Source: Sphingopyxis italica (lineage in GTDB: Bacteria > Pseudomonadota > Alphaproteobacteria > Sphingomonadales > Sphingomonadaceae). From it: 64,000 nt of DNA. The notes beneath the pieces were generated by a model, which saw only the letters and a list, made by a program, of their open reading frames with translations, was not told the DNA's origin and did not search any database. Position numbers and translations under genes: made by a program. The stretch spans positions 1,010,469 through 1,074,468 of the forward strand of contig NZ_JAATIT010000001.1 of the NCBI RefSeq assembly GCF_011926545.1. Direction: 5' to 3'. Below, piece after piece: positions 1 to 64,000 of the stretch (its first letter is position 1; the number at the start of each line of letters is the position of its first letter).

Positions 1-963
1 TTCGAACCCGATTCGCCGTTCCAGCGCTTCGAGCGCATGGGCGACAAGGCCAAGGGTCCGGGCATCGGCGACGACAAGGGCGGAATGGTCGTCGTCGTCG
101 CGGCGCTGCGCGCGATGGACAAGGCCGGGATGCTGGACGGCGCCAATATCGAATTTCACATGACGGGCGACGAGGAAGACACCGGCGACCCGCTCGCCGT
201 GGCGCGCGCCGACCTGATCGCGGCGGGCAAGCGCGTTGACGTCGCGTTGGGCTTCGAGGGCCTGGTGCGCGATGGGGGCGCGGACATGAGCTCAATCGCG
301 CGGCGGTCGTCCGAAAGCTGGCAGGTCACCGCAACCGGCAAGACCGGGCACAGCTCAGGCATTTTCAGCGCCAATGCCGGCGACGGTGCGATCTATGAAC
401 TCGCCCGCATCATCCACCGCTTTCGCACCGAGCTGCCCGAACCCAATCTGACCTTCAACGTCGGGCTGGTCGCGGGCGGCGAGCAGGTATCGCTCGACGA
501 GGGCAAGATTCGCGCGAGCGCGAACGGCAAGACCAATATCATCGCCGCCACCGCGATCGCGCGCGGCGATCTGCGCACGCTTTCGGCCGAGCAGGCAGCG
601 CGCGTGAAGGGCAAGATGGCGGCGATCGTCGCCGATCATGCGCCCGGCACCGGCGCGACGCTCGCCTTCGACCCCGGCGGCTACCCGGCGATGGCGCCGA
701 CCGACGGCAACCGCGCGCTGCTGACCCGGCTCAACGCCGTCAACCGCGACCTCGGGCTCGCCGAAATGGCCGCGCTCGATCCTTTGAAGCGCGGCGCCGC
801 CGACATCAGCTTCGTCGCGCCGCACGTCGACAGCCTCGCGGGGCTCGGCGCCTATTCGACCGGCGACCACGGCCCCGAGGAGACGGTCGACATCCCGAGC
901 ATTACGCGCCAGGCGACGCGCGCCGCCATATTGATGTCGCGGCTCGCTGCCGAAAAACGCTGA
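1..963 (+). CDS. M20-family metallopeptidase, 5'-truncated by window edge
   Basis: The frame is open from base 1, so the start and the first zinc motif lie outside the window; about 320 residues are visible. GIGDDKGG (visible residues 21-28) carries the bridging metal-binding Asp, and GDEED (56-60) carries the Glu pair that acts as catalytic base and ligand in M20/M25/M40 enzymes. A lid/dimerisation domain follows, then a second catalytic segment ending with the conserved His region near 'TGDHGPEE'. The family hydrolyses peptide or N-acyl amide bonds. Substrate cannot be told, and export cannot be judged without the N-terminus. The gene stands alone ahead of the aldehyde dehydrogenase with a 95-bp gap. 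Confidence 0.85.
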   Translation, partial: FEPDSPFQRFERMGDKAKGPGIGDDKGGMVVVVAALRAMDKAGMLDGANIEFHMTGDEEDTGDPLAVARADLIAAGKRVDVALGFEGLVRDGGADMSSIARRSSESWQVTATGKTGHSSGIFSANAGDGAIYELARIIHRFRTELPEPNLTFNVGLVAGGEQVSLDEGKIRASANGKTNIIAATAIARGDLRTLSAEQAARVKGKMAAIVADHAPGTGATLAFDPGGYPAMAPTDGNRALLTRLNAVNRDLGLAEMAALDPLKRGAADISFVAPHVDSLAGLGAYSTGDHGPEETVDIPSITRQATRAAILMSRLAAEKR

Positions 964-1058
964 CCCGCCAGTTTTGGCAGTTGGCCGCGCTTGATTCATC
1001 GGGCACAGTGATTAGGTAGCAATCCGAGACGGAATTGACCGCCGATGGGAGACAGGAC

Positions 1059-2492
1059 ATGAGCACCGAAACGCATCTCAAGCAGAATTACATCGGCGGC
1101 CGCTGGGTCGATTCGAAGGGCGGCAAGCTCCACGACGTCATCAACCCTGCGACCGAGGAAGCGGCGTCGACCGTCGTGCTCGGCACCGCGGCCGACGTCG
1201 ACGATGCCGTCGCGGCAGCGAAGACCGCCTTCAAGAGCTTTTCGCAGACGACGCGCGAGGAACGGCTCGACCTGCTGAACCGCATCGTCGAGGAATATAA
1301 GAAGCGCGCGCCCGATCTCGCCAAGTCGATGGCGTCGGAAATGGGCGCACCGGTCAGCTTTGCCGGCACCGCGCAGGTCGGCGCCGGCATCGGCGGCTTC
1401 CTCGGCACGATCGCGGCGCTCGAGGATTTCAGCTTCACCGAAAAATATGCCGCGGGCATGATCGCCTATGAACCGATCGGCGTCGTCGGCATGATCACGC
1501 CGTGGAACTGGCCGCTGAACCAGATCGCGTTGAAGGTCGCCCCCGCGCTCGCCGCGGGTAACACGATGATCCTCAAGCCCTCCGAAGAATGCCCCGGCAA
1601 TGCGGTGATCTTCGCCGAGATCCTCGAAGCCGCGGGCGTCCCCGCCGGCGTCTTCAACCTCGTGCAGGGCGACGGCCCGACCGTCGGCAACGCGATCAGC
1701 GCGCACCCCGGCATCGAGATGGTGAGCTTCACCGGCTCGACCCGCGCCGGCATCCTCGTCGCCAAGGCGGCCGCCGACACGGTCAAGCGCGTCCATCAGG
1801 AACTCGGCGGCAAGTCGCCGAACATCGTCCTGCCCGACGCCGATTTCGCCGCCGTGCTGCCGCCGACGGTGCAGGGCGTGCTCGTCAACACCGGCCAGAG
1901 CTGCATCGCGCCGACGCGCATCCTTGTCCAGAAGGAACGCGAGGCCGAAGCCGTCGGCGTCATCAAGGCGATGTTCGATGGGACGCAGGTCGGCGATCCG
2001 CAGAGCGAAGGCGGCCACATCGGCCCCGTCGTCAACAAGGCGCAGTTCGACAAGATCCAGGGCCTGATCCAGTCGGCGATCGACGAGGGCGCGACGCTCG
2101 AAACCGGCGGCACCGGTCTGCCCTCGAACGTCAACCGCGGCTATTACATCAAGCCGACGGTCTTCTCGGGCGTTACCCGCGACATGCGCATCGCCAACGA
2201 GGAAATCTTTGGCCCCGTCGCGACGATCATGGCCTATGGCGACCTCGACGAAGCCGTCGATATCGCCAACGACACCGAATATGGCCTGTCGGCGGTGATC
2301 TCGGGCGATCCCGCCAAGGCCGCCGACGTGGCGCCGAAGCTGCGCGCCGGCATGGTCGCGGTCAACGCGTGGGGCCCCGGCCCCGGCGCGGCGTTCGGCG
2401 GCTACAAGGCGTCGGGCAACGGCCGCGAAGGCGGCGTGTTCGGGCTGAAGGACTTTATGGAAGTGAAATCGATCAGCGGCATTCCGGCGTAA
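1059..2492 (+). CDS. NAD(P)-dependent aldehyde dehydrogenase
   Basis: A 477-residue aldehyde dehydrogenase that oxidises an aldehyde to the acid in the cytoplasm. It has the usual family length and motifs: TPWNWPLNQ in the cofactor domain, general base Glu248 in QELGGKSPN, and nucleophile Cys282 in NTGQSCIAP, 34 residues apart as expected. The ATG at 1059 is preceded by GGGAGACAGG at good spacing, so it is preferred over an upstream TTG at 1035. It is monocistronic, with a strong terminator at 2632-2660. The actual aldehyde is not evident; betaine-aldehyde or aryl-aldehyde oxidation are both possible. Confidence 0.93.
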   Translation: MSTETHLKQNYIGGRWVDSKGGKLHDVINPATEEAASTVVLGTAADVDDAVAAAKTAFKSFSQTTREERLDLLNRIVEEYKKRAPDLAKSMASEMGAPVSFAGTAQVGAGIGGFLGTIAALEDFSFTEKYAAGMIAYEPIGVVGMITPWNWPLNQIALKVAPALAAGNTMILKPSEECPGNAVIFAEILEAAGVPAGVFNLVQGDGPTVGNAISAHPGIEMVSFTGSTRAGILVAKAAADTVKRVHQELGGKSPNIVLPDADFAAVLPPTVQGVLVNTGQSCIAPTRILVQKEREAEAVGVIKAMFDGTQVGDPQSEGGHIGPVVNKAQFDKIQGLIQSAIDEGATLETGGTGLPSNVNRGYYIKPTVFSGVTRDMRIANEEIFGPVATIMAYGDLDEAVDIANDTEYGLSAVISGDPAKAADVAPKLRAGMVAVNAWGPGPGAAFGGYKASGNGREGGVFGLKDFMEVKSISGIPA

Positions 2493-2500
2493 GCCGATAA

Positions 2501-2625
2501 CCTCCCTGCGGCGAAGCCGTGGGGAGGGGGACCGCCGCGAAGCGGTGGTGGAGGGGCCGCGCCCAAGCCCCTCCGTCGGCCGCTACGCGACTGCCACCTC
2601 CCCATCGCTTCGCGACAGGGAGAAT
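2501..2625. repeat. Long imperfect inverted repeat (family C)
   Basis: The stretch has two arms, CCTCCCTGCGGCGAAG... at the left and CTTCGCGACAGGGAG at the right, around GC-rich sub-hairpins. It does not fit coding even though it is open in some frames. Its build resembles the elements at 41890-42031 and 55086-55255: outer arms of pyrimidine- and purine-rich runs, inner GCTTGC or GCGAAGC-like blocks. It is probably a dispersed noncoding palindrome that can fold as RNA downstream of the aldehyde dehydrogenase gene. Confidence 0.6.
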
Positions 2626-2631
2626 CAAAGG

Positions 2632-2660
2632 CCCCTCCCTTGCAGGGAGGGGTTTTTCTT
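2632..2660 (+). terminator. Rho-independent terminator after aldehyde dehydrogenase
   Basis: A perfect 9-bp stem (CCCCTCCCT / AGGGAGGGG) with a 3-nt loop is followed by TTTTTCTT. It lies between the aldehyde dehydrogenase and argJ, so the two are separate transcription units. Confidence 0.88.
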
Positions 2661-2687
2661 TGCGCACCGGAAAGCTACACGCCCCCC

Positions 2688-3914
2688 ATGACCACCCGCT
2701 CGCCGCTCGCCCCCGCCGCCTTCCCCGCCCTCCCCGACATCGCCGGGGTGACGCGCCGCGTCGCGCGCGCGCGGTACAAGGAATGGGATCGCTGCGACCT
2801 CACCTTTGTCGAACTCGCCCCCGGCACGACCGTCGCGGGCGTGTTCACGCGCAACGTCTGCTGCTCGTCCGAAGTCGAACTTGGCCGCGAGCAGGTGAAG
2901 GGCGGCAAGGGCCGCGCGCTGATCGTCAACGCGGGCAACAGCAACGCCTTCACCGGCTATCGCGGGCGCGAAGCGGTCGAGCAGATCATGGCGCAGGTCG
3001 CGGGCCACCTCGGCTGCGAGCCGAGCGAGGTCTTCGTCTGCTCGACCGGCGTCATCGGGGTGCCGCTGCCGAAGGACAAGGCGCGCGCGGGGGTCGAGGC
3101 GGCGCTCACCGCCGAGCCCTGTTCGTGGGAAGCCACAGCCGAGACGATCGGCACCACCGACACCTTTCCGAAAGGCTCCGCCGCCAGCGCGATCGTCGGC
3201 GACCAGACCATCCACGTCGCCGGCATCGTCAAGGGATCGGGCATGATCGCCCCCGACATGGCGACGATGCTCGGTTACATCTTCACCGACGCCGCGGTCG
3301 CACCCGCGCTGTTGCGGGACATGCTGAGCGAGGCGACCAGCGGCAGCTTCAACAGCATCACCGTCGACAGCGACACCTCGACCAGCGACACCGTGCTGCT
3401 CTTCGCCACCGGTCAGGCGGGCAACGCCGTGCTGACCACGCGCGACGATCCGGGCGCCGACGCGCTCTATGCCGCGATCCGCGCCGTCGCGCTCGACCTC
3501 GCGCATCAGGTGGTCCGCGACGGCGAAGGCGCATCGAAGTTCATCGAGGTGCAGGTGACCGGCGCCACCAGCGACGACAGCGCCAAGCGCGTCGCGCTCG
3601 CGATCGCCAACTCGCCGCTGGTCAAGACCGCGATCGCGGGCGAGGACGCCAATTGGGGCCGCGTCGTGATGGCGGTGGGCAAGGCGGGCGAACCCGCCGA
3701 CCGCGACCGCCTCGCGATCCGCTTCGGCGATCATTGGGTCGCGAAGGACGGCCTACCCGTCGATGGCTATGACGAAGCGCCCGTCGCGGCGCATCTGAAG
3801 GGTCTCGAAATCCGCGTCGGCGCCGACCTCGGCCTCGGCGACGGCCGCGCGACCGTCTGGACGTGCGACCTGACGCATGGTTACATCAGCATCAATGCCG
3901 ATTACCGGAGCTGA
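2688..3914 (+). CDS. argJ: Bifunctional ornithine acetyltransferase / N-acetylglutamate synthase
   Basis: A 408-residue ArgJ, which moves the acetyl group from N-acetylornithine to glutamate (cyclic arginine synthesis) and in many species also makes N-acetylglutamate from acetyl-CoA. The self-cleavage site is visible: KGSGMIAPDMATML, with Thr193 as the new N-terminal nucleophile of the beta chain. The family consensus has Asn where this protein has Asp before MAT. The ATG at 2688 is used because the upstream in-frame region is the terminator hairpin. No strong ribosome-binding site is visible. It is convergent with the next gene, 10 bp apart. Confidence 0.95.
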   Translation: MTTRSPLAPAAFPALPDIAGVTRRVARARYKEWDRCDLTFVELAPGTTVAGVFTRNVCCSSEVELGREQVKGGKGRALIVNAGNSNAFTGYRGREAVEQIMAQVAGHLGCEPSEVFVCSTGVIGVPLPKDKARAGVEAALTAEPCSWEATAETIGTTDTFPKGSAASAIVGDQTIHVAGIVKGSGMIAPDMATMLGYIFTDAAVAPALLRDMLSEATSGSFNSITVDSDTSTSDTVLLFATGQAGNAVLTTRDDPGADALYAAIRAVALDLAHQVVRDGEGASKFIEVQVTGATSDDSAKRVALAIANSPLVKTAIAGEDANWGRVVMAVGKAGEPADRDRLAIRFGDHWVAKDGLPVDGYDEAPVAAHLKGLEIRVGADLGLGDGRATVWTCDLTHGYISINADYRS

Positions 3915-3924
3915 CGCTCTCCTG

Positions 3925-5103
3925 TCAGCCTGCGAGCGAGGTCCACTTCGCGTCGCCGGACGCATTCTCGATCACCGCTTCGACGAAGGCCATCGTCCTT
4001 AGGCCGTCGGCAGCTCCGGGGAACCAGTCGGCCGCGCCGCGCGGCGGCGGGGTCGCGGCGCCCGCGCGCCCGGCACCCGCACGCAGCGTGCGGCCGAAGC
4101 TGCGATAGAGGTTCGCGAACGCTTCGATATAGCCTTCGGGGTGCCCCGCCGGCGTGCGCAGCCGCGCCATCGCCGATGGATCGAGACCCGGCCCGCCGGC
4201 GCGGATCACCTCGGTCGGGCGGTCGAGCCAGCGCAATGTCAGGCTGTTCGGCTCCATCTGCGACCAGTCGAGGCCGCCTTCCTCGCCATGGATGCGCAGC
4301 CGCAGGCCATTCTCGTCGCCCGCGGCGACCTGACTCGCTTTCAGCACCCCGCGCGCGCCGCCTTCGAAGCGCAGCAGCGCCGCCACATCGTCGTCGAGGC
4401 GGCGGCCCGCAACATGCGCCGTCAATTCGGCGCTCAGCGATTCGACCGCGAGCCCCGAAACATGTTCGGCAAGCTGGAAGGCGTGCGTCCCGATGTCGCC
4501 GAGGCAGCCGCCGAGCCCGGCGCGCGCCGGATCGGTGCGCCATTCGGCCTGCTTGTTGCCGTCCCGGTCGATCGGCCGGCTGAGCCAGCCTTGCGAATAT
4601 TCGACCTGCACCAGCCGGATTCTGCCGAAATCGCCGCGCGCGACGCGCACGCGCGCCTCTTCGATCAGCGGATAGCCGCTATAGGTGAAGGCGAGGCCGT
4701 AGAGCTTGCCGCTGCGCGCGACCGCCGCGCCGATCACCCGCGCCTCGGCCAGATTCAGCGCCATCGGCTTTTCGGACAGCACGTGAAAACCCGCGTCGAG
4801 CGCGGCGATCGCCATCGGGGCGTGGAGATGGTTCGGGGTGACGATCGCGAGCGCCTCCATCCGCTCGTCCGCGGGAAGCGCCGCTTCCGCGGGAAGCAAT
4901 TTGTCGAAGGTCGCATAGGCGCGGCCCGGATCGAGTCCCAGCACTTCGGCACTCCGCCGGTTGCGGTCGGCGTCGGTGCTGAACGCACCGCATACCAATT
5001 CATATTCGCTATCGAGCGCGGCGGCCATACGGTGCACCGCACCGATGAAAGCGCCCTCGCCGCCACCCACCATGCCATAGCGAATTTTCGACCGACCGTT
5101 CAT
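3925..5103 (-). CDS. Gfo/Idh/MocA-family NAD(P)-dependent oxidoreductase
   Basis: A 392-residue cytoplasmic sugar or polyol dehydrogenase. The N-terminal Rossmann fold carries GMVGGGEGAFIG (residues 10-21), the catalytic Lys112 sits in EKPMALN, and the Asp203/His207 pair sits in GDIGTHAFQL, all as in the family. The ATG at 5103 follows AGAGGGA at good spacing, so it is preferred over an upstream in-frame ATG at 5154. It is divergent from cytochrome c across 95 bp and next to TIM-barrel epimerases and a GMC dehydrogenase. That context suggests a role in reducing or interconverting a 3-keto sugar. The exact substrate is not known. Confidence 0.87.
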   Translation of the reverse strand: MNGRSKIRYGMVGGGEGAFIGAVHRMAAALDSEYELVCGAFSTDADRNRRSAEVLGLDPGRAYATFDKLLPAEAALPADERMEALAIVTPNHLHAPMAIAALDAGFHVLSEKPMALNLAEARVIGAAVARSGKLYGLAFTYSGYPLIEEARVRVARGDFGRIRLVQVEYSQGWLSRPIDRDGNKQAEWRTDPARAGLGGCLGDIGTHAFQLAEHVSGLAVESLSAELTAHVAGRRLDDDVAALLRFEGGARGVLKASQVAAGDENGLRLRIHGEEGGLDWSQMEPNSLTLRWLDRPTEVIRAGGPGLDPSAMARLRTPAGHPEGYIEAFANLYRSFGRTLRAGAGRAGAATPPPRGAADWFPGAADGLRTMAFVEAVIENASGDAKWTSLAG

Positions 5104-5198
5104 CGCATTCCCTCTGCCATAATTCGTAAAATTGTTTGCATTATTCGCTTTCAAACGGTTACATCATCGCACCGGCTGTTGCCAGACGGGAGAGGATA

Positions 5199-5588
5199 AT
5201 GAAATTTCTGTTCGCCCTGCCATTGGCGGGTGCAATATTGACTGCCGCGATGATCATGCCATCGCCCATAGCCTACGCCGGCCCTGCCCAAGCGGCCGGC
5301 GCGCAGGCCTTTGCCGCGTGCAAGGCCTGCCATACGCTCGAAGCGGGCGGCAAAAGCGTGATGGGGCCCAATCTGCACGGTCTGATGGGCCGGCAGGCGG
5401 GCTCGGTTGCCGGGTTCAAATATAGCCCGGCGCTCAAGGCGTCGAAAATTCGCTGGGACGAAAAATCGCTAGACGAATATCTGGCCGCGCCGACGAAGAA
5501 GGTCCCCGGCACGCGCATGGTCGTCAAAGTGGCCGATCCGGCGCGCCGCGCGGCGCTGATCGCCTATCTCAAAGCCGAAACCAAGTGA
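5199..5588 (+). CDS. Periplasmic class I c-type cytochrome
   Basis: A 129-residue secreted monohaem cytochrome. A Sec signal peptide ends near residue 27 (SPIAYA). The haem site CKACH is at 41-45, and the likely axial Met is in PGTRM near the C-terminal third, as in cytochrome c2/c550. The ATG at 5199 has GGGAGAGG ahead of it. As the first gene of the sugar cluster, it is a good candidate electron acceptor for the GMC sugar dehydrogenase at 11155-12831, passing electrons to the respiratory chain; that partnership is inferred from position. Confidence 0.9.
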   Translation: MKFLFALPLAGAILTAAMIMPSPIAYAGPAQAAGAQAFAACKACHTLEAGGKSVMGPNLHGLMGRQAGSVAGFKYSPALKASKIRWDEKSLDEYLAAPTKKVPGTRMVVKVADPARRAALIAYLKAETK

Positions 5589-5604
5589 CCGGGAAGGCCA
5601 TCGC

Positions 5605-6648
5605 ATGAAGGGTCCGGCCGTTTTCCTCGCGCAGTTCATGGGCGATGCGGCACCGTTCGACACATTGCCCTCGGCGGCGCGCTGGATGGCGGATGCGGGT
5701 TATGTCGGCATCCAGATTCCGACTTGGGACAGCCGCTGCATCGACCTCGCCCAAGCCGCCGAGAGCCAGGATTATTGCGACGAACTCGCCGGCACCTGCC
5801 GCGAGGCGGGGGTCGAGATCACCGAGCTGTCGACGCATTTGCAGGGCCAGCTGGTCGCGGTGCATCCCGCCTATGACGCCCAGTTCGATGCTTTTGCGCC
5901 CGACGCGCTGAAGGGCAAGCCGGCCGAGCGGCAGGCATGGGCGGTCGAACAGCTCCACCTTGCGGCCAAGGCGAGCCGGCGGCTCGGCCTTGATGCCCAT
6001 GCGAGTTTTTCGGGCGCGCTCGCCTGGCCCTATCTCTACCCTTGGCCGCAGCGCCCCCCGGGGCTGGTCGAAGAAGCCTTCGGCGAACTCGCGAAACGCT
6101 GGCGGCCGATCCTCGACGCCTTCGACGAGCAGGGCGTCGACCTCGCCTATGAGATCCATCCCGGCGAGGACCTCCACGACGGCGTGACCTTTGAACGTTT
6201 CCTTGCCGGCGTCGACAATCATCCGCGCGCCAACATCCTCTACGATCCCAGCCATTATGTGCTGCAGGCGCTCGATTATCTCGCCTTTATCGACATTTAT
6301 CACGAGCGGATCCGCATGTTCCACGTCAAGGATGCGGAACTCAACCCGACCGGGCGCTCGGGGGTCTATGGCGGCTTTCAGGACTGGGTCGATCGCCCCG
6401 GGCGTTTCCGATCGCTCGGCGACGGTCAGGTCGATTTCGGCGCGATTTTTTCGAAGCTCACGCAATATGGCTATGCCGGCTGGGCGGTGCTCGAATGGGA
6501 ATGCTGCCTGAAGCATCCCGAGGACGGCGCGCGCGAAGGTGCTCCTTTCATCGCGGCGCACATGATCCGCAAGGCCGACAAGGCGTTCGACGATTTCGCG
6601 GGCGGCAGCGACCCGGCGCTCAATCGCGCGATGCTGGGGCTCGACTGA
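5605..6648 (+). CDS. Sugar phosphate isomerase/epimerase-like TIM-barrel protein
   Basis: A 347-residue cytoplasmic TIM-barrel protein of the AP-endonuclease-2/xylose-isomerase-like superfamily. Metal-binding candidates follow the family pattern: Glu in YEIHPGED, Asp and His in YDPSHYV, His in FHVKDAE and Glu in LEWECC. No signal peptide is seen. It starts 16 bp after cytochrome c and is likely co-transcribed. The family isomerises or epimerises ketoses and includes enzymes acting on 3-keto-hexoses or inositol derivatives; this one may process the keto sugar after uptake, which is an inference. Confidence 0.82.
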   Translation: MKGPAVFLAQFMGDAAPFDTLPSAARWMADAGYVGIQIPTWDSRCIDLAQAAESQDYCDELAGTCREAGVEITELSTHLQGQLVAVHPAYDAQFDAFAPDALKGKPAERQAWAVEQLHLAAKASRRLGLDAHASFSGALAWPYLYPWPQRPPGLVEEAFGELAKRWRPILDAFDEQGVDLAYEIHPGEDLHDGVTFERFLAGVDNHPRANILYDPSHYVLQALDYLAFIDIYHERIRMFHVKDAELNPTGRSGVYGGFQDWVDRPGRFRSLGDGQVDFGAIFSKLTQYGYAGWAVLEWECCLKHPEDGAREGAPFIAAHMIRKADKAFDDFAGGSDPALNRAMLGLD

Positions 6649-6692
6649 AAAAATAATCGATAAAAATAACCGCCAAGCGGGGAGAGGGACGC

Positions 6693-7994
6693 ATGACTAC
6701 GACATTGCACAAGGGCCGGTTATTCTGGCTGGGCGTGCTCGCGCTGTTCACCGCCGCGGCGAGCCTTGCGATCCGCGGCGCGATCGCCAGCGGGCTCAAG
6801 GCCGAATGGATCGACCCGGTCGCGCCCTTGCAGGCGGGCGAGCTGATCGCCGCCGCGCTGGGCGCCGCCTTCCTCAGCTTCGCGATCACGCTGTTCGTTG
6901 CGAGTGCTTTGCTCGACCAGATCGGCATGAAGCGGTGTCTCGCGGGAGCGGGACTGTGCTTCATCCTCGGCCCGTTGATGATCGTCACCGCCGGCCATGT
7001 CGCGACCGGCATGACCATCTATTGGCTTGTCTGGACGGGCATGCTGCTCAGCGGCATCGGCTGGGGGCTGACCGAAGCGGCGATCAACCCGCTGACCGCG
7101 CAGCTTTACCCCGAAGACACGACGCACCGGCTCAACGTGCTGCACGCATGGTTCCCCGGCGGCATCATCGTCGGCGGGCTTGCCGGCTTCTTCCTGTCGG
7201 CGACCTTGCCGTGGCAGGGGATCATGGCGCTGGTGATGATCCCCGCCGCCGCGACCGTGATCATCGCCGCGACGACGACCTTTCCGCCGCCGCTGCGCGA
7301 GCAAAGCGGCGTCAGTTTCGGCGAGATGATGGGCGAGGTGTTCCGCCGTCCGAGCTTCTTCATCTGGTTCGGCGCGATGTTCCTGACCGCGGCGTCCGAA
7401 CTGGCGCCCGGCCAATGGATCGACGTCGCGCTGTCGAACCGCGTCGGGATGCGCGGCATCTTGCTGCTCGTCTATGTCAACGCGTTGATGTTCATCTTCC
7501 GCCATTTCGCGGGGCGGCTCGCCAACAAAATCTCGAACCCCGGTCTGCTCTGGGTGTCAAGTCTGCTCGCGGCGATCGGCCTGTTCATGCTGAGCCAGGC
7601 GCAGTCGCCGGCGGCCGCGATCCTCGCCGCCACCGTCTGGGGGCTCGGCGTCTGCGTGATGTGGCCGACGATGCTCGCCTCGGTCGCCGAACGCTATCCG
7701 CGCGGCGGATCGTGGGCGATGGGTCTCGTCGGATCGGCGGGCGCGCTCGCCAGCTTCTTCGTGCTGCCGCAACTCGGCGCGATGTTCGACCGCGCCAAGA
7801 TCGAGTTCGCCGGCGGTCCCGAGGCCTTCGCGCGGCTGACCGGTGCCGCCAAACTGGCGGTCGAGGATGCGGCCGCGTCGCTGTCGTTCCAGCGGCTGGC
7901 GATCCTGCCGATCATCCTGCTCGCCGTGTTCGGCTTCATCTGGCTGCGCGAGCGCGGCAAGTCGCGCGCGGCGCTCGCGGGTGAGGCGGCGTGA
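6693..7994 (+). CDS. MFS sugar transporter
   Basis: A 433-residue inner-membrane permease of the major facilitator superfamily with about 12 hydrophobic segments. The loop after helix 2 is short and lacks the classical acidic-Arg motif. GIGWGLTEAAINP is characteristic of sugar:H+ symporters related to FucP/GluP. The ATG at 6693 follows GGGGAGAGGG. The stop overlaps the next start by 4 bp (GTGA), so translation is coupled to the TIM-barrel gene. It probably imports the sugar or keto sugar released in the periplasm by the neighbouring enzymes. Confidence 0.85.
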   Translation: MTTTLHKGRLFWLGVLALFTAAASLAIRGAIASGLKAEWIDPVAPLQAGELIAAALGAAFLSFAITLFVASALLDQIGMKRCLAGAGLCFILGPLMIVTAGHVATGMTIYWLVWTGMLLSGIGWGLTEAAINPLTAQLYPEDTTHRLNVLHAWFPGGIIVGGLAGFFLSATLPWQGIMALVMIPAAATVIIAATTTFPPPLREQSGVSFGEMMGEVFRRPSFFIWFGAMFLTAASELAPGQWIDVALSNRVGMRGILLLVYVNALMFIFRHFAGRLANKISNPGLLWVSSLLAAIGLFMLSQAQSPAAAILAATVWGLGVCVMWPTMLASVAERYPRGGSWAMGLVGSAGALASFFVLPQLGAMFDRAKIEFAGGPEAFARLTGAAKLAVEDAAASLSFQRLAILPIILLAVFGFIWLRERGKSRAALAGEAA

Positions 7995-8902
7995 AGTTTT
8001 CACGTCGGACAATGCTGGCGGGCGGCGCCGTCGCGGCGGCAGCCGCAGCGACGGCGGCGCGCGGCGCGGTGCCGTCGAACGCGGCCCGCTTTTCGCTGAA
8101 ATACGCCCCGCACGAAGGCAGTTTCAAAAGTCGAGGGAGCCGGCTCGGACAGATCGCTTTTGCCGCCGATCAGGGCTTCACCGCGTGGGAAGATAATGAG
8201 GCGGCCGGCCGTTCGGTCGCCGACCAGAGTGCGATGGCGCGGGCGCTGCAACAGCGCGGCATGACGATGGGCGTATTCGTTGCGAGCATGCCGCGATGGG
8301 GCGATTTCCGGCCGCAGCTCGGCGGCAACGACGATGCCGATCGCGAACGTTTTCTGGCCGACATCCGGGCTTCGGTCGACGTCGCCAAGCGGCTGAACTC
8401 GAAACATATGACGATCGTCCCCGGCTTCATGGACCGCAAGCTGCCGGTCGAGATCCAGACCGCGCGCGTGATCGACGTGCTGCGCCGCGCCGCGGAAATC
8501 TATGAACCGCATGGGCTGGTCATGGTGATGGAGCCGCTCAACACGCTAGTGAACCATCCCGGCGTCTTCATGTCGACCGTGCCGCAAGGCTATGCGGTCG
8601 CGCGCGCGGTGAACAGCCCGGCGATCAAGATATTGGCCGACCTCTATCACGAGCAGATTCAGGCCGGAAATCTGATCAACACGCTGGAGAGCTGCTGGGA
8701 CGAGATCGCCTATATCCAGTTCGGCGACAACCCCGGCCGCAACGAGCCCGGGAGCGGCGAGATCAATTATCGCAACATCGTCCACTGGCTGCGCGCGAAG
8801 AATTTCGCGGGCGTGATCGGCATGGAGCATGGCAATTCGGTCGAAGGCCGCGCGGGCGAGGAGCGGCTGATCGCCGCCTATCGCGCGATCGACGCGGCAT
8901 GA
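7991..8902 (+). CDS. TAT-exported hydroxypyruvate isomerase-like TIM-barrel protein
   Basis: A 303-residue protein with a twin-arginine leader (SRRTMLAGG, residues 4-12, then a hydrophobic Ala-rich stretch), so the folded enzyme is exported. The barrel resembles Hyi/hydroxypyruvate isomerase. Candidate metal ligands are Glu in VMEPLN, Asp in ILADLYHEQ, and Glu in GMEHGN. The start is GTG at 7991, overlapping the MFS stop, and the stop overlaps the next ATG. A periplasmic ketose isomerase or epimerase fits the cluster. True hydroxypyruvate isomerase is unlikely given the leader. Confidence 0.8.
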   Translation: MKFSRRTMLAGGAVAAAAAATAARGAVPSNAARFSLKYAPHEGSFKSRGSRLGQIAFAADQGFTAWEDNEAAGRSVADQSAMARALQQRGMTMGVFVASMPRWGDFRPQLGGNDDADRERFLADIRASVDVAKRLNSKHMTIVPGFMDRKLPVEIQTARVIDVLRRAAEIYEPHGLVMVMEPLNTLVNHPGVFMSTVPQGYAVARAVNSPAIKILADLYHEQIQAGNLINTLESCWDEIAYIQFGDNPGRNEPGSGEINYRNIVHWLRAKNFAGVIGMEHGNSVEGRAGEERLIAAYRAIDAA

Positions 8903-8913
8903 GGGAGAGACAA

Positions 8914-9741
8914 GTGAATCGTTTCGCATGGGCCGCGGCCATCGCGGCCGCCATGGCGGCGGGCAGCCCCGCCGCCGCAGAGGAAAAGCCCGGGTTCAAG
9001 GACACGCCGATGCTGCCCGGCGGGAAGTGGCATGTGCATGATTCGGATCGTCCGCATCCGGTGGTGGTGACGCCCGGCGCGGTTCCCGGCGCCCCGCCCT
9101 CCGACGCCATCGTCCTGTTCGGCGGCCAATCGCTCGATGCGTGGCAGGCGCAGCCGACGCCGTGGGTCGTCAAGGACGGCGCGGCGACCTCGGTCCCCCG
9201 CGCCGACGGCAAGGGCGAAAATGCGCTGGTCAGCAAGCAAAGCTTCGGCGATGTCCAGCTCCACCTCGAATTCGCCTCGCCCAACCCGCCCACCAAAACC
9301 TCGCAGGATCGCGGCAACAGCGGCATCTGGTTCATGCAGCGTTACGAGGTGCAGATCCTCGACGGCTATCAGAACCCGACCTATGCCGACGGCACCGTCG
9401 GATCGATCTATGCCTGGAAGCCGCCGCTGGTGAACCCCTCACGGAAGCCCGGCGAATGGCAGAGTTACGACATCATCTTCGAACGTCCGCACTTCGGACC
9501 CGACGGCAAGCTCGTTCGTCCCGCCTATGTCACCGCCTTCCTCAACGGTGTGCTCGTGCAAAACCGCCAGCCGTGGCTCGGCAGCACCGTCTGGCGCAAG
9601 GTCGCCACATATGAGGCGCATGGCGATGCCGCGCCAATCCAGCTTCAGGACCATCATTCCCCGGTCTCGTTCCGCAACATCTGGGTGCGCCCATTGCCCG
9701 AGGCGGCGGCAAGCCATGATTTCGAAGGCGAAGTGAAATGA
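8914..9741 (+). CDS. DUF1080 family secreted glycoside hydrolase-like protein
   Basis: A 275-residue secreted protein: Sec-type leader to about residue 22 (AGSPAAA), then a concanavalin-like DUF1080 fold with family hallmarks such as VLFGGQSLDAWQ, GNSGIWFMQRYEVQILD and the C-terminal FRNIWVRPL. DUF1080 members are now known as 3-keto-disaccharide or 3-keto-glycoside hydrolases/lyases. The GTG at 8914 is preferred over the overlapping ATG at 8899 because GGGAGAGA lies just upstream of it. It sits between sugar isomerase and dehydrogenase genes, consistent with cleavage of the 3-oxidised glycoside in the periplasm. Confidence 0.82.
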   Translation: MNRFAWAAAIAAAMAAGSPAAAEEKPGFKDTPMLPGGKWHVHDSDRPHPVVVTPGAVPGAPPSDAIVLFGGQSLDAWQAQPTPWVVKDGAATSVPRADGKGENALVSKQSFGDVQLHLEFASPNPPTKTSQDRGNSGIWFMQRYEVQILDGYQNPTYADGTVGSIYAWKPPLVNPSRKPGEWQSYDIIFERPHFGPDGKLVRPAYVTAFLNGVLVQNRQPWLGSTVWRKVATYEAHGDAAPIQLQDHHSPVSFRNIWVRPLPEAAASHDFEGEVK

Positions 9742-10298
9742 TCATCGATCGCAGAGACGCGCTCGCGGGCATGGCCGCGATGTTCGGCGCCAGCCTGTTC
9801 GCGCCGATCGCCCGCGCGGCGGCCACGCAGGTGACGCCGATCAGCGCCGGCCCGCCCTCCTCGCCGGTGTTCACGCCGCCGCAGCGCGCGCTGATGACCG
9901 CGCTCAGCGAGCGGGTGATGCCGACGACCGACACCCCCGGTGCGATCGCCGCCGGCGTCCCCGAATATATCGAGAAGCTGCTCGCCGATTGGGCGAGCCC
10001 CGACGACCGCAAACCGATCCTCGCGGGACTCGACGCGATCGAGGCGCGCAGCCGGGCCGATTATAAGGTCGCCGCCGACAAGGCGACGCCCGCGCAGCAG
10101 GACGCGTTGCTGACGCTGGCGATGGAAGACAGGCTGCCCGGCGGCGCCGACTTTTTCGACAAGTTCCGCCAGCTCGTGCTCACCGGCTATTTCACGTCGG
10201 AAGTCGGCATCACGCAGGAACGCGAATATCTCCCCGTCCCCGGGCGCTACGACGGCGCCTATCCCTATTCCGAGATCAAGAAGGTGTTTTCGTCATGA
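9738..10298 (+). CDS. Gluconate 2-dehydrogenase subunit 3-like, small subunit of GMC dehydrogenase (TAT)
   Basis: A 186-residue protein with an N-terminal twin-arginine leader (DRRDALAGM). The body matches the gluconate 2-dehydrogenase subunit 3 family, e.g. FTPPQRALMTALSERVMPTTD and LTGYFTSEVG. In characterised FAD-dependent glucose and glucoside 3-dehydrogenases this gamma subunit carries the catalytic flavoprotein across the membrane. The ATG overlaps the preceding stop by 4 bp. The likely partner is the GMC subunit at 11155-12831, which has no leader of its own, one gene further downstream. Confidence 0.88.
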   Translation: MIIDRRDALAGMAAMFGASLFAPIARAAATQVTPISAGPPSSPVFTPPQRALMTALSERVMPTTDTPGAIAAGVPEYIEKLLADWASPDDRKPILAGLDAIEARSRADYKVAADKATPAQQDALLTLAMEDRLPGGADFFDKFRQLVLTGYFTSEVGITQEREYLPVPGRYDGAYPYSEIKKVFSS

Positions 10299-11134
10299 TG
10301 ATCGGCAGGCGGCAATGGATGGCGGGCGGCGCCGCGCTCGCGGCAACACTCGCGGCGGGGCCACTCATGGCAAAGAGCCTCAAATCAAAGCCGATCGGCA
10401 TCCAGCTCTACACCGTGCGCGAACTCTTCGCGAAGGACCCGATGGGGACGCTCGAACAGGTCGCGGCGATCGGCTATCGCGAGGTCGAATATGGCGGCGG
10501 CGGTTACGACAAGATGGACCACGCCGCGCTCCGCAAGACGATGGAGCGGCTGGGGCTGACATCGCCCTCGATCCACGTCGGCTATGAGGCGCTCGCGAGC
10601 GATTTCGACGGCGCGGTCGCGATGACCAAGGCGCTGGGTGCCGACACGCTGATCGTCCCCTATATGGGCGACGCGCATCGCAATGCCGAGGGATGGAAGG
10701 CGGCGGTCGCCGATTTCAACCGCTATGCCGAGCGGCTTAAAAAGGCCGGGCTGGGTTTCGCTTATCATAATCATGATTTCGAGTTCACGATGAAGCCGGG
10801 CGGCGTCAGCCTGTTCGACACGCTGATCGCCGACGCCGATCCGGCGCTCGTGCAGATCGAGCTCGACCTGTTCTGGGCGGTTGCCGCCGGCGAGGATCCG
10901 AAGGCGATCATCCGGCGCCTGGCCGGGCGCATCTATGCCTATCATGTCAAGGACCGCACCGCCGAGGGCAAGATGACCAGCGTCGGCAAGGGCGTGATCG
11001 ATTTCGCCGACATCTTCACGCTCAACGCCGTCGCCGGCGTCAAGCATTTCTATGTCGAGAATGACCAGTCGCCCGCGCCTTACCTGCCCGACATCACCGC
11101 CAGCTTCAGCGCGCTCAGCCGCCTTCGCGCCTGA
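10295..11134 (+). CDS. TAT-exported sugar phosphate isomerase/epimerase-like TIM-barrel protein
   Basis: A 279-residue third TIM-barrel protein of the cluster, with a twin-arginine leader (GRRQWMAGG, residues 4-12). Motifs GIQLYTVRE, YHNHDFEF, IELDLFWAV and YHVKDR give the Glu-Asp-His metal set of the xylose-isomerase-like family. Its ATG at 10295 overlaps the small-subunit stop; a second ATG at 10298 is also possible. Lying between the two dehydrogenase subunits, it may act on the 3-keto product in the periplasm. It is distinct in sequence from the proteins at 5605 and 7991. Confidence 0.83.
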   Translation: MMIGRRQWMAGGAALAATLAAGPLMAKSLKSKPIGIQLYTVRELFAKDPMGTLEQVAAIGYREVEYGGGGYDKMDHAALRKTMERLGLTSPSIHVGYEALASDFDGAVAMTKALGADTLIVPYMGDAHRNAEGWKAAVADFNRYAERLKKAGLGFAYHNHDFEFTMKPGGVSLFDTLIADADPALVQIELDLFWAVAAGEDPKAIIRRLAGRIYAYHVKDRTAEGKMTSVGKGVIDFADIFTLNAVAGVKHFYVENDQSPAPYLPDITASFSALSRLRA

Positions 11135-11154
11135 CCGATATTCGAGGATATGAC

Positions 11155-12831
11155 ATGACAGACCAGTTCGATGCGATCGTCATCGGCTCCGGCGTGAGCG
11201 GCGGATGGGCGGCGAAGGAATTGACCGAAAAGGGCCTCAAAGTGCTGATGCTCGACCGCGGGGTGATGGTCGAACATGGTGCCGATTATGATTATGACGG
11301 CCGGCCGGCCTATGAGATCCCGGCGCGCGACAGAATGCCCGAACCTTTGGTCAAGAGCGATTATTTCATCGCCACCCACGGCTATGTCTCGCCGTCGACG
11401 CAGAAATTCTACAACAACGACCGGCTCAACCCCTATGCCTATGACGAGGGCGAGAAATTCTACTGGATCCGGCCGGGCGCGGTCGGCGGCAAGTCGCTGA
11501 TCTGGGGGCGCTGGAGCTTTCGCTGGTCGCCGGAGGATTTCGAGGCGAACAAGCGCGAGAATGTCGGGATCGACTGGCCGATCCGCTATGACGACATCGC
11601 ACCCTGGTACGATTATGTCGAAAATTATATCGGCGTGTCGGGGTCGCGCGAAAATCTGCCGCAACTGCCCGACAGCGCCTTCCAGCCGCCGATCCAGATG
11701 AACGTCGCCGAGAAATGGGTGAAGGAGCGGCTCGAGGCGACGTCGCCGGGGCGCAAGCTGATCAACACCCGCCTGTCGAACATGACCGAGGACAAGGAGG
11801 ATCAGGGCCGCAGCAAATGCCAGTTCCGCAACCAGTGCGGCCGCGGCTGCTCGTTCGGCGCCTATTTCTCGACCCAGGCGGTCACCCTGCCCGCGGCGCG
11901 CGCGACCGGACGGCTGACGCTGCGCTCCGACGCGGTGGTCTCCAACCTCGAATATGATCCGAAGACCAAGAAAGTCACCGGCGTGCGCGTCGTCGACACC
12001 AAGACGAAGCAGGCGGAGGTGATACCCGCGCGCCTCGTCTTCCTCTGCGCCTCGGCGATGGCCTCGACCCAGATATTGATGAACTCGCGCATCCCCGGAA
12101 CGGCCAAGAGCCATTTCGACGCCAGCGGCACCTTGGGCCGCTATGTCATGGACCATATCTTCCGCGTCGGCATTTCGGGCGACATAGCCGGGATGACCGA
12201 CTATATCGAATATGGCCGCCGCCCGGGCGGGGTTTATGTCCCGCGCTTCCGCAATGTCGGCGGCGAGGAAGGCGTGGGGTTCAAGCGCGGCTATGGCTAT
12301 CAGGGCAGCGCGCGGCGCGATCCGCTGCCGCCACAGGGCTTCGGCGCGTCGATGAAGCACGGTATGCGCGGCTATGGCCCGTGGAAATTCGGCATGGGCG
12401 CATTCGGCGAATGCCTGCCCTATGAGGATAATCGCGTCAGCCTGCACGCCGACAAGGTCGACCGTTTCGGCATCCCGCTGATGCGTTTCGACGTCACCTT
12501 CCGCGACAATGAGATCCGCATGATGGACGATGCGCGCAGCGAAGGCGAAGCGATGCTGCGCCGGGCGGGCCTCACCAACGTCACCAGCGGGCGCAGCGAA
12601 CATGTGCCCGGCGACGCCATCCATGAAATGGGCGGCGCGCGCATGGGCGCCGATCCGCGCCGCTCGGTGCTCAACAAATGGAGCCAGGCGCACGACGCCG
12701 CCAATCTGTTCGTCACCGACGGCGCCCAGATGGCCTCGATCTCGTGCGTCAACCCGTCGCTCACCTTCATGGCGCTCACCGCGCGCGCGGCCGATTATGC
12801 CGTAAAGCAGCTCAAGGCGGGTGCTATTTAG
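11155..12831 (+). CDS. GMC-family FAD oxidoreductase, catalytic subunit of a sugar (glucoside 3-) dehydrogenase
   Basis: A 558-residue flavoprotein. The FAD Rossmann motif is VIGSGVSGGWAAKELTEKG near the N-terminus. The C-terminal GMC domain has HEMGGARMGADP and CVNPSLTFMALTARAADY, which hold the catalytic His region and the FAD-binding end. Cys222, Cys228 and Cys232 (CQFRNQCGRGC) resemble the three-cysteine patch that binds an iron-sulfur cluster in related FAD glucose dehydrogenases. No signal peptide is seen, so export with the TAT small subunit is likely. The ATG at 11155 has GAGGAT upstream. It ends in a 3-bp tail-to-tail overlap with the citrate transporter gene. Confidence 0.9.
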   Translation: MTDQFDAIVIGSGVSGGWAAKELTEKGLKVLMLDRGVMVEHGADYDYDGRPAYEIPARDRMPEPLVKSDYFIATHGYVSPSTQKFYNNDRLNPYAYDEGEKFYWIRPGAVGGKSLIWGRWSFRWSPEDFEANKRENVGIDWPIRYDDIAPWYDYVENYIGVSGSRENLPQLPDSAFQPPIQMNVAEKWVKERLEATSPGRKLINTRLSNMTEDKEDQGRSKCQFRNQCGRGCSFGAYFSTQAVTLPAARATGRLTLRSDAVVSNLEYDPKTKKVTGVRVVDTKTKQAEVIPARLVFLCASAMASTQILMNSRIPGTAKSHFDASGTLGRYVMDHIFRVGISGDIAGMTDYIEYGRRPGGVYVPRFRNVGGEEGVGFKRGYGYQGSARRDPLPPQGFGASMKHGMRGYGPWKFGMGAFGECLPYEDNRVSLHADKVDRFGIPLMRFDVTFRDNEIRMMDDARSEGEAMLRRAGLTNVTSGRSEHVPGDAIHEMGGARMGADPRRSVLNKWSQAHDAANLFVTDGAQMASISCVNPSLTFMALTARAADYAVKQLKAGAI

Positions 12832-14123
12832 GCCAGTGGTATCGCGCCGGTGACGATGGCCGCGAGGGTCAGCGTCAAGCTGATCCCGATCGCATATTTG
12901 AGCGCGAAACGCTGTGCGTCGGCGACGTCGACGCCGAGCAAGCCGCACGCCAGATAGACGGGCGCGAGCAGCGGGCTCAGCGAATGGACGGGGCCGCCCA
13001 TCAGCGACGCGCGCGCGATCGCTTCGGCGGAAGTGCCATAGGCCTCGCCGGCATGCGCCAGCACCGGCACGACGCCGAAATAATAGGCGTCGTTCGACAT
13101 GACGAAGGTGAGCGGCAGCGCCAGCAAGGCGGTGATCGGCGCGAGATAGGGGCCGAAACTCTCGGGTACGCCCGACAGCAGCGACCGCGCCATCGCGTCG
13201 GTCATTCCGGTGCCGCCCATAATGCCGGTGAAGGCGCCGGCCGCAAAGATCAGCACGACCACCATGACCACATTGTCGGCGTGCGCCGCGATCCGCTCGC
13301 GCTGATCGGAAAGCCGCGGATAGTTGACCGTCAGCGCCACGGCGAGCGCGCCCATGATCAGCACCGGCAAGGGCGCGAGTCCGGTGACCATCCCCGCCAT
13401 CAAGGCGGCGGTCAGCAGCAGGTTGAACCAGAACAGCCGCGGCCGCCGCTCGGGCCGGTCCGCCGCGACGGGCGGCGCGGGCATCGCGGGGCCGTCCGAC
13501 TTCCAGCCCAGCCGCGCCCGCTCGCGCGTCCCGAGCCACCACGCGAGCGCCGCGAGCGCCGCCAGCGCGATGAGCATCGCCGGGACCAGCGGCAGGAAGA
13601 CGTCGTGAACAAGATCGACCTTGACCGCGGCGGCCGCGCGCGCCGAGGGTCCGCCCCAGGGCAACAAGTTCATGATCGCATTGCTGCTGCCCAGAAGCGT
13701 CGCGAGGATCAGCGGGTTCATCCCCACGGCCCGGTAGAGCGGCAGCATCGAGGTGATGACGATCAGCGCGGTCGTCGTGCCGTCGCCGTCGAGCGACACG
13801 AGTGAGGAAAGCGCCATCGTCCCGATCGCGATGCGAACCGGATCGTCGCCGACCATCGCCAGGATCCGGTTGACCAGCGGATCGAACAGCCCCGAATCCA
13901 TCATCACCGCGAAATATAGCACCGCGAACGCCAGCATCGTCGCGATCGGCGCCACATCGAGTATGCCGTCCAGCATCATGTCGCCGATCCGCGGACCGGC
14001 GCCGGCCAGAAGGCCGCCGACGATCGGAACCGCGATCAGCGCGGCGGCCGCCGACATCCGCTTGGCCATGATCAGGATGATGAACAGCAGGACGGTCGCG
14101 AAACCCAGCAGCGCCAATGTCAT
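12828..14123 (-). CDS. CitMHS-family citrate/organic acid transporter
   Basis: A 431-residue inner-membrane transporter of the CitMHS family (citrate-metal:H+ symport), with about 11-12 hydrophobic segments and conserved GDDPVRIAIGTMALSSLVSLDGDG and MNPLILATLLGSS regions. The ATG at 14123 follows GGAGGATA. It lies 111 bp downstream of DUF4387 on the same strand. AtuA-like, DUF4387 and CitMHS genes recur together, so it was probably the uptake system of a hydroxy-acid pathway. The upstream genes are broken, so it may have lost its promoter even though its own frame is intact. Confidence 0.87.
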   Translation of the reverse strand: MTLALLGFATVLLFIILIMAKRMSAAAALIAVPIVGGLLAGAGPRIGDMMLDGILDVAPIATMLAFAVLYFAVMMDSGLFDPLVNRILAMVGDDPVRIAIGTMALSSLVSLDGDGTTTALIVITSMLPLYRAVGMNPLILATLLGSSNAIMNLLPWGGPSARAAAAVKVDLVHDVFLPLVPAMLIALAALAALAWWLGTRERARLGWKSDGPAMPAPPVAADRPERRPRLFWFNLLLTAALMAGMVTGLAPLPVLIMGALAVALTVNYPRLSDQRERIAAHADNVVMVVVLIFAAGAFTGIMGGTGMTDAMARSLLSGVPESFGPYLAPITALLALPLTFVMSNDAYYFGVVPVLAHAGEAYGTSAEAIARASLMGGPVHSLSPLLAPVYLACGLLGVDVADAQRFALKYAIGISLTLTLAAIVTGAIPLA

Positions 14124-14234
14124 CGTGAATATCCTCCGGGAGCACGGCTCTCGCAGCCAACACGACAAATCCATCGCAGAAGCCGGCGTCGATCCGCCAT
14201 ATTATCTATCCTTCGCCGACCCTGACCAGCGGCG

Positions 14235-14546
14235 TCAGCCGGCGAGTTCGGCATCGAGCAGCGGCACATATTGCTGTCCCGAGTGCATGTCGCGTTCGAC
14301 CATGCCGCCCTGCGGCGTGGTGCGCGGATAGGAAATCTTGATCATCGACAGATCGTCGACCGGAATCCGCTTCACCATCGCCGCCTCGGCGCCATAGAGG
14401 CGCGCGAAACTGTCCGCCGAAAGCGCGGGATCGTCGTGATAGCGGGCGAAATTGCCCGGCCCGTCGAAAAATATGTCGAAGGTGACCCAGAAAGGGCCTG
14501 CATTCTTCGACCGGATTTCGTGACAGACGTCGCGGAGCTTAACCAT
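14235..14546 (-). CDS. DUF4387 domain protein
   Basis: A 103-residue protein that matches the DUF4387 family across its whole length (LRDVCHEIRSKNAGPFWVTFD, then FARLYGAE and ISYPRTTPQGG). The family is of unknown biochemical role and is nearly always encoded beside AtuA/DUF1446 proteins, sometimes fused to them. The start overlaps the AtuA-like stop by 8 bp, so translation was coupled to a gene that is now truncated. The frame is complete, but expression is doubtful because the upstream operon start is gone. Confidence 0.83.
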   Translation of the reverse strand: MVKLRDVCHEIRSKNAGPFWVTFDIFFDGPGNFARYHDDPALSADSFARLYGAEAAMVKRIPVDDLSMIKISYPRTTPQGGMVERDMHSGQQYVPLLDAELAG

Positions 14547-15132
14547 GGACCGCCACCTTGCGCGCTTCGGTGGGCCGGGGCGCCAGATCGATATATTCGA
14601 TCCGGACCAGCTCGAACGGGTCGTCGAGCGCGACGATATGATTCAGCCGGAATTCGAAAAACTGGCCGCACGGCACGTCCGCCGGGCTCAGCATGAAGCC
14701 ATAGCTCGGTATCTCCTTGTTCATCACATTGGGAAAATGGAAGAAATAGGGATTGCAGGCGTGTGCGATCGCAGTGGCCAATTCCTGCGTGTCGGCGGTG
14801 GCGACGAAGATCATGCCGATTTCCGGCGGCGGCGGCGTGCCGGGGGGCACGGGCTTGCCGTCGATGCCATTCCATCCGTACATGCGCAGCGAGATATGGA
14901 ATTCGCCGAGCTCTTCGGCCGGAAACGATTTGCGCGTGCGGTCGTAAAGCGCCGCCAGCAGCTTGTCGTGGAAATTCCCGATGTCGGTCAGCACTTCGGG
15001 ATCGCGGATGCCGACGAGCATCATCGTTTGATACTGGCCCGCGCTCGCGCCCTCCAGCTTCATCGAATAGGGTCCGGGTTCCCATGCCGATCCGCTCACC
15101 GAAACGGTGCGCTCGTCCTTCTGAACATAGCG
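14539..15132 (-). pseudogene. AtuA-like (DUF1446, acyclic terpene utilisation) protein, C-terminal remnant
   Basis: Only about 195 C-terminal residues of a protein normally near 450 remain. The reading frame from about 15132 leftwards shows the family's closing domain: KLEGASAGQYQTMMLVGIRD, HISLRMYGWNG, PEIGMIFVATADTQELATAI, and LSPADVPCGQFFEFRLNH. Upstream the frame soon stops (TGA at 15162-15160) and the opposite strand becomes a tartrate dehydrogenase remnant. A GTG at 15099 could still start a 186-residue fragment. The N-terminal domain is absent, so the gene is presumed dead. Confidence 0.78.
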
Positions 15133-15137
15133 CGCGC

Positions 15138-15764
15138 GCGGGCACCGACCGCGAAGTCGTCATGCAGGAAACGGTGATGACGCGGATCGGCACCGACCGG
15201 ATTCTGAAATTCGCCTTCGACCTCGCGCAGCGGCGCGAAAAACGCCATCTGACCTCGGCGACCAAGTCGAACGGCATTTCGATCACCATGCCCTATTGGG
15301 ACGAACGGGTCGAAGCGATGGCGGTCCATTATCCCGATGTAGCCTGGGACAAATATCATATCGACATTCTGACCGCGCATTTCGTCCAGCACCCCGACTG
15401 GTTCGACGTGGTGGTCGCGTCCAACCTGTTCGGCGACATCCTGTCCGACCTCGGCCCCGCCTGCACCGGTACGATCGGCATCGCTCCCGCGGGAAACATC
15501 AACCCCGAGCGCCGCTTTCCGTCGCTGTTCGAACCCGTCCACGGCTCGGCGCCCGACATCGCGGGTCAGGGGATCGCCAATCCGGTCGGGCAGATCTGGT
15601 CGGCGTCGCTGATGCTCGACCATCTCGGTGAGCTTGAGGCGGCGAAGGCCGTGCTGCGCGCGATCGAAGAGGTGCTCGCGTGCCCGCAATATCGCACGCG
15701 CGACCTCGGCGGCGCGGCGAGCACCGCCGAATGCACCAGCGCCATCATCGACGCGCTCGAATGA
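15138..15764 (+). pseudogene. Tartrate dehydrogenase / D-malate dehydrogenase, C-terminal remnant
   Basis: The plus-strand frame resumes at GTDREVVMQETVMTRIG and runs to the end of the isocitrate/isopropylmalate/tartrate dehydrogenase family. VVASNLFGDILSDLGPAC keeps the metal-binding Asp residues, and FEPVHGSAPDIAGQGIANP keeps the NAD-binding tail. About 140 N-terminal residues expected in the family, including much of the substrate site, are missing and are replaced on the left by the AtuA remnant. An internal ATG at 15162 could give about 200 residues, but an active enzyme is not expected. Confidence 0.82.
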
Positions 15765-15780
15765 CGCGCGCGAGCTGTTG

Positions 15781-16101
15781 TTAAAGCGCGCCTTCGAGCC
15801 AGCCCTTGAGCGCGCTCTTCGGCGCCGCACCGACCTTGGTGTCGGCGATCTCGCCATTTTTGAACAGGATCATCGTCGGGATGCCGCGCACGCCATATTT
15901 GCCCGGCGCGTCGGGATTTTCATCGATGTTGATCTTGGCGATCACGACCTTGCCCGCGAGTTCATCCGAAATCTCTTCGAGCGCCGGTCCGATCATCTTG
16001 CACGGGCCGCACCATTCGGCCCAGAAATCGACGAGCACGGGGGTGTCGTTGTCGATGACGTCGGCCTGAAAGCTCGCGTCGGTAATCGCTTTGGTACCCA
16101 T
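15781..16101 (-). CDS. trxA: Thioredoxin
   Basis: A 106-residue cytoplasmic thioredoxin. The active site WCGPC has redox cysteines 31 and 34, and the cis-proline is in GIPTM. Both the length and [14 protein letters not shown] are typical of thioredoxin 1. It reduces disulfides in ribonucleotide reductase, peroxiredoxins and others. It lies 33 bp after addA on the same strand and is likely the last gene of the tsaE-amgK-murU-addB-addA-trxA run. Confidence 0.96.
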
Positions 16102-16134
16102 AGTCAGAACTCCTGAAACTCTATTGCCCTCAAG

Positions 16135-19100
16135 CTAAGGCGTCGGCGCGTCCGGCTCAAGGGCTGAACCCGGCAAATTCGCCTTGGTTGCCGCCAAGCC
16201 CGGCTTGTGCGCGTCGAGCAAGGCGTCGCCGAGGACGACCAGCCGCGGCGCGGCGGTATAGAGCAAGGCCGCCTCGACACGCCGCCCCGGAAAGATTACC
16301 GCCAGCGCGTCGCGATAGGCCGCCATCTGGCGCAGATAGGCGGGCGCGACCTCGGCGGCGCCCGCCGGCACATGCCGCCCCGTCTTGTAATCGACCACCG
16401 TCACCGCCGTATCGGTGACAAGCAGCCGGTCGACGATTCCCGCGACGACGACGCCGTCGACCACCGCCGACAGCGGCACCTCGGCAAGGCTACCGGGACC
16501 GAACAGCGCGGCGTGCGCGGGATCGTCCAGCACCGCCAGCACCTCGTCGACCATCGCCGCGCGCGCGGCGGCGTCGAGGGGCGATGCCTGCGCCGACAGC
16601 CAGTGCAGCGCGGCGGCGCGGCGGCGCTCGGGCCGGACGGGCGGCAGCCGCTCGAACAGCGCGTGGAGCAGCAGCCCGCGCGTCACAGCCGCCGCGCGCT
16701 CGCCACCCTGCGGCGGCGAAGCGACATCGTCCTCCCCGAGCGCAGACGGCGCAAGCGGGCGCGGCGGACGCGCTTCCTCGGGAGCGGGCTGAGTGGCCCA
16801 GCGCGGCACGACGACCGGCCCCGATGCCTGCCGCGCCTTCTCCTTCGGCGGGCGCGCCCATTTCTTGGGCTGCACCGCATGGACGCGCTTGCGCCCCCAG
16901 CGCGGCCCGGCATCCTGCCAGTCGGCGCCCATATCGGCCATCACCGCATCGACCGCGCTATGCCAATTGTTATCGGGCAGGCTGCGGTCGGCGGTCTTGG
17001 TGATCCCGGTGACGACCAGCAACTCCTCGGCGCGCGTCATCGCGACATAGAGCAGTCGCCAATGCTCCTCGCGCTCGGCCGCCTCCTTCGCGTCATGCGC
17101 GTTGGCGATCGCGCCGTGGCGTTCGTCCTTGCCGAGCGCGAACACCGGCAATTTCTCCCACTCGCCCATCGACAGATCGAAGCTCAGCCGCCGCGGCCGC
17201 GGGTCGTCGGTCGCATCGGCGAGGATGACGATCGGCGCCTGCAGCCCCTTCGATCCGTGCACCGTCATCACCCGCACGACGTCGCTGCGCGCCTCGCTCT
17301 GGCGTTTGATCTCGGCCGTGCTGGCGGTGATATGGGCGAGGAAGCCGAGCAGCGACGGCGCTTCCTGCCGCTCGAAGGCGAGCGCCTGCCCGAGCAGTTC
17401 GTCGATCGGATCGCGCGCCTCGCGGCCAAGGCGGCGATAGAGCTTGCGCCGCCCGTCGAGCGGCCCCGACAACAGCGCGTCGAGGAAACGAAAGGGCGTG
17501 GTGAAGTCGGCCATGCCGAGCCATCCGCGCAGCGCCGCCATCGTTTCGGACGGAGCTTCGCCTTCGCGCGCGCGCAAGGCTTCCCACAAGGCGCGGCCCT
17601 TGCGATCATGGGCAAAGCGAAACAGATCGTCCTGCGTCCAGCCGAGCAGCGGCGAGACGAGCAGGTTCGCGAGGTTGAGGTCGTCGAGCGGCTGGACCGC
17701 GAAGCGCATCGCCGCGAGCAGATCCTGCACCGCGAGCGATTGCGTCAGCGAAAAGCGGTCGATCCCCGCGACCGGCACATGCCGCGATTGCAGCCGCGCG
17801 ACGATCCGCGCCGCAAGGTCGCGGCGGCGGCGGACGAGGATCAATATGTCGCCCGGCGCGACGCTCCGCCCGTCCTTGCCATGTTCGATCCAGTCCTGAA
17901 CCTCGTCGGCGATCGCGCGCGACAGGAGCAGGCTGGCGGGGTCGCTCGCCGCCACGGAGGAATCGTCCGACCCCGCTTCGCCTTCGCTTTCGTCGCTCTC
18001 GCTTTCGTCATCGGCGCTGGCGCCGGCATCGATCGCCTTGCCGACGGGCAGCGGCTCCCACAATTCCACGCGGCCCGCGCGGTCGCGGTTGAAATCGGCG
18101 GGAATGTGCGGCGGCTCGTCGCTCGCCAGCCCCATCAATTCGGTCGCGCCCGCCGCGATCCACGCGTCGACGACGTCGAGCACCGCGGGGCTCGACCGGT
18201 AATTGGTGTCGAGATCGACATCCTCGAACGGCCGCCCGCCCGCCACCGCGCGCTCGCCGAAGCGGATGCGCGCCGCCTCGAACGCCGCGGGCTCGGTACC
18301 CTGAAAGCCGAAAATCGCCTGCTTGCGGTCGCCGACGGTGAACATCGTGCGGACCCGGTCGTCCTTGGCGCCCAACCCGGCAAAAAACTCCGCCGCCAGC
18401 GACAGGATGATCGCCCATTGCCGGGCATTGGTGTCCTGCGCCTCGTCGACCAATATATGGTCGGTGCGCTGGTCGAGTTTGAAGCGCACCCACTCGCCGA
18501 AATCGCCGATCGCGAGCAGGTGGCCCGCGATGCTGATCAGGTCGTCGAAATCGGCATAGCCCTTCTCGCGCTTGGCGAGCGCATAGGCCTCGGCGAAGCG
18601 GCTCCCGAGGTCCCAAGCCGCCGCCAGTTCGTCGGCGACCTGCATGGCGGCCGCGGTCGCCAGCAATTCGTCCGCCGCAGCGACGATGCGTTCGGCGGCG
18701 GCCCGGCAGCCGCGCATCCCGCCCTTGTCCTTGACATAATCGGCGCGCATGTCGCCGGTCGCGGTGAGGAAGCAGCCGCGCACCGCGGCCAGCATCGCGG
18801 CGCGTTCATGCACATCGGCGCGCGACCAGTCGCCCATCATCGCGGCGCGCCCTTCGCCGGTTTTCGTCCCCCAATCGCGCCCGCTGGCCGCGACGGCGGC
18901 AATATCCCCGTCGGCGATCGCGCCGCCCGCCAGCGCCGCCGCCTGCCATTCGACCGGATCGCCGTGCGGCAGGCCGAGCCGCGTCCGCAGATCATGCGCC
19001 TTGGGCGCCAGACGCGGGGCGTTCGCCGCGGTGAAGCTGCTCGCGCAGCGGGCGAGGAAGGCGATGGCGGCATCCTGCCCCAGCCGCCGCGACAGCATCG

Positions 19101-19671
19101 CGGCGACGCCGCGCATCGCATCGCCATCGGCGCCCGGCTGCGCCAGCAGCTTGCCCAGCACTTCGCGTTGCAACGCCCCCGCCTCGCCATCCTCGAGCGC
19201 GCGGAACCCCGGCAATATCCGCGCCTCAAGCGGAAAGCTCGCCAGCAGGGTCTGGCAAAAACTGTGGATCGTCTGGACCCGCACGGCGCCGCCGGGGCTG
19301 TCGATCACGGTCGCGAACAAGGATCGCGCACGCTGCATCAGCGCCGGAACGCCGCGATCGTAACCGATCAGGTCGAGGTCCAGCCCCAAGGCCTGAAGCT
19401 CGGTGCGCAGGTCGCCATCGTCCATCCGCACCCACATCGCCAGCCGCTCGTGGATGCGGTGCGCCATTTCGGCGGCGCCCGCCTTGGTGAAGGTGATGCA
19501 CAGGATCGCCTCGGGCGACACGCCTTCCAGCATCAGGCGCAGCACGCGTGCCGACAGCACCTGCGTCTTGCCCGTGCCCGCCGACGCACCGAGCCAGACA
19601 TGATCGCCCGGCTGCGCCGCCGCGCGCTGCCCCCGATCGAGCATTTTCAACAGCTTGTCGGGATCGATCAT
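16135..19671 (-). CDS. addA: AddA helicase-nuclease subunit of double-strand break repair
   Basis: A 1178-residue UvrD-like helicase. Walker A is GASAGTGKT near the N-terminus, Walker B is VDEAQDTNARQW, motif III is FTVGDRKQAIFGFQGTEP, and motif VI is LLYVAMTRAEELLVV. The RecB-type nuclease motif VVDYKTGR is near the C-terminus. With AddB it processes DNA ends for RecA. The ATG at 19671 overlaps the addB stop by 4 bp, which fixes the start. The alphaproteobacterial arrangement is addB then addA. An acidic Ser/Glu/Asp-rich loop (around 'DDESESDESEGE') interrupts the helicase core. Confidence 0.95.
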   Translation of the reverse strand: MIDPDKLLKMLDRGQRAAAQPGDHVWLGASAGTGKTQVLSARVLRLMLEGVSPEAILCITFTKAGAAEMAHRIHERLAMWVRMDDGDLRTELQALGLDLDLIGYDRGVPALMQRARSLFATVIDSPGGAVRVQTIHSFCQTLLASFPLEARILPGFRALEDGEAGALQREVLGKLLAQPGADGDAMRGVAAMLSRRLGQDAAIAFLARCASSFTAANAPRLAPKAHDLRTRLGLPHGDPVEWQAAALAGGAIADGDIAAVAASGRDWGTKTGEGRAAMMGDWSRADVHERAAMLAAVRGCFLTATGDMRADYVKDKGGMRGCRAAAERIVAAADELLATAAAMQVADELAAAWDLGSRFAEAYALAKREKGYADFDDLISIAGHLLAIGDFGEWVRFKLDQRTDHILVDEAQDTNARQWAIILSLAAEFFAGLGAKDDRVRTMFTVGDRKQAIFGFQGTEPAAFEAARIRFGERAVAGGRPFEDVDLDTNYRSSPAVLDVVDAWIAAGATELMGLASDEPPHIPADFNRDRAGRVELWEPLPVGKAIDAGASADDESESDESEGEAGSDDSSVAASDPASLLLSRAIADEVQDWIEHGKDGRSVAPGDILILVRRRRDLAARIVARLQSRHVPVAGIDRFSLTQSLAVQDLLAAMRFAVQPLDDLNLANLLVSPLLGWTQDDLFRFAHDRKGRALWEALRAREGEAPSETMAALRGWLGMADFTTPFRFLDALLSGPLDGRRKLYRRLGREARDPIDELLGQALAFERQEAPSLLGFLAHITASTAEIKRQSEARSDVVRVMTVHGSKGLQAPIVILADATDDPRPRRLSFDLSMGEWEKLPVFALGKDERHGAIANAHDAKEAAEREEHWRLLYVAMTRAEELLVVTGITKTADRSLPDNNWHSAVDAVMADMGADWQDAGPRWGRKRVHAVQPKKWARPPKEKARQASGPVVVPRWATQPAPEEARPPRPLAPSALGEDDVASPPQGGERAAAVTRGLLLHALFERLPPVRPERRRAAALHWLSAQASPLDAAARAAMVDEVLAVLDDPAHAALFGPGSLAEVPLSAVVDGVVVAGIVDRLLVTDTAVTVVDYKTGRHVPAGAAEVAPAYLRQMAAYRDALAVIFPGRRVEAALLYTAAPRLVVLGDALLDAHKPGLAATKANLPGSALEPDAPTP

Positions 19672-22600
19672 GTCGGTCGCTCCTCGTCCGCACGGTCGTC
19701 GGTGTCGCCGCGCCCGAACCATTCGTCGCGGCGCATCAGCTGGTCGAAATCGGCATAACGCTTGCCAGCCTCGCCCGGAACGAAGGGCTCCTGCCCCCGC
19801 AAGTAGTGCGCCATCAGGTCCGCGAGAACCTCCTGGGCGCGCTCGACGACCGCCGCCGCGGTGGGGGGATTGGGCTTTTGCCCGCGGATCGCCTTGACCG
19901 CGCCATCGACGCCTTTTTTCCGGTCACGCCGCAATTCCCAATATTCAAACGCATCGACCGTTTCGGGAGCGAGGTCGCCGAGCCCCGCCTCCTGCGCGAG
20001 CAGCCCGAGAAGACCAAGCTGGCTGTTCAATCCGTCGCCGGTCGATTTGGCCGACGGCGCCGCGCCCGTCTTGTAATCGACGATCGCGAGTGTCCCGTCG
20101 GCCGTCTGGTCGACGCGGTCGGCGGTCCCGTGCAGCCGGATGCCATCGACGACCAGTTCGCCGCGCACCTCGCCCGCGACCGGCCAGCGTTCGTCGCGCG
20201 ACGCCCATATGCGCTCCGCCGCCCAGCGCAGCGACGGCTCGATCCGCGGCAGCCAAAAGGCACGGGCGAGCGAATCGAGCGCCGGGTCGGAACGCAGCGC
20301 CGCGAGTTCGGCATCGAACGCGGCTTCGGTCAGTCCCGCCGCCTGCCAGTCCTGCAGGAATTTATGGACACGGATGCCGAACCATTTGGCGTCGGGGCCG
20401 CTGCTCAAGGGATCGAGTTCGCTCAGCCGCAAGATCTTCGCCGCGTAAAAGGCGAAGGGATCGCGGGCGAGCTGGTCGACCCCGGTGACGCTGATCGCGG
20501 TCGGCCGCGCCGCGAGCGGCGGCGCCGGGCACGGTTTTTCGGCCGGCGCGCTGGTGCCCGGCGGCACGTCGAGAGCGGCGGCGAGCGCCGTCACGCTTTC
20601 GCCGCCGACTCGCGCCTCGGGCAGCTCCCCCGCCAGCGCCGCGAGCCGCAGCCAGAAGCGCGAGGCCACCGCGGGATCTCCGCCGCTCCGCTGCGCGCGC
20701 GTCACCACCACCTCGCGCGCCGCGAAAGCGCCCGCGAAATCATGCGCCGCCGCGCCCTGCTGGCGCTCGGGCGCGGCGAGACCGAGCATCCGACGAATGC
20801 CGGGCGCAAGCCATGGATCGGGGCTCTGCTGCTGCGGCCAGCGACCTTCGTCGAGCCCGCCGAGAATCATCAGATCGGCGCGCTGCAGCCGCGCCTCGAG
20901 CAAGCCCCAGATGAACAGCCGCGGATGCCCGCCATAGGGCGGCCGCACGCGCTCCCCCGACAGGAGGTCCGCCAGCATCGCGGGGAAATCGGCGGGCAGG
21001 GCGAGCGCCGGCCCGTCGCCCTTCGCCAGCGCCCAGCGATCGAACAGTTCGGACAGCGCGCGCCCGGCATGGCCCGTCCACACGCCCTCGCCGGCGAGCC
21101 AGCCGAGCGCAGCCTGCAACGCGCCGAGCAGCACCGATGGCGGCGCCGGAACGCCCGCCGCGAAGGGCGCCATCACGACGCCGAGGCCGGCGGCGACATC
21201 GCCCCACCATTCGCCGATCGCCTGCGCCTCGGCGTAACAACGCCCCTTCGGATCGGCGGCGCGTTCGGCAATCCGCGCCGTCACGCCGCCCCAACCGGGA
21301 ACCAATCCCGGCCCGCGCAGCACCAGATCGAGCCGCCGTACCTGATCGAGCCAGCCGCGCCGCGCCGCGCCTGCGCGCACCAGCGGATGCCCGAGCAGGC
21401 CGACGAGCCGCACCGGATCGAACGCCGCGGCGAATTCGGCGAGCGCGAGCAGCAGCGCGCCGGGCGGCGTCTGGCCGAGCGGCTGCCCCGCGCTATCGTC
21501 GACCGCAATATCCCAGCGGGCCAGCGCCGCCGCCACCCGCGTCGCGAGCGCGCGGTCGGGGGTCACCAGCGCCGTGGTGCGCTCGCCCGTTTCGAGCGCG
21601 TGGCGCATCATCAGCGCGATCCCCTGCGCCTCCTGCCCGTCGTCGGCGAAGACGGCGGCGCTGACGCCGGCGATGCCGGATGCGAGATCCCCCGCCCGCT
21701 GCCAGCGCGCCGTATAGGCGGCGGGCGCGAAGAGCAGCGAGGTGAAGGAAGCGCGCGCATCGGGGCCGTCGAACGGTGACGCGGCGGGCCACTCCATCAC
21801 CTCGTCGCGCGATACGCCCATCCGGCCGAGCAGCAGCTTCAGATGATATTGCGGATGCGTTTCGAGCGGGCGCTCTCCCGGCTTGTCGGGATCGGCCTTG
21901 ACCGGCCCGAGCGCGTCCCATTCCTCGTCCGCCATGCCCAGATCGAGCCCCGGCAGGACGACCATGCCGGTATCGAGGTCAGCGACGGTGCGGAGCAGCC
22001 GCGCGATCGCGGGCGCCGCCGTCGTCACCCCCGCCGCGACGACGAAACGCGCGGGCGGCGCCACGCGCCACCCCTTGCTCACGCGGCCCAGCAGCCGGTT
22101 GCGCCGATCGGCACGGTCGATATGCCCCGTCGCCCCGAGCATCGCGGGCCACGCATCGACGAGCAGCGACAGCCGCCGCCACGACGCCTGCCAATGCCCC
22201 GCGAGATCGCCGAGTGCGCTTTCGATGTCGGCGAGCCGCGCCGGCGCGACCTCCTCATAATGAAGCTGGTCGATCACGCGCCCCAGCCCCTCGGCAAGCT
22301 GGAACGCCGCCGCCCCCACGATCGCGTGCTCGCCCGGAACATTGTGCTTCTCGATCAACCCCGCGAGCATCAACCGCCGTTTCAGCGCGTCGATCGCGGG
22401 GGGAATGGCGTCGCTCTCGTCGATCGGGTCGAGAGCAAGGGCAACCGATTCATCGAGATCGGCATCGCCGATCACCGCGAGCCGCGGCATCAGCAGCCCC
22501 GCGCCGCCGACACGCACGAATGCCGCCTGCACCGCGCTGCGCGCGCGGTTGCTCGGCAACAGAATCAACCCCTCGGCCAGTCCCAGCGCGCCGTCGGCGT

Positions 22601-22688
22601 AACGATCGATCAACCCCGCCGCGAGCGCGTCGGCAAACGCCCGCTGGACCGGGATAGAGAAAATGGTGGGCCGGCCAGTCGCAGCCAT
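19668..22688 (-). CDS. addB: AddB subunit of the AddAB helicase-nuclease
   Basis: A 1006-residue partner of AddA. The N-terminal half is a helicase-like domain (LILLPSNRARSAVQ) and the C-terminal nuclease domain includes IVDYKTGAAP. The iron-sulfur cysteine set of Firmicutes AddB is not evident, as in other alphaproteobacteria. The ATG at 22688 is favoured because AAAGGAT lies 4-7 nt upstream and it leaves a 17-bp gap to murU; a GTG at 22715 would overlap murU. The stop overlaps addA. Confidence 0.93.
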   Translation of the reverse strand: MAATGRPTIFSIPVQRAFADALAAGLIDRYADGALGLAEGLILLPSNRARSAVQAAFVRVGGAGLLMPRLAVIGDADLDESVALALDPIDESDAIPPAIDALKRRLMLAGLIEKHNVPGEHAIVGAAAFQLAEGLGRVIDQLHYEEVAPARLADIESALGDLAGHWQASWRRLSLLVDAWPAMLGATGHIDRADRRNRLLGRVSKGWRVAPPARFVVAAGVTTAAPAIARLLRTVADLDTGMVVLPGLDLGMADEEWDALGPVKADPDKPGERPLETHPQYHLKLLLGRMGVSRDEVMEWPAASPFDGPDARASFTSLLFAPAAYTARWQRAGDLASGIAGVSAAVFADDGQEAQGIALMMRHALETGERTTALVTPDRALATRVAAALARWDIAVDDSAGQPLGQTPPGALLLALAEFAAAFDPVRLVGLLGHPLVRAGAARRGWLDQVRRLDLVLRGPGLVPGWGGVTARIAERAADPKGRCYAEAQAIGEWWGDVAAGLGVVMAPFAAGVPAPPSVLLGALQAALGWLAGEGVWTGHAGRALSELFDRWALAKGDGPALALPADFPAMLADLLSGERVRPPYGGHPRLFIWGLLEARLQRADLMILGGLDEGRWPQQQSPDPWLAPGIRRMLGLAAPERQQGAAAHDFAGAFAAREVVVTRAQRSGGDPAVASRFWLRLAALAGELPEARVGGESVTALAAALDVPPGTSAPAEKPCPAPPLAARPTAISVTGVDQLARDPFAFYAAKILRLSELDPLSSGPDAKWFGIRVHKFLQDWQAAGLTEAAFDAELAALRSDPALDSLARAFWLPRIEPSLRWAAERIWASRDERWPVAGEVRGELVVDGIRLHGTADRVDQTADGTLAIVDYKTGAAPSAKSTGDGLNSQLGLLGLLAQEAGLGDLAPETVDAFEYWELRRDRKKGVDGAVKAIRGQKPNPPTAAAVVERAQEVLADLMAHYLRGQEPFVPGEAGKRYADFDQLMRRDEWFGRGDTDDRADEERPT

Positions 22689-22704
22689 TTCAATCCTTTT
22701 CGTG

Positions 22705-23424
22705 TCAAACCTCACTCAGCGCGGCTTCGGTCGGAGCGATGCTCGCGGGGGTGCCGACGTCGAACCATTGCCCCATATGCGACAGGCCATAAAGCCGCCC
22801 CGCCGCGATCGCGCGTTCCCAAAAGACCATCGTCGAAAACGGCCCTTCGGGCGCATTGTCGAGAAACCGCCGCGAAATAAGCTGGATCCCCGTATAGACG
22901 AAGGGGGCGATATGCCCCGGCTTGCGGCGCGACAACTTGCCGGCGGGATCCATGTGGAAATCGCCGCGCCCGCCATGCCCGCTCGCGCTCGCCTGACGGA
23001 TCAGCAGGAGCAGCGCGTCCATCCGCTCGCCATCCCAGTGACGCGCAAGGTGCCGGATGCTGTCCTGCGGCCCGTCGGTCCAGATATTGTCGCTGTTGAC
23101 GATCAGGATCGGATCGCCCTTGAGCTGCGGCAGCGCCTTGACCATGCCGCCACCGGTTTCGAGCAATTGCTCGCGCTCGTCGGACACCGCGATGGTGAAC
23201 GGGCGCTTCTGCGCCGCGAGATGCGCTTCCAATGCGTCCGCCAGATAATGGACGTTGACGACGACATGGCCAATGCCGGCCGCCTCGATCCGGTCGAGGC
23301 TGTGGTCGATCAGCGCCTTGCCCGCGACACGCACCAGCGGCTTCGGCCGCGTTGCGGTGAGCGGTCGCATCCGCTTGCCGAGCCCCGCCGCCATCACCAT
23401 CGCGCTTTCGATCTTCGCGCTCAC
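22705..23424 (-). CDS. murU: N-acetylmuramate alpha-1-phosphate uridylyltransferase
   Basis: A nucleotidyltransferase of about 239 residues with the sugar-nucleotide signature AAGLGKRMRPLTATRPKPL at residues 12-30 and VNSDNIWTDG for metal binding. MurU makes UDP-MurNAc from MurNAc-1-phosphate in the anhydro-MurNAc recycling bypass that avoids de novo synthesis. It follows amgK, the usual partner. The GTG at 23424 overlaps the amgK stop (GTGA) and has GGAGG 7 nt upstream; an ATG at 23430 lies only 1 nt after that GGAGG and is less likely. The pairing with AmgK supports the name over generic GlmU-like enzymes. Confidence 0.88.
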   Translation of the reverse strand: MSAKIESAMVMAAGLGKRMRPLTATRPKPLVRVAGKALIDHSLDRIEAAGIGHVVVNVHYLADALEAHLAAQKRPFTIAVSDEREQLLETGGGMVKALPQLKGDPILIVNSDNIWTDGPQDSIRHLARHWDGERMDALLLLIRQASASGHGGRGDFHMDPAGKLSRRKPGHIAPFVYTGIQLISRRFLDNAPEGPFSTMVFWERAIAAGRLYGLSHMGQWFDVGTPASIAPTEAALSEV

Positions 23425-24404
23425 AACCATGCCTCCGCCCGCTTCGAAGCGGGGACATTGGCGTCGAACCATTGCCGAACCGGGACAAGCGCCGGATGCG
23501 CGAGGTCGCGTTCGAGCAGCCCCCACATGCGCGGTTGGAAGCTCTTGTAATGCGGCTTGTCGTCGCGCTTCCACAGGCGGACGAAGACGCCGAGGATACG
23601 CGTGTTGCGCTGTGCCGCCAGCGCCCAATAGGCGTTTTCGATATCCCGCCCCGTCGCTTGGCTGTAGCGCGCGAGCATCGCCGCCTCGACCGCGGGCGTC
23701 ACGTCGCGCCGCGCGTCTTCGAGCACCGACGCGAGATCGTAGGCCGGATGTCCGACGAGCGCGTCCTGAAAATCGAGCAGGCCGTAATGCGCGATCCCGT
23801 CCTTTCCGCGCACCAGCATGATATTCTCGGCGTGGAAATCGCGCAGCACGGTAACGCGCGGCAGGCCATCGGTCTCGACCGGGGTCAGCACCGCTTCCCA
23901 CGCGCCGCGAAACGCATCGCGGTCGACCGCGATATCGAACGCCGGGCAATACCAGTCGGTGAACAGCATCACTTCGTCGAGCCATTGTTCGAGCCCGTGC
24001 ACCGGCAGCCCGTCCATCGGCGGCCGCGCGTGGAGGTGGACGAGCAGATCGGTCACCCCCGCATAATAGCCGGCCTCTTTATGAAGCTGCGCATCGACCG
24101 TTTCGCGCAGCCGCACGTCGCCGAAATCCTCGATCAGCAGCAGGCCTTGCGCAAGGTCGCGGGCGATGATCGTCGGCGCGCTCAGTCCCTGCTCGCACAG
24201 AAATTCGGCCACCGCGATGAACGGCCGCGGGTCCTCGTGCGGCGGCGGCGCGTCCATCAGCACCGCCTGCCGGTCGCCATCGACAATCCGGAAATAGCGG
24301 CGAAAGGACGCATCGCCCGCCAGCGGCAGAATCTGGGCATCGCCCCAGCCATGCGCGGCAAGAAAGGCGGGCGCATGGGCGGGCGGAATCATCGGAGCGG
24401 CCAT
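23421..24404 (-). CDS. amgK: N-acetylmuramate/N-acetylglucosamine anomeric kinase
   Basis: A 327-residue kinase of the aminoglycoside phosphotransferase fold. The catalytic loop LRDFHAENIML holds Asp189 and Asn194, and the metal-binding LLDFQDALVG holds Asp211. AmgK phosphorylates MurNAc and GlcNAc at the anomeric position, and MurU then uses the product. The start is probably the ATG at 24404; the ATG at 24392 overlapping the tsaE stop (ATGA) is the alternative. Cytoplasmic; co-transcribed with tsaE upstream and murU downstream. Confidence 0.87.
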   Translation of the reverse strand: MAAPMIPPAHAPAFLAAHGWGDAQILPLAGDASFRRYFRIVDGDRQAVLMDAPPPHEDPRPFIAVAEFLCEQGLSAPTIIARDLAQGLLLIEDFGDVRLRETVDAQLHKEAGYYAGVTDLLVHLHARPPMDGLPVHGLEQWLDEVMLFTDWYCPAFDIAVDRDAFRGAWEAVLTPVETDGLPRVTVLRDFHAENIMLVRGKDGIAHYGLLDFQDALVGHPAYDLASVLEDARRDVTPAVEAAMLARYSQATGRDIENAYWALAAQRNTRILGVFVRLWKRDDKPHYKSFQPRMWGLLERDLAHPALVPVRQWFDANVPASKRAEAWL

Positions 24405-24853
24405 CGTGCTTCCCAAGCGGGCGGTACATCGGCTGTCAAGACGCGCACGTCGCCTTCACCCGAAATGCGCAGGCTCAGCGCATCGGACCAGCCTTCGCCG
24501 CCCAGCCGCTCGGGCCATTCGATCAGCAAGGCGCCGTCGTAAAGATAGTCGTCGAGCCCCAGTTCAATGAGTTCGTCCGTATCCTCGATCCGGTAAAGAT
24601 CGACATGCGCGACGGGCAGATCGGTCTCGGGCGGCGCATAGGGCTGAACGATCGCGAAGGTCGGGCTCGGCGCCTCGCCCGCCAGCCCGCGCGCCTTCAG
24701 CATCGCGCGCGCCAGCGTCGTCTTGCCCGCGCCGAGATCGCCCGACAGCAAGACAACATCGCCCGCTGCCAGCGCCACACCGATCGCGGCGCCGATCCGT
24801 TCGGCTTCGTCGAGATTATAGGAAAATGTAAAGCTCATCGGACCAGTTTTCAT
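24389..24853 (-). CDS. tsaE: tRNA threonylcarbamoyladenosine biosynthesis ATPase
   Basis: A 154-residue P-loop ATPase needed, with TsaB/TsaD, for t6A37 formation on ANN-decoding tRNAs. Walker A GDLGAGKTT is at residues 38-46, and SPTFAIVQPY and HVDLYRIEDTDEL are family hallmarks. The ATG at 24853 abuts a family B palindrome, whose end may supply the weak GGGG ribosome-binding site; an internal ATG at 24838 is also possible. Its closeness to divL and amgK is typical of alphaproteobacteria. Confidence 0.92.
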   Translation of the reverse strand: MKTGPMSFTFSYNLDEAERIGAAIGVALAAGDVVLLSGDLGAGKTTLARAMLKARGLAGEAPSPTFAIVQPYAPPETDLPVAHVDLYRIEDTDELIELGLDDYLYDGALLIEWPERLGGEGWSDALSLRISGEGDVRVLTADVPPAWEARWPLR

Positions 24854-24860
24854 GTCTGCG

Positions 24861-24938
24861 CCCCTGCGAAGGCAGGGGCCCATCTCCGGACGGCGCCATG
24901 TTGAGTCTGCAGGAGATGGATCCCTGCCTTCGCAGGGA
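24861..24938. repeat. Family B palindromic element between divL and tsaE
   Basis: Arms CCCTGCGAAGGCAGGG + CCCATCTCC and GGAGATGG + CCCTGCCTTCGCAGGG enclose a short centre. Length is 78 nt. The inner CATCTCC/GGAGATG arms and outer GCGAAGGC arms are the same as in the element inside mtaB (56441-56518). It lies in the divL-tsaE gap and reaches the tsaE start region. Confidence 0.78.
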
Positions 24939-24968
24939 TGCAGTCGGAAAGGAGGACCGTATGGATTC

Positions 24969-27332
24969 TCACGCTCCCCGCGGCAGGCTGATCCGCACGA
25001 GCGTGCCCTGACCTTCTTCGCTCACCACTTCCATCGTCCCGCCGTGCGCGGCGACAAGCTGGCGCGCGAGCGCGAGGCCGATGCCGCCGGTCGCGGTGCC
25101 CGCCTGCCCCCCCTTGGCGACCGCGGCCGCCGTCTCGGGCATGCCGGGGCCGTTGTCGGACACGATGATGTCGACCCCGCGCGCGTCGCCGTCGGCGTGG
25201 AGCAGCACGCGCGCACCCGACTTGCGCGACGGCGAGGTGAAGCGCACCGCATTGTCGAGCAACCCCGCGACCAGCCGCGACAGCCGCGGCGCATCGCCCT
25301 CGACGCTGCCGAGATTCGCCGAGATATTGCCGACGAGCTCGACCTTCTCGCCGTCGGCAAAAGGCTTCGCATCGGCGAGCGCGCCTTCGAGCAATGCTTT
25401 CACATCGACCGGCGCGCGCTCGATCGCGAGCGTCCCCGCCTCGCCCTGCGCCAGGTCGAGCACATTGTCGATCTGGCGCCCAAGCACGCCGACCGAATCC
25501 ATGATCGCATCGATATAGGCGCGCTGCTGGTCGCCGAGCTTTCCGGCATAGCCCGCCTGCAGCATCTCGCCGAAGCCGCCGATCGAGGTGAGCGGCGTGC
25601 GCAGTTCATAGCTCATCCGCGACAGGAAGGCGGTCTTGGCCTTGTCGGCCGCCTCGAGCGCCTCGTTACGGTCGCGCAGCGCCCCCTCCATCTTCCGGCT
25701 CGCGGTGATGTCGAGCATGATCAGCAGCGCATTGCCGTCGGGCAGCGGGATCGACGCGAAGTCGAAATGGCGCCCGTCGGCGAAACGCACCTCGCCGACG
25801 CGCTGCTGCCGTTCCAGGGTCGCGGCGCGGATGACCTCCTGCACGATGCTGATCTGGTTGGGCTTGGCGAGCCGGTCGGCAAGCCCCGCCATCAGCGCAT
25901 CGACGCGCGGGTGCGCCGCGAGCGTCGGCTCGTCGATGCCCCACAGACGGCGGAAACGCTGGTTCCACAAATGCAGCCGCCCGTCGGGGGCGAAGACCGC
26001 GACCGCCTCGAACAGATTGTCGAAGGTCGCGGTGCGCACGCGCAGCAGCGTGTCGCGCGCGCCAGCGAGCTGCACTTGCTCGGTCTTGTCCTCGGCGATC
26101 AGCAGCAAGCCGCCGTCGGGGGTCGGCTGCGCGACGACGTGCAGATGCGTCCCGTCGCGGAGCAACCAGTCCTCCTCGCTCGCCTCGGCCTGCGCGAACC
26201 AGTCGACATGCGCCTGCCGCCATTCGGGATAGTTGCGCACCTCCGGGGTCCGCCCGCCCTCGCGCCACGCGTCGAGCAGCCGCGCGAAGGGCAGCGCCTC
26301 GGCAACATCGTCGGCCTCGATTCCGAACAGGCGGCGGAACGGCAGGTTGGCGAAACTGAGTCCCTGGTCGGGGCCGAATTGCGCCACCGCCGCCGACAGC
26401 CGGTCGAGCAGTTCGCGCTGCGTATCGACGAAGCGGCGGTGCGCGCCGCGTTCGGTTTCGAGTTCCTGGATGTCGATCGCATAGCCCGCGACGCCGATCA
26501 GGCGGCCGCCCTCGGGCGCCAGCGGCACGTCGACGACGCGCATGATCCGCCGCTCGCCCTCGATCGTCACCGGAATGGTGCGCATCTGCGCCGACCCGGC
26601 GGCGCGCGCCGTGTCGGCGGCATCGGCGGCGCTCACCCCCGCGACGGTTTCGCACAGCTCGATACCCCCGTCGATCACCGCGGCGGCACTTTTTGCCTCG
26701 ACCGCGCGGACATAGGCATTGTTGACGAGCGCGAGCGACAGGTCGGTGTCGCGGAACCACATCGGGAAGGGCGCGGCCTCGATCAGCCCCGACAGCGCCT
26801 CGAACGCCGCCATCGCCTCGTCGCGCTCCTGCCGCGCATGCGCGAGCGCCTGCTGCCCGTCGGTCGCATCGCTCAGCCACAGCAGCACGCTGCCCGCTCC
26901 CCCGACCGCCTCGGGCGCCGCGGCGCCGTGGACGATGATCGTGCGGTGGCTGCCGTCGGGCTTGAGGCTCAGCACAAACGGTTTGGCGCCGCGCTGCGCG
27001 CCGAGGATCGCCTGACGCAGCGCGTCATGCGCCTGCGCATCGAGCCCGCTACCGAGCCCGCGCAGCTCGTCGAAATTGCGCGGGCCTTGGTTAAGCCCCA
27101 GCCAGCGCCCGAGCCGCTCGCTCGCCTCGATCCGCCAGTCGGCGCGGACGATCACGGGAAGCTGCGGCGACGCCTCGACCAGGCTCGCCAGCCGTTCGGC
27201 CTGCCCGGCGACGAACGCCGAACGCCGCTGCATCGCGATCCCGCGCAGCGTCGCCCATAATCCGGCGAGCAGCCACAGCGCCGCGAACAGACCGAGCGCG
27301 AACAGAAACGCGGGGGAAAGCGTGTCGCTCAT
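24969..27332 (-). CDS. divL: DivL-like PAS sensor pseudo-histidine kinase with Tyr at the phosphoacceptor position
   Basis: A 787-residue membrane-anchored kinase: one N-terminal transmembrane segment (residues 8-28), a series of PAS-like sensor domains, then HisKA and HATPase domains. The H-box reads MSYELRTPLTSIGGFGEML, with Tyr575 where histidine kinases have the phosphorylated His. The ATP site has NAVRFTSPS, DNGPGMPE and TGGIGLAL. Caulobacter DivL has the same substitution and layout and controls the CckA-CtrA cell-cycle pathway through DivK. Location beside tsaE agrees. The ATG at 27332 is the first in frame. Confidence 0.87.
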   Translation of the reverse strand: MSDTLSPAFLFALGLFAALWLLAGLWATLRGIAMQRRSAFVAGQAERLASLVEASPQLPVIVRADWRIEASERLGRWLGLNQGPRNFDELRGLGSGLDAQAHDALRQAILGAQRGAKPFVLSLKPDGSHRTIIVHGAAAPEAVGGAGSVLLWLSDATDGQQALAHARQERDEAMAAFEALSGLIEAAPFPMWFRDTDLSLALVNNAYVRAVEAKSAAAVIDGGIELCETVAGVSAADAADTARAAGSAQMRTIPVTIEGERRIMRVVDVPLAPEGGRLIGVAGYAIDIQELETERGAHRRFVDTQRELLDRLSAAVAQFGPDQGLSFANLPFRRLFGIEADDVAEALPFARLLDAWREGGRTPEVRNYPEWRQAHVDWFAQAEASEEDWLLRDGTHLHVVAQPTPDGGLLLIAEDKTEQVQLAGARDTLLRVRTATFDNLFEAVAVFAPDGRLHLWNQRFRRLWGIDEPTLAAHPRVDALMAGLADRLAKPNQISIVQEVIRAATLERQQRVGEVRFADGRHFDFASIPLPDGNALLIMLDITASRKMEGALRDRNEALEAADKAKTAFLSRMSYELRTPLTSIGGFGEMLQAGYAGKLGDQQRAYIDAIMDSVGVLGRQIDNVLDLAQGEAGTLAIERAPVDVKALLEGALADAKPFADGEKVELVGNISANLGSVEGDAPRLSRLVAGLLDNAVRFTSPSRKSGARVLLHADGDARGVDIIVSDNGPGMPETAAAVAKGGQAGTATGGIGLALARQLVAAHGGTMEVVSEEGQGTLVRISLPRGA

Positions 27333-27497
27333 CCCGTCCTATGTCCTCGTCTGTCCGAATATCCCGCGCGCATGATCGCCAGCCCTAAAGGCGAAGGAGT
27401 CATGTTTCAATCGCATGTCATACGGATCGGCGCGCCGCATCATCCGATGGGCGCGCCGATCACAGCTATTGTGATGTTTCCGCTATGCGGAAACGTT

Positions 27498-27580
27498 GCG
27501 GCACCGGCCCGCTCCCCCTCCCGGCCTCCCATAGGCTACTATCGTCAGGGAGGCCGGGAGGGGGAGCGGGCCGGTGCCGC
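27498..27580. repeat. Perfect 33-bp inverted repeat with 17-nt loop
   Basis: The arms at 27498-27530 and 27548-27580 are perfectly complementary over 33 bp (starting GCGGCACCGGCCCGCTCCCC...), with loop ATAGGCTACTATCGTCA. It lies between the ahcY stop and the divL start, both on the minus strand, in a 269-bp gap. There is no T-run on either side, so a classical terminator is doubtful. A 7-bp hairpin (CTTCGCC/GGCGAAG, 27581-27598) sits between it and the ahcY stop and may belong to the same 3' structure. Confidence 0.9.
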
Positions 27581-27601
27581 CTTCGCCGTCAGGCGAAGAG
27601 A

Positions 27602-29017
27602 TCAATAACGATAATGGTCGGGCTTGAACGGCCCTTCGACCGGCACGCCGATATAGTCGGCCTGCTTCTGGCTCAGCTGGCTCAGCTTCACGCCCAGCTT
27701 TTCGAGGTGCAGCGCCGCGACCTTTTCGTCGAGATGCTTGGGCAGCACGTAAACGTCGTTCTTATACTGCTCGCTGCGCGTCCACAGCTCGATCTGCGCC
27801 AGCGTCTGATTGGTGAAGCTCGCCGACATCACGAACGACGGGTGACCCGTCGCGTTGCCGAGGTTCACGAGGCGGCCCTTCGACAGGATGATGATCTGCT
27901 TGCCATCGGGGAACTCGACCAGGTCGACCTGCGGCTTCACTTCGGTCCACTTGTAGTTGGCGAGCGCCGCGATCTGGATTTCGCTGTCGAAGTGGCCGAT
28001 GTTGCAGACGATCGCCATATTCTTCATCGCCGCCATATGTTCGGCGGTGATCACGTCGGCGTTGCCGGTCGCGGTGACGAAGATGTCCGACCGCTGGACG
28101 GCTTCGTCCATCGTCACGACCTCGAAACCTTCCATAGCCGCCTGCAACGCGCAGATCGGGTCGATTTCGGTGACGAGCACGCGCGCGCCGCCGTTGCGGA
28201 GGCTCTGCGCGCTGCCCTTGCCAACGTCGCCGAAGCCGGCGACGGTGGCGACCTTGCCCGCGAGCATCACGTCGGTGCCGCGGCGGATCGCGTCGACGAG
28301 CGATTCCTTGCAGCCATAGAGGTTGTCGAACTTCGACTTGGTGACGCTGTCGTTGACGTTGATCGCGGGGAAGGGCAGCTCGCCCTTCTTGGCGATGTGG
28401 TACAGGCGGTGGACGCCGGTGGTCGTCTCTTCGGACACGCCCTTGATCGCCTTGACCGTCTTGGTGAGGTAGCCGGGGTTCGCCGCGACGAACGCCTTCA
28501 GCGCGCGCTGCATCTCGATCTCTTCCTCATTCTCGGGCGCCGGCATCGTTTCGCCGGCCTCGAGCTTCGCGCCCCACAGCGCGAACATCGTGGCGTCGCC
28601 GCCATCGTCGAGGATCAGGTTGCAGGTCGTGCCGTCCTCGACACCCCAGTCGAAGATGCGGCCGACATAGTCCCAATAATCGGCGAGGCTTTCGCCCTTC
28701 ACCGCGAACACCGGCACGCCCGTCGCGGCGATCGCGGCGGCGGCATGGTCCTGCGTCGAGAAGATGTTGCACGTCGCCCAGCGGACTTCGGCGCCGAGCG
28801 CGGTCAGCGTCTCGATCAGCACCGCGGTCTGGATCGTCATGTGCAGCGAGCCGACGATCTTGGCGCCCTTCAGCGGCTGCGCCGCGCCGAATTCGGTGCG
28901 CAGCGCCATCAGGCCCGGCATTTCGGTTTCGGCGATGTTGATTTCCTTGCGCCCGAAATCGGCGAGGCTGATGTCGGCAACGACATAGTCACGGGTGTCG
29001 GCGGCGAGAGTGGCCAC
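27602..29017 (-). CDS. ahcY: Adenosylhomocysteinase
   Basis: A 471-residue S-adenosylhomocysteine hydrolase, splitting SAH to adenosine and homocysteine with bound NAD to relieve product inhibition of methyltransferases. [16 protein letters not shown] marks the substrate domain, [12 protein letters not shown] the NAD fold, and the C-terminal HYRY tail the dimer contact. The start is GTG at 29017 with GGAGAA upstream. An AT-rich inverted repeat at 29110-29129 lies in its long leader, and a larger palindrome lies at 29227-29248. Confidence 0.97.
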
Positions 29018-29109
29018 GGGGGATTCTCCATATTGGCTAAGGTCGACCGCAGGCGAGCGGCCACGAAAAACATGCCCGGCGCCCTATCCGAAAGCGCGCT
29101 GCGGATCAA

Positions 29110-29129
29110 ATATAAACTTTTCTTTATAT
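29110..29129. promoter_or_regulatory. AT-rich inverted repeat in the ahcY leader, possible regulator site
   Basis: ATATAAA and TTTATAT form perfect 7-bp arms around a 6-nt spacer, about 93 bp upstream of the ahcY start. The AT-rich dyad fits binding sites of small winged-helix regulators. SahR-type (ArsR family) control of ahcY is known in proteobacteria, but this site has not been compared with that motif. Confidence 0.45.
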
Positions 29130-29226
29130 CGCTTCCGCCGCACCGCCCGTCGTCGCACGGCCCATGCGAATCGGCGGCGCCAAAACGCACCGTCCGCGAA
29201 AATAATTTTTGCGCGCACCGATTATG

Positions 29227-29248
29227 ACAATCGGGACGTCCCGATTGT
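29227..29248. promoter_or_regulatory. 22-bp perfect palindrome in the ahcY promoter region
   Basis: ACAATCGGGAC followed by its exact reverse complement GTCCCGATTGT. It overlaps a TTGTCA -35-like box reading toward ahcY. It is a strong operator candidate; the regulator is unknown and not encoded nearby. Confidence 0.6.
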
Positions 29249-29321
29249 GACAAGGAGTCGCCAAGCCCAAGATTCTGAAAAACCGGACTTATAATGCGCC
29301 TTGCATTCAGCATAATCGCTC

Positions 29322-29343
29322 TTTGTGACAGCTATGTTACAAA
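29322..29343. promoter_or_regulatory. Imperfect palindrome ahead of the TPR-gene promoter
   Basis: TTTGTGACA and TGTTACAAA form nearly complementary arms of a 22-bp dyad. It ends 12 bp before a TTGACT -35-like box (29356-29361) that is 17 bp from GAAAAT (29379-29384). It could be an activator site for the gene at 29414. The half-site spacing does not match CRP. Confidence 0.4.
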
Positions 29344-29355
29344 CCCCCGAAAACA

Positions 29356-29384
29356 TTGACTTTTTGTCCAGCGCGCGAGAAAAT
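29356..29384 (+). promoter_or_regulatory. Sigma-70-like promoter for the small TPR protein
   Basis: TTGACT and GAAAAT are separated by 17 bp, 30 bp before the ATG at 29414. The -10 match is moderate. Confidence 0.45.
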
Positions 29385-29413
29385 CATCTCAAGTTTTCGG
29401 GGAGATACCAGAG

Positions 29414-29812
29414 ATGAAAAAAATTCTGCTGCCGCTGATCGCCTTGGCTCTTTCGAGCCCCGCCGCGGCGCAATCGATCGTCGTCGTAACCGCGCCGCAC
29501 GCCGATTCGGACGTGCTGCCGGTCGCCTATTCCGAACTCAGGGCCGGTGAGAATCGGGCCGCGGTCGAGAAACTGACCGGCGAAACGACGCTCGACGCGC
29601 GCGACCCGTCGCGCCTGATCAATCTTGGCACCGCTTACGCGCGTCTGGGTCGTACCGCCGAAGCCGCCGCAGCCTATGATGCCGCGATCGGCAGCCCGAT
29701 CCGCTACGACGTCGAACTGGCAAGCGGCCGCTACATGGATTCGCGCTGGGCCGCGCGCACCGCGCTCGCGAGCCTCAGCCAGGGCAAGCCGCTGCTCGCG
29801 CTGGCGCGCTAA
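29414..29812 (+). CDS. Small secreted TPR-like protein
   Basis: A 132-residue protein with a Sec signal peptide (MKKILLPLIALALSSPAAAQ, cleavage after AAQ). One tetratricopeptide-like repeat is visible (SRLINLGTAYARLGRTAEAAAAYDAAI), and a second degenerate one precedes it. The ATG follows GGGGAGA. It is a single gene with its own promoter, converging on YqgE so closely that the two stop codons share bases. Function is unknown; periplasmic. Confidence 0.8.
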   Translation: MKKILLPLIALALSSPAAAQSIVVVTAPHADSDVLPVAYSELRAGENRAAVEKLTGETTLDARDPSRLINLGTAYARLGRTAEAAAAYDAAIGSPIRYDVELASGRYMDSRWAARTALASLSQGKPLLALAR

Positions 29813-30372
29813 GCCTCGCCGCCCTCGGTCGTCAGCAGACGGGCATCCACTCCCGCCTCGGCGAACGCCGCCTGCCACCTTTGGGCGGGCGGCGTTTCGA
29901 ACAGCAGGCCATCGCTGCCCGGCGTGACATGCCAGCCATGGCGGACCATTTCGTCTTCGAGCTGCCCCGAGGACCATCCCGCATAGCCGAGCGCCACCAG
30001 CCAGCGCGACGGGCCGCGCCCTTCGCCGATCGCGCGCAAGATGTCGTGCGAACTCGATATCATCCAGCGATCGCCGACCTGCACCGCCTCCTGCCCGCCC
30101 CAGTCCCGGCTGTGGAGCACGAAACCGCGCGACGGCTCGACCGGACCGCCGAGGAAGACCGGCTGGTCGAGCGGTTCGTCATGTTCGATCTCGAGCTGGT
30201 CGAGCACCGCGCCGACGGTCATCCCGTCGATCGGATCGTCGATACCGATCCCCATCGCGCCATCCTCGTCATGGCTGATCATCGCGATCACCGAATGCTC
30301 GAAACGCGGATCGCCGATACCCGGCAGCGCGAGCAACAATTGGCCGGTGAACCAGGTCGGGGCACTCTCCAT
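29809..30372 (-). CDS. YqgE/AlgH family protein (UPF0301)
   Basis: A 187-residue protein of the YqgE/AlgH family: FTGQLLLALPGIGDPRF at the N-terminus, the family core DEDGAMGIGIDDPI, and GYAGWSSGQLEDEM. It is cytoplasmic, of poorly defined function, and was reported near alginate regulation in Pseudomonas. The ATG at 30372 gives the usual N-terminus; the preceding in-frame stretch looks non-coding. It converges with the TPR gene. Confidence 0.92.
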   Translation of the reverse strand: MESAPTWFTGQLLLALPGIGDPRFEHSVIAMISHDEDGAMGIGIDDPIDGMTVGAVLDQLEIEHDEPLDQPVFLGGPVEPSRGFVLHSRDWGGQEAVQVGDRWMISSSHDILRAIGEGRGPSRWLVALGYAGWSSGQLEDEMVRHGWHVTPGSDGLLFETPPAQRWQAAFAEAGVDARLLTTEGGEA

Positions 30373-30492
30373 ATCCGTACAATGCCGCGACACGCCCAAA
30401 GGGTCCAGCCTCTTTGCTCCGGCGAATGGTGAATATCGGTTTTGGGGCGGGATGCGGAAAAAGCGGTCCATACCCGCGAACGGCCCGTCCGG

Positions 30493-31227
30493 CTAAAGCG
30501 CCCATCCGAACGCGCGGCGCAGTTCGGCCGCGCCGTCGCGTTCATAGGGGAGGCCGTGCGCCATCACGACGCGCTCGCAATCCCAGGAGAGGATTTCCGC
30601 CATCGCGGCGCGCACCGCGCGGCGGCGCGGCCAGAAGGTCAGGCGCATGTCGACCGGCGTGCCGCCCCCGGGGTGCGCGACCCCCGCCAGCCGCACCAGC
30701 GCGCGAAACAGCCGGCTGCGTACGCGCGCGGGTTCGAAATTCTCGATCAGATCGGTCAAAATGACGGTGCGCGAGGCTTGGTGAAAGAAGACCGCTTCGC
30801 TGACCATCGTGCCCGGCAAGAGCACGCCGGCGATCCCGTCTGGAAGCGGCATGGCGGGACCTTCGAGCAGCGCGTCGACACGGAAATGGCGCTTCGCCTT
30901 TTCCGCGAGCCCCGGCACCGCGAGGGTTCGTGCCACGGGATAGCGCGCCTGCCAGTCGGCGACATACCAGTAATGGATGCTGTTCGGAGCGACGAGCCAG
31001 ACGACCTCGCCCAACCGGTCGATCACGGCGAACAGCGCATCGTCGGGTGCGGTCGGTGAGTGGACCCACAGCCGCCCGCCAGGCAGGCGCACGACCGTCA
31101 TCCGCGTCGGAAAGGGCATCGATGCCGGGCCATAGTCCATGCGGATTTCGGGGCCGTCGACGGTCCAGATTCGCTCGCCGAACGGCTTGGGCACGTTGAG
31201 CGGCGCGTAGGGGACGAAGCTGGACAT
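30493..31227 (-). CDS. DUF4336 domain protein
   Basis: A 244-residue cytoplasmic protein that resembles the DUF4336 family, whose fold is likened to metallo-beta-lactamase-like hydrolases. TRMTVVRLPGGRLWVHSPTA and LVAPNSIHYWYVADW are typical, and a late His (VMAHGLPY) might bind metal. A complete HxHxDH motif is not seen, so catalysis is uncertain. It is monocistronic. Confidence 0.8.
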   Translation of the reverse strand: MSSFVPYAPLNVPKPFGERIWTVDGPEIRMDYGPASMPFPTRMTVVRLPGGRLWVHSPTAPDDALFAVIDRLGEVVWLVAPNSIHYWYVADWQARYPVARTLAVPGLAEKAKRHFRVDALLEGPAMPLPDGIAGVLLPGTMVSEAVFFHQASRTVILTDLIENFEPARVRSRLFRALVRLAGVAHPGGGTPVDMRLTFWPRRRAVRAAMAEILSWDCERVVMAHGLPYERDGAAELRRAFGWAL

Positions 31228-31329
31228 GCGCGGCAGGGTAACAGATGCGGCGGCGGGGTTGCAATTTGCGGGCGGCAGCGGACATGGAGTGCGGACGGGT
31301 TTAGGCAGGAGGTGGCGCTGAGTTCAGCC

Positions 31330-31872
31330 CTAAACCCTCTCAGTCTCTAAATGCGGCAGAAGTGCGATCCGCCGAACCGACCACTTTACCCAGTCTTCGC
31401 CGGTTTCATGGACATCGGCCTCATAGTATAAATCGATGGATTGCTCGTTTCGCGTCGGCCCGCACGAAGTCAGAGATTTCAGATCGTCGGCGAAAGTGAG
31501 TTCGATCTTGTTCATACGCCCTTGCTGAAGACTGCCAACAAGATGGGATTTGACCAGAGATCTCGCGGCCGACTCATCTTCTTTCATTAGCTGGTAATTG
31601 CGAAATGAGACGAGCGCCTGTTCGACCGCTTCCTTTCCTTTAAAAAACATCTCCGACTCGGTCAGCATGCTCGCGTCGAAGGCTACAAGTGTCGTTTCTT
31701 CCTGAAAGAGGCCTTCAAGTATACCGCCGTCGCCCGATTTGAGGAAATCGACCAGGCGACCACCCCAGTCGTCATTGTCATATTCGGCATAGCTGCATGC
31801 AGAGACGGACTGCGATGCCGTAATTGCCAAGCCGACGGCCAACCCGCGCATCAAGTCGCGACGCTCGATCAT
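31330..31872 (-). CDS. Unrecognised secreted protein, low GC
   Basis: A 180-residue protein whose N-terminus has a leader with twin Arg (IERRDLMRGLAVGLAITA) ending in SACSY, so it could be a lipoprotein or TAT-exported. The body is a small alpha/beta sequence with EEAVEQAL-like helices that might be a SnoaL/NTF2-like fold, but I do not recognise it. GC is clearly lower than in neighbours and codon choice is looser, suggesting recent acquisition. The stop follows a non-coding gap of about 100 bp from DUF4336. Confidence 0.6.
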   Translation of the reverse strand: MIERRDLMRGLAVGLAITASQSVSACSYAEYDNDDWGGRLVDFLKSGDGGILEGLFQEETTLVAFDASMLTESEMFFKGKEAVEQALVSFRNYQLMKEDESAARSLVKSHLVGSLQQGRMNKIELTFADDLKSLTSCGPTRNEQSIDLYYEADVHETGEDWVKWSVRRIALLPHLETERV

Positions 31873-31892
31873 CCTTATTCTCCGGTTGAGCT

Positions 31893-32498
31893 TTAGCGGA
31901 AGAAACAGTTCGCGCCGGCGAACAGCGCGTCGATCTTTGCCGCATCGCCCGGCGCGGCGAACATGCCGCCGATGACCTTGTCACCCGTGCCGATGCTGAA
32001 TTCCTCGCCGAGTGTGCTGTCCTCGATGTCGACGATCGTCACCGATTCCGCCGCCTTGGCACGCGTCGTGCCCACCGCGATCCCGCTCATCGTCGAATAG
32101 CTATCGGCGCCGGGTTCGTTGCCGAGGAACCAGCCGGCGAATTTGCCGTCCTGGAAATTGAGCGTCATCGCATCGTAGCGGGTGAATTCCATCGCTCCCG
32201 CGCCGCATTCCGCGTTCGTGCTGCGGTCGTCCTCCTTGCCCGCGACGTTCGCCAAGGCCGTTTCGGCCTGCGCGCGCGGGACGCCGAAGGCGAGCAGGCT
32301 CGTCTTGCCGCTGGTCTTGTCGACGAAGCGCAGCCCTTCGCCGTCGAGGCTGACCGCGGTGGTCGCGGCGTTGGGGCCGTCGTTCTTCGCCGCGGGCACC
32401 GGCGGCGCGACGGGGTCGGCGTCCGCAGGCGCTTTCTCGGCGGCCGGTTTGCACGCCGCGAGCAGGCCGAACATCGCGAGGGTCATGAAATTGCGCAT
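31893..32498 (-). CDS. Putative lipoprotein of unknown function
   Basis: A 201-residue protein with a lipoprotein leader: MRNFMTLAMFGLLAACKP, lipobox LLAAC with Cys17. A Pro/Ala-rich linker follows, then a globular domain with two late cysteines (one in AECGAG, one in GANCFFR). The ATG at 32498 has AAGGAGA upstream. It starts 2 bp before the DUF2238 stop, so they form an operon. No family is recognised. Confidence 0.75.
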   Translation of the reverse strand: MRNFMTLAMFGLLAACKPAAEKAPADADPVAPPVPAAKNDGPNAATTAVSLDGEGLRFVDKTSGKTSLLAFGVPRAQAETALANVAGKEDDRSTNAECGAGAMEFTRYDAMTLNFQDGKFAGWFLGNEPGADSYSTMSGIAVGTTRAKAAESVTIVDIEDSTLGEEFSIGTGDKVIGGMFAAPGDAAKIDALFAGANCFFR

Positions 32499-32499
32499 A

Positions 32500-33126
32500 T
32501 TATCTCCTTTCGCGGTGCGGGATCGCGAGCACCAGTATCGCACCCAATAGCGCGAGCGCCATATCCTTTTGCGCGTCCCAGATGTCGCCTTGCTGCCCGT
32601 TATAGCGGTCGACGGTCTCGCCCGCCGCGACGATGGTGAGAAGCCATTCGAAAATCTCGTAAAGACACGAGATCGCGAGCACCCAGCCGAGCACGGCTAG
32701 CCCCGCGCCGCGCCGCGCGAGCCCGCCCCAGCGCCTCGCGATTTCGGCGACGGGAATGACCGACAGCGCACCGAAGGCGAAATGGACGAGGCGGTCATAA
32801 TGGTTGCGCGTCCAGCCGAAGGCGTCGGAGAGGCTGGTGCCGGTCAGCGCGCGCGCCCAGTCGTCATAGGGGACATTGCTGTAGGCGTAACGGCCGCCGA
32901 GCGTGTGGAGCGCCATGAAGGCTACGATGCAGGCAACCGACGCGGTCGACATCGGCCAGCGGCGGAGCAACCAGGGGGCCGCGACGATCAGGAGCATCGT
33001 CGGAATATGCTGGAGCAGCGCGATCTCGGGATAGGGCTGGTCGATCTGTGCGAGAAGCAGCAGCGCGAGGAGCAGGCCGAGCAATTGTTTTTGCGCGCGC
33101 GGGAAGGTTGCGAAAACGGCGATCAT
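32500..33126 (-). CDS. DUF2238 / YjdF-like integral membrane protein
   Basis: A 208-residue inner-membrane protein with about six hydrophobic helices. Family motifs HTLGGRYAYSNVP, RNHYDRLVHFAFG and YNGQQGDIWDAQKDM are all present. Function is unknown. The ATG at 33126 follows GGAAGGGG. It forms an operon with the downstream lipoprotein (2-bp gap). Confidence 0.88.
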   Translation of the reverse strand: MIAVFATFPRAQKQLLGLLLALLLLAQIDQPYPEIALLQHIPTMLLIVAAPWLLRRWPMSTASVACIVAFMALHTLGGRYAYSNVPYDDWARALTGTSLSDAFGWTRNHYDRLVHFAFGALSVIPVAEIARRWGGLARRGAGLAVLGWVLAISCLYEIFEWLLTIVAAGETVDRYNGQQGDIWDAQKDMALALLGAILVLAIPHRERR

Positions 33127-33139
33127 CGCCCCTTCCTAT

Positions 33140-33257
33140 CCGCTCGCATCGAGCGAAGTCGAGATGCCCCGAAGGAGTGGACTCCGACGGGTGTCTCGAA
33201 GGTCGAAGTTTATCCTGAGCGCCTGCCAAGGCAGTCGAAGGGCTCGACACGAGCGGG
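33140..33257. repeat. Family A palindromic element, copy 1
   Basis: It is bounded by CGCTCGCATCGAGCGAAGTC on one side and GGCTCGACACGAGCGGG on the other, with GGTCGAAGTTTATCCTGAGC and GGCAGTCGAAGGGCTCGA inside. The same blocks occur at 48215-48296, 59737-59867 and 63747-63880. It lies between asd and DUF2238 and ends 13 bp from the asd stop. Confidence 0.8.
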
Positions 33258-33270
33258 ATCGGGAGTTCGA

Positions 33271-34296
33271 TCAGCCCTTCTTCAGATGCCGGCGGCCGAG
33301 CAGTTCGGCGATCTGCACCGCGTTCAGCGCCGCGCCCTTGCGGAGGTTGTCCGAAACGCACCAGAGGTTCAGCCCGTTTTCGACCGTCGGGTCTTCGCGG
33401 ACGCGCGACACGAAGGTCGCGAAGTCGCCGACACATTCGACGGGGGTGATGTAGCCGCCGTCCTCGCGCTTGTCGTGGAGCACGACGCCCGGCGCCTCGC
33501 GCAGGATGCGCTGTGCGTCCTCGGCCGACAGCTCGTCTTCCATCTCGATGTTGATCGCTTCCGAATGGCCGACGAAGACCGGAACGCGGACGCAGGTCGC
33601 GGTGACCTTGATCTTCGGATCGAGGATCTTCTTGGTCTCGACGACCATCTTCCACTCTTCCTTCGTCGATCCGTCGTCGAGGAATTTGTCGATGTGCGGG
33701 ATGACGTTGAAGGCGATCTGCTTGGTGAACTTCTGCACGTCCTTCTCGTCGCCGACGAAGATCTGGCGCGTCTGGTTCCACAGCTCGTCCATGCCCGACT
33801 TGCCCGCGCCCGACACCGACTGATAGGTCGAGACGACGACGCGCTTGATCTTCGCGGCGTCGTGGAGCGGCTTCAGCGCGACGACCATCTGCGCGGTCGA
33901 GCAGTTCGGGTTCGCGATGATGTTGCGCTTCGTATAGCCGTCGATCGCGTCGGGGTTCACCTCGGGCACGATCAGCGGCACATCGGGGTCCATGCGATAG
34001 AGCGACGAATTATCGATCACGACGCAGCCGGCGGCGGCGGCCTTCGGCGCATGAATCGCCGTCGCATCGCTGCCGATCGCGAAGATCGCCATGTCCCAGC
34101 CGGTCCAGTCGAAGTTGTCGATGTTCTGGCATTTGACGGTGCGGCCGCTGTCGCCGATTTCGACGTCGGTGCCCTGGCTGCGCGACGATGCGACCGCTGC
34201 CAGTTCGTCGATCGGAAATTCGCGCTCGGTGAGAATGGCGAGCACTTCGCGCCCGACATTGCCCGTGGCTCCGGCGACAACGATACGATAACCCAT
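33271..34296 (-). CDS. asd: Aspartate-semialdehyde dehydrogenase
   Basis: A 341-residue NADPH enzyme making aspartate semialdehyde for lysine, DAP, methionine and threonine. The GATGNVGRE Rossmann motif is at the N-terminus, catalytic Cys132 is in ANPNCSTAQM, and a His is in FVGHSEAINIE. Length is typical. It is monocistronic; the start is the ATG at 34296. Confidence 0.96.
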   Translation of the reverse strand: MGYRIVVAGATGNVGREVLAILTEREFPIDELAAVASSRSQGTDVEIGDSGRTVKCQNIDNFDWTGWDMAIFAIGSDATAIHAPKAAAAGCVVIDNSSLYRMDPDVPLIVPEVNPDAIDGYTKRNIIANPNCSTAQMVVALKPLHDAAKIKRVVVSTYQSVSGAGKSGMDELWNQTRQIFVGDEKDVQKFTKQIAFNVIPHIDKFLDDGSTKEEWKMVVETKKILDPKIKVTATCVRVPVFVGHSEAINIEMEDELSAEDAQRILREAPGVVLHDKREDGGYITPVECVGDFATFVSRVREDPTVENGLNLWCVSDNLRKGAALNAVQIAELLGRRHLKKG

Positions 34297-34343
34297 TTAC
34301 TCACTCCTCAAGGCAAGAACTCGATTGAAAATGTTTCGGTAAT

Positions 34344-34955
34344 TCAGACTTTCCAGCGGAAATGGCCGGTCAGCTTGTGGTCGAACAGCGCATCCTCCTC
34401 GCGCGTTCCGCCGCCGATATTGTGGAGAACGAGCGGCACGCCCGTCGTATCCTTGCGGTCGGACACGACGCCGGTGTGCGGCATCCGCCCGCCGACGATC
34501 TGGGTGAAGATGTCGCCCGGGCGCCAGTCGGCGGGATCGTCGGTCACGGGAAGCGCGGCGCCTTGTCTGCGCCAATAGGTCGCAAGGTTGGGCACGCGGC
34601 GATGATCGATGTTGCGATCGGGGCGCCCCAGCTTCCAATTCTTCGGATAGGCCCCAAAATTGGCACGCATGTCGGCGTTTACAAGGGCCTGCAGGTCGAG
34701 GCCGAGCGCATCGCGAAAGGCGCGGATCACGACGTCGGTGCACACGCCCTTCGCGCGGTCGACATCGCCGTTCGGGAAGCGGAGGACGCTATAGGCGGGA
34801 TCATAGGACAGCGTGACGCCGACCTGCCGCCGCGCCGCACTCACCAGCCGCTGCGCATTGGTGAGCGCCATCGCCTCGCCCGACACGCCAAACGCCAGCA
34901 CCGCGCCAAGGAAGGCGCGCCGCGTCGGCTGGAACGGGAAGACGGACTGCTGCAT
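34344..34955 (-). CDS. DUF1287 family exported protein
   Basis: A 203-residue protein with a twin-arginine-like leader (PTRRAFLGAVLAFGVSG). The fold looks papain-like/NlpC-P60: Cys in KGVCTDVVIRAF and His in MPHTGVVSD. DUF1287 proteins are uncharacterised and may be cell-wall or amide hydrolases. The ATG at 34955 is preferred; an upstream TTG lacks support. It lies downstream of rplS but is separated from it by a terminator. Confidence 0.85.
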   Translation of the reverse strand: MQQSVFPFQPTRRAFLGAVLAFGVSGEAMALTNAQRLVSAARRQVGVTLSYDPAYSVLRFPNGDVDRAKGVCTDVVIRAFRDALGLDLQALVNADMRANFGAYPKNWKLGRPDRNIDHRRVPNLATYWRRQGAALPVTDDPADWRPGDIFTQIVGGRMPHTGVVSDRKDTTGVPLVLHNIGGGTREEDALFDHKLTGHFRWKV

Positions 34956-34976
34956 GAAATTCGCTTTGCCCAAAAG

Positions 34977-35016
34977 AAAACGACCGGCTCTGCCTGTTGG
35001 CGGAACCGGTCGTTTT
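34977..35016 (-). terminator. Rho-independent terminator after rplS
   Basis: AAAACGACCGG and CCGGTCGTTTT make an 11-bp stem. On the minus strand it is followed by TTTTCTTTT, so it ends the vapB-vapC-trmD-rplS transcript. Confidence 0.85.
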
Positions 35017-35053
35017 TGAAAGCTGTTTCGGCTTTGTAGAGGAGAAGCTCTCC

Positions 35054-35431
35054 TTAGCCTTCGCCGGCTTCCGACCGGTATTCGCGGCGCTCCGCAATAC
35101 GCGCCGATTTACCAGTGCGGCCACGAAGATAGTAAAGCTTCGCACGACGCACGGCACCCTTGCGGATGACGGTAATGCTGTCGATGTTGGGCGAATAGAG
35201 CGGGAACACGCGCTCGACACCTTCGCCGAACGACATTTTGCGCACGGTGAAGTTGGAGCCCATGCCCTTGTTCGAGCGTGCGATGCACACGCCTTCGAAA
35301 TTCTGGACGCGGGTGCGTTCGCCTTCGACCACCTTCACGCCCACTTTTAGCGTGTCGCCGGGACGGAAGGTCGGAATGGTCTTTGCCGCCTTGGCGATTT
35401 CTTCGGCTTCGATCGTCTGGATGAGGTTCAT
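35054..35431 (-). CDS. rplS: 50S ribosomal protein L19
   Basis: A 125-residue L19, at the 30S-50S interface. [20 protein letters not shown] and [17 protein letters not shown] are conserved. The ATG at 35431 lies 6 bp after the trmD stop, consistent with co-transcription. The last gene before the terminator at 34977-35016. Confidence 0.97.
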
Positions 35432-35436
35432 GGCCT

Positions 35437-36174
35437 CTATTCCTTCTTCTTTTGCCGCGCGCCAGAGGCAGGTCGGTCCCGAGCATCGACATGACGCTCC
35501 CAAAGGTCCGGCCTGCGTAACCGTGTATGATCTTCCGCCTGTTGTTTCCGCCAGGCGGCGATCTTCGCATGATCCCCCGATCGCAGCACTTCGGGGATCG
35601 TGCGCCCTTCCCAATTAACGGGCCGGGTATAGTGCGGATATTCGAGCAAACCGTTTTCGAACGATTCGTCGTCCCCGCTAGAAGCCGCGCCCATTACGCC
35701 GGGAAGCAGCCGAATGCAAGCGTCGAGCAGCAGCAGCGCGCCCATCTCGCCGCCCGACAAAATGATGTCGCCCATCGAGACCTGTTCGATCGGCCGCGCA
35801 TCGAAAATCCGTTCATCGAATCCCTCGAACCGGCCGCAGAGGATGATCGCACCCGGACCGGCCGCAAGCTGGCGCACACGCGCCTGCGTGATCGGCGCTC
35901 CGCGCGGGGTCATCGCGAGCACCGGCAGGCCGGGATGCGCCGCCGCGGCGTGATCGATCGCGGCCGCCAGCACGTCGGCCTTGAGCACCATCCCCGCGCC
36001 GCCGCCCGCGGGCGTATCGTCGACGGTGCGGTGCTTGTCGGCCGCGAAGTCGCGGATCTGGACCGGCGCGCAATGCCACGTGCCGCTTTCGAGCGCGCGC
36101 CCCGCCATGCTGTGCCCCAGCGGGCCGGGGAACATGTCGGGATAAAGGGTGAGCGGAACCGCGGTGAAGGTCAT
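35437..36174 (-). CDS. trmD: tRNA (guanine37-N1)-methyltransferase
   Basis: A 245-residue SPOUT methyltransferase that puts m1G on position 37 and prevents +1 frameshifts. The knotted AdoMet site has [10 protein letters not shown] and GDIILSGGE, and the N-terminus shows [11 protein letters not shown]. The C-terminal basic tail ([10 protein letters not shown]...) binds tRNA. Its ATG overlaps the vapC stop (ATGA). The usual neighbours rpsP and rimM are about 14 kb away. Confidence 0.96.
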
Positions 36175-36551
36175 GGCAGCGTCCAGTTTTCGACCTTCAG
36201 CCCCGGCACGTCGGCGAAGTCGGCTTCGTTGTTGGTGATCACGGTCGCGCCGATGCTGAGCGCGTGGGCCGCAAGCAGACGGTCGAATCGGGCGCGCTTG
36301 AACGGCAATTGGGCATAGACCCGCGCTGCCGCCTCATCGAAGGGGACAAGCGGTATGGCTTCGATGAATGCCTCGAGAATCTCGGGCGGCGGCGGTTTGC
36401 CGACATAAGCATCATAGGCGACCTCGGCATAGCTGATGACCGAAATGGCGATTTCGCCCGGCGCGCAATCCGCGATCCGTGTGGTTAGCACCTCATGCCC
36501 CTCATCCATGGCATAGACGGCGGCATTGGCGTCGATCAGATAGCGGATCAC
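36171..36551 (-). CDS. vapC: PIN-domain toxin of a VapBC pair
   Basis: A 126-residue PIN-domain ribonuclease. Acidic residues expected to bind metal: Asp in [14 protein letters not shown], Glu in SYAEVAYDA, Asp in [12 protein letters not shown], and Asp in [10 protein letters not shown]. VapC toxins cut tRNA or rRNA when free of VapB. The start is GTG at 36551, overlapping the vapB stop by 4 bp (GTGA), and the stop overlaps trmD (ATGA). Translational coupling thus runs straight from the toxin into an essential tRNA methyltransferase. Confidence 0.9.
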
Positions 36552-36826
36552 GCCTTCCTTGCCGCCTCGGCTGCCTTGCGGGCGGCAATCGTGCTGGGAC
36601 GCTCCTCGAAGTCCTCGCGCGGCGCGAGCTTGAGCCCCGGCGCCTTGCCCGCGAAACCGCTGACGTCGATCCTGGCTTTCGGCTTGTCGGCGGGTTCGAA
36701 GCGGAATTCACCCCGCTCCTCGCGGACGATCATCTCCGTCCCTTCTGCCAGCCCAAGAGCCTTGGGCAGGCGCAGCGCCAGCGAATTGCCCGACTTGAAA
36801 ACTTTGGCGCGATATTCCTTGGTCAT
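36548..36826 (-). CDS. vapB: AbrB/MazE-like antitoxin of VapBC
   Basis: A 92-residue antitoxin: swapped-hairpin DNA-binding N-terminus (AKVFKSGNSLALRLPKAL) and an extended C-terminal arm that should wrap VapC. The ATG at 36826 has ACGGAG upstream. A 21-bp perfect palindrome 11 bp upstream (36837-36857) is the likely operator for autoregulation by the VapBC complex. First gene of the vapB-vapC-trmD-rplS unit. Confidence 0.9.
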   Translation of the reverse strand: MTKEYRAKVFKSGNSLALRLPKALGLAEGTEMIVREERGEFRFEPADKPKARIDVSGFAGKAPGLKLAPREDFEERPSTIAARKAAEAARKA

Positions 36827-36836
36827 GGCACACTCC

Positions 36837-36857
36837 GTATATACATTATGTATATAC
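36837..36857 (-). promoter_or_regulatory. vapB operator palindrome
   Basis: GTATATACAT and ATGTATATAC are exact reverse complements around one central base. The dyad contains TATA-rich -10-like sequence and ends 11 bp before the vapB ATG, typical of toxin-antitoxin autoregulation. Confidence 0.8.
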
Positions 36858-36871
36858 ATCGCTGTTGCCGG

Positions 36872-37795
36872 TCAAGCCGGCGGCGCGCGCACCGCCTCGG
36901 GAAGCAGGTGGCGATCCTTGGCGAGTTCGGCGTGAAGCCATTCGCGGAAACGTTCGATCTTGCGCACCCCGACGCGATTGTCGCGATGGACGAGCCACAT
37001 GCCCGACGCCGCCGAAACATAGAGGGTGTCGAAAGGCTGGACCATCCGGCCGCTCGCCAGTTCGGTCCGCCAATAGAGCGGGGTCATCATCGCGACGCCG
37101 AATCCCGCCTGCACCGCGCTTCCTTCCTGCAACTGGCTGTCGAGTTCGATGCCGCGCCGCGACGGCACGGGCGGAGTCGCGACCCCGGCGGCGGCGAACC
37201 ATTCGGCCCACCAGCCGTCGTTCGGCGCGAGCCGCTGGACGCGCAGCAGGTCGGCGGGCTCGCGGATATCATGTTCCTCGATAAAGGCGGGCGAGGCGAT
37301 CGGCGCAAGATATTGGCGCATCAGGAAATCGGCGCGCAGCCCCGGCCATACGCCCCTGCCGATGCGAATCGCGACATCGACGTTCGACGCGTCGAAATCG
37401 ATCAGCTGGTTGCTCATCGCCATGCGCACCGCGAGCTCGGGATATTGGAGCTGGAAGCTGCCGATGCGCGCGCTGAGCCAGGTGCCGCCGAAGCTGGTCG
37501 CGGCGTTGATCGTCAGCACATCGGCTTCGTCGCTGCCGAGCGCGGCGAAGGCGTCGCCCATCGTGGCGAAAGCATTGCTGATCGCGGGGAGCAGACGCTG
37601 CCCCGTTTCGGAGAGGCGCACCCGGCCCTTTTCGCGCACGAAGAGCGCGCGGCCGAGCCGGTCTTCCAATTGGCGGACCTGATAACTCACCGCCGCCTGC
37701 GTCAGCCCCAGTTCCTCGGCGGCGCGCGAGAAATTCTGCAAACGACCGGCGGCTTCAAAGGTGCGCACGGCGGCGAGAGGTGGCAGGCGGGACAT
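36872..37795 (-). CDS. LysR-family transcriptional regulator (GcvA-like)
   Basis: A 307-residue regulator: N-terminal winged helix (LAAVRTFEAAGRLQNFSRAA, with TQAAVSYQVRQLE as recognition helix) and a LysR substrate-binding domain. It resembles GcvA. It diverges from a small gene at 37898 across 102 bp that contains a LysR-type dyad (37804-37818), so it probably controls that gene and itself. Confidence 0.92.
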   Translation of the reverse strand: MSRLPPLAAVRTFEAAGRLQNFSRAAEELGLTQAAVSYQVRQLEDRLGRALFVREKGRVRLSETGQRLLPAISNAFATMGDAFAALGSDEADVLTINAATSFGGTWLSARIGSFQLQYPELAVRMAMSNQLIDFDASNVDVAIRIGRGVWPGLRADFLMRQYLAPIASPAFIEEHDIREPADLLRVQRLAPNDGWWAEWFAAAGVATPPVPSRRGIELDSQLQEGSAVQAGFGVAMMTPLYWRTELASGRMVQPFDTLYVSAASGMWLVHRDNRVGVRKIERFREWLHAELAKDRHLLPEAVRAPPA

Positions 37796-37803
37796 GCCAC
37801 CTT

Positions 37804-37818
37804 ATAAGCTCAGCTTAT
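37804..37818. promoter_or_regulatory. LysR-type binding dyad
   Basis: ATAAGCT-C-AGCTTAT is a perfect 7-1-7 palindrome that contains a T-N11-A core, 8 bp upstream of the regulator start and 80 bp upstream of the divergent gene. Confidence 0.65.
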
Positions 37819-37897
37819 GATATGGTCTACGCCTTTTGTTGGCGGTGCGGCGCGCGAGCGGGCATCTAGGCTGCACCCAAGCGAAAGGAGATGAACG

Positions 37898-38098
37898 ATG
37901 AAAGACGAGCAGCTCATGCGCGTTTGGAATGACGGTCATGATCATTTCAGCGCCGATATCACCCGCGGGCTGAAATGGCTCGCGACCCCGTTCCGCCGTC
38001 TCGGCGAATGGATCGCGGTGCCGAGCGCGCCCGGCGAGGACAGCGTCTTCACCCGCGCCGCCGCACGCTGCGGCATCCGGCCGCGGCAGACACGATAA
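37898..38098 (+). CDS. Small protein of unknown function under LysR control
   Basis: A 66-residue protein. The ATG at 37898 has a strong AAAGGAGATG ribosome-binding site, which supports it despite its size. It is basic at the C-terminus (CGIRPRQTR), with an amphipathic/hydrophobic middle (GLKWLATPFRRLGEWIAV) and no signal peptide. It resembles other short alphaproteobacterial stress-type proteins in size, but I do not recognise it. Confidence 0.65.
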   Translation: MKDEQLMRVWNDGHDHFSADITRGLKWLATPFRRLGEWIAVPSAPGEDSVFTRAAARCGIRPRQTR

Positions 38099-38130
38099 GG
38101 TTTCCCTGCCCCCTCTCAAAAGGTCCAGGG

Positions 38131-38175
38131 CGAAACGGGGTGAGGCGTTCCTTGCTAAAGCCTCACCCCGTTTCG
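38131..38175. terminator. 16-bp perfect hairpin between convergent genes
   Basis: CGAAACGGGGTGAGGC and GCCTCACCCCGTTTCG are exact complements with a 13-nt loop. It lies right after the serine hydrolase stop and 33 bp past the small gene, so it can end transcription from either side, though neither end has a clear T-run. Confidence 0.6.
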
Positions 38176-38176
38176 A

Positions 38177-39697
38177 CTATGGTCGCGCCTCGGGTGCGAC
38201 GACGCGGAAGCGTAGCGCCTGCACCGTCGCCGGCTTTGTCGGGGCGAGCAGCAATATCCCGTCGAGCTTGCCCTTTTCGCAGTCGAGCCGAAAGGCGGTC
38301 GACATCGCGCCCATCGGCGCGAGCGGTTCGTCGGCCGGGCATTCGCCGACCTCCTTCTTCAGCTCCGCGAACTCGGCCGCCCAATTGTCGACCGAGCGGT
38401 CCATCAGGAAATTCATCGCGAGTCTGCCTTGCAGCGGCCCCAAATGGCCCGCGGCATAAGCCGCCCTGGCCGCCGCATAGGCTTCGGCCACCGCCGGTGA
38501 CACCGGAATCGACCGCGCCCTGAGCAGTCCCGCCTTTTCGATTGCGACCGCCGTGTCCCACGCGGGGCCCGACGGACCGGCATAGGTGCGGTTGGCCAGC
38601 GCGAAGACGCCGACGCCATGATCGGGCATCAGCATCACATGGCTGCCATAGCCCGGATAGCCGCCGCCGTGCGCGAGCGTAAGCCCGAGGTCGCAATCCT
38701 GCGCGACGCGCCAGCCCATGCCATAGGCGGCGGCCTGTTTGCACGCGGTCGCGCCGCTCGCACCGATGCGGTTCGTCACCGAGACGAAGTTCAGCCCCTG
38801 CGCCACTTCGCGCACCGTCGCGCGCTTGACCGGGCCATCGTCCGCATCGTCGCGCGCCGGCCAGGCCGACAGCAGGAAGGCGACCCACTTCGCATAGTCG
38901 CTCGCGCTGACCTGCAGCCCGCCCATCGCGTTGAACGCGCCATCGGCCATTTCGGGCTCCGCCGACCAGCGGCCGTTTTCCCAGCGATAGCCGAGCGCGG
39001 TGCGCGCCGTGGGCGCTTTGGGCGCGTCATAACCGCTGCTTGTCATGCCGAGCGGGGCCAGGATCGTCCGCTGGACATAGGCCGTGTAAGGCATGCCCGA
39101 GGCGTTGGTGACGATCCGGCCGAGCAAGGCATAGCCGAGGTTCGAATATTCATGTCGGCTCTGCGGCACGCGGCTGAACGGCACGCCCGCCGCGATCAAT
39201 CTGGTGAACTCGTCCTGCGGCAGCACTTGCTGGCGGTCGCCCCACGGATCGTCGGTGACGAGGCCGCCGACATGCTGGAGCAGGTCGCGCACCCGGATGC
39301 GCGGGCTGTCCCTCGTCGGATAGGTCCAGCCCTTCATCTCGGGGATATGCTGCTCCGCGAGATCGTCGAGACGGAGCTTGCCGTCGTCGCGCAGTTTGAG
39401 GATCGCGAGCGCCGTGAACGCCTTGGTCATCGAGGCGATACGGAACAGACTGTCGGGGGTGACCCGGCGCTTGTCGACGAGGTTCTGGACCCCGATACCC
39501 TTCACATAGGCGAGCCTGCCGTCCCTGACGACACCATAGACCATGCCGGGAATATGCGCCTCGGTCTGGTATTTCGCGAAGAGCGCGTCGATTTCGGGGC
39601 CGAGCTGGTCGAGGCTTTCGGGGGCGGTGTCCTGTGCCGCCGCGGGGACGACGCCTCCGAGGATGAGAGCGAAAACGAAACCCGGTGTCCAGCGCAT
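38177..39697 (-). CDS. Secreted serine hydrolase, class C beta-lactamase/esterase family
   Basis: A 506-residue exported protein with a Sec leader (residues 1-22, GGVVPAAAQ). The catalytic triad motifs are Ser89-x-x-Lys92 (SMTK), YSN in HEYSNLGYA, and HGG in AHGGGYPGY. It is longer than AmpC and carries an extra C-terminal domain, so it is more likely a D-aminopeptidase, esterase or penicillin-binding-like enzyme than a resistance gene. Substrate unknown. Monocistronic. Confidence 0.88.
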   Translation of the reverse strand: MRWTPGFVFALILGGVVPAAAQDTAPESLDQLGPEIDALFAKYQTEAHIPGMVYGVVRDGRLAYVKGIGVQNLVDKRRVTPDSLFRIASMTKAFTALAILKLRDDGKLRLDDLAEQHIPEMKGWTYPTRDSPRIRVRDLLQHVGGLVTDDPWGDRQQVLPQDEFTRLIAAGVPFSRVPQSRHEYSNLGYALLGRIVTNASGMPYTAYVQRTILAPLGMTSSGYDAPKAPTARTALGYRWENGRWSAEPEMADGAFNAMGGLQVSASDYAKWVAFLLSAWPARDDADDGPVKRATVREVAQGLNFVSVTNRIGASGATACKQAAAYGMGWRVAQDCDLGLTLAHGGGYPGYGSHVMLMPDHGVGVFALANRTYAGPSGPAWDTAVAIEKAGLLRARSIPVSPAVAEAYAAARAAYAAGHLGPLQGRLAMNFLMDRSVDNWAAEFAELKKEVGECPADEPLAPMGAMSTAFRLDCEKGKLDGILLLAPTKPATVQALRFRVVAPEARP

Positions 39698-39979
39698 AGT
39701 CCCTCCATGACGATCGCCGTCAGGCTAACAGCGGCGGCGGCGACCGGCAATCAGGGATGACAGGACATCGCAGGATAGCGAAGGTCCGAAGACGACCGAT
39801 TGCGGACGACGGTTCTCAAGGATAGACTTTAGCGGCGGCAGCTGGTGCCGCATCAAACGCGGAAAAGATTCGCAATGCAGCTTTCCCGTGGGGTGCGCTC
39901 GAAATCTAGCGAAAGCCTCAGTGGCCGGATCTATAATCAGCGGAACGATTCAGGCAGTGGCAGGTGGATTGATCAAAGT
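39698..39979. other. Gap of about 280 bp between the serine hydrolase and the small membrane protein
   Basis: GC falls part-way through. There is no clear promoter, hairpin or repeat of the A-C families. It may be the edge of an acquired segment. Confidence 0.4.
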
Positions 39980-40159
39980 ATGGAAAAATCCCGTATGCAA
40001 CCTCTTCAGATGAGAATGGTGATTTCGGTAGCATTAGTGTTGGCCATATATTGGGCAATGGTGTTTTTTGGATTGCCATTTTGGAAAGCTGGAATCATCT
40101 CTGGATTGATTTGTGTTCCCATTGCGTACTTCTCAATTAAGCGGAACAAACAATCGTAG
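39980..40159 (+). CDS. Small membrane protein in a low-GC patch
   Basis: Two hydrophobic helices (MVISVALVLAIYWAMVFFG and AGIISGLICVPIAYF) followed by KRNKQS make about 59 residues if started at the ATG at 39980. The frame is open farther upstream to 39845, without a good start. Base composition is lower in GC than around it, like the gene at 31330. The two-helix membrane pattern argues for a real gene, but there is no family match. Confidence 0.5.
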   Translation: MEKSRMQPLQMRMVISVALVLAIYWAMVFFGLPFWKAGIISGLICVPIAYFSIKRNKQS

Positions 40160-40286
40160 CCCCAAACGTCGGAGCAGTCAGACGAAGAAATGGACGGATG
40201 GCAGTGTGCTAGTGATGTTGCTTGGAATGCCGCCAAGGACACTGTTGACACGATAACGTCCGCTCCCCACCCCTAAGCAGCCGCTG

Positions 40287-41876
40287 CTAATGCCCCATAT
40301 CCGCCGCCGATGCCTTGGGCCCGCCCGGCCGGGGCGGCCTCAGCAACAGCACCAGCGGCACCGACGCCAGCGTCACCCACATCATCAGCCAGAAATCGTC
40401 GATATAGGCGACCATCGCCGCCTGTCGGTTGATCTCCGCATTGACCATCGCCATCGCCGCGTCGCCCGCGATGCCGAAGCGGTCGGCGGTCGACGGGTCG
40501 AGCAGGCCGACCGAGCTGTTGGTGACATGTGCTGCCAGGTCCTCGTGGCTCGTCTGGATGTTCGCGCCGAGCAGGGTGGTCACGACCGAAATCCCGACCG
40601 AGGCACCGATGCTGCGGAACAGGTTGAGCAGGCTCGATCCGTCGGTGCGATACTGCGGCTGGATGGTCGCAAAGGCCATGGTGTTCAAAGGAATGAAGAT
40701 CAGCCCCATGCCCAGCCCCTGCACCAGCCCGCTGACGATCACCGGCTGCATCCCCATCGTCAGCGACCAGTGACTCATCTGCCACAACGAATAGGCGGCG
40801 ATCAGCAAACCCGTGCCGACCATCCAGCGCGCGTCGATCTTGCCGAGCAATTGCCCCGCGACCCACATGCTCGCCAGGATTCCGATCCCGCGCAAAGCGA
40901 GGACGACGCCGGTATCGATCACCGGCCAGCCGAACAGATTTTGCAGCATCGGCGGCAGCAGCGCCATCGACGCGAACATCACGACGCCGATCACGACCAT
41001 GAACCCCATCGCGGTGACGAGATTGCGGTCGGCGAGCATCAAGCGGCTGAACAGCGGCGCGCGCGCGGTGAACATATGGACGATGAACATCCACAGACAC
41101 GAAATGGCGACGCCCAGTTCGATCCAGATTTCGATGCTGTCGAACCAGTCGAGATGCGCGCCGCGATCGAGCATCAGCTGCAATGCCGCGAGTCCCAGCG
41201 CGAGCATCGAAAATCCGAACAGGTCGAACCGGCGGGTGGAGGTCCGTGTCCTGGGTAGCAGCGCCCACATCATCGCCAGCGTCAGCAGTCCGACGGGCAG
41301 GTTGACGTAAAAGACCCAGCGCCAGTTGACGCTTTCGGTCAGCCAGCCGCCCAATATCGGCCCCAGAATCGGCCCGATCATAATCCCCATGCCCCAGATC
41401 GACATCGCGCGCGCATGGCGTTCGGGCGGGTTGATGTCGAGCATCACCGATTGCGACAGTGGCCCGATAAAGGCGGCGCTGATCCCCTGCAGGAAGCGAA
41501 AGGCGACCATCTGTTCCAGCGTCTGCGCGGCACCGCACGCCATCGAGGCGATGATGAAACCAACGATGGCCGCCATGAACAATTCGCGCCGCCCGATGCG
41601 GTCGGCGAGCCAGCCGGTGATCGGCATCGCGATCGCCGACGCGAGGATATAGCTCGTCAGCACCCACGTCACCGTCTCGCTCGTCGCGCCGAGCGCCGAC
41701 TGCATGTGCGGGATCGCGACATTGGCGATCGTCGTGTCGAGGATCTGCATGATCGACGCGCCCATGACCGCGACGGTGAGCAGGCCGCGATAGCGCACGC
41801 GCTCGTGGAGCGGGATGGAGTCGTCGTCGGGCAGCGCCGCGGCGGCGGAGCGACGGGGGAGCGAGCGGGAGACCAT
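40287..41876 (-). CDS. emrB: DHA2-family multidrug efflux permease
   Basis: A 529-residue, 14-helix MFS exporter of the EmrB/QacA type. LDTTIANVAIPHMQ (motif D1) and GWLADRIGRRELF (motif A) are at the N-terminus, and GPILGPILGGWL is motif C of antiporters. It works with the adaptor EmrA upstream; a family C repeat lies between the two genes. A TolC-type outer-membrane channel is not in the window. Confidence 0.92.
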   Translation of the reverse strand: MVSRSLPRRSAAAALPDDDSIPLHERVRYRGLLTVAVMGASIMQILDTTIANVAIPHMQSALGATSETVTWVLTSYILASAIAMPITGWLADRIGRRELFMAAIVGFIIASMACGAAQTLEQMVAFRFLQGISAAFIGPLSQSVMLDINPPERHARAMSIWGMGIMIGPILGPILGGWLTESVNWRWVFYVNLPVGLLTLAMMWALLPRTRTSTRRFDLFGFSMLALGLAALQLMLDRGAHLDWFDSIEIWIELGVAISCLWMFIVHMFTARAPLFSRLMLADRNLVTAMGFMVVIGVVMFASMALLPPMLQNLFGWPVIDTGVVLALRGIGILASMWVAGQLLGKIDARWMVGTGLLIAAYSLWQMSHWSLTMGMQPVIVSGLVQGLGMGLIFIPLNTMAFATIQPQYRTDGSSLLNLFRSIGASVGISVVTTLLGANIQTSHEDLAAHVTNSSVGLLDPSTADRFGIAGDAAMAMVNAEINRQAAMVAYIDDFWLMMWVTLASVPLVLLLRPPRPGGPKASAADMGH

Positions 41877-41889
41877 TAGAGCGTCTTTG

Positions 41890-42031
41890 CCCTCTCCCCT
41901 TCAGGGGAGAGGATATGCAGGCTTGCGAGCTTGCTCGCTAGCCGGAGTTGGAGAGGGGAAACAATGCCGCGATCCCCTCTCCAAGCTACGCTAGCTCCTG
42001 CGGAGCAAGCTTCGCTATCCTCTCCCCTGAA
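41890..42031. repeat. Family C long inverted repeat between emrA and emrB
   Basis: CCTCTCCCCTTCAGGGGAGAGG at one end and CCTCTCCCCTGAAGGGGAGAG at the other each fold as a small hairpin. Together they frame CTTGCGAGCTTGCTCGCTAG and its partial complement. The whole is an imperfect stem-loop of about 140 nt inside an operon. Confidence 0.78.
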
Positions 42032-42063
42032 GGGGAGAGAGCAGGGAGAATGCCGCCTCACCC

Positions 42064-43185
42064 CTATTCCCCCGAAACCGCACCGCCGCCCGTAAACACC
42101 CGCACATCGGCCGACAGCCCCGCGATCATATCGCGCGACGGCTTTTCGTCGAACGCGATGCGCACGGGCACGCGCTGCGTCACCTTGACCCAGTTGCCCG
42201 TCGCGTTCTGCGCCGGCAGCACCGAAAATTCGCTGCCCGTGCCCGCGCCGATCGTCAGCACATGGCCGCGCACCGTCAGCCCGGGATAGGCGTCGAAGCT
42301 GATCTCGGCGCGCTGGCCGACGCGCATGTCGGCGAGGTCGGTTTCCTTGAAATTGGCTTCGACCCACGGATGCGCGGTGTCGACCAATGTGACGGCGGGC
42401 AGTCCCGCGACCATCATCTGGCCGACCTGCAGCCGGTCCGATTGCGCGATGCGCCCCGCGCTCGGCGAACGCACCGTCGTCCGGTCGAGGTTCACCTGCG
42501 CCTGCGACCGCTGGACGCGCGCGGCCTCGACCTGCGGGTTGATTCCGCTCGACGGACCCGCGGCGAGCTTGGTGCGCGCTTCGGTGGCGGCGGCTTCGGC
42601 CTGACGGACGCGCTCGCGTGCCTGGCTGAGCGCGTGGCGCGATGCGTCATAGGCGGCTTTGGTGGTGAAGCCCTTTTCCATCAGCGCCGCCTGCCGGTCG
42701 AAATTCACCTGCGCGAACTTCACGTCCTCGCGCGCCGCGGCGATGTCGACGCTCGACGTGTTCGCGCTCGCCGACAGATTGCCCACCTCGACCTTGGCGG
42801 CGTCGATCGCCGCGGTCGCCTGCGCGACGCTCAGCGCATAGGGTTCGCCGTCGATGCGAAAGAGCAATTGCCCCTTCGCGACCTGCTGGCCATCGCGGAC
42901 GGCAACTTCGGTGATCCGCCCGCCGACCTCGGCCGCGATCGACACCTTGTCCATCTGGACATAGGCATTGTCGGTCGACACCGATCCGCCGCTCGTCAGC
43001 CACCAGACGGCACCGCCCGCGATCAGAGCGAGGGGCAGGCCGAACATCAGCAGGCGCGTGCGCCAGCTCGCCTTGGGTGCGGCTTCGGTCGCGGGCGCCG
43101 GGTCCGGCAGCGGATCGGCCTTCGGCGCGCGCTTCGGCGGCGTCGCATCTTCGGCTTGCGGGCGGGAAGGGGAGAGCTGGTCCAT
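42064..43185 (-). CDS. emrA: HlyD-family efflux adaptor
   Basis: A 373-residue inner-membrane-anchored periplasmic adaptor: cytoplasmic Pro-rich head, one helix (MFGLPLALIAGGAVWWL), then barrel-sandwich and alpha-hairpin domains (STDNAYVQMDKVSIAAEV, TTVRSPSAGRIAQSD). It links EmrB to an outer-membrane channel. The start overlaps the marR stop by one base (TGATG). Confidence 0.92.
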   Translation of the reverse strand: MDQLSPSRPQAEDATPPKRAPKADPLPDPAPATEAAPKASWRTRLLMFGLPLALIAGGAVWWLTSGGSVSTDNAYVQMDKVSIAAEVGGRITEVAVRDGQQVAKGQLLFRIDGEPYALSVAQATAAIDAAKVEVGNLSASANTSSVDIAAAREDVKFAQVNFDRQAALMEKGFTTKAAYDASRHALSQARERVRQAEAAATEARTKLAAGPSSGINPQVEAARVQRSQAQVNLDRTTVRSPSAGRIAQSDRLQVGQMMVAGLPAVTLVDTAHPWVEANFKETDLADMRVGQRAEISFDAYPGLTVRGHVLTIGAGTGSEFSVLPAQNATGNWVKVTQRVPVRIAFDEKPSRDMIAGLSADVRVFTGGGAVSGE

Positions 43186-43631
43186 CAGGCGGTCTCTTTT
43201 TCTTTTTGGCAGATGCGGCGGGACAAATTGGCGCGGACGCGTTCGACGAGGTCAATCAGCTGCTCGCGCTCGGCGGCGCTCAGCCCTTCGGTCGCTTCGG
43301 CGGTCAGCGCCTCGGCCATTTCGCGCATCCCGTTCAGCAGCGCGCCCGCGCGGGGGGTCAGGTATAGCTGCCACGCGCGGCGGTCGGCGGGGTCGGCGCG
43401 ACGCTCGACCAGTCCGGCCTCGACGAGCCGGTCGACCATCCGCGACAGCGTGATCGGCTCGACCTCGATCAATTCGGCGAGCGGGCCCTGCCTTATGCCC
43501 TCGTGACGCTTGAGGTAGGTGATCAGCCGCCACTGCAGCGCGGTGATGCCGCTATCCTTCGTGCGCGCGTTGAACGCGCGCCGGAAGAGGCGCGCGGTGT
43601 CATTCAGCAAGAATCCGATCGTTTCGTTCAT
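43185..43631 (-). CDS. MarR-family repressor of the efflux operon
   Basis: A 148-residue winged-helix regulator: GITALQWRLITYLKRHEG, LAELIEVEPITLSRMVDRL as recognition helix, and VERRADPADRRAWQLYLT as wing. First gene of marR-emrA-emrB. A 24-bp imperfect palindrome 9 bp upstream (43640-43663) is the likely autoregulatory operator. The ATG at 43631 is chosen because the upstream in-frame sequence covers that operator. Confidence 0.92.
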   Translation of the reverse strand: MNETIGFLLNDTARLFRRAFNARTKDSGITALQWRLITYLKRHEGIRQGPLAELIEVEPITLSRMVDRLVEAGLVERRADPADRRAWQLYLTPRAGALLNGMREMAEALTAEATEGLSAAEREQLIDLVERVRANLSRRICQKEKETA

Positions 43632-43639
43632 AGCGCAGC

Positions 43640-43663
43640 ATATAATAGCAACTGCTACTATAT
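43640..43663 (-). promoter_or_regulatory. MarR-type operator
   Basis: ATATAATAGCAA-CTGCTACTATAT reads as a 24-bp dyad with 20 of 24 positions symmetric, next to the marR start. The size fits a MarR dimer footprint. Confidence 0.75.
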
Positions 43664-43756
43664 TCAATCGCCCTTCGGGGTTGGCAACTGCCTCGAATAT
43701 GGTGTAAATTTCTTTACCGTGCTTGCATGGCACTATTTTTCGGGCAGGATGTGGGG

Positions 43757-44404
43757 ATGACTCTGACCGCCGACCTTTTCTGGTCCTTTCGCTCGCCGTA
43801 CAGCTATCTGGCGATTGCCCGTTATCGCGCGCTCGCCGCGAGCCATGACGTGACGATCAATTTGCGCCCGGTCTATCCGCTCGCAATCCGCCAGCCCGAC
43901 TTTTTCGAGCGCAATCACCCCAATTGGCTGAGCTACACGATGCGCGACATGATCCGTGTCGCGCAATTTCACGGCATCCCCTTCGGCCCGCCGCGTCCCG
44001 ACCCGATCGTTCAGGATTTTGCGACGCGCGCGATCGCGGCGGAGCAGCCCTATATTTATCGACTGACGCGGATGGGGCAGGCGGCGGCGCGGCGCGGCAA
44101 GGGCCTGGCCTTTGCGCATGAGGCGGGGCAACTGATCTGGGGCGGCGCGCAGGACTGGCATATCGGCGATCATCTCGCGGACGCCGCGCGCCGCGCCGGG
44201 CTCGACCTCGCCGAACTCGATGAAGAGGCGGCGCGCGACGCCGAGGCGCTCGACAATGAAATCGCCGGCAATCAGGTCGCGCTTGAAATCGCGGGTCATT
44301 GGGGCGTGCCGACGCTGGTGTTCGAAGGCGAACCCTTTTTCGGGCAGGACCGGATCGAGATGGCGAAGTGGCGCATGGAACAAAAGGGACTGCGCCCGCG
44401 CTGA
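43757..44404 (+). CDS. DsbA-fold 2-hydroxychromene-2-carboxylate isomerase-like protein
   Basis: A 215-residue thioredoxin-fold protein of the DsbA/GST-kappa group. SFRSPYSYLAIARY is the signature near the N-terminus; Ser replaces the Cys of oxidoreductases. WGVPTLVFEGEPFFGQDR is the C-terminal cis-Pro region. Members isomerise 2-hydroxychromene-2-carboxylate in naphthalene-type degradation, using glutathione; no such pathway is nearby, so the substrate is open. The ATG at 43757 is preferred because AGGA lies 8 nt upstream. Confidence 0.85.
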   Translation: MTLTADLFWSFRSPYSYLAIARYRALAASHDVTINLRPVYPLAIRQPDFFERNHPNWLSYTMRDMIRVAQFHGIPFGPPRPDPIVQDFATRAIAAEQPYIYRLTRMGQAAARRGKGLAFAHEAGQLIWGGAQDWHIGDHLADAARRAGLDLAELDEEAARDAEALDNEIAGNQVALEIAGHWGVPTLVFEGEPFFGQDRIEMAKWRMEQKGLRPR

Positions 44405-44447
44405 TCGGCGCTTGCCCGATGGCATGTCGAGAAGGCATAGCCGTCGC

Positions 44448-45200
44448 ATGACGAGCGAACCGAAGTTTTTCGAAGCGCGCGACGGCGTGCGGCTGGCGTG
44501 GCACGAGACGGGCGAAGGCGCCCCGATCATCCTGCTCCACGGGCTCTTCTCGAACGCCGAGGTCAACTGGATCAAATTCGGTACGGCGGCGCGCGTCGCG
44601 CGCGAAGGCTATCACGTGATCATGCCCGATCTCCGCGCGCATGGATCGAGCGACGCGCCGCACGAGGAGGAGCATTATCCGTCCGATGTGCTGGTGCACG
44701 ATCTGGAAGATATGGTCGCGCACCTCGGTCTGACCGAATTCGACCTCGGCGGCTTCTCGCTCGGCGCGCGGACGAGCGCGCGCGCGGTCGTTGCGGGAAT
44801 GAAGCCGCGGCGGCTGATCCTCGGCGGGATGGGCCTCGCGGGGCTTGCCGGCTGGCAGCGGCGCGGGCGCTTCTTCAAGCGGGTGATCGCCGAATATGAA
44901 AGCGCGAAACGCGGCGACGACACCTGGCTGTCGATCCAGTTCATGAAGACGATGAAGGTCGATCGCATCGCGGCGGGGCATCTGCTCGACAGCTTCACCG
45001 ACACGACGCCGGAGATGCTGGCGGCGCTGACGATGCCCGTGCTCGTCGTCTGCGGCGAACAGGACCAGGACAATGGTTCGGCCGAAGAACTGGTCGGGGC
45101 CTTGCCCGACGCACGGCTTGCGACGATTCCGGGGACGCACATGTCGAGCGTGACGCAGCCCGAGCTCGGCGAGGCGATCGCGGCCTTTCTCACGGCTTGA
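44448..45200 (+). CDS. Alpha/beta hydrolase
   Basis: A 250-residue alpha/beta-hydrolase fold protein: oxyanion region ILLHGLFSNAEVNW, nucleophile elbow GGFSLGART with the catalytic Ser, acid in VVCGEQDQDNG, and His in PGTHMSS. It is related to esterases and haloalkane-like hydrolases. It is 43 bp downstream of the isomerase-like gene and may form a unit with it. An ATG at 44424 is an alternative start. Confidence 0.88.
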   Translation: MTSEPKFFEARDGVRLAWHETGEGAPIILLHGLFSNAEVNWIKFGTAARVAREGYHVIMPDLRAHGSSDAPHEEEHYPSDVLVHDLEDMVAHLGLTEFDLGGFSLGARTSARAVVAGMKPRRLILGGMGLAGLAGWQRRGRFFKRVIAEYESAKRGDDTWLSIQFMKTMKVDRIAAGHLLDSFTDTTPEMLAALTMPVLVVCGEQDQDNGSAEELVGALPDARLATIPGTHMSSVTQPELGEAIAAFLTA

Positions 45201-45275
45201 CCGGACTCGCCGCAAGCGCCTAGCTGTTCTCATTGCGCCGCAGAGCGCTGAAATAACATTCCAGAGGACGCACCC

Positions 45276-47114
45276 ATGAAAGCCATGATTTCGACGCTGT
45301 CGCTTGCCCTGTCGCTCGCGGTGGCGGCCCCCGCCTTTGCGCAAACCGCACCCGCCGCCGCCCCTGCCGCCGCCCCCACCGCTGCCGACGCCGACACCTT
45401 CATCGCCGGGGTCGAGAAGGATCTGTTCGACTATACGGTCGAGGCGAGCCAGGTGAACTGGGTCAATTCGACCTATATCACCGAGGATACCGACGCGATG
45501 GCGGCGCGGATCAACGCGGTCGGCACCGAAAAGTCGGTCAAATATGCGCTCGAGGCCGCGAAATATATGAATGTCGCGGGGCTCAGCGCCGACACCAGGC
45601 GCAAGCTCGACATATTGCGCAACGGCATCGTGCTGCCCGCGCCGACGACGCCGGGCGCCGCGACCGAACTCAACCAGATCGCGACCGACCTGCAGTCGCA
45701 ATATGGCAAGGGCCGCGGCACGCTGAACGGCAAGGAAATTTCGGGCTCGGACATCGAGGCCGAGATGGGCAATCTCGAGAACACGCCGGCGCAATTCGCC
45801 GAAATGTGGACGAGCTGGCACGACAAGGTCGGCGCGCCGATGAAGGACGATTATGCGCGCATGGTCAGTATCGCCAACGAAGGCGCGAAGGAACTGGGCT
45901 TCGCCGACACCGGCGCGATGTGGCGCTCGGGTTACGACATGCCGCCCGAGGAGTTCGCCCAGCTGACCGAGAAGATCTGGCAGGACATGAAGCCGCTTTA
46001 TGTCGCGCTCCACACCTATGTCCGCTGGAAACTCAACGAGAAATATGGCGACGCGGTGCAGCCCAGGACCGGCCCGATCCGCGCCGATCTGCTCGGCAAT
46101 ATGTGGGCGCAGGAATGGGGCAATATCTACCCGCTCGTCGCACCCGCGGGGACCGGCGACCTTGGTTATGACATCGGCGACCTGCTGACCGCGCAGGGCA
46201 AGACCCCGCTCGACATGGTGAAGGCGGGCGAGAATTTCTATTCGTCGCTCGGCATGGCGCCGCTGCCCGAAACCTTCTGGAAGCGCAGCCAGTTCCTGAA
46301 GCCCGCCGACCGCGAGGTCGTGTGCCACGCCTCGGCGTGGGATGTCGACAACAAGGACGATATCCGCATCAAGATGTGCATCAAGGTGAATGCCGACGAC
46401 TTCATCACCATCCACCACGAGCTCGGCCACAATTATTACCAGCGCGCCTATAACAAGCAGCCGTTCCTCTATTTGAACGGCGCGAACGACGGCTTCCACG
46501 AGGCGATCGGCGATTTCGTCGCGTTGTCGATCACCCCGCAATATCTCGTCGACATCGGCCTGCTCGACAAGGCGAAGGTGCCGAGCGCCGACAAGGATAT
46601 CGGCCTGCTGCTGCGGCAGGCGATGGACAAGGTCGCCTTCCTGCCCTTCGGCCTGCTCGTCGACCGCTGGCGCTGGGGCGTCTTCGACGGCACGATCCAG
46701 CCCGCCGATTACAACAAGGCGTGGACCGAGCTGCGCACGCAATATCAGGGCATCGTCCCCCCGGGCGAACGGCCGGCGAATGCGTTCGACGCGGGCGCGA
46801 AATTCCATATCCCGGGCAACACGCCCTACACGCGCTATTTCCTTGCGCGCGTGCTGCAGTTCCAATTCTATCAGGCGGCGTGCAAGCAGGCGGGCTGGAA
46901 GGGGCCGCTTCACCGCTGCTCCTTCTACGGCAACAAGGAAGTCGGCGCGAAATTGAACGCGATGCTCGAAATGGGCGCGTCGAAGCCGTGGCCCGATGCG
47001 CTCCAGGCCTTCACCGGCAGCCGCGAGATGTCGGGCAAGGCGATGGCCGACTATTTCGCGCCGCTGAAGACATGGCTCGACGAACAGAACAAGGGCAAAC
47101 CGCAGGGCTGGTAA
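45276..47114 (+). CDS. M2-family dipeptidyl carboxypeptidase (ACE-like)
   Basis: A 612-residue secreted zinc peptidase. Signal peptide to about residue 23 (APAFAQT), then an Ala/Pro-rich linker. The zinc motif HELGH is at 381-385, with the third ligand Glu in NDGFHEAIGD. The overall length and WTSWHDKVG and GNTPYTRYFLARVLQFQF match bacterial M2 peptidases of the angiotensin-converting-enzyme family. It releases C-terminal dipeptides in the periplasm. It ends with a strong terminator. Confidence 0.95.
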   Translation: MKAMISTLSLALSLAVAAPAFAQTAPAAAPAAAPTAADADTFIAGVEKDLFDYTVEASQVNWVNSTYITEDTDAMAARINAVGTEKSVKYALEAAKYMNVAGLSADTRRKLDILRNGIVLPAPTTPGAATELNQIATDLQSQYGKGRGTLNGKEISGSDIEAEMGNLENTPAQFAEMWTSWHDKVGAPMKDDYARMVSIANEGAKELGFADTGAMWRSGYDMPPEEFAQLTEKIWQDMKPLYVALHTYVRWKLNEKYGDAVQPRTGPIRADLLGNMWAQEWGNIYPLVAPAGTGDLGYDIGDLLTAQGKTPLDMVKAGENFYSSLGMAPLPETFWKRSQFLKPADREVVCHASAWDVDNKDDIRIKMCIKVNADDFITIHHELGHNYYQRAYNKQPFLYLNGANDGFHEAIGDFVALSITPQYLVDIGLLDKAKVPSADKDIGLLLRQAMDKVAFLPFGLLVDRWRWGVFDGTIQPADYNKAWTELRTQYQGIVPPGERPANAFDAGAKFHIPGNTPYTRYFLARVLQFQFYQAACKQAGWKGPLHRCSFYGNKEVGAKLNAMLEMGASKPWPDALQAFTGSREMSGKAMADYFAPLKTWLDEQNKGKPQGW

Positions 47115-47135
47115 GCCGGGGTCGATCCCGAATGA

Positions 47136-47167
47136 AAGGCCGGGGTGGCGACGCCCCGGCCTTTTTT
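47136..47167. terminator. Bidirectional rho-independent terminator
   Basis: AAGGCCGGGG and CCCCGGCCTT form a 10-bp stem with an 8-nt loop, followed by T's on the plus strand and preceded by A's. It ends the M2 peptidase gene and abuts the stop of the convergent arsR-type gene. Confidence 0.9.
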
Positions 47168-47492
47168 ATTGCGCCTCGACCGCCTGTTTGAAGCGTGCCA
47201 GCCGCGCGCTCGCCGCCGCCGCGTGCGGGCCGATCCAGCGGTCGTGGATGTCCTGGATCGGCACCGCGTTGAGGTGGTTCCAGCGGGTGCGGCCACGGCG
47301 CTCGGCGATGACGAGGCCGGCCTCCTCCAGCACTTTCAAATGCTGCATCACCGTACAACGGTCGATGTCGGCAAAATGGCCGCACAGCGCGCCGGTCGTC
47401 AGCGGCTGGTCCTTGAGATCGTCCAATATCTGGCGCCGGATCGGCGAGGCGAGCGCCTTGAACGTCGCGTCGAACTGGTCGTGAATTGACAT
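47166..47492 (-). CDS. ArsR-family transcriptional regulator
   Basis: A 108-residue winged-helix regulator: FKALASPIRRQILDDLKDQP, then TTGALCGHFADIDRCTVMQHLKVLEEAGLV. No paired metal-binding cysteines of the ArsR type are obvious, so it is probably of the subgroup paired with SRPBCC proteins. The ATG at 47492 is used; another at 47510 would cover the dyad 47491-47510. It diverges from the SRPBCC gene. Confidence 0.9.
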   Translation of the reverse strand: MSIHDQFDATFKALASPIRRQILDDLKDQPLTTGALCGHFADIDRCTVMQHLKVLEEAGLVIAERRGRTRWNHLNAVPIQDIHDRWIGPHAAAASARLARFKQAVEAQ

Positions 47493-47510
47493 GTTATATA
47501 AATATAACAT
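47491..47510. promoter_or_regulatory. ArsR-type operator in the divergent promoter
   Basis: ATGTTATAT and ATATAACAT form a 9-bp perfect dyad with 2 central bases. It spans the regulator's start region and lies 30 bp from the SRPBCC gene. Confidence 0.7.
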
Positions 47511-47540
47511 AAAAAGAGGCGACTCAAGCGGAGAATGGAC

Positions 47541-48023
47541 ATGGAACTGAAATTCAGGGTCGCGGCGCGGATCGCGAAGCCGGTGCACGACGTGTTCGAG
47601 GCGGTTGCCGATCCGGCTAAACTGTCGCATTATTTCACGACGGGCGGCGCCAAGGGCCGGCTCGAGACCGGCGCGACGGTGGAGTGGGACTTCCACGATT
47701 TTCCCGGCGCCTTTCCGGTCTGGGTGATCGAGGTGGTCGAGGACGAGAAGATCGTTCTCGAATGGCAAGCGAGCGAAGGCGAGCCCCACAATGTCGAGGG
47801 CGGCGAGCAGAAGGACAGCGATTATCGCACCAAGGTGACGATGCGCTTCAAGTCGCTCGACGACGGGCGCACGCTCGTCGAGATCGCCGAAGAGGGCTGG
47901 CGCGAGAATCAGGGCGCGCTCAGCGCCTCCTACGGCAATTGCCAGGGCTGGTCGCAGATGCTCTGCGCGCTGAAAGCGTGGATCGAGCACGGCATCAACC
48001 TGCGCGAGGGCATGTATGTTTGA
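47541..48023 (+). CDS. SRPBCC (AHSA1/START-like) domain protein
   Basis: A 160-residue helix-grip protein of the AHSA1-like group: RIAKPVHDVFEAVADPAKLSHYFTTGG at the start and NCQGWSQMLCALKAWIEHG at the end. The ATG at 47541 has GGAGA 7 nt upstream, better than the ATG at 47535. These proteins bind hydrophobic ligands or act as cochaperone-like domains, and commonly pair with a divergent ArsR regulator as here. Confidence 0.88.
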   Translation: MELKFRVAARIAKPVHDVFEAVADPAKLSHYFTTGGAKGRLETGATVEWDFHDFPGAFPVWVIEVVEDEKIVLEWQASEGEPHNVEGGEQKDSDYRTKVTMRFKSLDDGRTLVEIAEEGWRENQGALSASYGNCQGWSQMLCALKAWIEHGINLREGMYV

Positions 48024-48088
48024 GGTGCGCTGGCGCCTTCCTGGTTGAATGTCGGCTTTGGGGGCGGTGAGCGGACAGGCCAAAGATT

Positions 48089-48167
48089 CGTCATTCCCGC
48101 GAAAGCGGGAACCCAGCGCGGGATCAGCCTACGCGCGCTCTGGATCCCCGCTTTCGCGGGGACGACG
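48089..48167. repeat. Family B-like palindrome, diverged copy
   Basis: Outer arms CCCGCGAAAGCGGGAACCCA and GGATCCCCGCTTTCGCGGGG frame a GCGCG-rich centre. It has the GCGAA-GC arm of the B family but a different inner arm. With the next element it fills the 306-bp gap 48024-48329, which has no gene. Confidence 0.7.
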
Positions 48168-48214
48168 ATGTAAGAGACGGCAACAAACGGTCGTTTTCTG
48201 CCGCTCCTCTCTCT

Positions 48215-48296
48215 CCGTTCGTGTCGAGCGAAGTCGAGACACCCATCGAACTTGCGCCACCCCGATGGGCATCTCGACTTCGCTCGATGCGAACGG
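48215..48296. repeat. Family A palindromic element, short copy
   Basis: CCGTTCGTGTCGAGCGAAG on one side and CTTCGCTCGATGCGAACGG on the other are nearly exact complements. It lacks the TATCCTGAGC block of the longer copies. It is 33 bp from the amn stop and may act as a 3' structure. Confidence 0.78.
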
Positions 48297-48329
48297 ATTG
48301 GGTTAAGTTGTTGTGTCTATTATCGGCCG

Positions 48330-49811
48330 TTACCGGAACGGCGGCTCGTTGAAGGCGCGCAATTTCCGGCTATGCAGCTTGGCGCCCTCGTCGCGCATCG
48401 TCTCGCACGCGCGGATGCCGATCTGGAGGTGCGCGGCGATCGCTTCCTCATAGAAGCGGTTCGCCTGTCCGGGCAGCTTGAGTTCGCCGTGGAGCGGCTT
48501 GTCGCTGACGCAGAGCAAGGTGCCGTAGGGGACGCGGAAGCGGTAGCCCTGCGCCGCGATCGTCGCGCTTTCCATATCGATGCCGATCGCGCGCGATTGC
48601 GAAAAGCGCAGCGCGCTGTCGGTGTAGCGCAGTTCCCAGTTGCGGTCGTCGGTGGTGACGACGGTGCCGGTGCGCATCCGTTTTTTAAGGTCGGCGCCGG
48701 TCGCGCCCGATACCGTTTCGGCGGCGGTCGCGAGCGCGACCTGCACTTCGGCGATCGGCGGGATCGGGATCGCGACCGGCAGCACCGCGTCGAGGATATG
48801 ATCGTCGCGAAGATAGGCGTGCGCGAGCACATAATCGCCGATGCGCTGGCTGGGGCGCAACCCGCCGCAGTGGCCGATCATCAGCCACGCCTCGGGCCGC
48901 AACACCGCGAGATGGTCGCAGATCGTCTTGGCGTTCGACGGGCCGACGCCGATGTTGACGAGCGTGATGCCGCCGCCATCGGGCGCGATGAGGTGATAGG
49001 CGGGCATCTGGTGCCGCCGCCAGGCGCTGTCGGCGACGAGCGCGCTCGCGTTGACGCCGGGCTGGTCCACGTAAAGCCCCGCGGCGCCGGCGAGCGCGGT
49101 GTAGCGCCCTTGGCCGACCTGCGCGCCCGCCCAGGCGACGAATTCGTCGACATAGCGGTGGTAGTTGGTGAACAGGATGTAGCGTTGAAAATGTTCGGGC
49201 GCGGTGCCGGTGTAATGACGGAGGCGCGCGAGCGAGAAGTCGGTGCGCAGCGCGTCGAACAGCGCGAGCGGCTGCGATGCGGTCGGATCCGCGCCGAACA
49301 GGCCGTCGGCGAGCTCGTCGCCGATGTCGGCCAATTCCGTGGTCGGGAAATGGCGCGCAAGTTCGAGCGGGGTGACGCCGCCCATGTCCGACCCGTCGCT
49401 GGCGTCGAGCACATAGGGGAAGGGAATCTGCTGCCCCGTATGCTTCACCTCGAGCGTGATGTCATAGTGGCGCGCGAGGAGCATCAGCTGGTCGCGGAGA
49501 TAGTCGGCGAAGAGGTCGGGGCGCGTCACCGTGGTTTCGAAGACGCCCGCGCGTTCGAAGCGGCCGAAGGAGAGATTATGCCCCTTCTGTCCCTCGCGCT
49601 GTTCGCCGGTGGTGGTGAGCCGGATCGCCGGATAGTCGAACAGACCCTTCGCGGCGGCGTCGGCGGGCGGCAGCGTGCGATCGCGGACATAGGCGGCGAT
49701 GGCGAATTTGAGATTGGTGACCGACGTGCGGAACGCGGTTTGAAGTTCGGCGATGATGTCGTCGACGAGCGCGGTGGGGTCGGTTGGGTCTTGCGATGAG
49801 TTGGATGTCAT
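48330..49811 (-). CDS. amn: AMP nucleosidase
   Basis: A 493-residue enzyme that hydrolyses AMP to adenine and ribose 5-phosphate. It shows the two-part Amn architecture: N-terminal domain with RLTTTGEQREGQKGHNLSFG, then a nucleoside-phosphorylase-like domain with VNIGVGPSNAKTICDHLAVL, MIGHCGGLRPSQRIGDYVL and GIDMESATIAAQ. Length is as expected. Downstream of the peroxiredoxin on the same strand but apparently a separate unit. Confidence 0.94.
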   Translation of the reverse strand: MTSNSSQDPTDPTALVDDIIAELQTAFRTSVTNLKFAIAAYVRDRTLPPADAAAKGLFDYPAIRLTTTGEQREGQKGHNLSFGRFERAGVFETTVTRPDLFADYLRDQLMLLARHYDITLEVKHTGQQIPFPYVLDASDGSDMGGVTPLELARHFPTTELADIGDELADGLFGADPTASQPLALFDALRTDFSLARLRHYTGTAPEHFQRYILFTNYHRYVDEFVAWAGAQVGQGRYTALAGAAGLYVDQPGVNASALVADSAWRRHQMPAYHLIAPDGGGITLVNIGVGPSNAKTICDHLAVLRPEAWLMIGHCGGLRPSQRIGDYVLAHAYLRDDHILDAVLPVAIPIPPIAEVQVALATAAETVSGATGADLKKRMRTGTVVTTDDRNWELRYTDSALRFSQSRAIGIDMESATIAAQGYRFRVPYGTLLCVSDKPLHGELKLPGQANRFYEEAIAAHLQIGIRACETMRDEGAKLHSRKLRAFNEPPFR

Positions 49812-49901
49812 CGCGTCGCTGTTGCATGAAAATGTGACAAAAGGGAAGGGCTGGTGGGAAAGCTCCTCCCCATCGCGCAGCGTTGGGGAGGATCCAGGCT
49901 T

Positions 49902-50384
49902 TTACAGCTGTTCGAGCATATGGTCGGCGCTCGACACCTTGAATTCGCCCGGGGCCTCGACATTGAGCTGTTCGACGACGCCGTCGTTGACGATCATCGA
50001 GAAACGCTGGCCGCGCTTGCCCATGCCGAAGGCGGTGCCGTCCATGGTCAGGCCCACGGCGTCGGCGAAGGCGCCATTGCCGTCGGCGAGCATGGTGACG
50101 GCCTCGCCGGCATTGGCATTCTTGCTCCACGCGCCCATCACGAAGGCGTCGTTGACCGCGGTGCAGACGATCTCGTCGACGCCCTTGGCCTTGAGATCCT
50201 CGGCCTTGTCGACGAAGCCTGGCAGATGCTTGGCCGAGCAGGTCGGCGTGAAAGCGCCGGGGACCGAGAAGAGCGCAACCCTGCGGCCCTTGAAATAATC
50301 GGCGGTATTGACCTGCTCGGGTCCGTTTTCGGTGACCTTCACAAAGGTCGCGTCGGGGAGCTTGTCTCCGGTCTGGATCGTCAT
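49902..50384 (-). CDS. Peroxiredoxin (Prx5-type)
   Basis: A 160-residue thiol peroxidase. Peroxidatic Cys49 lies in VPGAFTPTCSAKHLPGF, the Prx5 signature, with Arg and Thr in the pocket. No clear resolving Cys partner is seen apart from one near residue 73 (EIVCTAV), so glutathione or glutaredoxin may reduce it. The ATG at 50384 with AAAGGA upstream is preferred over an ATG at 50393. Confidence 0.92.
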   Translation of the reverse strand: MTIQTGDKLPDATFVKVTENGPEQVNTADYFKGRRVALFSVPGAFTPTCSAKHLPGFVDKAEDLKAKGVDEIVCTAVNDAFVMGAWSKNANAGEAVTMLADGNGAFADAVGLTMDGTAFGMGKRGQRFSMIVNDGVVEQLNVEAPGEFKVSSADHMLEQL

Positions 50385-50531
50385 GGTCGGCATCCTTTCG
50401 CTTGAGGGGATTTCGGTCGCGCCGACATCGGGTGCGCCGGTCGCCAAGTCAAGGATGAGCAAGGACGGGGTGGTCATTTGGCGGGGGCGACGGATTGTAT
50501 TAACGACCGCCCACCATCCCAAGGCGGGGCG

Positions 50532-51026
50532 CTATTCGACGAACGCCGCTTCCACCGTCACGCCGTCGGCGTTCCATGCCGGCACCGCGCGCGCATTCAT
50601 CGGCACCATGAAGCGTTTGCCGCCCGGTTTCTCGATTTCGAGGATGTCGCCCGCGCCGAAATTCTCGACCGCGGCGACATGGCCGATCGCGGCGCCGTCG
50701 GTCGACACGCACGGCAGGCCGAGCAGGTCGTGGTGATAATATTCGCCTTCGCCCAAGGCGGGCAGCGCCGAGCGCGGGACGGTGAGCAACGTGCCACGCA
50801 GCGTCTCGGCGGCGCCGCGGTCGGTGATTTCGACGAAAGTAGCGACCGCGCCCTGATTGGCGGGGCGCACCGATTTCAGGGTCAGCTTGCGGTCGCCAGC
50901 CTCGAAAACGGAAAAGGCGCGGAGAGCCTCCGCGCCTTCGCCGAACAATTTGAGGCGCACCTCGCCCCGCACCCCATGCGCGCCGGCGATGGCGGCGAGG
51001 GTGACGGGGCGATTCGCGTCGGCCAA
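50532..51026 (-). CDS. rimM: 16S rRNA processing protein RimM
   Basis: A 164-residue assembly factor for the 30S head, binding S19. The N-terminal beta barrel (IAGAHGVRGEVRLKLFGE) and the PRC-barrel (YYHHDLLGLPCVSTDG, FMVPMNARAVP) are clear. The start is a TTG at 51026, 2 bp after the rpsP stop, with AAGG upstream. In most bacteria trmD follows; here it does not. Confidence 0.94.
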   Translation of the reverse strand: MADANRPVTLAAIAGAHGVRGEVRLKLFGEGAEALRAFSVFEAGDRKLTLKSVRPANQGAVATFVEITDRGAAETLRGTLLTVPRSALPALGEGEYYHHDLLGLPCVSTDGAAIGHVAAVENFGAGDILEIEKPGGKRFMVPMNARAVPAWNADGVTVEAAFVE

Positions 51027-51028
51027 GG

Positions 51029-51712
51029 TTAACCTTCGGCCTTTTCTTCGCCGGCTTCTTCGGCGGGCGCTTCTTCGGCAACCGGGGCTTCTTCGGCTTC
51101 GACAACCGGGCCGCCTTCGGCGACTTCCTCGGCGATCGCGGTCGCGTCTTCGGCGGTCGCGTTGGCCGGGGTCTCGTCGGCGACGGCTTCGGCAACCGCT
51201 TCGGCGGTTTCTTCGCTCTTCACCGAACCGGTCGCGTCCGACTCAGCGGCTGCGGGCGCAGCGGCTTCTTCAGCAGCGGGCGCTTCTTCGGCGGCCACTT
51301 CCGGAGCGGCTTCTTCGACCGCTTCGGGCTCGGGCGCCGGAGCGGCGGCAGCGGCGGCGGCGGCTTCTTCGGCGTCAGCCAGCTTCTGGGCCTTTTCCTC
51401 GGCGCGTTCCTTGGCCTTTTCGCCCGGGACGGCCTTGTTCGGGTTGTTGCGCGCGGCGCGTTCCTGGACGCCCGCGGCGTCGAGGAAGCGGGCGACGCGG
51501 TCGCTCGGCTGGGCGCCGACGCTCAGCCAATGCTTCGCGCGGTCGGCGTCGAGCTTCACGCGCTCGGGATTGTCCTTGGCGAGCAGCGGGTTGTAGCTGC
51601 CGATGCGCTCGATGAAGCGGCCGTCGCGCGGGCTGCGCGAATCGGCGACGACGATCTTGTAATAAGGACGCTTTTTCGAACCGCCGCGTGCGAGGCGAAT
51701 GGAGGTAGCCAT
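51029..51712 (-). CDS. rpsP: 30S ribosomal protein S16 with a long acidic Ala/Glu tail
   Basis: A 227-residue S16. The first 80 or so residues ([32 protein letters not shown]) are normal S16. After a basic hinge ([22 protein letters not shown]) comes a low-complexity tail of about 140 residues that is very rich in Ala and Glu. S16 is usually 80-90 residues; alphaproteobacterial S16 often has a modest tail, but this one is unusually long. First gene of rpsP-rimM after ffh. Confidence 0.95.
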
Positions 51713-51752
51713 GATATTTTCCTTCAGAGTTTAATGTTTAAATTCGGATCGA

Positions 51753-53201
51753 CTATTTCTTTTTATTCATAAGGTTGGCGAGCTCGGGCGGGATAGATCC
51801 GCCTCCGCCGAGACCGGGGAGGCCACCGCCGCCACCCATACCACCCATTCCGGGAATGCCGCCGCCCTTGCCGAACAGCGCGCCGAGGCCCTTGAGCCCG
51901 CCCATCTTGCGGATCTTCTTCATCGCGCTGGCCATTTCCTGGTGCATTTTGAGCACCTTGTTGACCTGCTGCACCGTCGTGCCCGAGCCGTTCGCGATGC
52001 GGATCTTGCGCTTCGCGGTCAGGATTTCGGGCTTCGCGCGCTCCTTGGGAGTCATCGATCCCATGATCGCGTCGAAATGAATGAGCATCTTGTCGTCGGC
52101 GGCGCCGGCGGCCATCTGCGCCTGCGCCTTCTTGATGCCGGGGATCATGCCCGCGAGCGCGCCGAGGCCGCCCATGCGGCGCATCTGGTTCAATTGGGTG
52201 CGCAGATCGTTGAGGTCGAAGAGGCCCTTCGCCATCTTCGCCGCCATCGCCTCGGCCTCTTCGACCTGGATCGTTTCAGCGGCGCGTTCGACGAGGCTGA
52301 CGACGTCGCCCATGCCGAGGATGCGGCCCGCGATGCGCGACGGCTGGAAGAGTTCGAGCCCGTCGAGCTTTTCGCCCGTGCCCGCGAATTTGATCGGTTT
52401 GCCGGTGACCGCGCGCATCGAGAGCGCGGCACCGCCGCGCGCGTCGCCGTCCATGCGGGTGAGCACGACGCCGGTGAGCGGCACCTGGTCGGTGAAACGC
52501 TGTGCGACCTGCACCGCGTCCTGCCCGGTCAGGCTGTCGACGACGAGCAACGTTTCGGCGGGGTTGGCGGTGCGCGACACCGCCTGCATCTCGTCCATCA
52601 GCTGCTGGTCGACGTGGAGACGGCCCGCGGTGTCGAGCATCAGCACGTCATAGCCCTGAAGCTTTGCCGCCTGCATCGCGCGCTGCGCGATCTCGACCGG
52701 CTGCTGGCCCGCGACGATCGGCAGGGTCGCGACGTCGATCTGGGTACCGAGGACGGCGAGCTGTTCCTGCGCGGCGGGGCGGTTGACGTCGAGCGACGCC
52801 ATCAGCACCTTCTTGCGCTCCTTTTCCTTGAGCCGCTTCGCGATCTTCGCGGTCGTCGTCGTCTTGCCCGAGCCCTGCAAGCCGACCATCATAATCACGG
52901 CGGGCGGGGTGACGGCGAGTTCGAGCTCGGCGGTTTCGGAGCCGAGCATTTCGGTCAGCGCGTCGCTGACGATCTTGACGACCTGCTGGCCCGGGGTGAC
53001 CGAGCGCAGGACGTTCTGGCCGATCGCGAGTTCGGTGACCTGATCGACGAAGCTGCGCACGACGGGCAGCGCGACGTCGGCTTCGAGCAGGGCGATTCGC
53101 ACTTCGCGCATCGCGGCGCGCACGTCGGCCTCGGTCAGCGCGCCGCGGCCGCGGAGCTTTCCGAAAACATCGCCAAGCCGATTGCTCAGACTGTCGAACA
53201 T
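51753..53201 (-). CDS. ffh: Signal recognition particle protein Ffh
   Basis: A 482-residue SRP GTPase: N domain, G domain with G1 loop GLQGSGKTTT (107-116), DTAGRLHVD and TRMDGDARGG, and a Met-rich M domain (GMIPGIKKAQAQMAAG, RIANGSGTTVQQVN) binding 4.5S RNA and signal sequences. A Gly-rich tail (GMGGMGGGGGLPGLGGGG) ends the protein. The ATG at 53201 gives the canonical N-terminus. It lies upstream of rpsP on the same strand with a 40-bp gap. Confidence 0.97.
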   Translation of the reverse strand: MFDSLSNRLGDVFGKLRGRGALTEADVRAAMREVRIALLEADVALPVVRSFVDQVTELAIGQNVLRSVTPGQQVVKIVSDALTEMLGSETAELELAVTPPAVIMMVGLQGSGKTTTTAKIAKRLKEKERKKVLMASLDVNRPAAQEQLAVLGTQIDVATLPIVAGQQPVEIAQRAMQAAKLQGYDVLMLDTAGRLHVDQQLMDEMQAVSRTANPAETLLVVDSLTGQDAVQVAQRFTDQVPLTGVVLTRMDGDARGGAALSMRAVTGKPIKFAGTGEKLDGLELFQPSRIAGRILGMGDVVSLVERAAETIQVEEAEAMAAKMAKGLFDLNDLRTQLNQMRRMGGLGALAGMIPGIKKAQAQMAAGAADDKMLIHFDAIMGSMTPKERAKPEILTAKRKIRIANGSGTTVQQVNKVLKMHQEMASAMKKIRKMGGLKGLGALFGKGGGIPGMGGMGGGGGLPGLGGGGSIPPELANLMNKKK

Positions 53202-53448
53202 GCGCCTCAAATCCTTGTTACGAGGCCCGCAACGCAAAACACGCCGGTGAGCGAAACCTCGCCAACCAGCGGTATCCGTGGACAGTGTTTCCGTCGCGGA
53301 CGTCGATATGCCCGAACGCAAAATGCGCGCGGACGCGGCGGCCTCTACACAAATGGGCATGCAAAGGCAAGGCGGGCCCTTCGAAGCGCACTTAACCCAA
53401 ATTTCACCGCTTCGACCGTATCAGGCCCGCGAGGGTGGGACCATATAT

Positions 53449-55080
53449 ATGACATCGACGCCGAAGCCATTCGACCGCAGCGAGGGCGCCAAACGCGACA
53501 TCATCGCGGGCGGCATCGTCGTCGCCGCGATCCTGCTGTTCGTCGGCACGGGCAGCACCGTCATGCAGGCGGCCGTCCGCGCGCTGATCGGCATCGGCGG
53601 GGGGCCCGACCGCGCGCTCGCGACGGCGCTGGTGCTCAACATTGCGCTGATCCTCTTCGGCTGGCGCCGCTACAAGGATCTCAACCGCGAGATCGTCGAG
53701 CGCACCGAAGCCGAACAGCGTGCGCGCTACCTTGCCGACACCGACCCGCTGACGGGCTTCCTTAACCGCCGCGCGCTGCTCGCCGCGGGGCAGCGGATGA
53801 TCGCGGGCGCCGCCGCCGAAAAACGCCAGGTCGCGCTATTCCTGCTCGATCTCGACCATTTCAAGACCGTCAACGACATTCACGGCCACGCCGCGGGCGA
53901 CCGCGTGTTGCAGGTCGCCGCCGAACGCATCTCGGCCGTCCTGCCGCCCACCGCGACCAAGGCGCGGCTCGGCGGCGACGAATTCGTCGCGATGCTCGCC
54001 TTCGAACCCGCGGCGCGCGCCGACATCGACGCGCTTGCCGCCGAACTGGTGACGGCGCTCGACAATATGATCACCCACGACGCGCAGCAGATCCGGATCG
54101 GCGCTTCGCTCGGCATCGCGCTCGCCCATGATGCGAGCATGACGATGGAAACGATGGTCCGCCAGGCCGACATCGCGATGTATCATTGCAAGGACGAGGG
54201 CCGAAACCGCTTCTGCTGGTTCGAGGCCGGGATGGAAATGGCGGTGCAGGTGCGCAATCAGATCGAAACCGGCATTCGCGAAGGCATGCCGCGCGGCGAG
54301 TTCATTCCGCACTTCGAACCGCAAGTCGACATCGCGAGCGGGCGGCTGATCGGTTTCGAGATGCTGATGCGCTGGGAATCGCCCGAATATGGCATGATCC
54401 CGCCCGAACGCTTCATTCCGGTCGCCGAGGAAAGCGGGCTGATCGGCGAATTGTCGCTGCAAGTGATCCGCGAGGCGATGGAGATCGCCAAACGCTGGGA
54501 CCCGTCGATCATGCTCGCGGTCAATATTTCGCCGCAGCAGCTGAAGGATCCATGGTTCAGCCAGAAGCTGACCAAGCTGCTCGTCGAAACGGGCTTCCCC
54601 GCCGCGCAGCTCGAGGTCGAGATCACCGAAAGTTCGCTGTTCGAGAATCTGCCGCTGGTGCGCTCGATCGTCACCAGTCTCAAGAATCAGGGCGTCTCGC
54701 TCGCTCTCGACGATTTCGGCACCGGCTACAGCTCGCTGTCGCACCTCCGTGCGCTGCCGTTCGACCGGATCAAGATCGACCGCAGCTTCATCGCCGCGAT
54801 GCGCGGCAGCCCCGATGCGCAGGCGATCGTCGTCGCGATCGTGCGGCTGGGCGAAAGCCTGGCGATGCCGATCACCGCCGAGGGGGTCGAGGACGAGGCG
54901 ACCGCGATCGAACTGACGCGGCTTGGCTGCTCGAAGGGCCAGGGCTGGCATTTCGGCCGCGCCGCATCGGCCGCCGACACCGACCGCCTGCTCGCCGAAC
55001 GCGGCCTGCTGCGCGCGCCGATGGTGCCGCCGGTTGGGCCCGACGCGAGCGAGGAAGCGCCGCTGCGCAAGAGGGCGTGA
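53449..55080 (+). CDS. Membrane GGDEF-EAL protein (c-di-GMP turnover)
   Basis: A 543-residue protein with two N-terminal membrane helices, then GGDEF and EAL domains. The GGDEF site is intact (RLGGDEFVAM, 175-179); an RxxD inhibitory site is not seen at the usual spot. The EAL motif is EML (Glu304 kept), with EITES, DDFGTGYSSL and KIDRSFI conserved, so phosphodiesterase activity is plausible. Which activity dominates cannot be read from the sequence. The ATG at 53449 follows GAGGGTGGGA and is preferred over upstream in-frame starts. Confidence 0.9.
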   Translation: MTSTPKPFDRSEGAKRDIIAGGIVVAAILLFVGTGSTVMQAAVRALIGIGGGPDRALATALVLNIALILFGWRRYKDLNREIVERTEAEQRARYLADTDPLTGFLNRRALLAAGQRMIAGAAAEKRQVALFLLDLDHFKTVNDIHGHAAGDRVLQVAAERISAVLPPTATKARLGGDEFVAMLAFEPAARADIDALAAELVTALDNMITHDAQQIRIGASLGIALAHDASMTMETMVRQADIAMYHCKDEGRNRFCWFEAGMEMAVQVRNQIETGIREGMPRGEFIPHFEPQVDIASGRLIGFEMLMRWESPEYGMIPPERFIPVAEESGLIGELSLQVIREAMEIAKRWDPSIMLAVNISPQQLKDPWFSQKLTKLLVETGFPAAQLEVEITESSLFENLPLVRSIVTSLKNQGVSLALDDFGTGYSSLSHLRALPFDRIKIDRSFIAAMRGSPDAQAIVVAIVRLGESLAMPITAEGVEDEATAIELTRLGCSKGQGWHFGRAASAADTDRLLAERGLLRAPMVPPVGPDASEEAPLRKRA

Positions 55081-55085
55081 TTCTC

Positions 55086-55255
55086 CCCTCCCCCTCGATG
55101 GGGGAGGCAGCGAGACTTGCCAGCTTGCTGGCTAGTCGACGCGGTGGGCGCGCGCTCGCGCCCCGACGCGCCGGTCCAATGCCGCACCGTCACCCCCATC
55201 CAACTCCGCCTAGCCGCTTTGCGGCAAGGCTGCGTATCCTTCCCCCATCAAGGGG
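55086..55255. repeat. Family C long inverted repeat
   Basis: CCTCCCCCTCGATGGGGGAGG at the left and CCTTCCCCCATCAAGGGGGAAGG at the right each form hairpins, framing GCTTGCTGGCTAG and CTAGCCGCTTTGCGGCAAG. Same build as 41890-42031. It sits between the GGDEF-EAL gene and dapF and may end transcription before the dapF operon. Confidence 0.75.
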
Positions 55256-55308
55256 GAAGGTCTTATGCCTCGCTAGACTTCGCGGCCCCCCGCCCCTAAA
55301 TGCGCCCT

Positions 55309-56115
55309 ATGGCAGACCGCTTCACCAAGATGCACGGCCTCGGCAACGACTTCGTCGTAATTGACGCGCGCGTGGCTAGCGTCGAGATGACGCCGGCGCG
55401 CGCGCATGCGATCGCCGACCGGCGGCACGGCATCGGGTGCGACCAGTTGATCCTGCTCGAACCGTCAGCGAGCGCCGACGTGAAGATGCGCATCTTCAAC
55501 GCCGATGGCGGCGAGGTCGAGGCGTGCGGCAATGCGACGCGTTGTGTCGCGACGCTGATCGGCAAGCCCGCGGTGATCGAGACGCTGGGCGGGATGCTGC
55601 GCGTCACACCCGCCGATGGCGGCGCCGAAGTGACGCTGGGCGAGCCCGCGTTCGAATGGGAGCAGATCCCGCTCGCGATGCCGATGGACACGCGCGACAT
55701 GCCCGTCGCGTGGGACGAGCTGGAGCATGGCGCCGCGGTCAATGTTGGCAATCCGCACATCGTCTTTTTCGTGCCCGAGGCCGACGCCGTCGCGCTGGGC
55801 GAGCTCGGCCCGCGGATCGAGACCGACCCGCTGTTTCCCGAACGCGTCAACGTCAATGTCGCGAGCCTCGACGGCGAAAACCAGCTGCAGCTGCGCGTCT
55901 GGGAGCGCGGCGTCGGGCTGACGCAGGCGTGCGGCACCGGTGCGTGCGCGACCGCCGTCGCAGCGATCCGCGCGGGGCTGGTGCAATCGCCGGTGACCAT
56001 ATCGCTGCCCGGCGGCGACCTTGTCATCCGCTGGGCGCCGGGCGCGCCGATCGTGATGAGCGGCGCCGCGACGCGCGTGTACGAAGGCGAGACCGACTGG
56101 GCGCAATTCGGATGA
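55309..56115 (+). CDS. dapF: Diaminopimelate epimerase
   Basis: A 268-residue enzyme that converts LL- to meso-diaminopimelate for lysine and peptidoglycan. The two catalytic cysteines are in EACGNATRC and QACGTGACA, and the N-terminus is FTKMHGLGNDFVVID. The ATG at 55309 is chosen by alignment with the family; 55300 is also in frame. First gene of dapF-mtaB-ftsY-yciB, each overlapping the next by ATGA. Confidence 0.95.
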   Translation: MADRFTKMHGLGNDFVVIDARVASVEMTPARAHAIADRRHGIGCDQLILLEPSASADVKMRIFNADGGEVEACGNATRCVATLIGKPAVIETLGGMLRVTPADGGAEVTLGEPAFEWEQIPLAMPMDTRDMPVAWDELEHGAAVNVGNPHIVFFVPEADAVALGELGPRIETDPLFPERVNVNVASLDGENQLQLRVWERGVGLTQACGTGACATAVAAIRAGLVQSPVTISLPGGDLVIRWAPGAPIVMSGAATRVYEGETDWAQFG

Positions 56116-57425
56116 CCGCAGCCCTCGCCGACCGCCAGAAGGTCGTCAATTTCGGTTGCCGGCTGAACATCGCCGAGGGCGAGGCCATCCGGTCCGCCGT
56201 CGAGGCGGCGGGCGCGGAAGGCATGATCGTCTTCAACAGCTGTGCGGTGACCGACGAGGCGGTGCGGCAGGCGCGACAGGCGGTGCGGCGCGCGTTGCGC
56301 GAGCGGCCGGGCGCCGAAGTGGTGGTGACGGGGTGCGCGGCGGAGCTTGAGGGTGAGGCCTTTGCCGCGATGGGCGCGCGGGTGGTGCGTAATGACGCCA
56401 AGGGATTGGCGAAGAGCTATCGTCCGATTTCTCCCTTGCTCCCCCGCGAAGGCGGGGGCCCATCTCCTGCCGGCGCTATTTCGAACCCACCGGAGATGGG
56501 TCCCCGCCTTCGCGGGGACACGGGAGTTTATTCGCCCGCACTCTCGGGCGCCAACCATGCGCGGGCGTTTCTTGGCGTCCAGACGGGTTGCTCGCACAGC
56601 TGCACCTTCTGTGCGACAGTAATGGCGCGGGGCGAAGCACGCTCCGCGACGATCGATGCCGTGCTCGATGCCGCGCGCACCGCCCTCGACCGCGGCCAGC
56701 GCGAGATCGTGCTGACCGGGGTCGATCTTGCGAGCTATGGCGACGACAGCGGCACGACACTCGCCGCGCTCGTCGAGGCGTTGCTGACGCTGCCGATCGA
56801 GCGCCTCCGCCTCTCGTCGCTCGACCCGGACCGGATCGACGACGCGCTCTTCGCGTTGCTGACGCAGGAAAAGCGCGTGATGCCGCACGTACACCTGTCG
56901 TTGCAGGCGGGCGATGATATGGTGCTGACGCGGATGAAGCGCCGCCACCGCCGCGCCGACGCCGTCGCCCTGATCGAGCGGTTGAAGGCGGCGCGCGCCG
57001 ATATCGCGATCGGCGCCGACCTGATCGCGGGTTTTCCGACCGAGGACGCGGCGATGTTCGCGAACTCGCTGGCGCTGATCGACGATTGCGACATCGTCTT
57101 CGGCCACATCTTTCCCTACAGCCCGCGCGCCGGCACCCCCGCCGCGCGGATGCCGCAGGTCGGCCGGGCCATCGCGCGCGAGCGCGCCGCGACGCTGCGC
57201 GAAGCCAATGCGCGGCGGCGGCAGGACTGGCTGGGCACGCAGGTCGGCCGCGCCGCGTCGATGCTCGTCGAGCGCGACGGCGTCAGCGGCCACGCCGAGA
57301 ATTTCGCCGCCGTGGCGCTGACCGCCCCCGCGGTCGCCGGCACCATCATCGACGTGCGCCTGATCGCGCGCGACGGCGACCGCATGATCGCCGCCCCCAC
57401 CCAAGCAAAGGAAATCGCCGCATGA
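56112..57425 (+). CDS. mtaB: tRNA t6A37 methylthiotransferase, with an in-frame palindromic insertion
   Basis: A 437-residue radical-SAM enzyme that adds methylthio to t6A37. The N-terminal cluster cysteines are 16, 44 and 75, and the radical-SAM motif CSHSCTFC uses Cys160, 164 and 167. SLQAGDDMVLTRMKRRH and GADLIAGFPTED are family features. Residues 110-136 (LPREGGGPSPAGA...) come from a palindromic element (56441-56518) that sits between the first domain and the radical-SAM core. The frame is kept throughout and no key residue is lost. The ATG overlaps the dapF stop. Confidence 0.93.
   Translation: MTAALADRQKVVNFGCRLNIAEGEAIRSAVEAAGAEGMIVFNSCAVTDEAVRQARQAVRRALRERPGAEVVVTGCAAELEGEAFAAMGARVVRNDAKGLAKSYRPISPLLPREGGGPSPAGAISNPPEMGPRLRGDTGVYSPALSGANHARAFLGVQTGCSHSCTFCATVMARGEARSATIDAVLDAARTALDRGQREIVLTGVDLASYGDDSGTTLAALVEALLTLPIERLRLSSLDPDRIDDALFALLTQEKRVMPHVHLSLQAGDDMVLTRMKRRHRRADAVALIERLKAARADIAIGADLIAGFPTEDAAMFANSLALIDDCDIVFGHIFPYSPRAGTPAARMPQVGRAIARERAATLREANARRRQDWLGTQVGRAASMLVERDGVSGHAENFAAVALTAPAVAGTIIDVRLIARDGDRMIAAPTQAKEIAA
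56441..56518. repeat. Family B palindrome inserted within mtaB
   Basis: CCCCGCGAAGGCGGGG + CCCATCTCC and GGAGATGGG + CCCCGCCTTCGCGGGG are complementary over 26 bp with one mismatch, about 24 nt apart. The element is 78 nt, a multiple of three, without stops in the mtaB frame, and matches the intergenic copy at 24861-24938. Confidence 0.87.
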
Positions 57426-58348
57426 CCGGCCAAAGCTGGAGCGAACGGCTGCTCGGCGGATTTCGCCGCACCTCCGAACGGCTCGGCGAAAATCTCGCCG
57501 GACTGACCGGCAAGTCGCGGCTCGACGACGACGATCTCGACCGCATCGAGGAAGCGCTGATCACCGCCGACCTCGGCCCCGCGATGGCCGAGCGGATTCG
57601 CGACCGGCTCGCCGCGCGGCGCGATGCCGTGGCGGGCGGCATCGAGGAGTTGCGCAAGATCGTCGCCGACGAGATCGCGGCGGTGCTTCGCCCGGTCGCC
57701 GAACCGCTCGACATCGACGCCTTTCCGCGCCCGCAGGTCATCCTCGTGATCGGGGTCAACGGTTCGGGCAAGACGACCACCATCGCCAAGCTCGCGCACC
57801 TGTTCCAGGAACAGGATTATGGCGTCATGCTCGTCGCGGGCGACACCTTCCGCGCCGCGGCGATCGGGCAATTGAAGGTCTGGGCCGAGCGGCTCGGCGT
57901 GCCGATCATGGCGGGGCCCGAGGGCGGCGACAGCGCGGGCATCGTGTTCGATGCGGTCAAGCAGGCGACCGCGACGGGCATCGATGTGCTGATCGTCGAC
58001 ACCGCCGGGCGGCTCCAGAACAAGCGCGAGCTGATGGACGAGCTCGCCAAGATCAAGCGCGTGCTCGGCCGCCTCAACCCCGCCGCGCCGCACGACGTCG
58101 TGCTCGTGCTCGACGCGACGACGGGGCAGAATGCGCTGTCGCAGATCGACGTGTTCCGCGAGGTCGCGGGCGTGACCGGCCTCGTGATGACCAAGCTCGA
58201 CGGCACCGCGCGCGGCGGCGTGCTGGTTTCGGCGGCCGAGCGCCACGGCCTTCCGATCCATGCGATCGGGATCGGCGAAACCATCGACGACCTTCGCCCG
58301 TTCGACGCCGATGAGATCGCGGGCATCATTGCAGGAAATATACGATGA
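57422..58348 (+). CDS. ftsY: Signal recognition particle receptor FtsY
   Basis: A 308-residue SRP receptor GTPase. Short N domain (LGGFRRTSERLGENL, DDDDLDRIEEALITADLG), G1 loop GVNGSGKTTT (111-120), DTAGRLQNK, TKLDGTARGG, and GIGETIDDLRPF at the end. The acidic A domain of E. coli FtsY is missing, as is common in alphaproteobacteria. Overlaps mtaB and yciB by ATGA. Confidence 0.97.
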   Translation: MTGQSWSERLLGGFRRTSERLGENLAGLTGKSRLDDDDLDRIEEALITADLGPAMAERIRDRLAARRDAVAGGIEELRKIVADEIAAVLRPVAEPLDIDAFPRPQVILVIGVNGSGKTTTIAKLAHLFQEQDYGVMLVAGDTFRAAAIGQLKVWAERLGVPIMAGPEGGDSAGIVFDAVKQATATGIDVLIVDTAGRLQNKRELMDELAKIKRVLGRLNPAAPHDVVLVLDATTGQNALSQIDVFREVAGVTGLVMTKLDGTARGGVLVSAAERHGLPIHAIGIGETIDDLRPFDADEIAGIIAGNIR

Positions 58349-59028
58349 GCGACGTCCTCCCCAGCGGTCCCGAGCCGGTTCCGGCGCCGCCCCCGGCCCC
58401 CTCGTCTTCTGGGCATGGCTGGCTCAATTTCGTGATCGATTTCGGGCCTTTGCTCGTCTTTTTCCTCGCCTACAAACTCTCCTCGGGCGGTGAAGGCGCG
58501 TTCGCGGCGACGACCGCGGCGATCAAGGGCACGGTCGCCTTCATGGTCGCGATCGTCATCGCGATGGCGGTGTCGAAGTGGAAGCTCGGCAAGATTTCGC
58601 CGATGCTGTGGATGTCGAGCATCCTCGTGATCGGCTTCGGTGCGCTGACGATCTGGTTTCACGACGAACGTTTCATCGTGATGAAGCCGACGATCATCTA
58701 TGCCGCTTTCGCCGTGCTGCTGCTCGGCGGTTACTGGTTCAAGCGGCCGATGCTCAAATATCTGCTCCAGTCGGCGCTCGAGGGGCTGACCGAAAGGGGC
58801 TGGCTGCTGCTCTCGCGCAACTGGGGGCTGTTCTTCGCCGCGCTCGGTATCGCCAACCATGCGATGTACGAGATGATCCAGGTGAAGCAGATGAGTTTCG
58901 ACCTTTGGCTGACGATCAAGGTCTGGGGCGTCACCGCGCTGTCCTTCCTGTTCACGCTGAGCCAGGTTCCGGTGATGCTGAAGAACGGGCTGGCCGTTTC
59001 CGAAGAGGCAGCTGACAAGCAAGCTTGA
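58345..59028 (+). CDS. yciB: Intracellular septation protein A family (YciB/IspZ)
   Basis: A 227-residue inner-membrane protein with about five to six helices and family motifs FVIDFGPLLVFFLAYK and KFSPMLWM-like 'GKISPMLWMSS'. A Pro-rich cytoplasmic head (residues 1-22) precedes the first helix. Family members affect cell division and envelope integrity in some bacteria. It overlaps the ftsY stop, so it is translated with it. Confidence 0.9.
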   Translation: MSDVLPSGPEPVPAPPPAPSSSGHGWLNFVIDFGPLLVFFLAYKLSSGGEGAFAATTAAIKGTVAFMVAIVIAMAVSKWKLGKISPMLWMSSILVIGFGALTIWFHDERFIVMKPTIIYAAFAVLLLGGYWFKRPMLKYLLQSALEGLTERGWLLLSRNWGLFFAALGIANHAMYEMIQVKQMSFDLWLTIKVWGVTALSFLFTLSQVPVMLKNGLAVSEEAADKQA

Positions 59029-59108
59029 GCCAATCCCCCGTCGCTGGCATATCGGCGGCACCGGCGCCGGTCCATAACGGCCGCCGAGACAAAAGAGGGG
59101 GAACTGCC

Positions 59109-59681
59109 ATGGACAAGTTTTTCGGAAATCTGCACGCCGTATTGGGCACCGGCCTGGTGCTCGCGGTCATCCTGATGCTGTGCCTAAACGGCCAGAATTT
59201 CGAGGACGGCATCGCCGCGGGCAACGCGATCATGCGCTGGCTCCACACCTTCTTCGGCGTGCTGTGGATCGGCCTGCTCTATTATTTCAATTTCGTCCAG
59301 ATGCCGACGATGCCCAAGATTCCGGCCGAGCTGAAAGCCGGCGTGTCGAAGCATATCGCGCCGGCCGCGCTCTTCTGGTTCCGCTGGGCGGCGCTGATCA
59401 CCGTGCTGCTGGGGATCGCGGTCGCGGGGCACGCCAAATATCTGGCGCCGGCGCTGGGGATGCAGGAACCCTACAGGCTGATCGGCGTCGGCATGTGGCT
59501 GGGCCTGATCATGGCGTTCAACGTCTGGTTCCTGATCTGGCCGAACCAGAAAAAGGTGCTGGGGATCGTCGAGGCCGACGACGCGGCCAAAGCGAAGGCG
59601 GCGCGGACCGCGATGATCTTTTCGCGGACCAACACCTTGCTGTCGATCCCGATGCTCTATGCGATGGTGAATTTCAGCTAA
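59109..59681 (+). CDS. PuuD-like (urate hydroxylase N-domain) membrane protein
   Basis: A 190-residue inner-membrane protein with four or five helices. WLHTFFGVLWIGLLYYFNFVQ and the motif around GMWLGLIMAFNVWFLIWPNQ match the membrane domain of PuuD-type proteins. The cytochrome c domain of true urate dehydrogenases is absent, so urate oxidation should not be assumed. The ATG at 59109 has GAGGGGG upstream. Followed by a terminator. Confidence 0.85.
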   Translation: MDKFFGNLHAVLGTGLVLAVILMLCLNGQNFEDGIAAGNAIMRWLHTFFGVLWIGLLYYFNFVQMPTMPKIPAELKAGVSKHIAPAALFWFRWAALITVLLGIAVAGHAKYLAPALGMQEPYRLIGVGMWLGLIMAFNVWFLIWPNQKKVLGIVEADDAAKAKAARTAMIFSRTNTLLSIPMLYAMVNFS

Positions 59682-59704
59682 GCCGGCTGGCGATGCTTAA
59701 CGAA

Positions 59705-59736
59705 AGGGCGCTTCGGGAAACCGGAGCGCCTTTTTT
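59705..59736 (+). terminator. Rho-independent terminator after the PuuD-like gene
   Basis: GGCGCTTCGG and CCGGAGCGCC (one G-T pair) with a GAAA tetraloop, followed by six T's. It ends the dapF-ftsY transcription region. Confidence 0.9.
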
Positions 59737-59867
59737 CCGTTCGTGTCGAGCGAAGTCGAGACACCCATCGACTTGGCGCTGGCCCGAGGGGCATCTCGAC
59801 TTCGACCGCAGGTCGAAGTTTATCCTGAGCGCCTGCCAGGGCAGTCGAAGGGCTCGATGCGAACGGG
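59737..59867. repeat. Family A palindromic element, copy 3
   Basis: It starts CCGTTCGTGTCGAGCGAAG and ends GGGCTCGATGCGAACGGG. The right 79 nt (59789-59867) are identical, in inverted orientation, to 63747-63825. Between them lies the hemB operon. Confidence 0.9.
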
Positions 59868-59874
59868 TTTTGAT

Positions 59875-60426
59875 CTAGCCTTGATCGATCGCCGCCTTGT
59901 GCATGCGGCCGTTCATCACATAATGCGCCACGCCCATCTGCATTCCCGCGGCCTGCGCGTCGCCGATCTCGCGCACGCGGCGCGCGGGCGATCCCGCCCA
60001 GAGTTCGCGGTCTGGGATTTCCTTATTCTCGGTCAGCAGCGCGCCCGCGGCGAGCATCGCGTCGCTGCCGATGCGGCACCCGTTCATCACCGTCGCTTTC
60101 AGGCCGACGAACGCGCGGTCGGCGAGCGTGCAGCCGTGGACCATCGCGAGGTGGCCGATCAGCACATCCTCGCCGATGATCGTCGGAAAGCCTTCGGGAC
60201 GATGCGGCATCGGGCCGTCGCAGTGGACGACGCTGCCGTCCTGGATGTTCGAGCGCGCGCCGACGACGATATGGCTGACGTCGGCGCGCAGCACGCAATT
60301 ATACCAGATGCTGACGTCGGGTCCGATGGTCACATCGCCGATGATCCGGCAGCCGGGCGCGATGAAGGCGCTTGGGTCGATCCGCGGCGTCTTGCCATTG
60401 ACGCTGATGATGCTGACGTCGTTCAT
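59875..60426 (-). CDS. Gamma-carbonic anhydrase-like left-handed beta-helix protein
   Basis: A 183-residue hexapeptide-repeat protein of the gamma-carbonic anhydrase/YrdA group. His68, His92 and His97 (SVVHCD, GHLAMVHGC) match the metal ligands. The catalytic Glu loop of archaeal Cam is short or missing, so anhydrase activity is uncertain. Its ATG overlaps the stop of the spermidine-synthase-like gene (ATGA). Last gene of hemB-speE-like-gammaCA. Confidence 0.92.
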   Translation of the reverse strand: MNDVSIISVNGKTPRIDPSAFIAPGCRIIGDVTIGPDVSIWYNCVLRADVSHIVVGARSNIQDGSVVHCDGPMPHRPEGFPTIIGEDVLIGHLAMVHGCTLADRAFVGLKATVMNGCRIGSDAMLAAGALLTENKEIPDRELWAGSPARRVREIGDAQAAGMQMGVAHYVMNGRMHKAAIDQG

Positions 60427-62675
60427 TCGTCGCGGCCTCCGATGATATTCTTCCAGATGAGGACCGGCAGCGTCGAGGCATAATCGTCGGTCCAGCGGGT
60501 GAAACCGGCGCGCGCTTCGAGCGGCACCCAGGCGCCGTCCTCATAACTATCCTTGCGCGGGCGGATGCCGCCGGTCAATTGCCGCATCCGTTCGGGCGTC
60601 GCGGTCAGCGCGACCCAGTTCGAACCCGTCAGGTCGCCATATTCGTCGCCGGCCGGACCCGGGTCCAAGCGGATCGCCGCGGTCCAGCCGCGCGCCTTCG
60701 CCTCCGCCGCGAGCACGGGTTCGAGCCCGAAGAAGCGGTTCGAGATATGGATGAGCAAAATGCCGTCGGGTTGCAGCGCGCGCGCGTAAATGCCGATCGC
60801 TTCCTTCGTCAGCAGATGGAGCGGGATCGCGTCCGACGAAAAGGCGTCGATGACGATGATGTCGAAGTGGCCGGCCGGCTGGTCGGCGATCCGGAGCCGC
60901 GCGTCGCCGATGACGATCGGCGCGCCCGGCGCGCAGTCGGAGAGGAAGGTGAATTTTTCGGGATCGCGCGCGATGTCGACCATCACCGGATCGATCTCGA
61001 AGATCGTCCAGTCCTGCCCCGGCTTGCGGTAACAGGCGAGCGTCCCCGCCCCGAGCCCGACGATGCCGATCGACGCATCGGGTCCCGCGAGCGCCTCGGC
61101 CTTGTCCAGCGTCAGGCCGACGCCGGACTGATGGCCGTAATAGGTCGTCGGATCGCGCCGGTGTTCGGCGTCGGTGCGCTGCAGCCCGTGGAGCGTCGTG
61201 CCATGCGCGAGGCGGCGCTGGTTCGTTTGGGGATAGTCGGTGACGGTATAGACGCCGAAATAGCTGCGCACGCGCGCGCCGGTGAAGCTTTCCTGGATCG
61301 TGTCCCAGCCGCCGACCCCGATCATCAGCAGCGCGAGCACCGACACAAAGGCCCAGCGCCAGCCGATGACGAGCATGCCGATGACGAAGATCGCGATGCC
61401 CCAGCCCGCGACCGTGCCGTCGAGCCGGCCGGTCCATTGATCGACCATGTGCCAGCTCGCAAAGGCAGCGATCACGACAAGCAGCACCGTCACGGCGCGC
61501 GTCGTCTTCGCCTCGAGCCCTAGCCATTTGTCCCACGGGAAGAGCGCGGGGAGCGGGATCAGCATCGCGGCGGCGAGAATCAGCAGCGGATGTTCATAGA
61601 CCCAGTCGAAGATCAGCGGCGCGAACAGCGCCGCGAACAGCCCGCCGAGCACGCCGCCCGCCGACATCACGAGGTAGAAGAGCGTCAGATGCTGCGCGCC
61701 GGGGCGGAGATGATAGAGATAGCCGTGGAGCGCGACCGCGACGATGAAGAGCATCGCGAGGCTGGCGAGCGCGACCATCATCGACCCGCCGCCCGAACTC
61801 AGCAGCCCGAGCCCGCCGACCGCGAGCAGCACGACCGGTGCGAGCAATGTGACGATCTGCGTCGGGCGCGCGAAGGTCGAAAAGGCGATGACGAAGCTCA
61901 GGAGGTAAAGCCCGAGCGGCAGCACCCAGAGCAAGGGCATCGCGACGATATCGGTGGTGAGATGCGTCGTCGTCGACAGCATCAGCCCCGACGGTACCGC
62001 GGCGATCAGCAGCCAGTGCAACTGCCGCCGCAACGTCGGGCGCGGTTCGTCGGTGACGGCGGCATGGGCCTCGGCACCGCCATGCCAGCGTGCCGCCGCC
62101 GCGCCCGCGACGAGCAGGACGAGCAGCGCATAGCCCGCGGTCCAGCCCCAGCTTTGCGCGGCGAGCGGCATCGTCGGCTCGACGAGCGCCGGATAGCTGA
62201 TGAGCCCGGCAAAGCTGCCGAGGTTCGACGCGGCGTAGAGATAATAAGGGTCGCCCGCGCGAGAATCGGCGGCGAACCAGCGTTGCATCAGCGGCGCCTG
62301 CGCCGACACGACGAAAAAGACCGGACCGATCGAGGCGAGCAGCAGCAGCGGCACCCACAGCGCCTCTTGTCCCGGCCCCGGCGGCGCGATCTCGGCGATG
62401 CCGATGGGGAGCCACAAGGCCGCGACGACGAACAGCGCGAGATGAATCGTCGCCTGCCGCCGCACCGTGAAGCGGCCGAGCCAATGCGCATAGGCATAAC
62501 CGCCGAGCAGCAGCGCCTGATAGACGAGCATCGCGCTGTTCCACACCGCCGGCGCGCCGCCGAGCTTGGGCAGCACCATCCGCGCGACCATCGGCTGGAC
62601 GAGGAAGAGGAGGAAGCTGCCGACGAGGATCGTCAGCACGAACAGCCAACGGCGCGGCGATGGAGAAGCGGTCAT
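60423..62675 (-). CDS. Fused MFS-like membrane / spermidine synthase-like protein
   Basis: A 750-residue protein: N-terminal part with about 12-14 membrane helices (FVLTILVGSFLLFLVQPMVA at the start) and a C-terminal soluble domain (from about residue 500) with a spermidine-synthase-like AdoMet fold: IGIVGLGAGTLACYRKPGQ, FEIDPVMVDIARDPEKF, and IVIDAFSSDAIPLHLLTKEA. Whether it makes a polyamine is not known; the active-site Asp of SpeE (usually in FDVIxxDxxDP) is replaced by VIDAFSS. It lies 4 bp after hemB. Confidence 0.88.
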   Translation of the reverse strand: MTASPSPRRWLFVLTILVGSFLLFLVQPMVARMVLPKLGGAPAVWNSAMLVYQALLLGGYAYAHWLGRFTVRRQATIHLALFVVAALWLPIGIAEIAPPGPGQEALWVPLLLLASIGPVFFVVSAQAPLMQRWFAADSRAGDPYYLYAASNLGSFAGLISYPALVEPTMPLAAQSWGWTAGYALLVLLVAGAAAARWHGGAEAHAAVTDEPRPTLRRQLHWLLIAAVPSGLMLSTTTHLTTDIVAMPLLWVLPLGLYLLSFVIAFSTFARPTQIVTLLAPVVLLAVGGLGLLSSGGGSMMVALASLAMLFIVAVALHGYLYHLRPGAQHLTLFYLVMSAGGVLGGLFAALFAPLIFDWVYEHPLLILAAAMLIPLPALFPWDKWLGLEAKTTRAVTVLLVVIAAFASWHMVDQWTGRLDGTVAGWGIAIFVIGMLVIGWRWAFVSVLALLMIGVGGWDTIQESFTGARVRSYFGVYTVTDYPQTNQRRLAHGTTLHGLQRTDAEHRRDPTTYYGHQSGVGLTLDKAEALAGPDASIGIVGLGAGTLACYRKPGQDWTIFEIDPVMVDIARDPEKFTFLSDCAPGAPIVIGDARLRIADQPAGHFDIIVIDAFSSDAIPLHLLTKEAIGIYARALQPDGILLIHISNRFFGLEPVLAAEAKARGWTAAIRLDPGPAGDEYGDLTGSNWVALTATPERMRQLTGGIRPRKDSYEDGAWVPLEARAGFTRWTDDYASTLPVLIWKNIIGGRDE

Positions 62676-62679
62676 GCTA

Positions 62680-63678
<999 letters not shown>

Positions 63679-63746
63679 GCGGGGTGCATAGCCGGGTGCG
63701 GGCGCGGGGCAAATGGATAATGGAGTGCTGATCCGGGCGACCTATT

Positions 63747-63880
63747 CCCGTTCGCATCGAGCCCTTCGACTGCCCTGGCAGGCGCTCAGGATAAACTTCG
63801 ACCTGCGGTCGAAGTCGAGATGCCCATCGGGGCCAAGAGCTATGCCGCGGAGTGTCTCGACTTCGCTCGACACAAACGGA
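63747..63880. repeat. Family A palindromic element, copy 4 (inverted relative to copy 3)
   Basis: It starts CCCGTTCGCATCGAGCCCTTC and ends GTCTCGACTTCGCTCGAC plus ACAAACGGA. 63747-63825 is the exact reverse complement of 59789-59867. It lies upstream of hemB and downstream of the next minus-strand gene. Confidence 0.9.
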
Positions 63881-63910
63881 ACGAGAGGTTGCGCGGCTCG
63901 GGAGTGAAGA

Positions 63911-64000
63911 TCAGATCCCGTCCCCGACCCTTTTCGACGCCACGTCGGCGAGGCTGCCGAGCTTCGGGCCTTCGACCTGCTTCGGCGCGATCGGGGTCAG
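63911..64000 (-). CDS. Unrecognised protein, C-terminal end only
   Basis: On the minus strand the last 90 bases read ...LTPIAPKQVEGPKLGSLADV and then ASKRVGDGI, followed by TGA at 63913-63911. Third codon positions are almost all G or C, as in genes of this genome, so a real gene entering from the right edge is likely. Too little is visible to name it. Confidence 0.55.
   Translation of the reverse strand: MTPIAPKQVEGPKLGSLADVASKRVGDGI

Follow-up and report, generated by a model that had tools for sequence, protein, structure and literature searches.

Bacterial MITEs such as RUP, ERIC and Correia/NEMIS are small, non-coding elements with inverted termini that lie between genes, and a REPIN combines two inverted halves in one unit, as two separate REP hairpins. 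Tagged REP sequences form two super-families, marked by GTAG and by CGTC, of which, in the available part of PMC3733652, the CGTC type prevails in alphaproteobacteria, N. aromaticivorans among those mentioned, and apparently has no dedicated transposase; REPINs have been treated together with RAYT (PMC3116915 and PMC2817692, in their accessible portions). A further relevant process comes from yeast, in which, according to the accessible text of PMC8604942, template switching between inverted repeats homogenises the arms and inverts the spacer between them.

The palindrome described here lies behind ahcY in Sphingopyxis italica, within a stretch of 64,000 nucleotides that was analysed as a whole (the window). 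It is a low-copy, untagged REP/MITE-like variant with unusually long arms, in a genome without RAYT. Like a REPIN it is made of two inverted halves, but these form one continuous stem, and Y1_Tnp is absent from its own genome and from 15 of 19 carriers. With RUP, ERIC and Correia/NEMIS it shares terminal inverted repeats, but it has almost no interior, and direct repeats beside it show no excess over shuffles. Tagged REPs are likewise short palindromes in many copies, with units of 20–40 bp in the available part of PMC3733652, whereas here a stem of 32–33 bp encloses a spacer of 14–18 nt, the tag is lacking, the copy number is low and small hairpins flank the core. The arms homogenised in yeast are mostly of 7–16 bp and lie in genes (PMC8604942, accessible text), in contrast to the 32-bp arms found here in a bacterial family at many loci. 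Searches of the open-licence PubMed Central literature found no paper for the arm strings and, among the papers listed, none on the family (titles and beginnings of abstracts), and the available part of PMC12306157 contains no word beginning with 'Sphing'.

Taken as a whole, the explanation that we consider likely is that of an old inserted repeat whose arms template each other, which has spread to the 3′ ends of genes and which would give a stable hairpin in transcripts. The family would offer a natural record, at many loci, of the way in which long, near-perfect palindromes endure in bacterial chromosomes under arm correction, flips and deletion, and knowing it would help annotation and terminator prediction in Sphingomonadales.

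The palindrome behind ahcY

The features of the locus are as follows.

27498–27530, no strand: left arm of the palindrome (inverted-repeat search)
27531–27547, no strand: spacer of the palindrome, with ATAGGCTACTATCGTCA as the family motif; in inverted orientation in certain orthologues
27548–27580, no strand: right arm of the palindrome (inverted-repeat search)
27581–27598, no strand: small hairpin with loop GTCA on the plus strand, which is TGAC toward the palindrome when read from the ahcY side
27476–27494, no strand: third hairpin, a triloop hairpin on the far side of the palindrome, GTTTCCGC-TAT-GCGGAAAC
27602–29017, minus strand: ahcY (TIGR00936), upstream of the palindrome, which its stop codon faces
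24969–27332, minus strand: PAS / HisKA / HATPase sensor histidine kinase gene (Pfam), downstream and on the strand of ahcY
27425–27461, no strand: separate hairpin (fold), seen by eye at syntenic sites of congeners, whether or not these have the palindrome

The perfect 33-bp hairpin of the original prediction is real: the arms at 27498–27580 are complementary over 33 nt at 100% across a gap of 17 nt and form the longest perfect inverted repeat of the window (spacers up to 60). In 20 dinucleotide-shuffled versions of the window the longest measures 11–15 bp. The second hairpin that it reported (27581–27598, CTTCGCC-GTCA-GGCGAAG) also exists, and the third, at 27476–27494, is one that it did not name. 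Read on the minus strand from the ahcY stop codon (27602), the small hairpin lies at 3 nt and the palindrome at 21 nt. The fold predicted for RNA of the ahcY strand shows all three hairpins, with a palindrome MFE of −91.0 and −89.3 kcal/mol (one value per strand) and a folding z of −14.7 for the 221-nt region. As had been stated, a T-run is absent, no terminator-like hairpin with one being present at 27300–27700 of the window; the 13 Rfam matches, mostly to microRNA families, are every one below the gathering score. The separate hairpin at 27425–27461 is probably an older 3′ structure of ahcY.

The identity of ahcY is given by TIGR00936 above its cut-off. Its neighbour had been called divL, and Pfam agrees with a sensor kinase while the name divL remains a label of that prediction only; among the 25 of 66 matches listed for 24969–27332 no NCBIfam model is above its cut-off. 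The arm at 27548–27580 is G-rich and fits a four-run G-quadruplex motif, as do 62 of the 73 genus copies.

A dispersed repeat family

The family unit of about 81 bp consists of CGGCACCnGCCCGCTCCCCCnCCCnnCCnCCC, a spacer of 14–18 nt and the reverse complement. The own genome contains seven intact copies (C1:1037966, which is that of the window, C1:1469395, C1:688324, C2:176832, C2:80663, C4:8366 and C4:330422), together with a broken copy (C1:1538282) and a half copy (C3:386018). The palindrome is matched in 17 of 24 congeners (Sphingopyxis) and, among 16 genomes from other genera, in G036 alone. In named genomes, a scan for the exact pattern returned at least 117 matching stretches, at least 93 of them in Sphingomonadales, where those listed belong to Sphingomonas (at least 44), Novosphingobium (at least 11), Hephaestia (at least 7), Sphingopyxis (at least 7) and others. 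Outside this order, at least 15 stretches fall in Rhodospirillales, at least 3 in Hyphomicrobiales and at least 2 in Acetobacterales, and at least 4 are unplaced. The Rhodospirillales stretches among the matches listed come from one Kiloniellales MAG (12), from Pelagibius MAGs (2) and from a Roseospira isolate (1), and contamination may lie behind some of the MAG placements. Three plasmid records and 19 IMG/VR stretches also match, and phage records gave no palindrome match. Copies are dispersed, few per genome and mostly intergenic, 3 of the 164 with readable context falling within a called gene.

The copies collected number 181 (73 from the genus and 108 from a wider set that includes IMG/VR), four genus loci that lack a pair of matching arms being left out; 178 are distinct (L211, L224 and L229 being duplicates), 18 of them from IMG/VR. 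Contig ends often coincide with copies (L149, L172, L173, L202, L203, L213, L215 and others), a sign that assemblies may break at the palindrome. In the Kiloniellales MAG PL25a_bin.68 (L153, L179, L193, L200, L238 and others) the palindrome is multiplied within a larger, fairly fixed unit that has the outer inverted ends CTAGAGCGTTTTCC...GGAAAACGCTCTAG.

Core and flanking hairpins

Oriented by the spacer, whose motif is YAGGRTAC-like (165 of 181 copies, 16 ties being dropped), the copies share a sharply bounded core, CGGCACC at one end and GGTGCCG at the other, beyond which conservation is slight. Of the 73 genus copies, 51 have a hairpin of at least 6 bp within 45 nt of the core, 25 of them on both sides, compared with 9.3% of 1460 random 45-mers from the same loci. 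Among core-adjacent tetraloop hairpins of at least 7 bp, 28 of 70 have the loop TGAC, which reads toward the core in all 28, as against 8 of 394 tetraloop hairpins away from the core (TGAC on either strand; 1.8 Mb of fetched and partly overlapping DNA). This enrichment indicates that the small hairpins go with the palindrome, and on the same figures ordinary native terminators were rejected as their identity.

The stems of these hairpins are varied, with 41 distinct loop-adjacent sequences for tetraloops and 15 for triloops. Between genes of the same direction, hairpins with a T[GACT]AC tetraloop, which we take to be a 'UNAC' loop, stand 20 times on the stop-codon side and 5 times on the start side, and triloop hairpins 7 and 16 times respectively, the copies being non-independent in both counts. 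The trio of hairpin, palindrome and hairpin is common, not universal, and under a stricter rule 71 of the 181 copies have neither hairpin kind directly beside the core. It is possible that the small hairpins predate the palindrome and served as its insertion targets; TGAC hairpins without a palindrome are present at the ahcY sites of G055 and G073 and also at G000:C3:441689.

A fixed outer stem round every copy was tried as a further component and rejected, stems of at least 8 bp being found in 18 of 176 copies and in 8.75 with shuffled partners; such a stem is thus clear only in subsets, for example in the Kiloniellales MAG. At L016 (in a shorter form), L119, L180 and L324, which differ in locus and species, the palindrome has another small hairpin, CCCTTCGACGCCACGCGTCGTCTTCGGGCGG, nested within it.

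History of the ahcY site

ahcY was matched in 58 of the 60 genus genomes searched (the own genome included), and the gap to the kinase gene is syntenic by sequence pattern in 32. Comparison of these 32 sites finds the palindrome intact in six (G000, G006, G019, G024, which has a nested insert, G042 and G048), arm scars recognised by eye in seven (G008, G012, G023, G053, G054, G056 and G058, of which the script had scored G054 as 'none'), the TGAC hairpin as sole remainder in two (G055 and G073) and nothing left in 17. The TGAC hairpin, on which the scar-finding script was keyed, so that scars without it could be missed, is whole or partial at all 13 intact or scarred sites, and the triloop hairpin is present with point changes at 10 of these 13 (by eye).

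Because the small hairpins are shared at ahcY but are different at other loci, we infer a single insertion behind ahcY that was followed by losses. The original prediction had offered a recent insertion: an inserted element it is, but one that looks old, since six congeneric genomes, the own included, have what is apparently the same insertion and seven more have its scars. Against a single insertion, the ahcY tree needs 13 changes to account for presence of the palindrome, with equal costs of gain and loss and the script's labels, on a weakly resolved topology in which 23 of 55 inner branches are open. No exact empty site was found at ahcY, at the racemase gene discussed below or in a plasmid pair, the spacers being too diverged to place the junction. 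The likely history is that a copy of a non-coding palindromic repeat inserted about 20 nt behind the ahcY stop codon, in an ancestor common to much of the genus, and has been inherited since. Fold-back of the palindrome would also lead to deletions that leave short scars.

Why the arms match

The original prediction started from the premise that perfect stems decay unless they are selected or new. This premise omits homogenisation of the arms, a third way that is favoured here because of changes found on both arms and of spacer flips. For the genus set, 9 of the 73 copies were set aside as having more than 5 arm mismatches and 2 ahcY copies were added, which gave 45 distinct arm pairs; in these, two-sided changes occur at 12 of 32 positions, compared with a mean of 5.0 and a maximum of 9 in 300 shuffles, and in 54 cells, compared with a mean of 10.3 and a maximum of 18. 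The wider set (74 distinct pairs, collected with a search pattern that fixed one arm and with rows of more than 5 mismatches left out) has 90 two-sided cells against a shuffle mean of 23.3 and maximum of 33; its 7 positions with two-sided changes lie within the shuffles (mean 5.2, maximum 8). The shuffles for both sets ignore kinship among copies. Across 49 orthologous copy pairs, which are non-independent, both arms are changed at 54 positions and a single arm at 98. Pairs that include the divergent copy L067 supply 28 of the two-arm differences; the ten pairs at ahcY have 8 two-arm and 16 one-arm differences.

The spacer lies in opposite orientations between species in 9 of 15 orthologous clusters, a count in which two clusters hold one place under two locus ids and which excludes a tenth case (L119, spacer lost). 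At ahcY it runs one way in G000, G006 and G019 and the other way in G024, G042 and G048, CCATAGGCTACTATCGTCAGG in G000 being approximately the reverse complement of the spacer in G048; other clear flips are L036/L072, L024/L030 and L088/L089. Such a pattern would be expected if each arm templated the other, through a polymerase template switch or through recombination of the arms in the folded-back hairpin, as this would write changes into both arms and flip the spacer. With arms that can template one another, perfection need not mean either newness or selection. We infer template switching as the cause of the matching arms. The main alternative is ectopic conversion by another copy of the family, which would give two-arm changes and flipped spacers; both would likewise follow if a family member re-inserted the opposite way round.

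Position behind stop codons and a role in RNA

Placement was counted for 158 copies (the 178 distinct copies less 17 near contig ends and 3 in predicted genes), with genes called by a codon-usage caller trained on the window, the calls of which agree with annotation at two plasmid places. A stop codon faces 129 of these 158 copies within 45 bp, compared with 167 of 474 random intergenic points in the same loci; convergent gene pairs enclose 54 of the 158 and 45 of the 474, and divergent pairs 18 and 162 respectively. Some agent would spread the family to the 3′ ends of genes, where transcripts from either side would form a very stable palindrome hairpin that may hinder 3′ exonucleases or elongation. 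A role of the palindrome in RNA as a 3′ barrier or stabiliser is plausible.

That the RNA hairpin is itself under selection, as a bidirectional 3′-end element (terminator, attenuator or RNase barrier) in which the two-arm changes are compensatory, is a possibility that we hold only tentatively. The sharp placement behind stop codons and between convergent genes would fit this reading, as would the changes on both arms, the palindrome MFE of about −90 kcal/mol and the flanking hairpins, which retain their form despite differing stems. However, the palindrome is scarred or absent at 26 of the 32 syntenic ahcY sites, where a separate hairpin is seen by eye, and compensatory selection leaves the spacer flips unexplained. 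Moreover, one IMG/VR copy (L271, 10907–10982) sits between genes for Tail_completion_gp17 (PF11367) and a TP901-1-type major tail protein (TIGR02126), which are co-directional, so that a strong terminator would do harm there; this copy directly precedes the ribosome-binding site of the next gene.

Farther along, L271 also has a gene of TIGR02217 (Rcc01695 family), a family name from which we presume the cluster to be gene-transfer-agent-like. Copies in L273 and L277 occupy similar places, and all three phage-like tail-gene loci are perhaps gene-transfer-agent clusters.

Movement of the family

One candidate for the means of spread, conceivable although doubtful, is that the palindrome is a MITE: its 32-bp terminal repeats would account for almost all of its length, and some DDE transposase would move it. 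The sharp CGGCACC and GGTGCCG ends beside little-conserved flanks and the presence of the palindrome in many genera and on plasmids speak for it. Against it, direct repeats of 3–5 nt, judged on the flanks of 175 copies, occur next to the core no more often than in shuffles, longer ones occur in at most one of the 175, and no longer same-ended element around a gene was noticed among the fetched loci. No longer parent element sharing these ends came to light among the unpaired arms listed in the fetched loci; the only facing pair, L184, proved on reading to be an ordinary copy with a distant half copy. In a comparison of plasmids of Sphingomonas sanguinis and S. parapaucimobilis, the left hairpin is missing along with the palindrome, at an inexact junction.

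A more elaborate proposal, which we regard as rather unlikely, is that of a three-hairpin unit (UNAC-loop hairpin, palindrome and triloop hairpin) with an outer part kept in form more than in sequence, placed behind stop codons by a mobilising or processing enzyme that recognises single-stranded DNA or RNA, having a self-correcting and flipping core and competing for 3′ slots with further families of palindromic repeats.

Usual operators are far shorter than 32-bp arms, which weighs against a double-stranded site for a dimeric or nucleoid protein, as does the lack of a match in 7 of 24 congeners (some of them incomplete drafts); even with an arm sequence conserved across genera and a conserved spacer motif, such a site is very improbable. 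Still less credit can be given to a REP or REPIN mobilised by RAYT (Y1 transposase), for although the palindrome is intergenic and at a 3′ location, Y1_Tnp (PF01797) is unmatched in the own genome and not associated with carriage (4 of 19 carriers match and 5 of 22 non-carriers), so that RAYT was rejected as the driver, and the ends are without a tag, no unpaired GTAG or CGTC being found at 12 positions on each side of the 165 of 181 copies that could be oriented. An assembly foldback artefact, which the original prediction had allowed for, or a very recent insertion, as the perfect arms and the several contigs that end at copies might suggest, is refuted, since independent assemblies share the copy at the orthologous place together with its flanking hairpins.

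Turnover at a 3′ slot and other palindromes of the window

The slot before an Asp/Glu racemase gene (PF01177), beside the copy at C2:80663, was compared in 30 fetched loci (L346–L375), the racemase having been matched in 59 of 60 genomes searched. It holds a palindrome of the ahcY type in 2 of the 30, CGTCGCCCC in 7, CGTCATCCCGG in 6 and GAGCTTGTCGAA in 3; a further 10 have only a GC-rich terminator-like hairpin, and the other 2 comprise one that is cut off and one with another gene before. Depending on the Sphingopyxis species, a single 3′ slot thus holds one or another of four palindromic repeat families, and with different repeats by species in one slot the role of REP-like repeats at 3′ ends becomes testable.

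The original prediction had set the ahcY palindrome apart from three families, A, B and C, and the palindrome does differ from the others in the window. These other palindrome pairs lie at 48088–48168, 24856–24943 and 56442–56517 and perhaps belong to families A–C. The pair at 48088 resembles CGTC-tagged head-to-head REP dimers, with CGTC, a stem and a CCCA tail, as these appear in the available part of PMC3733652.
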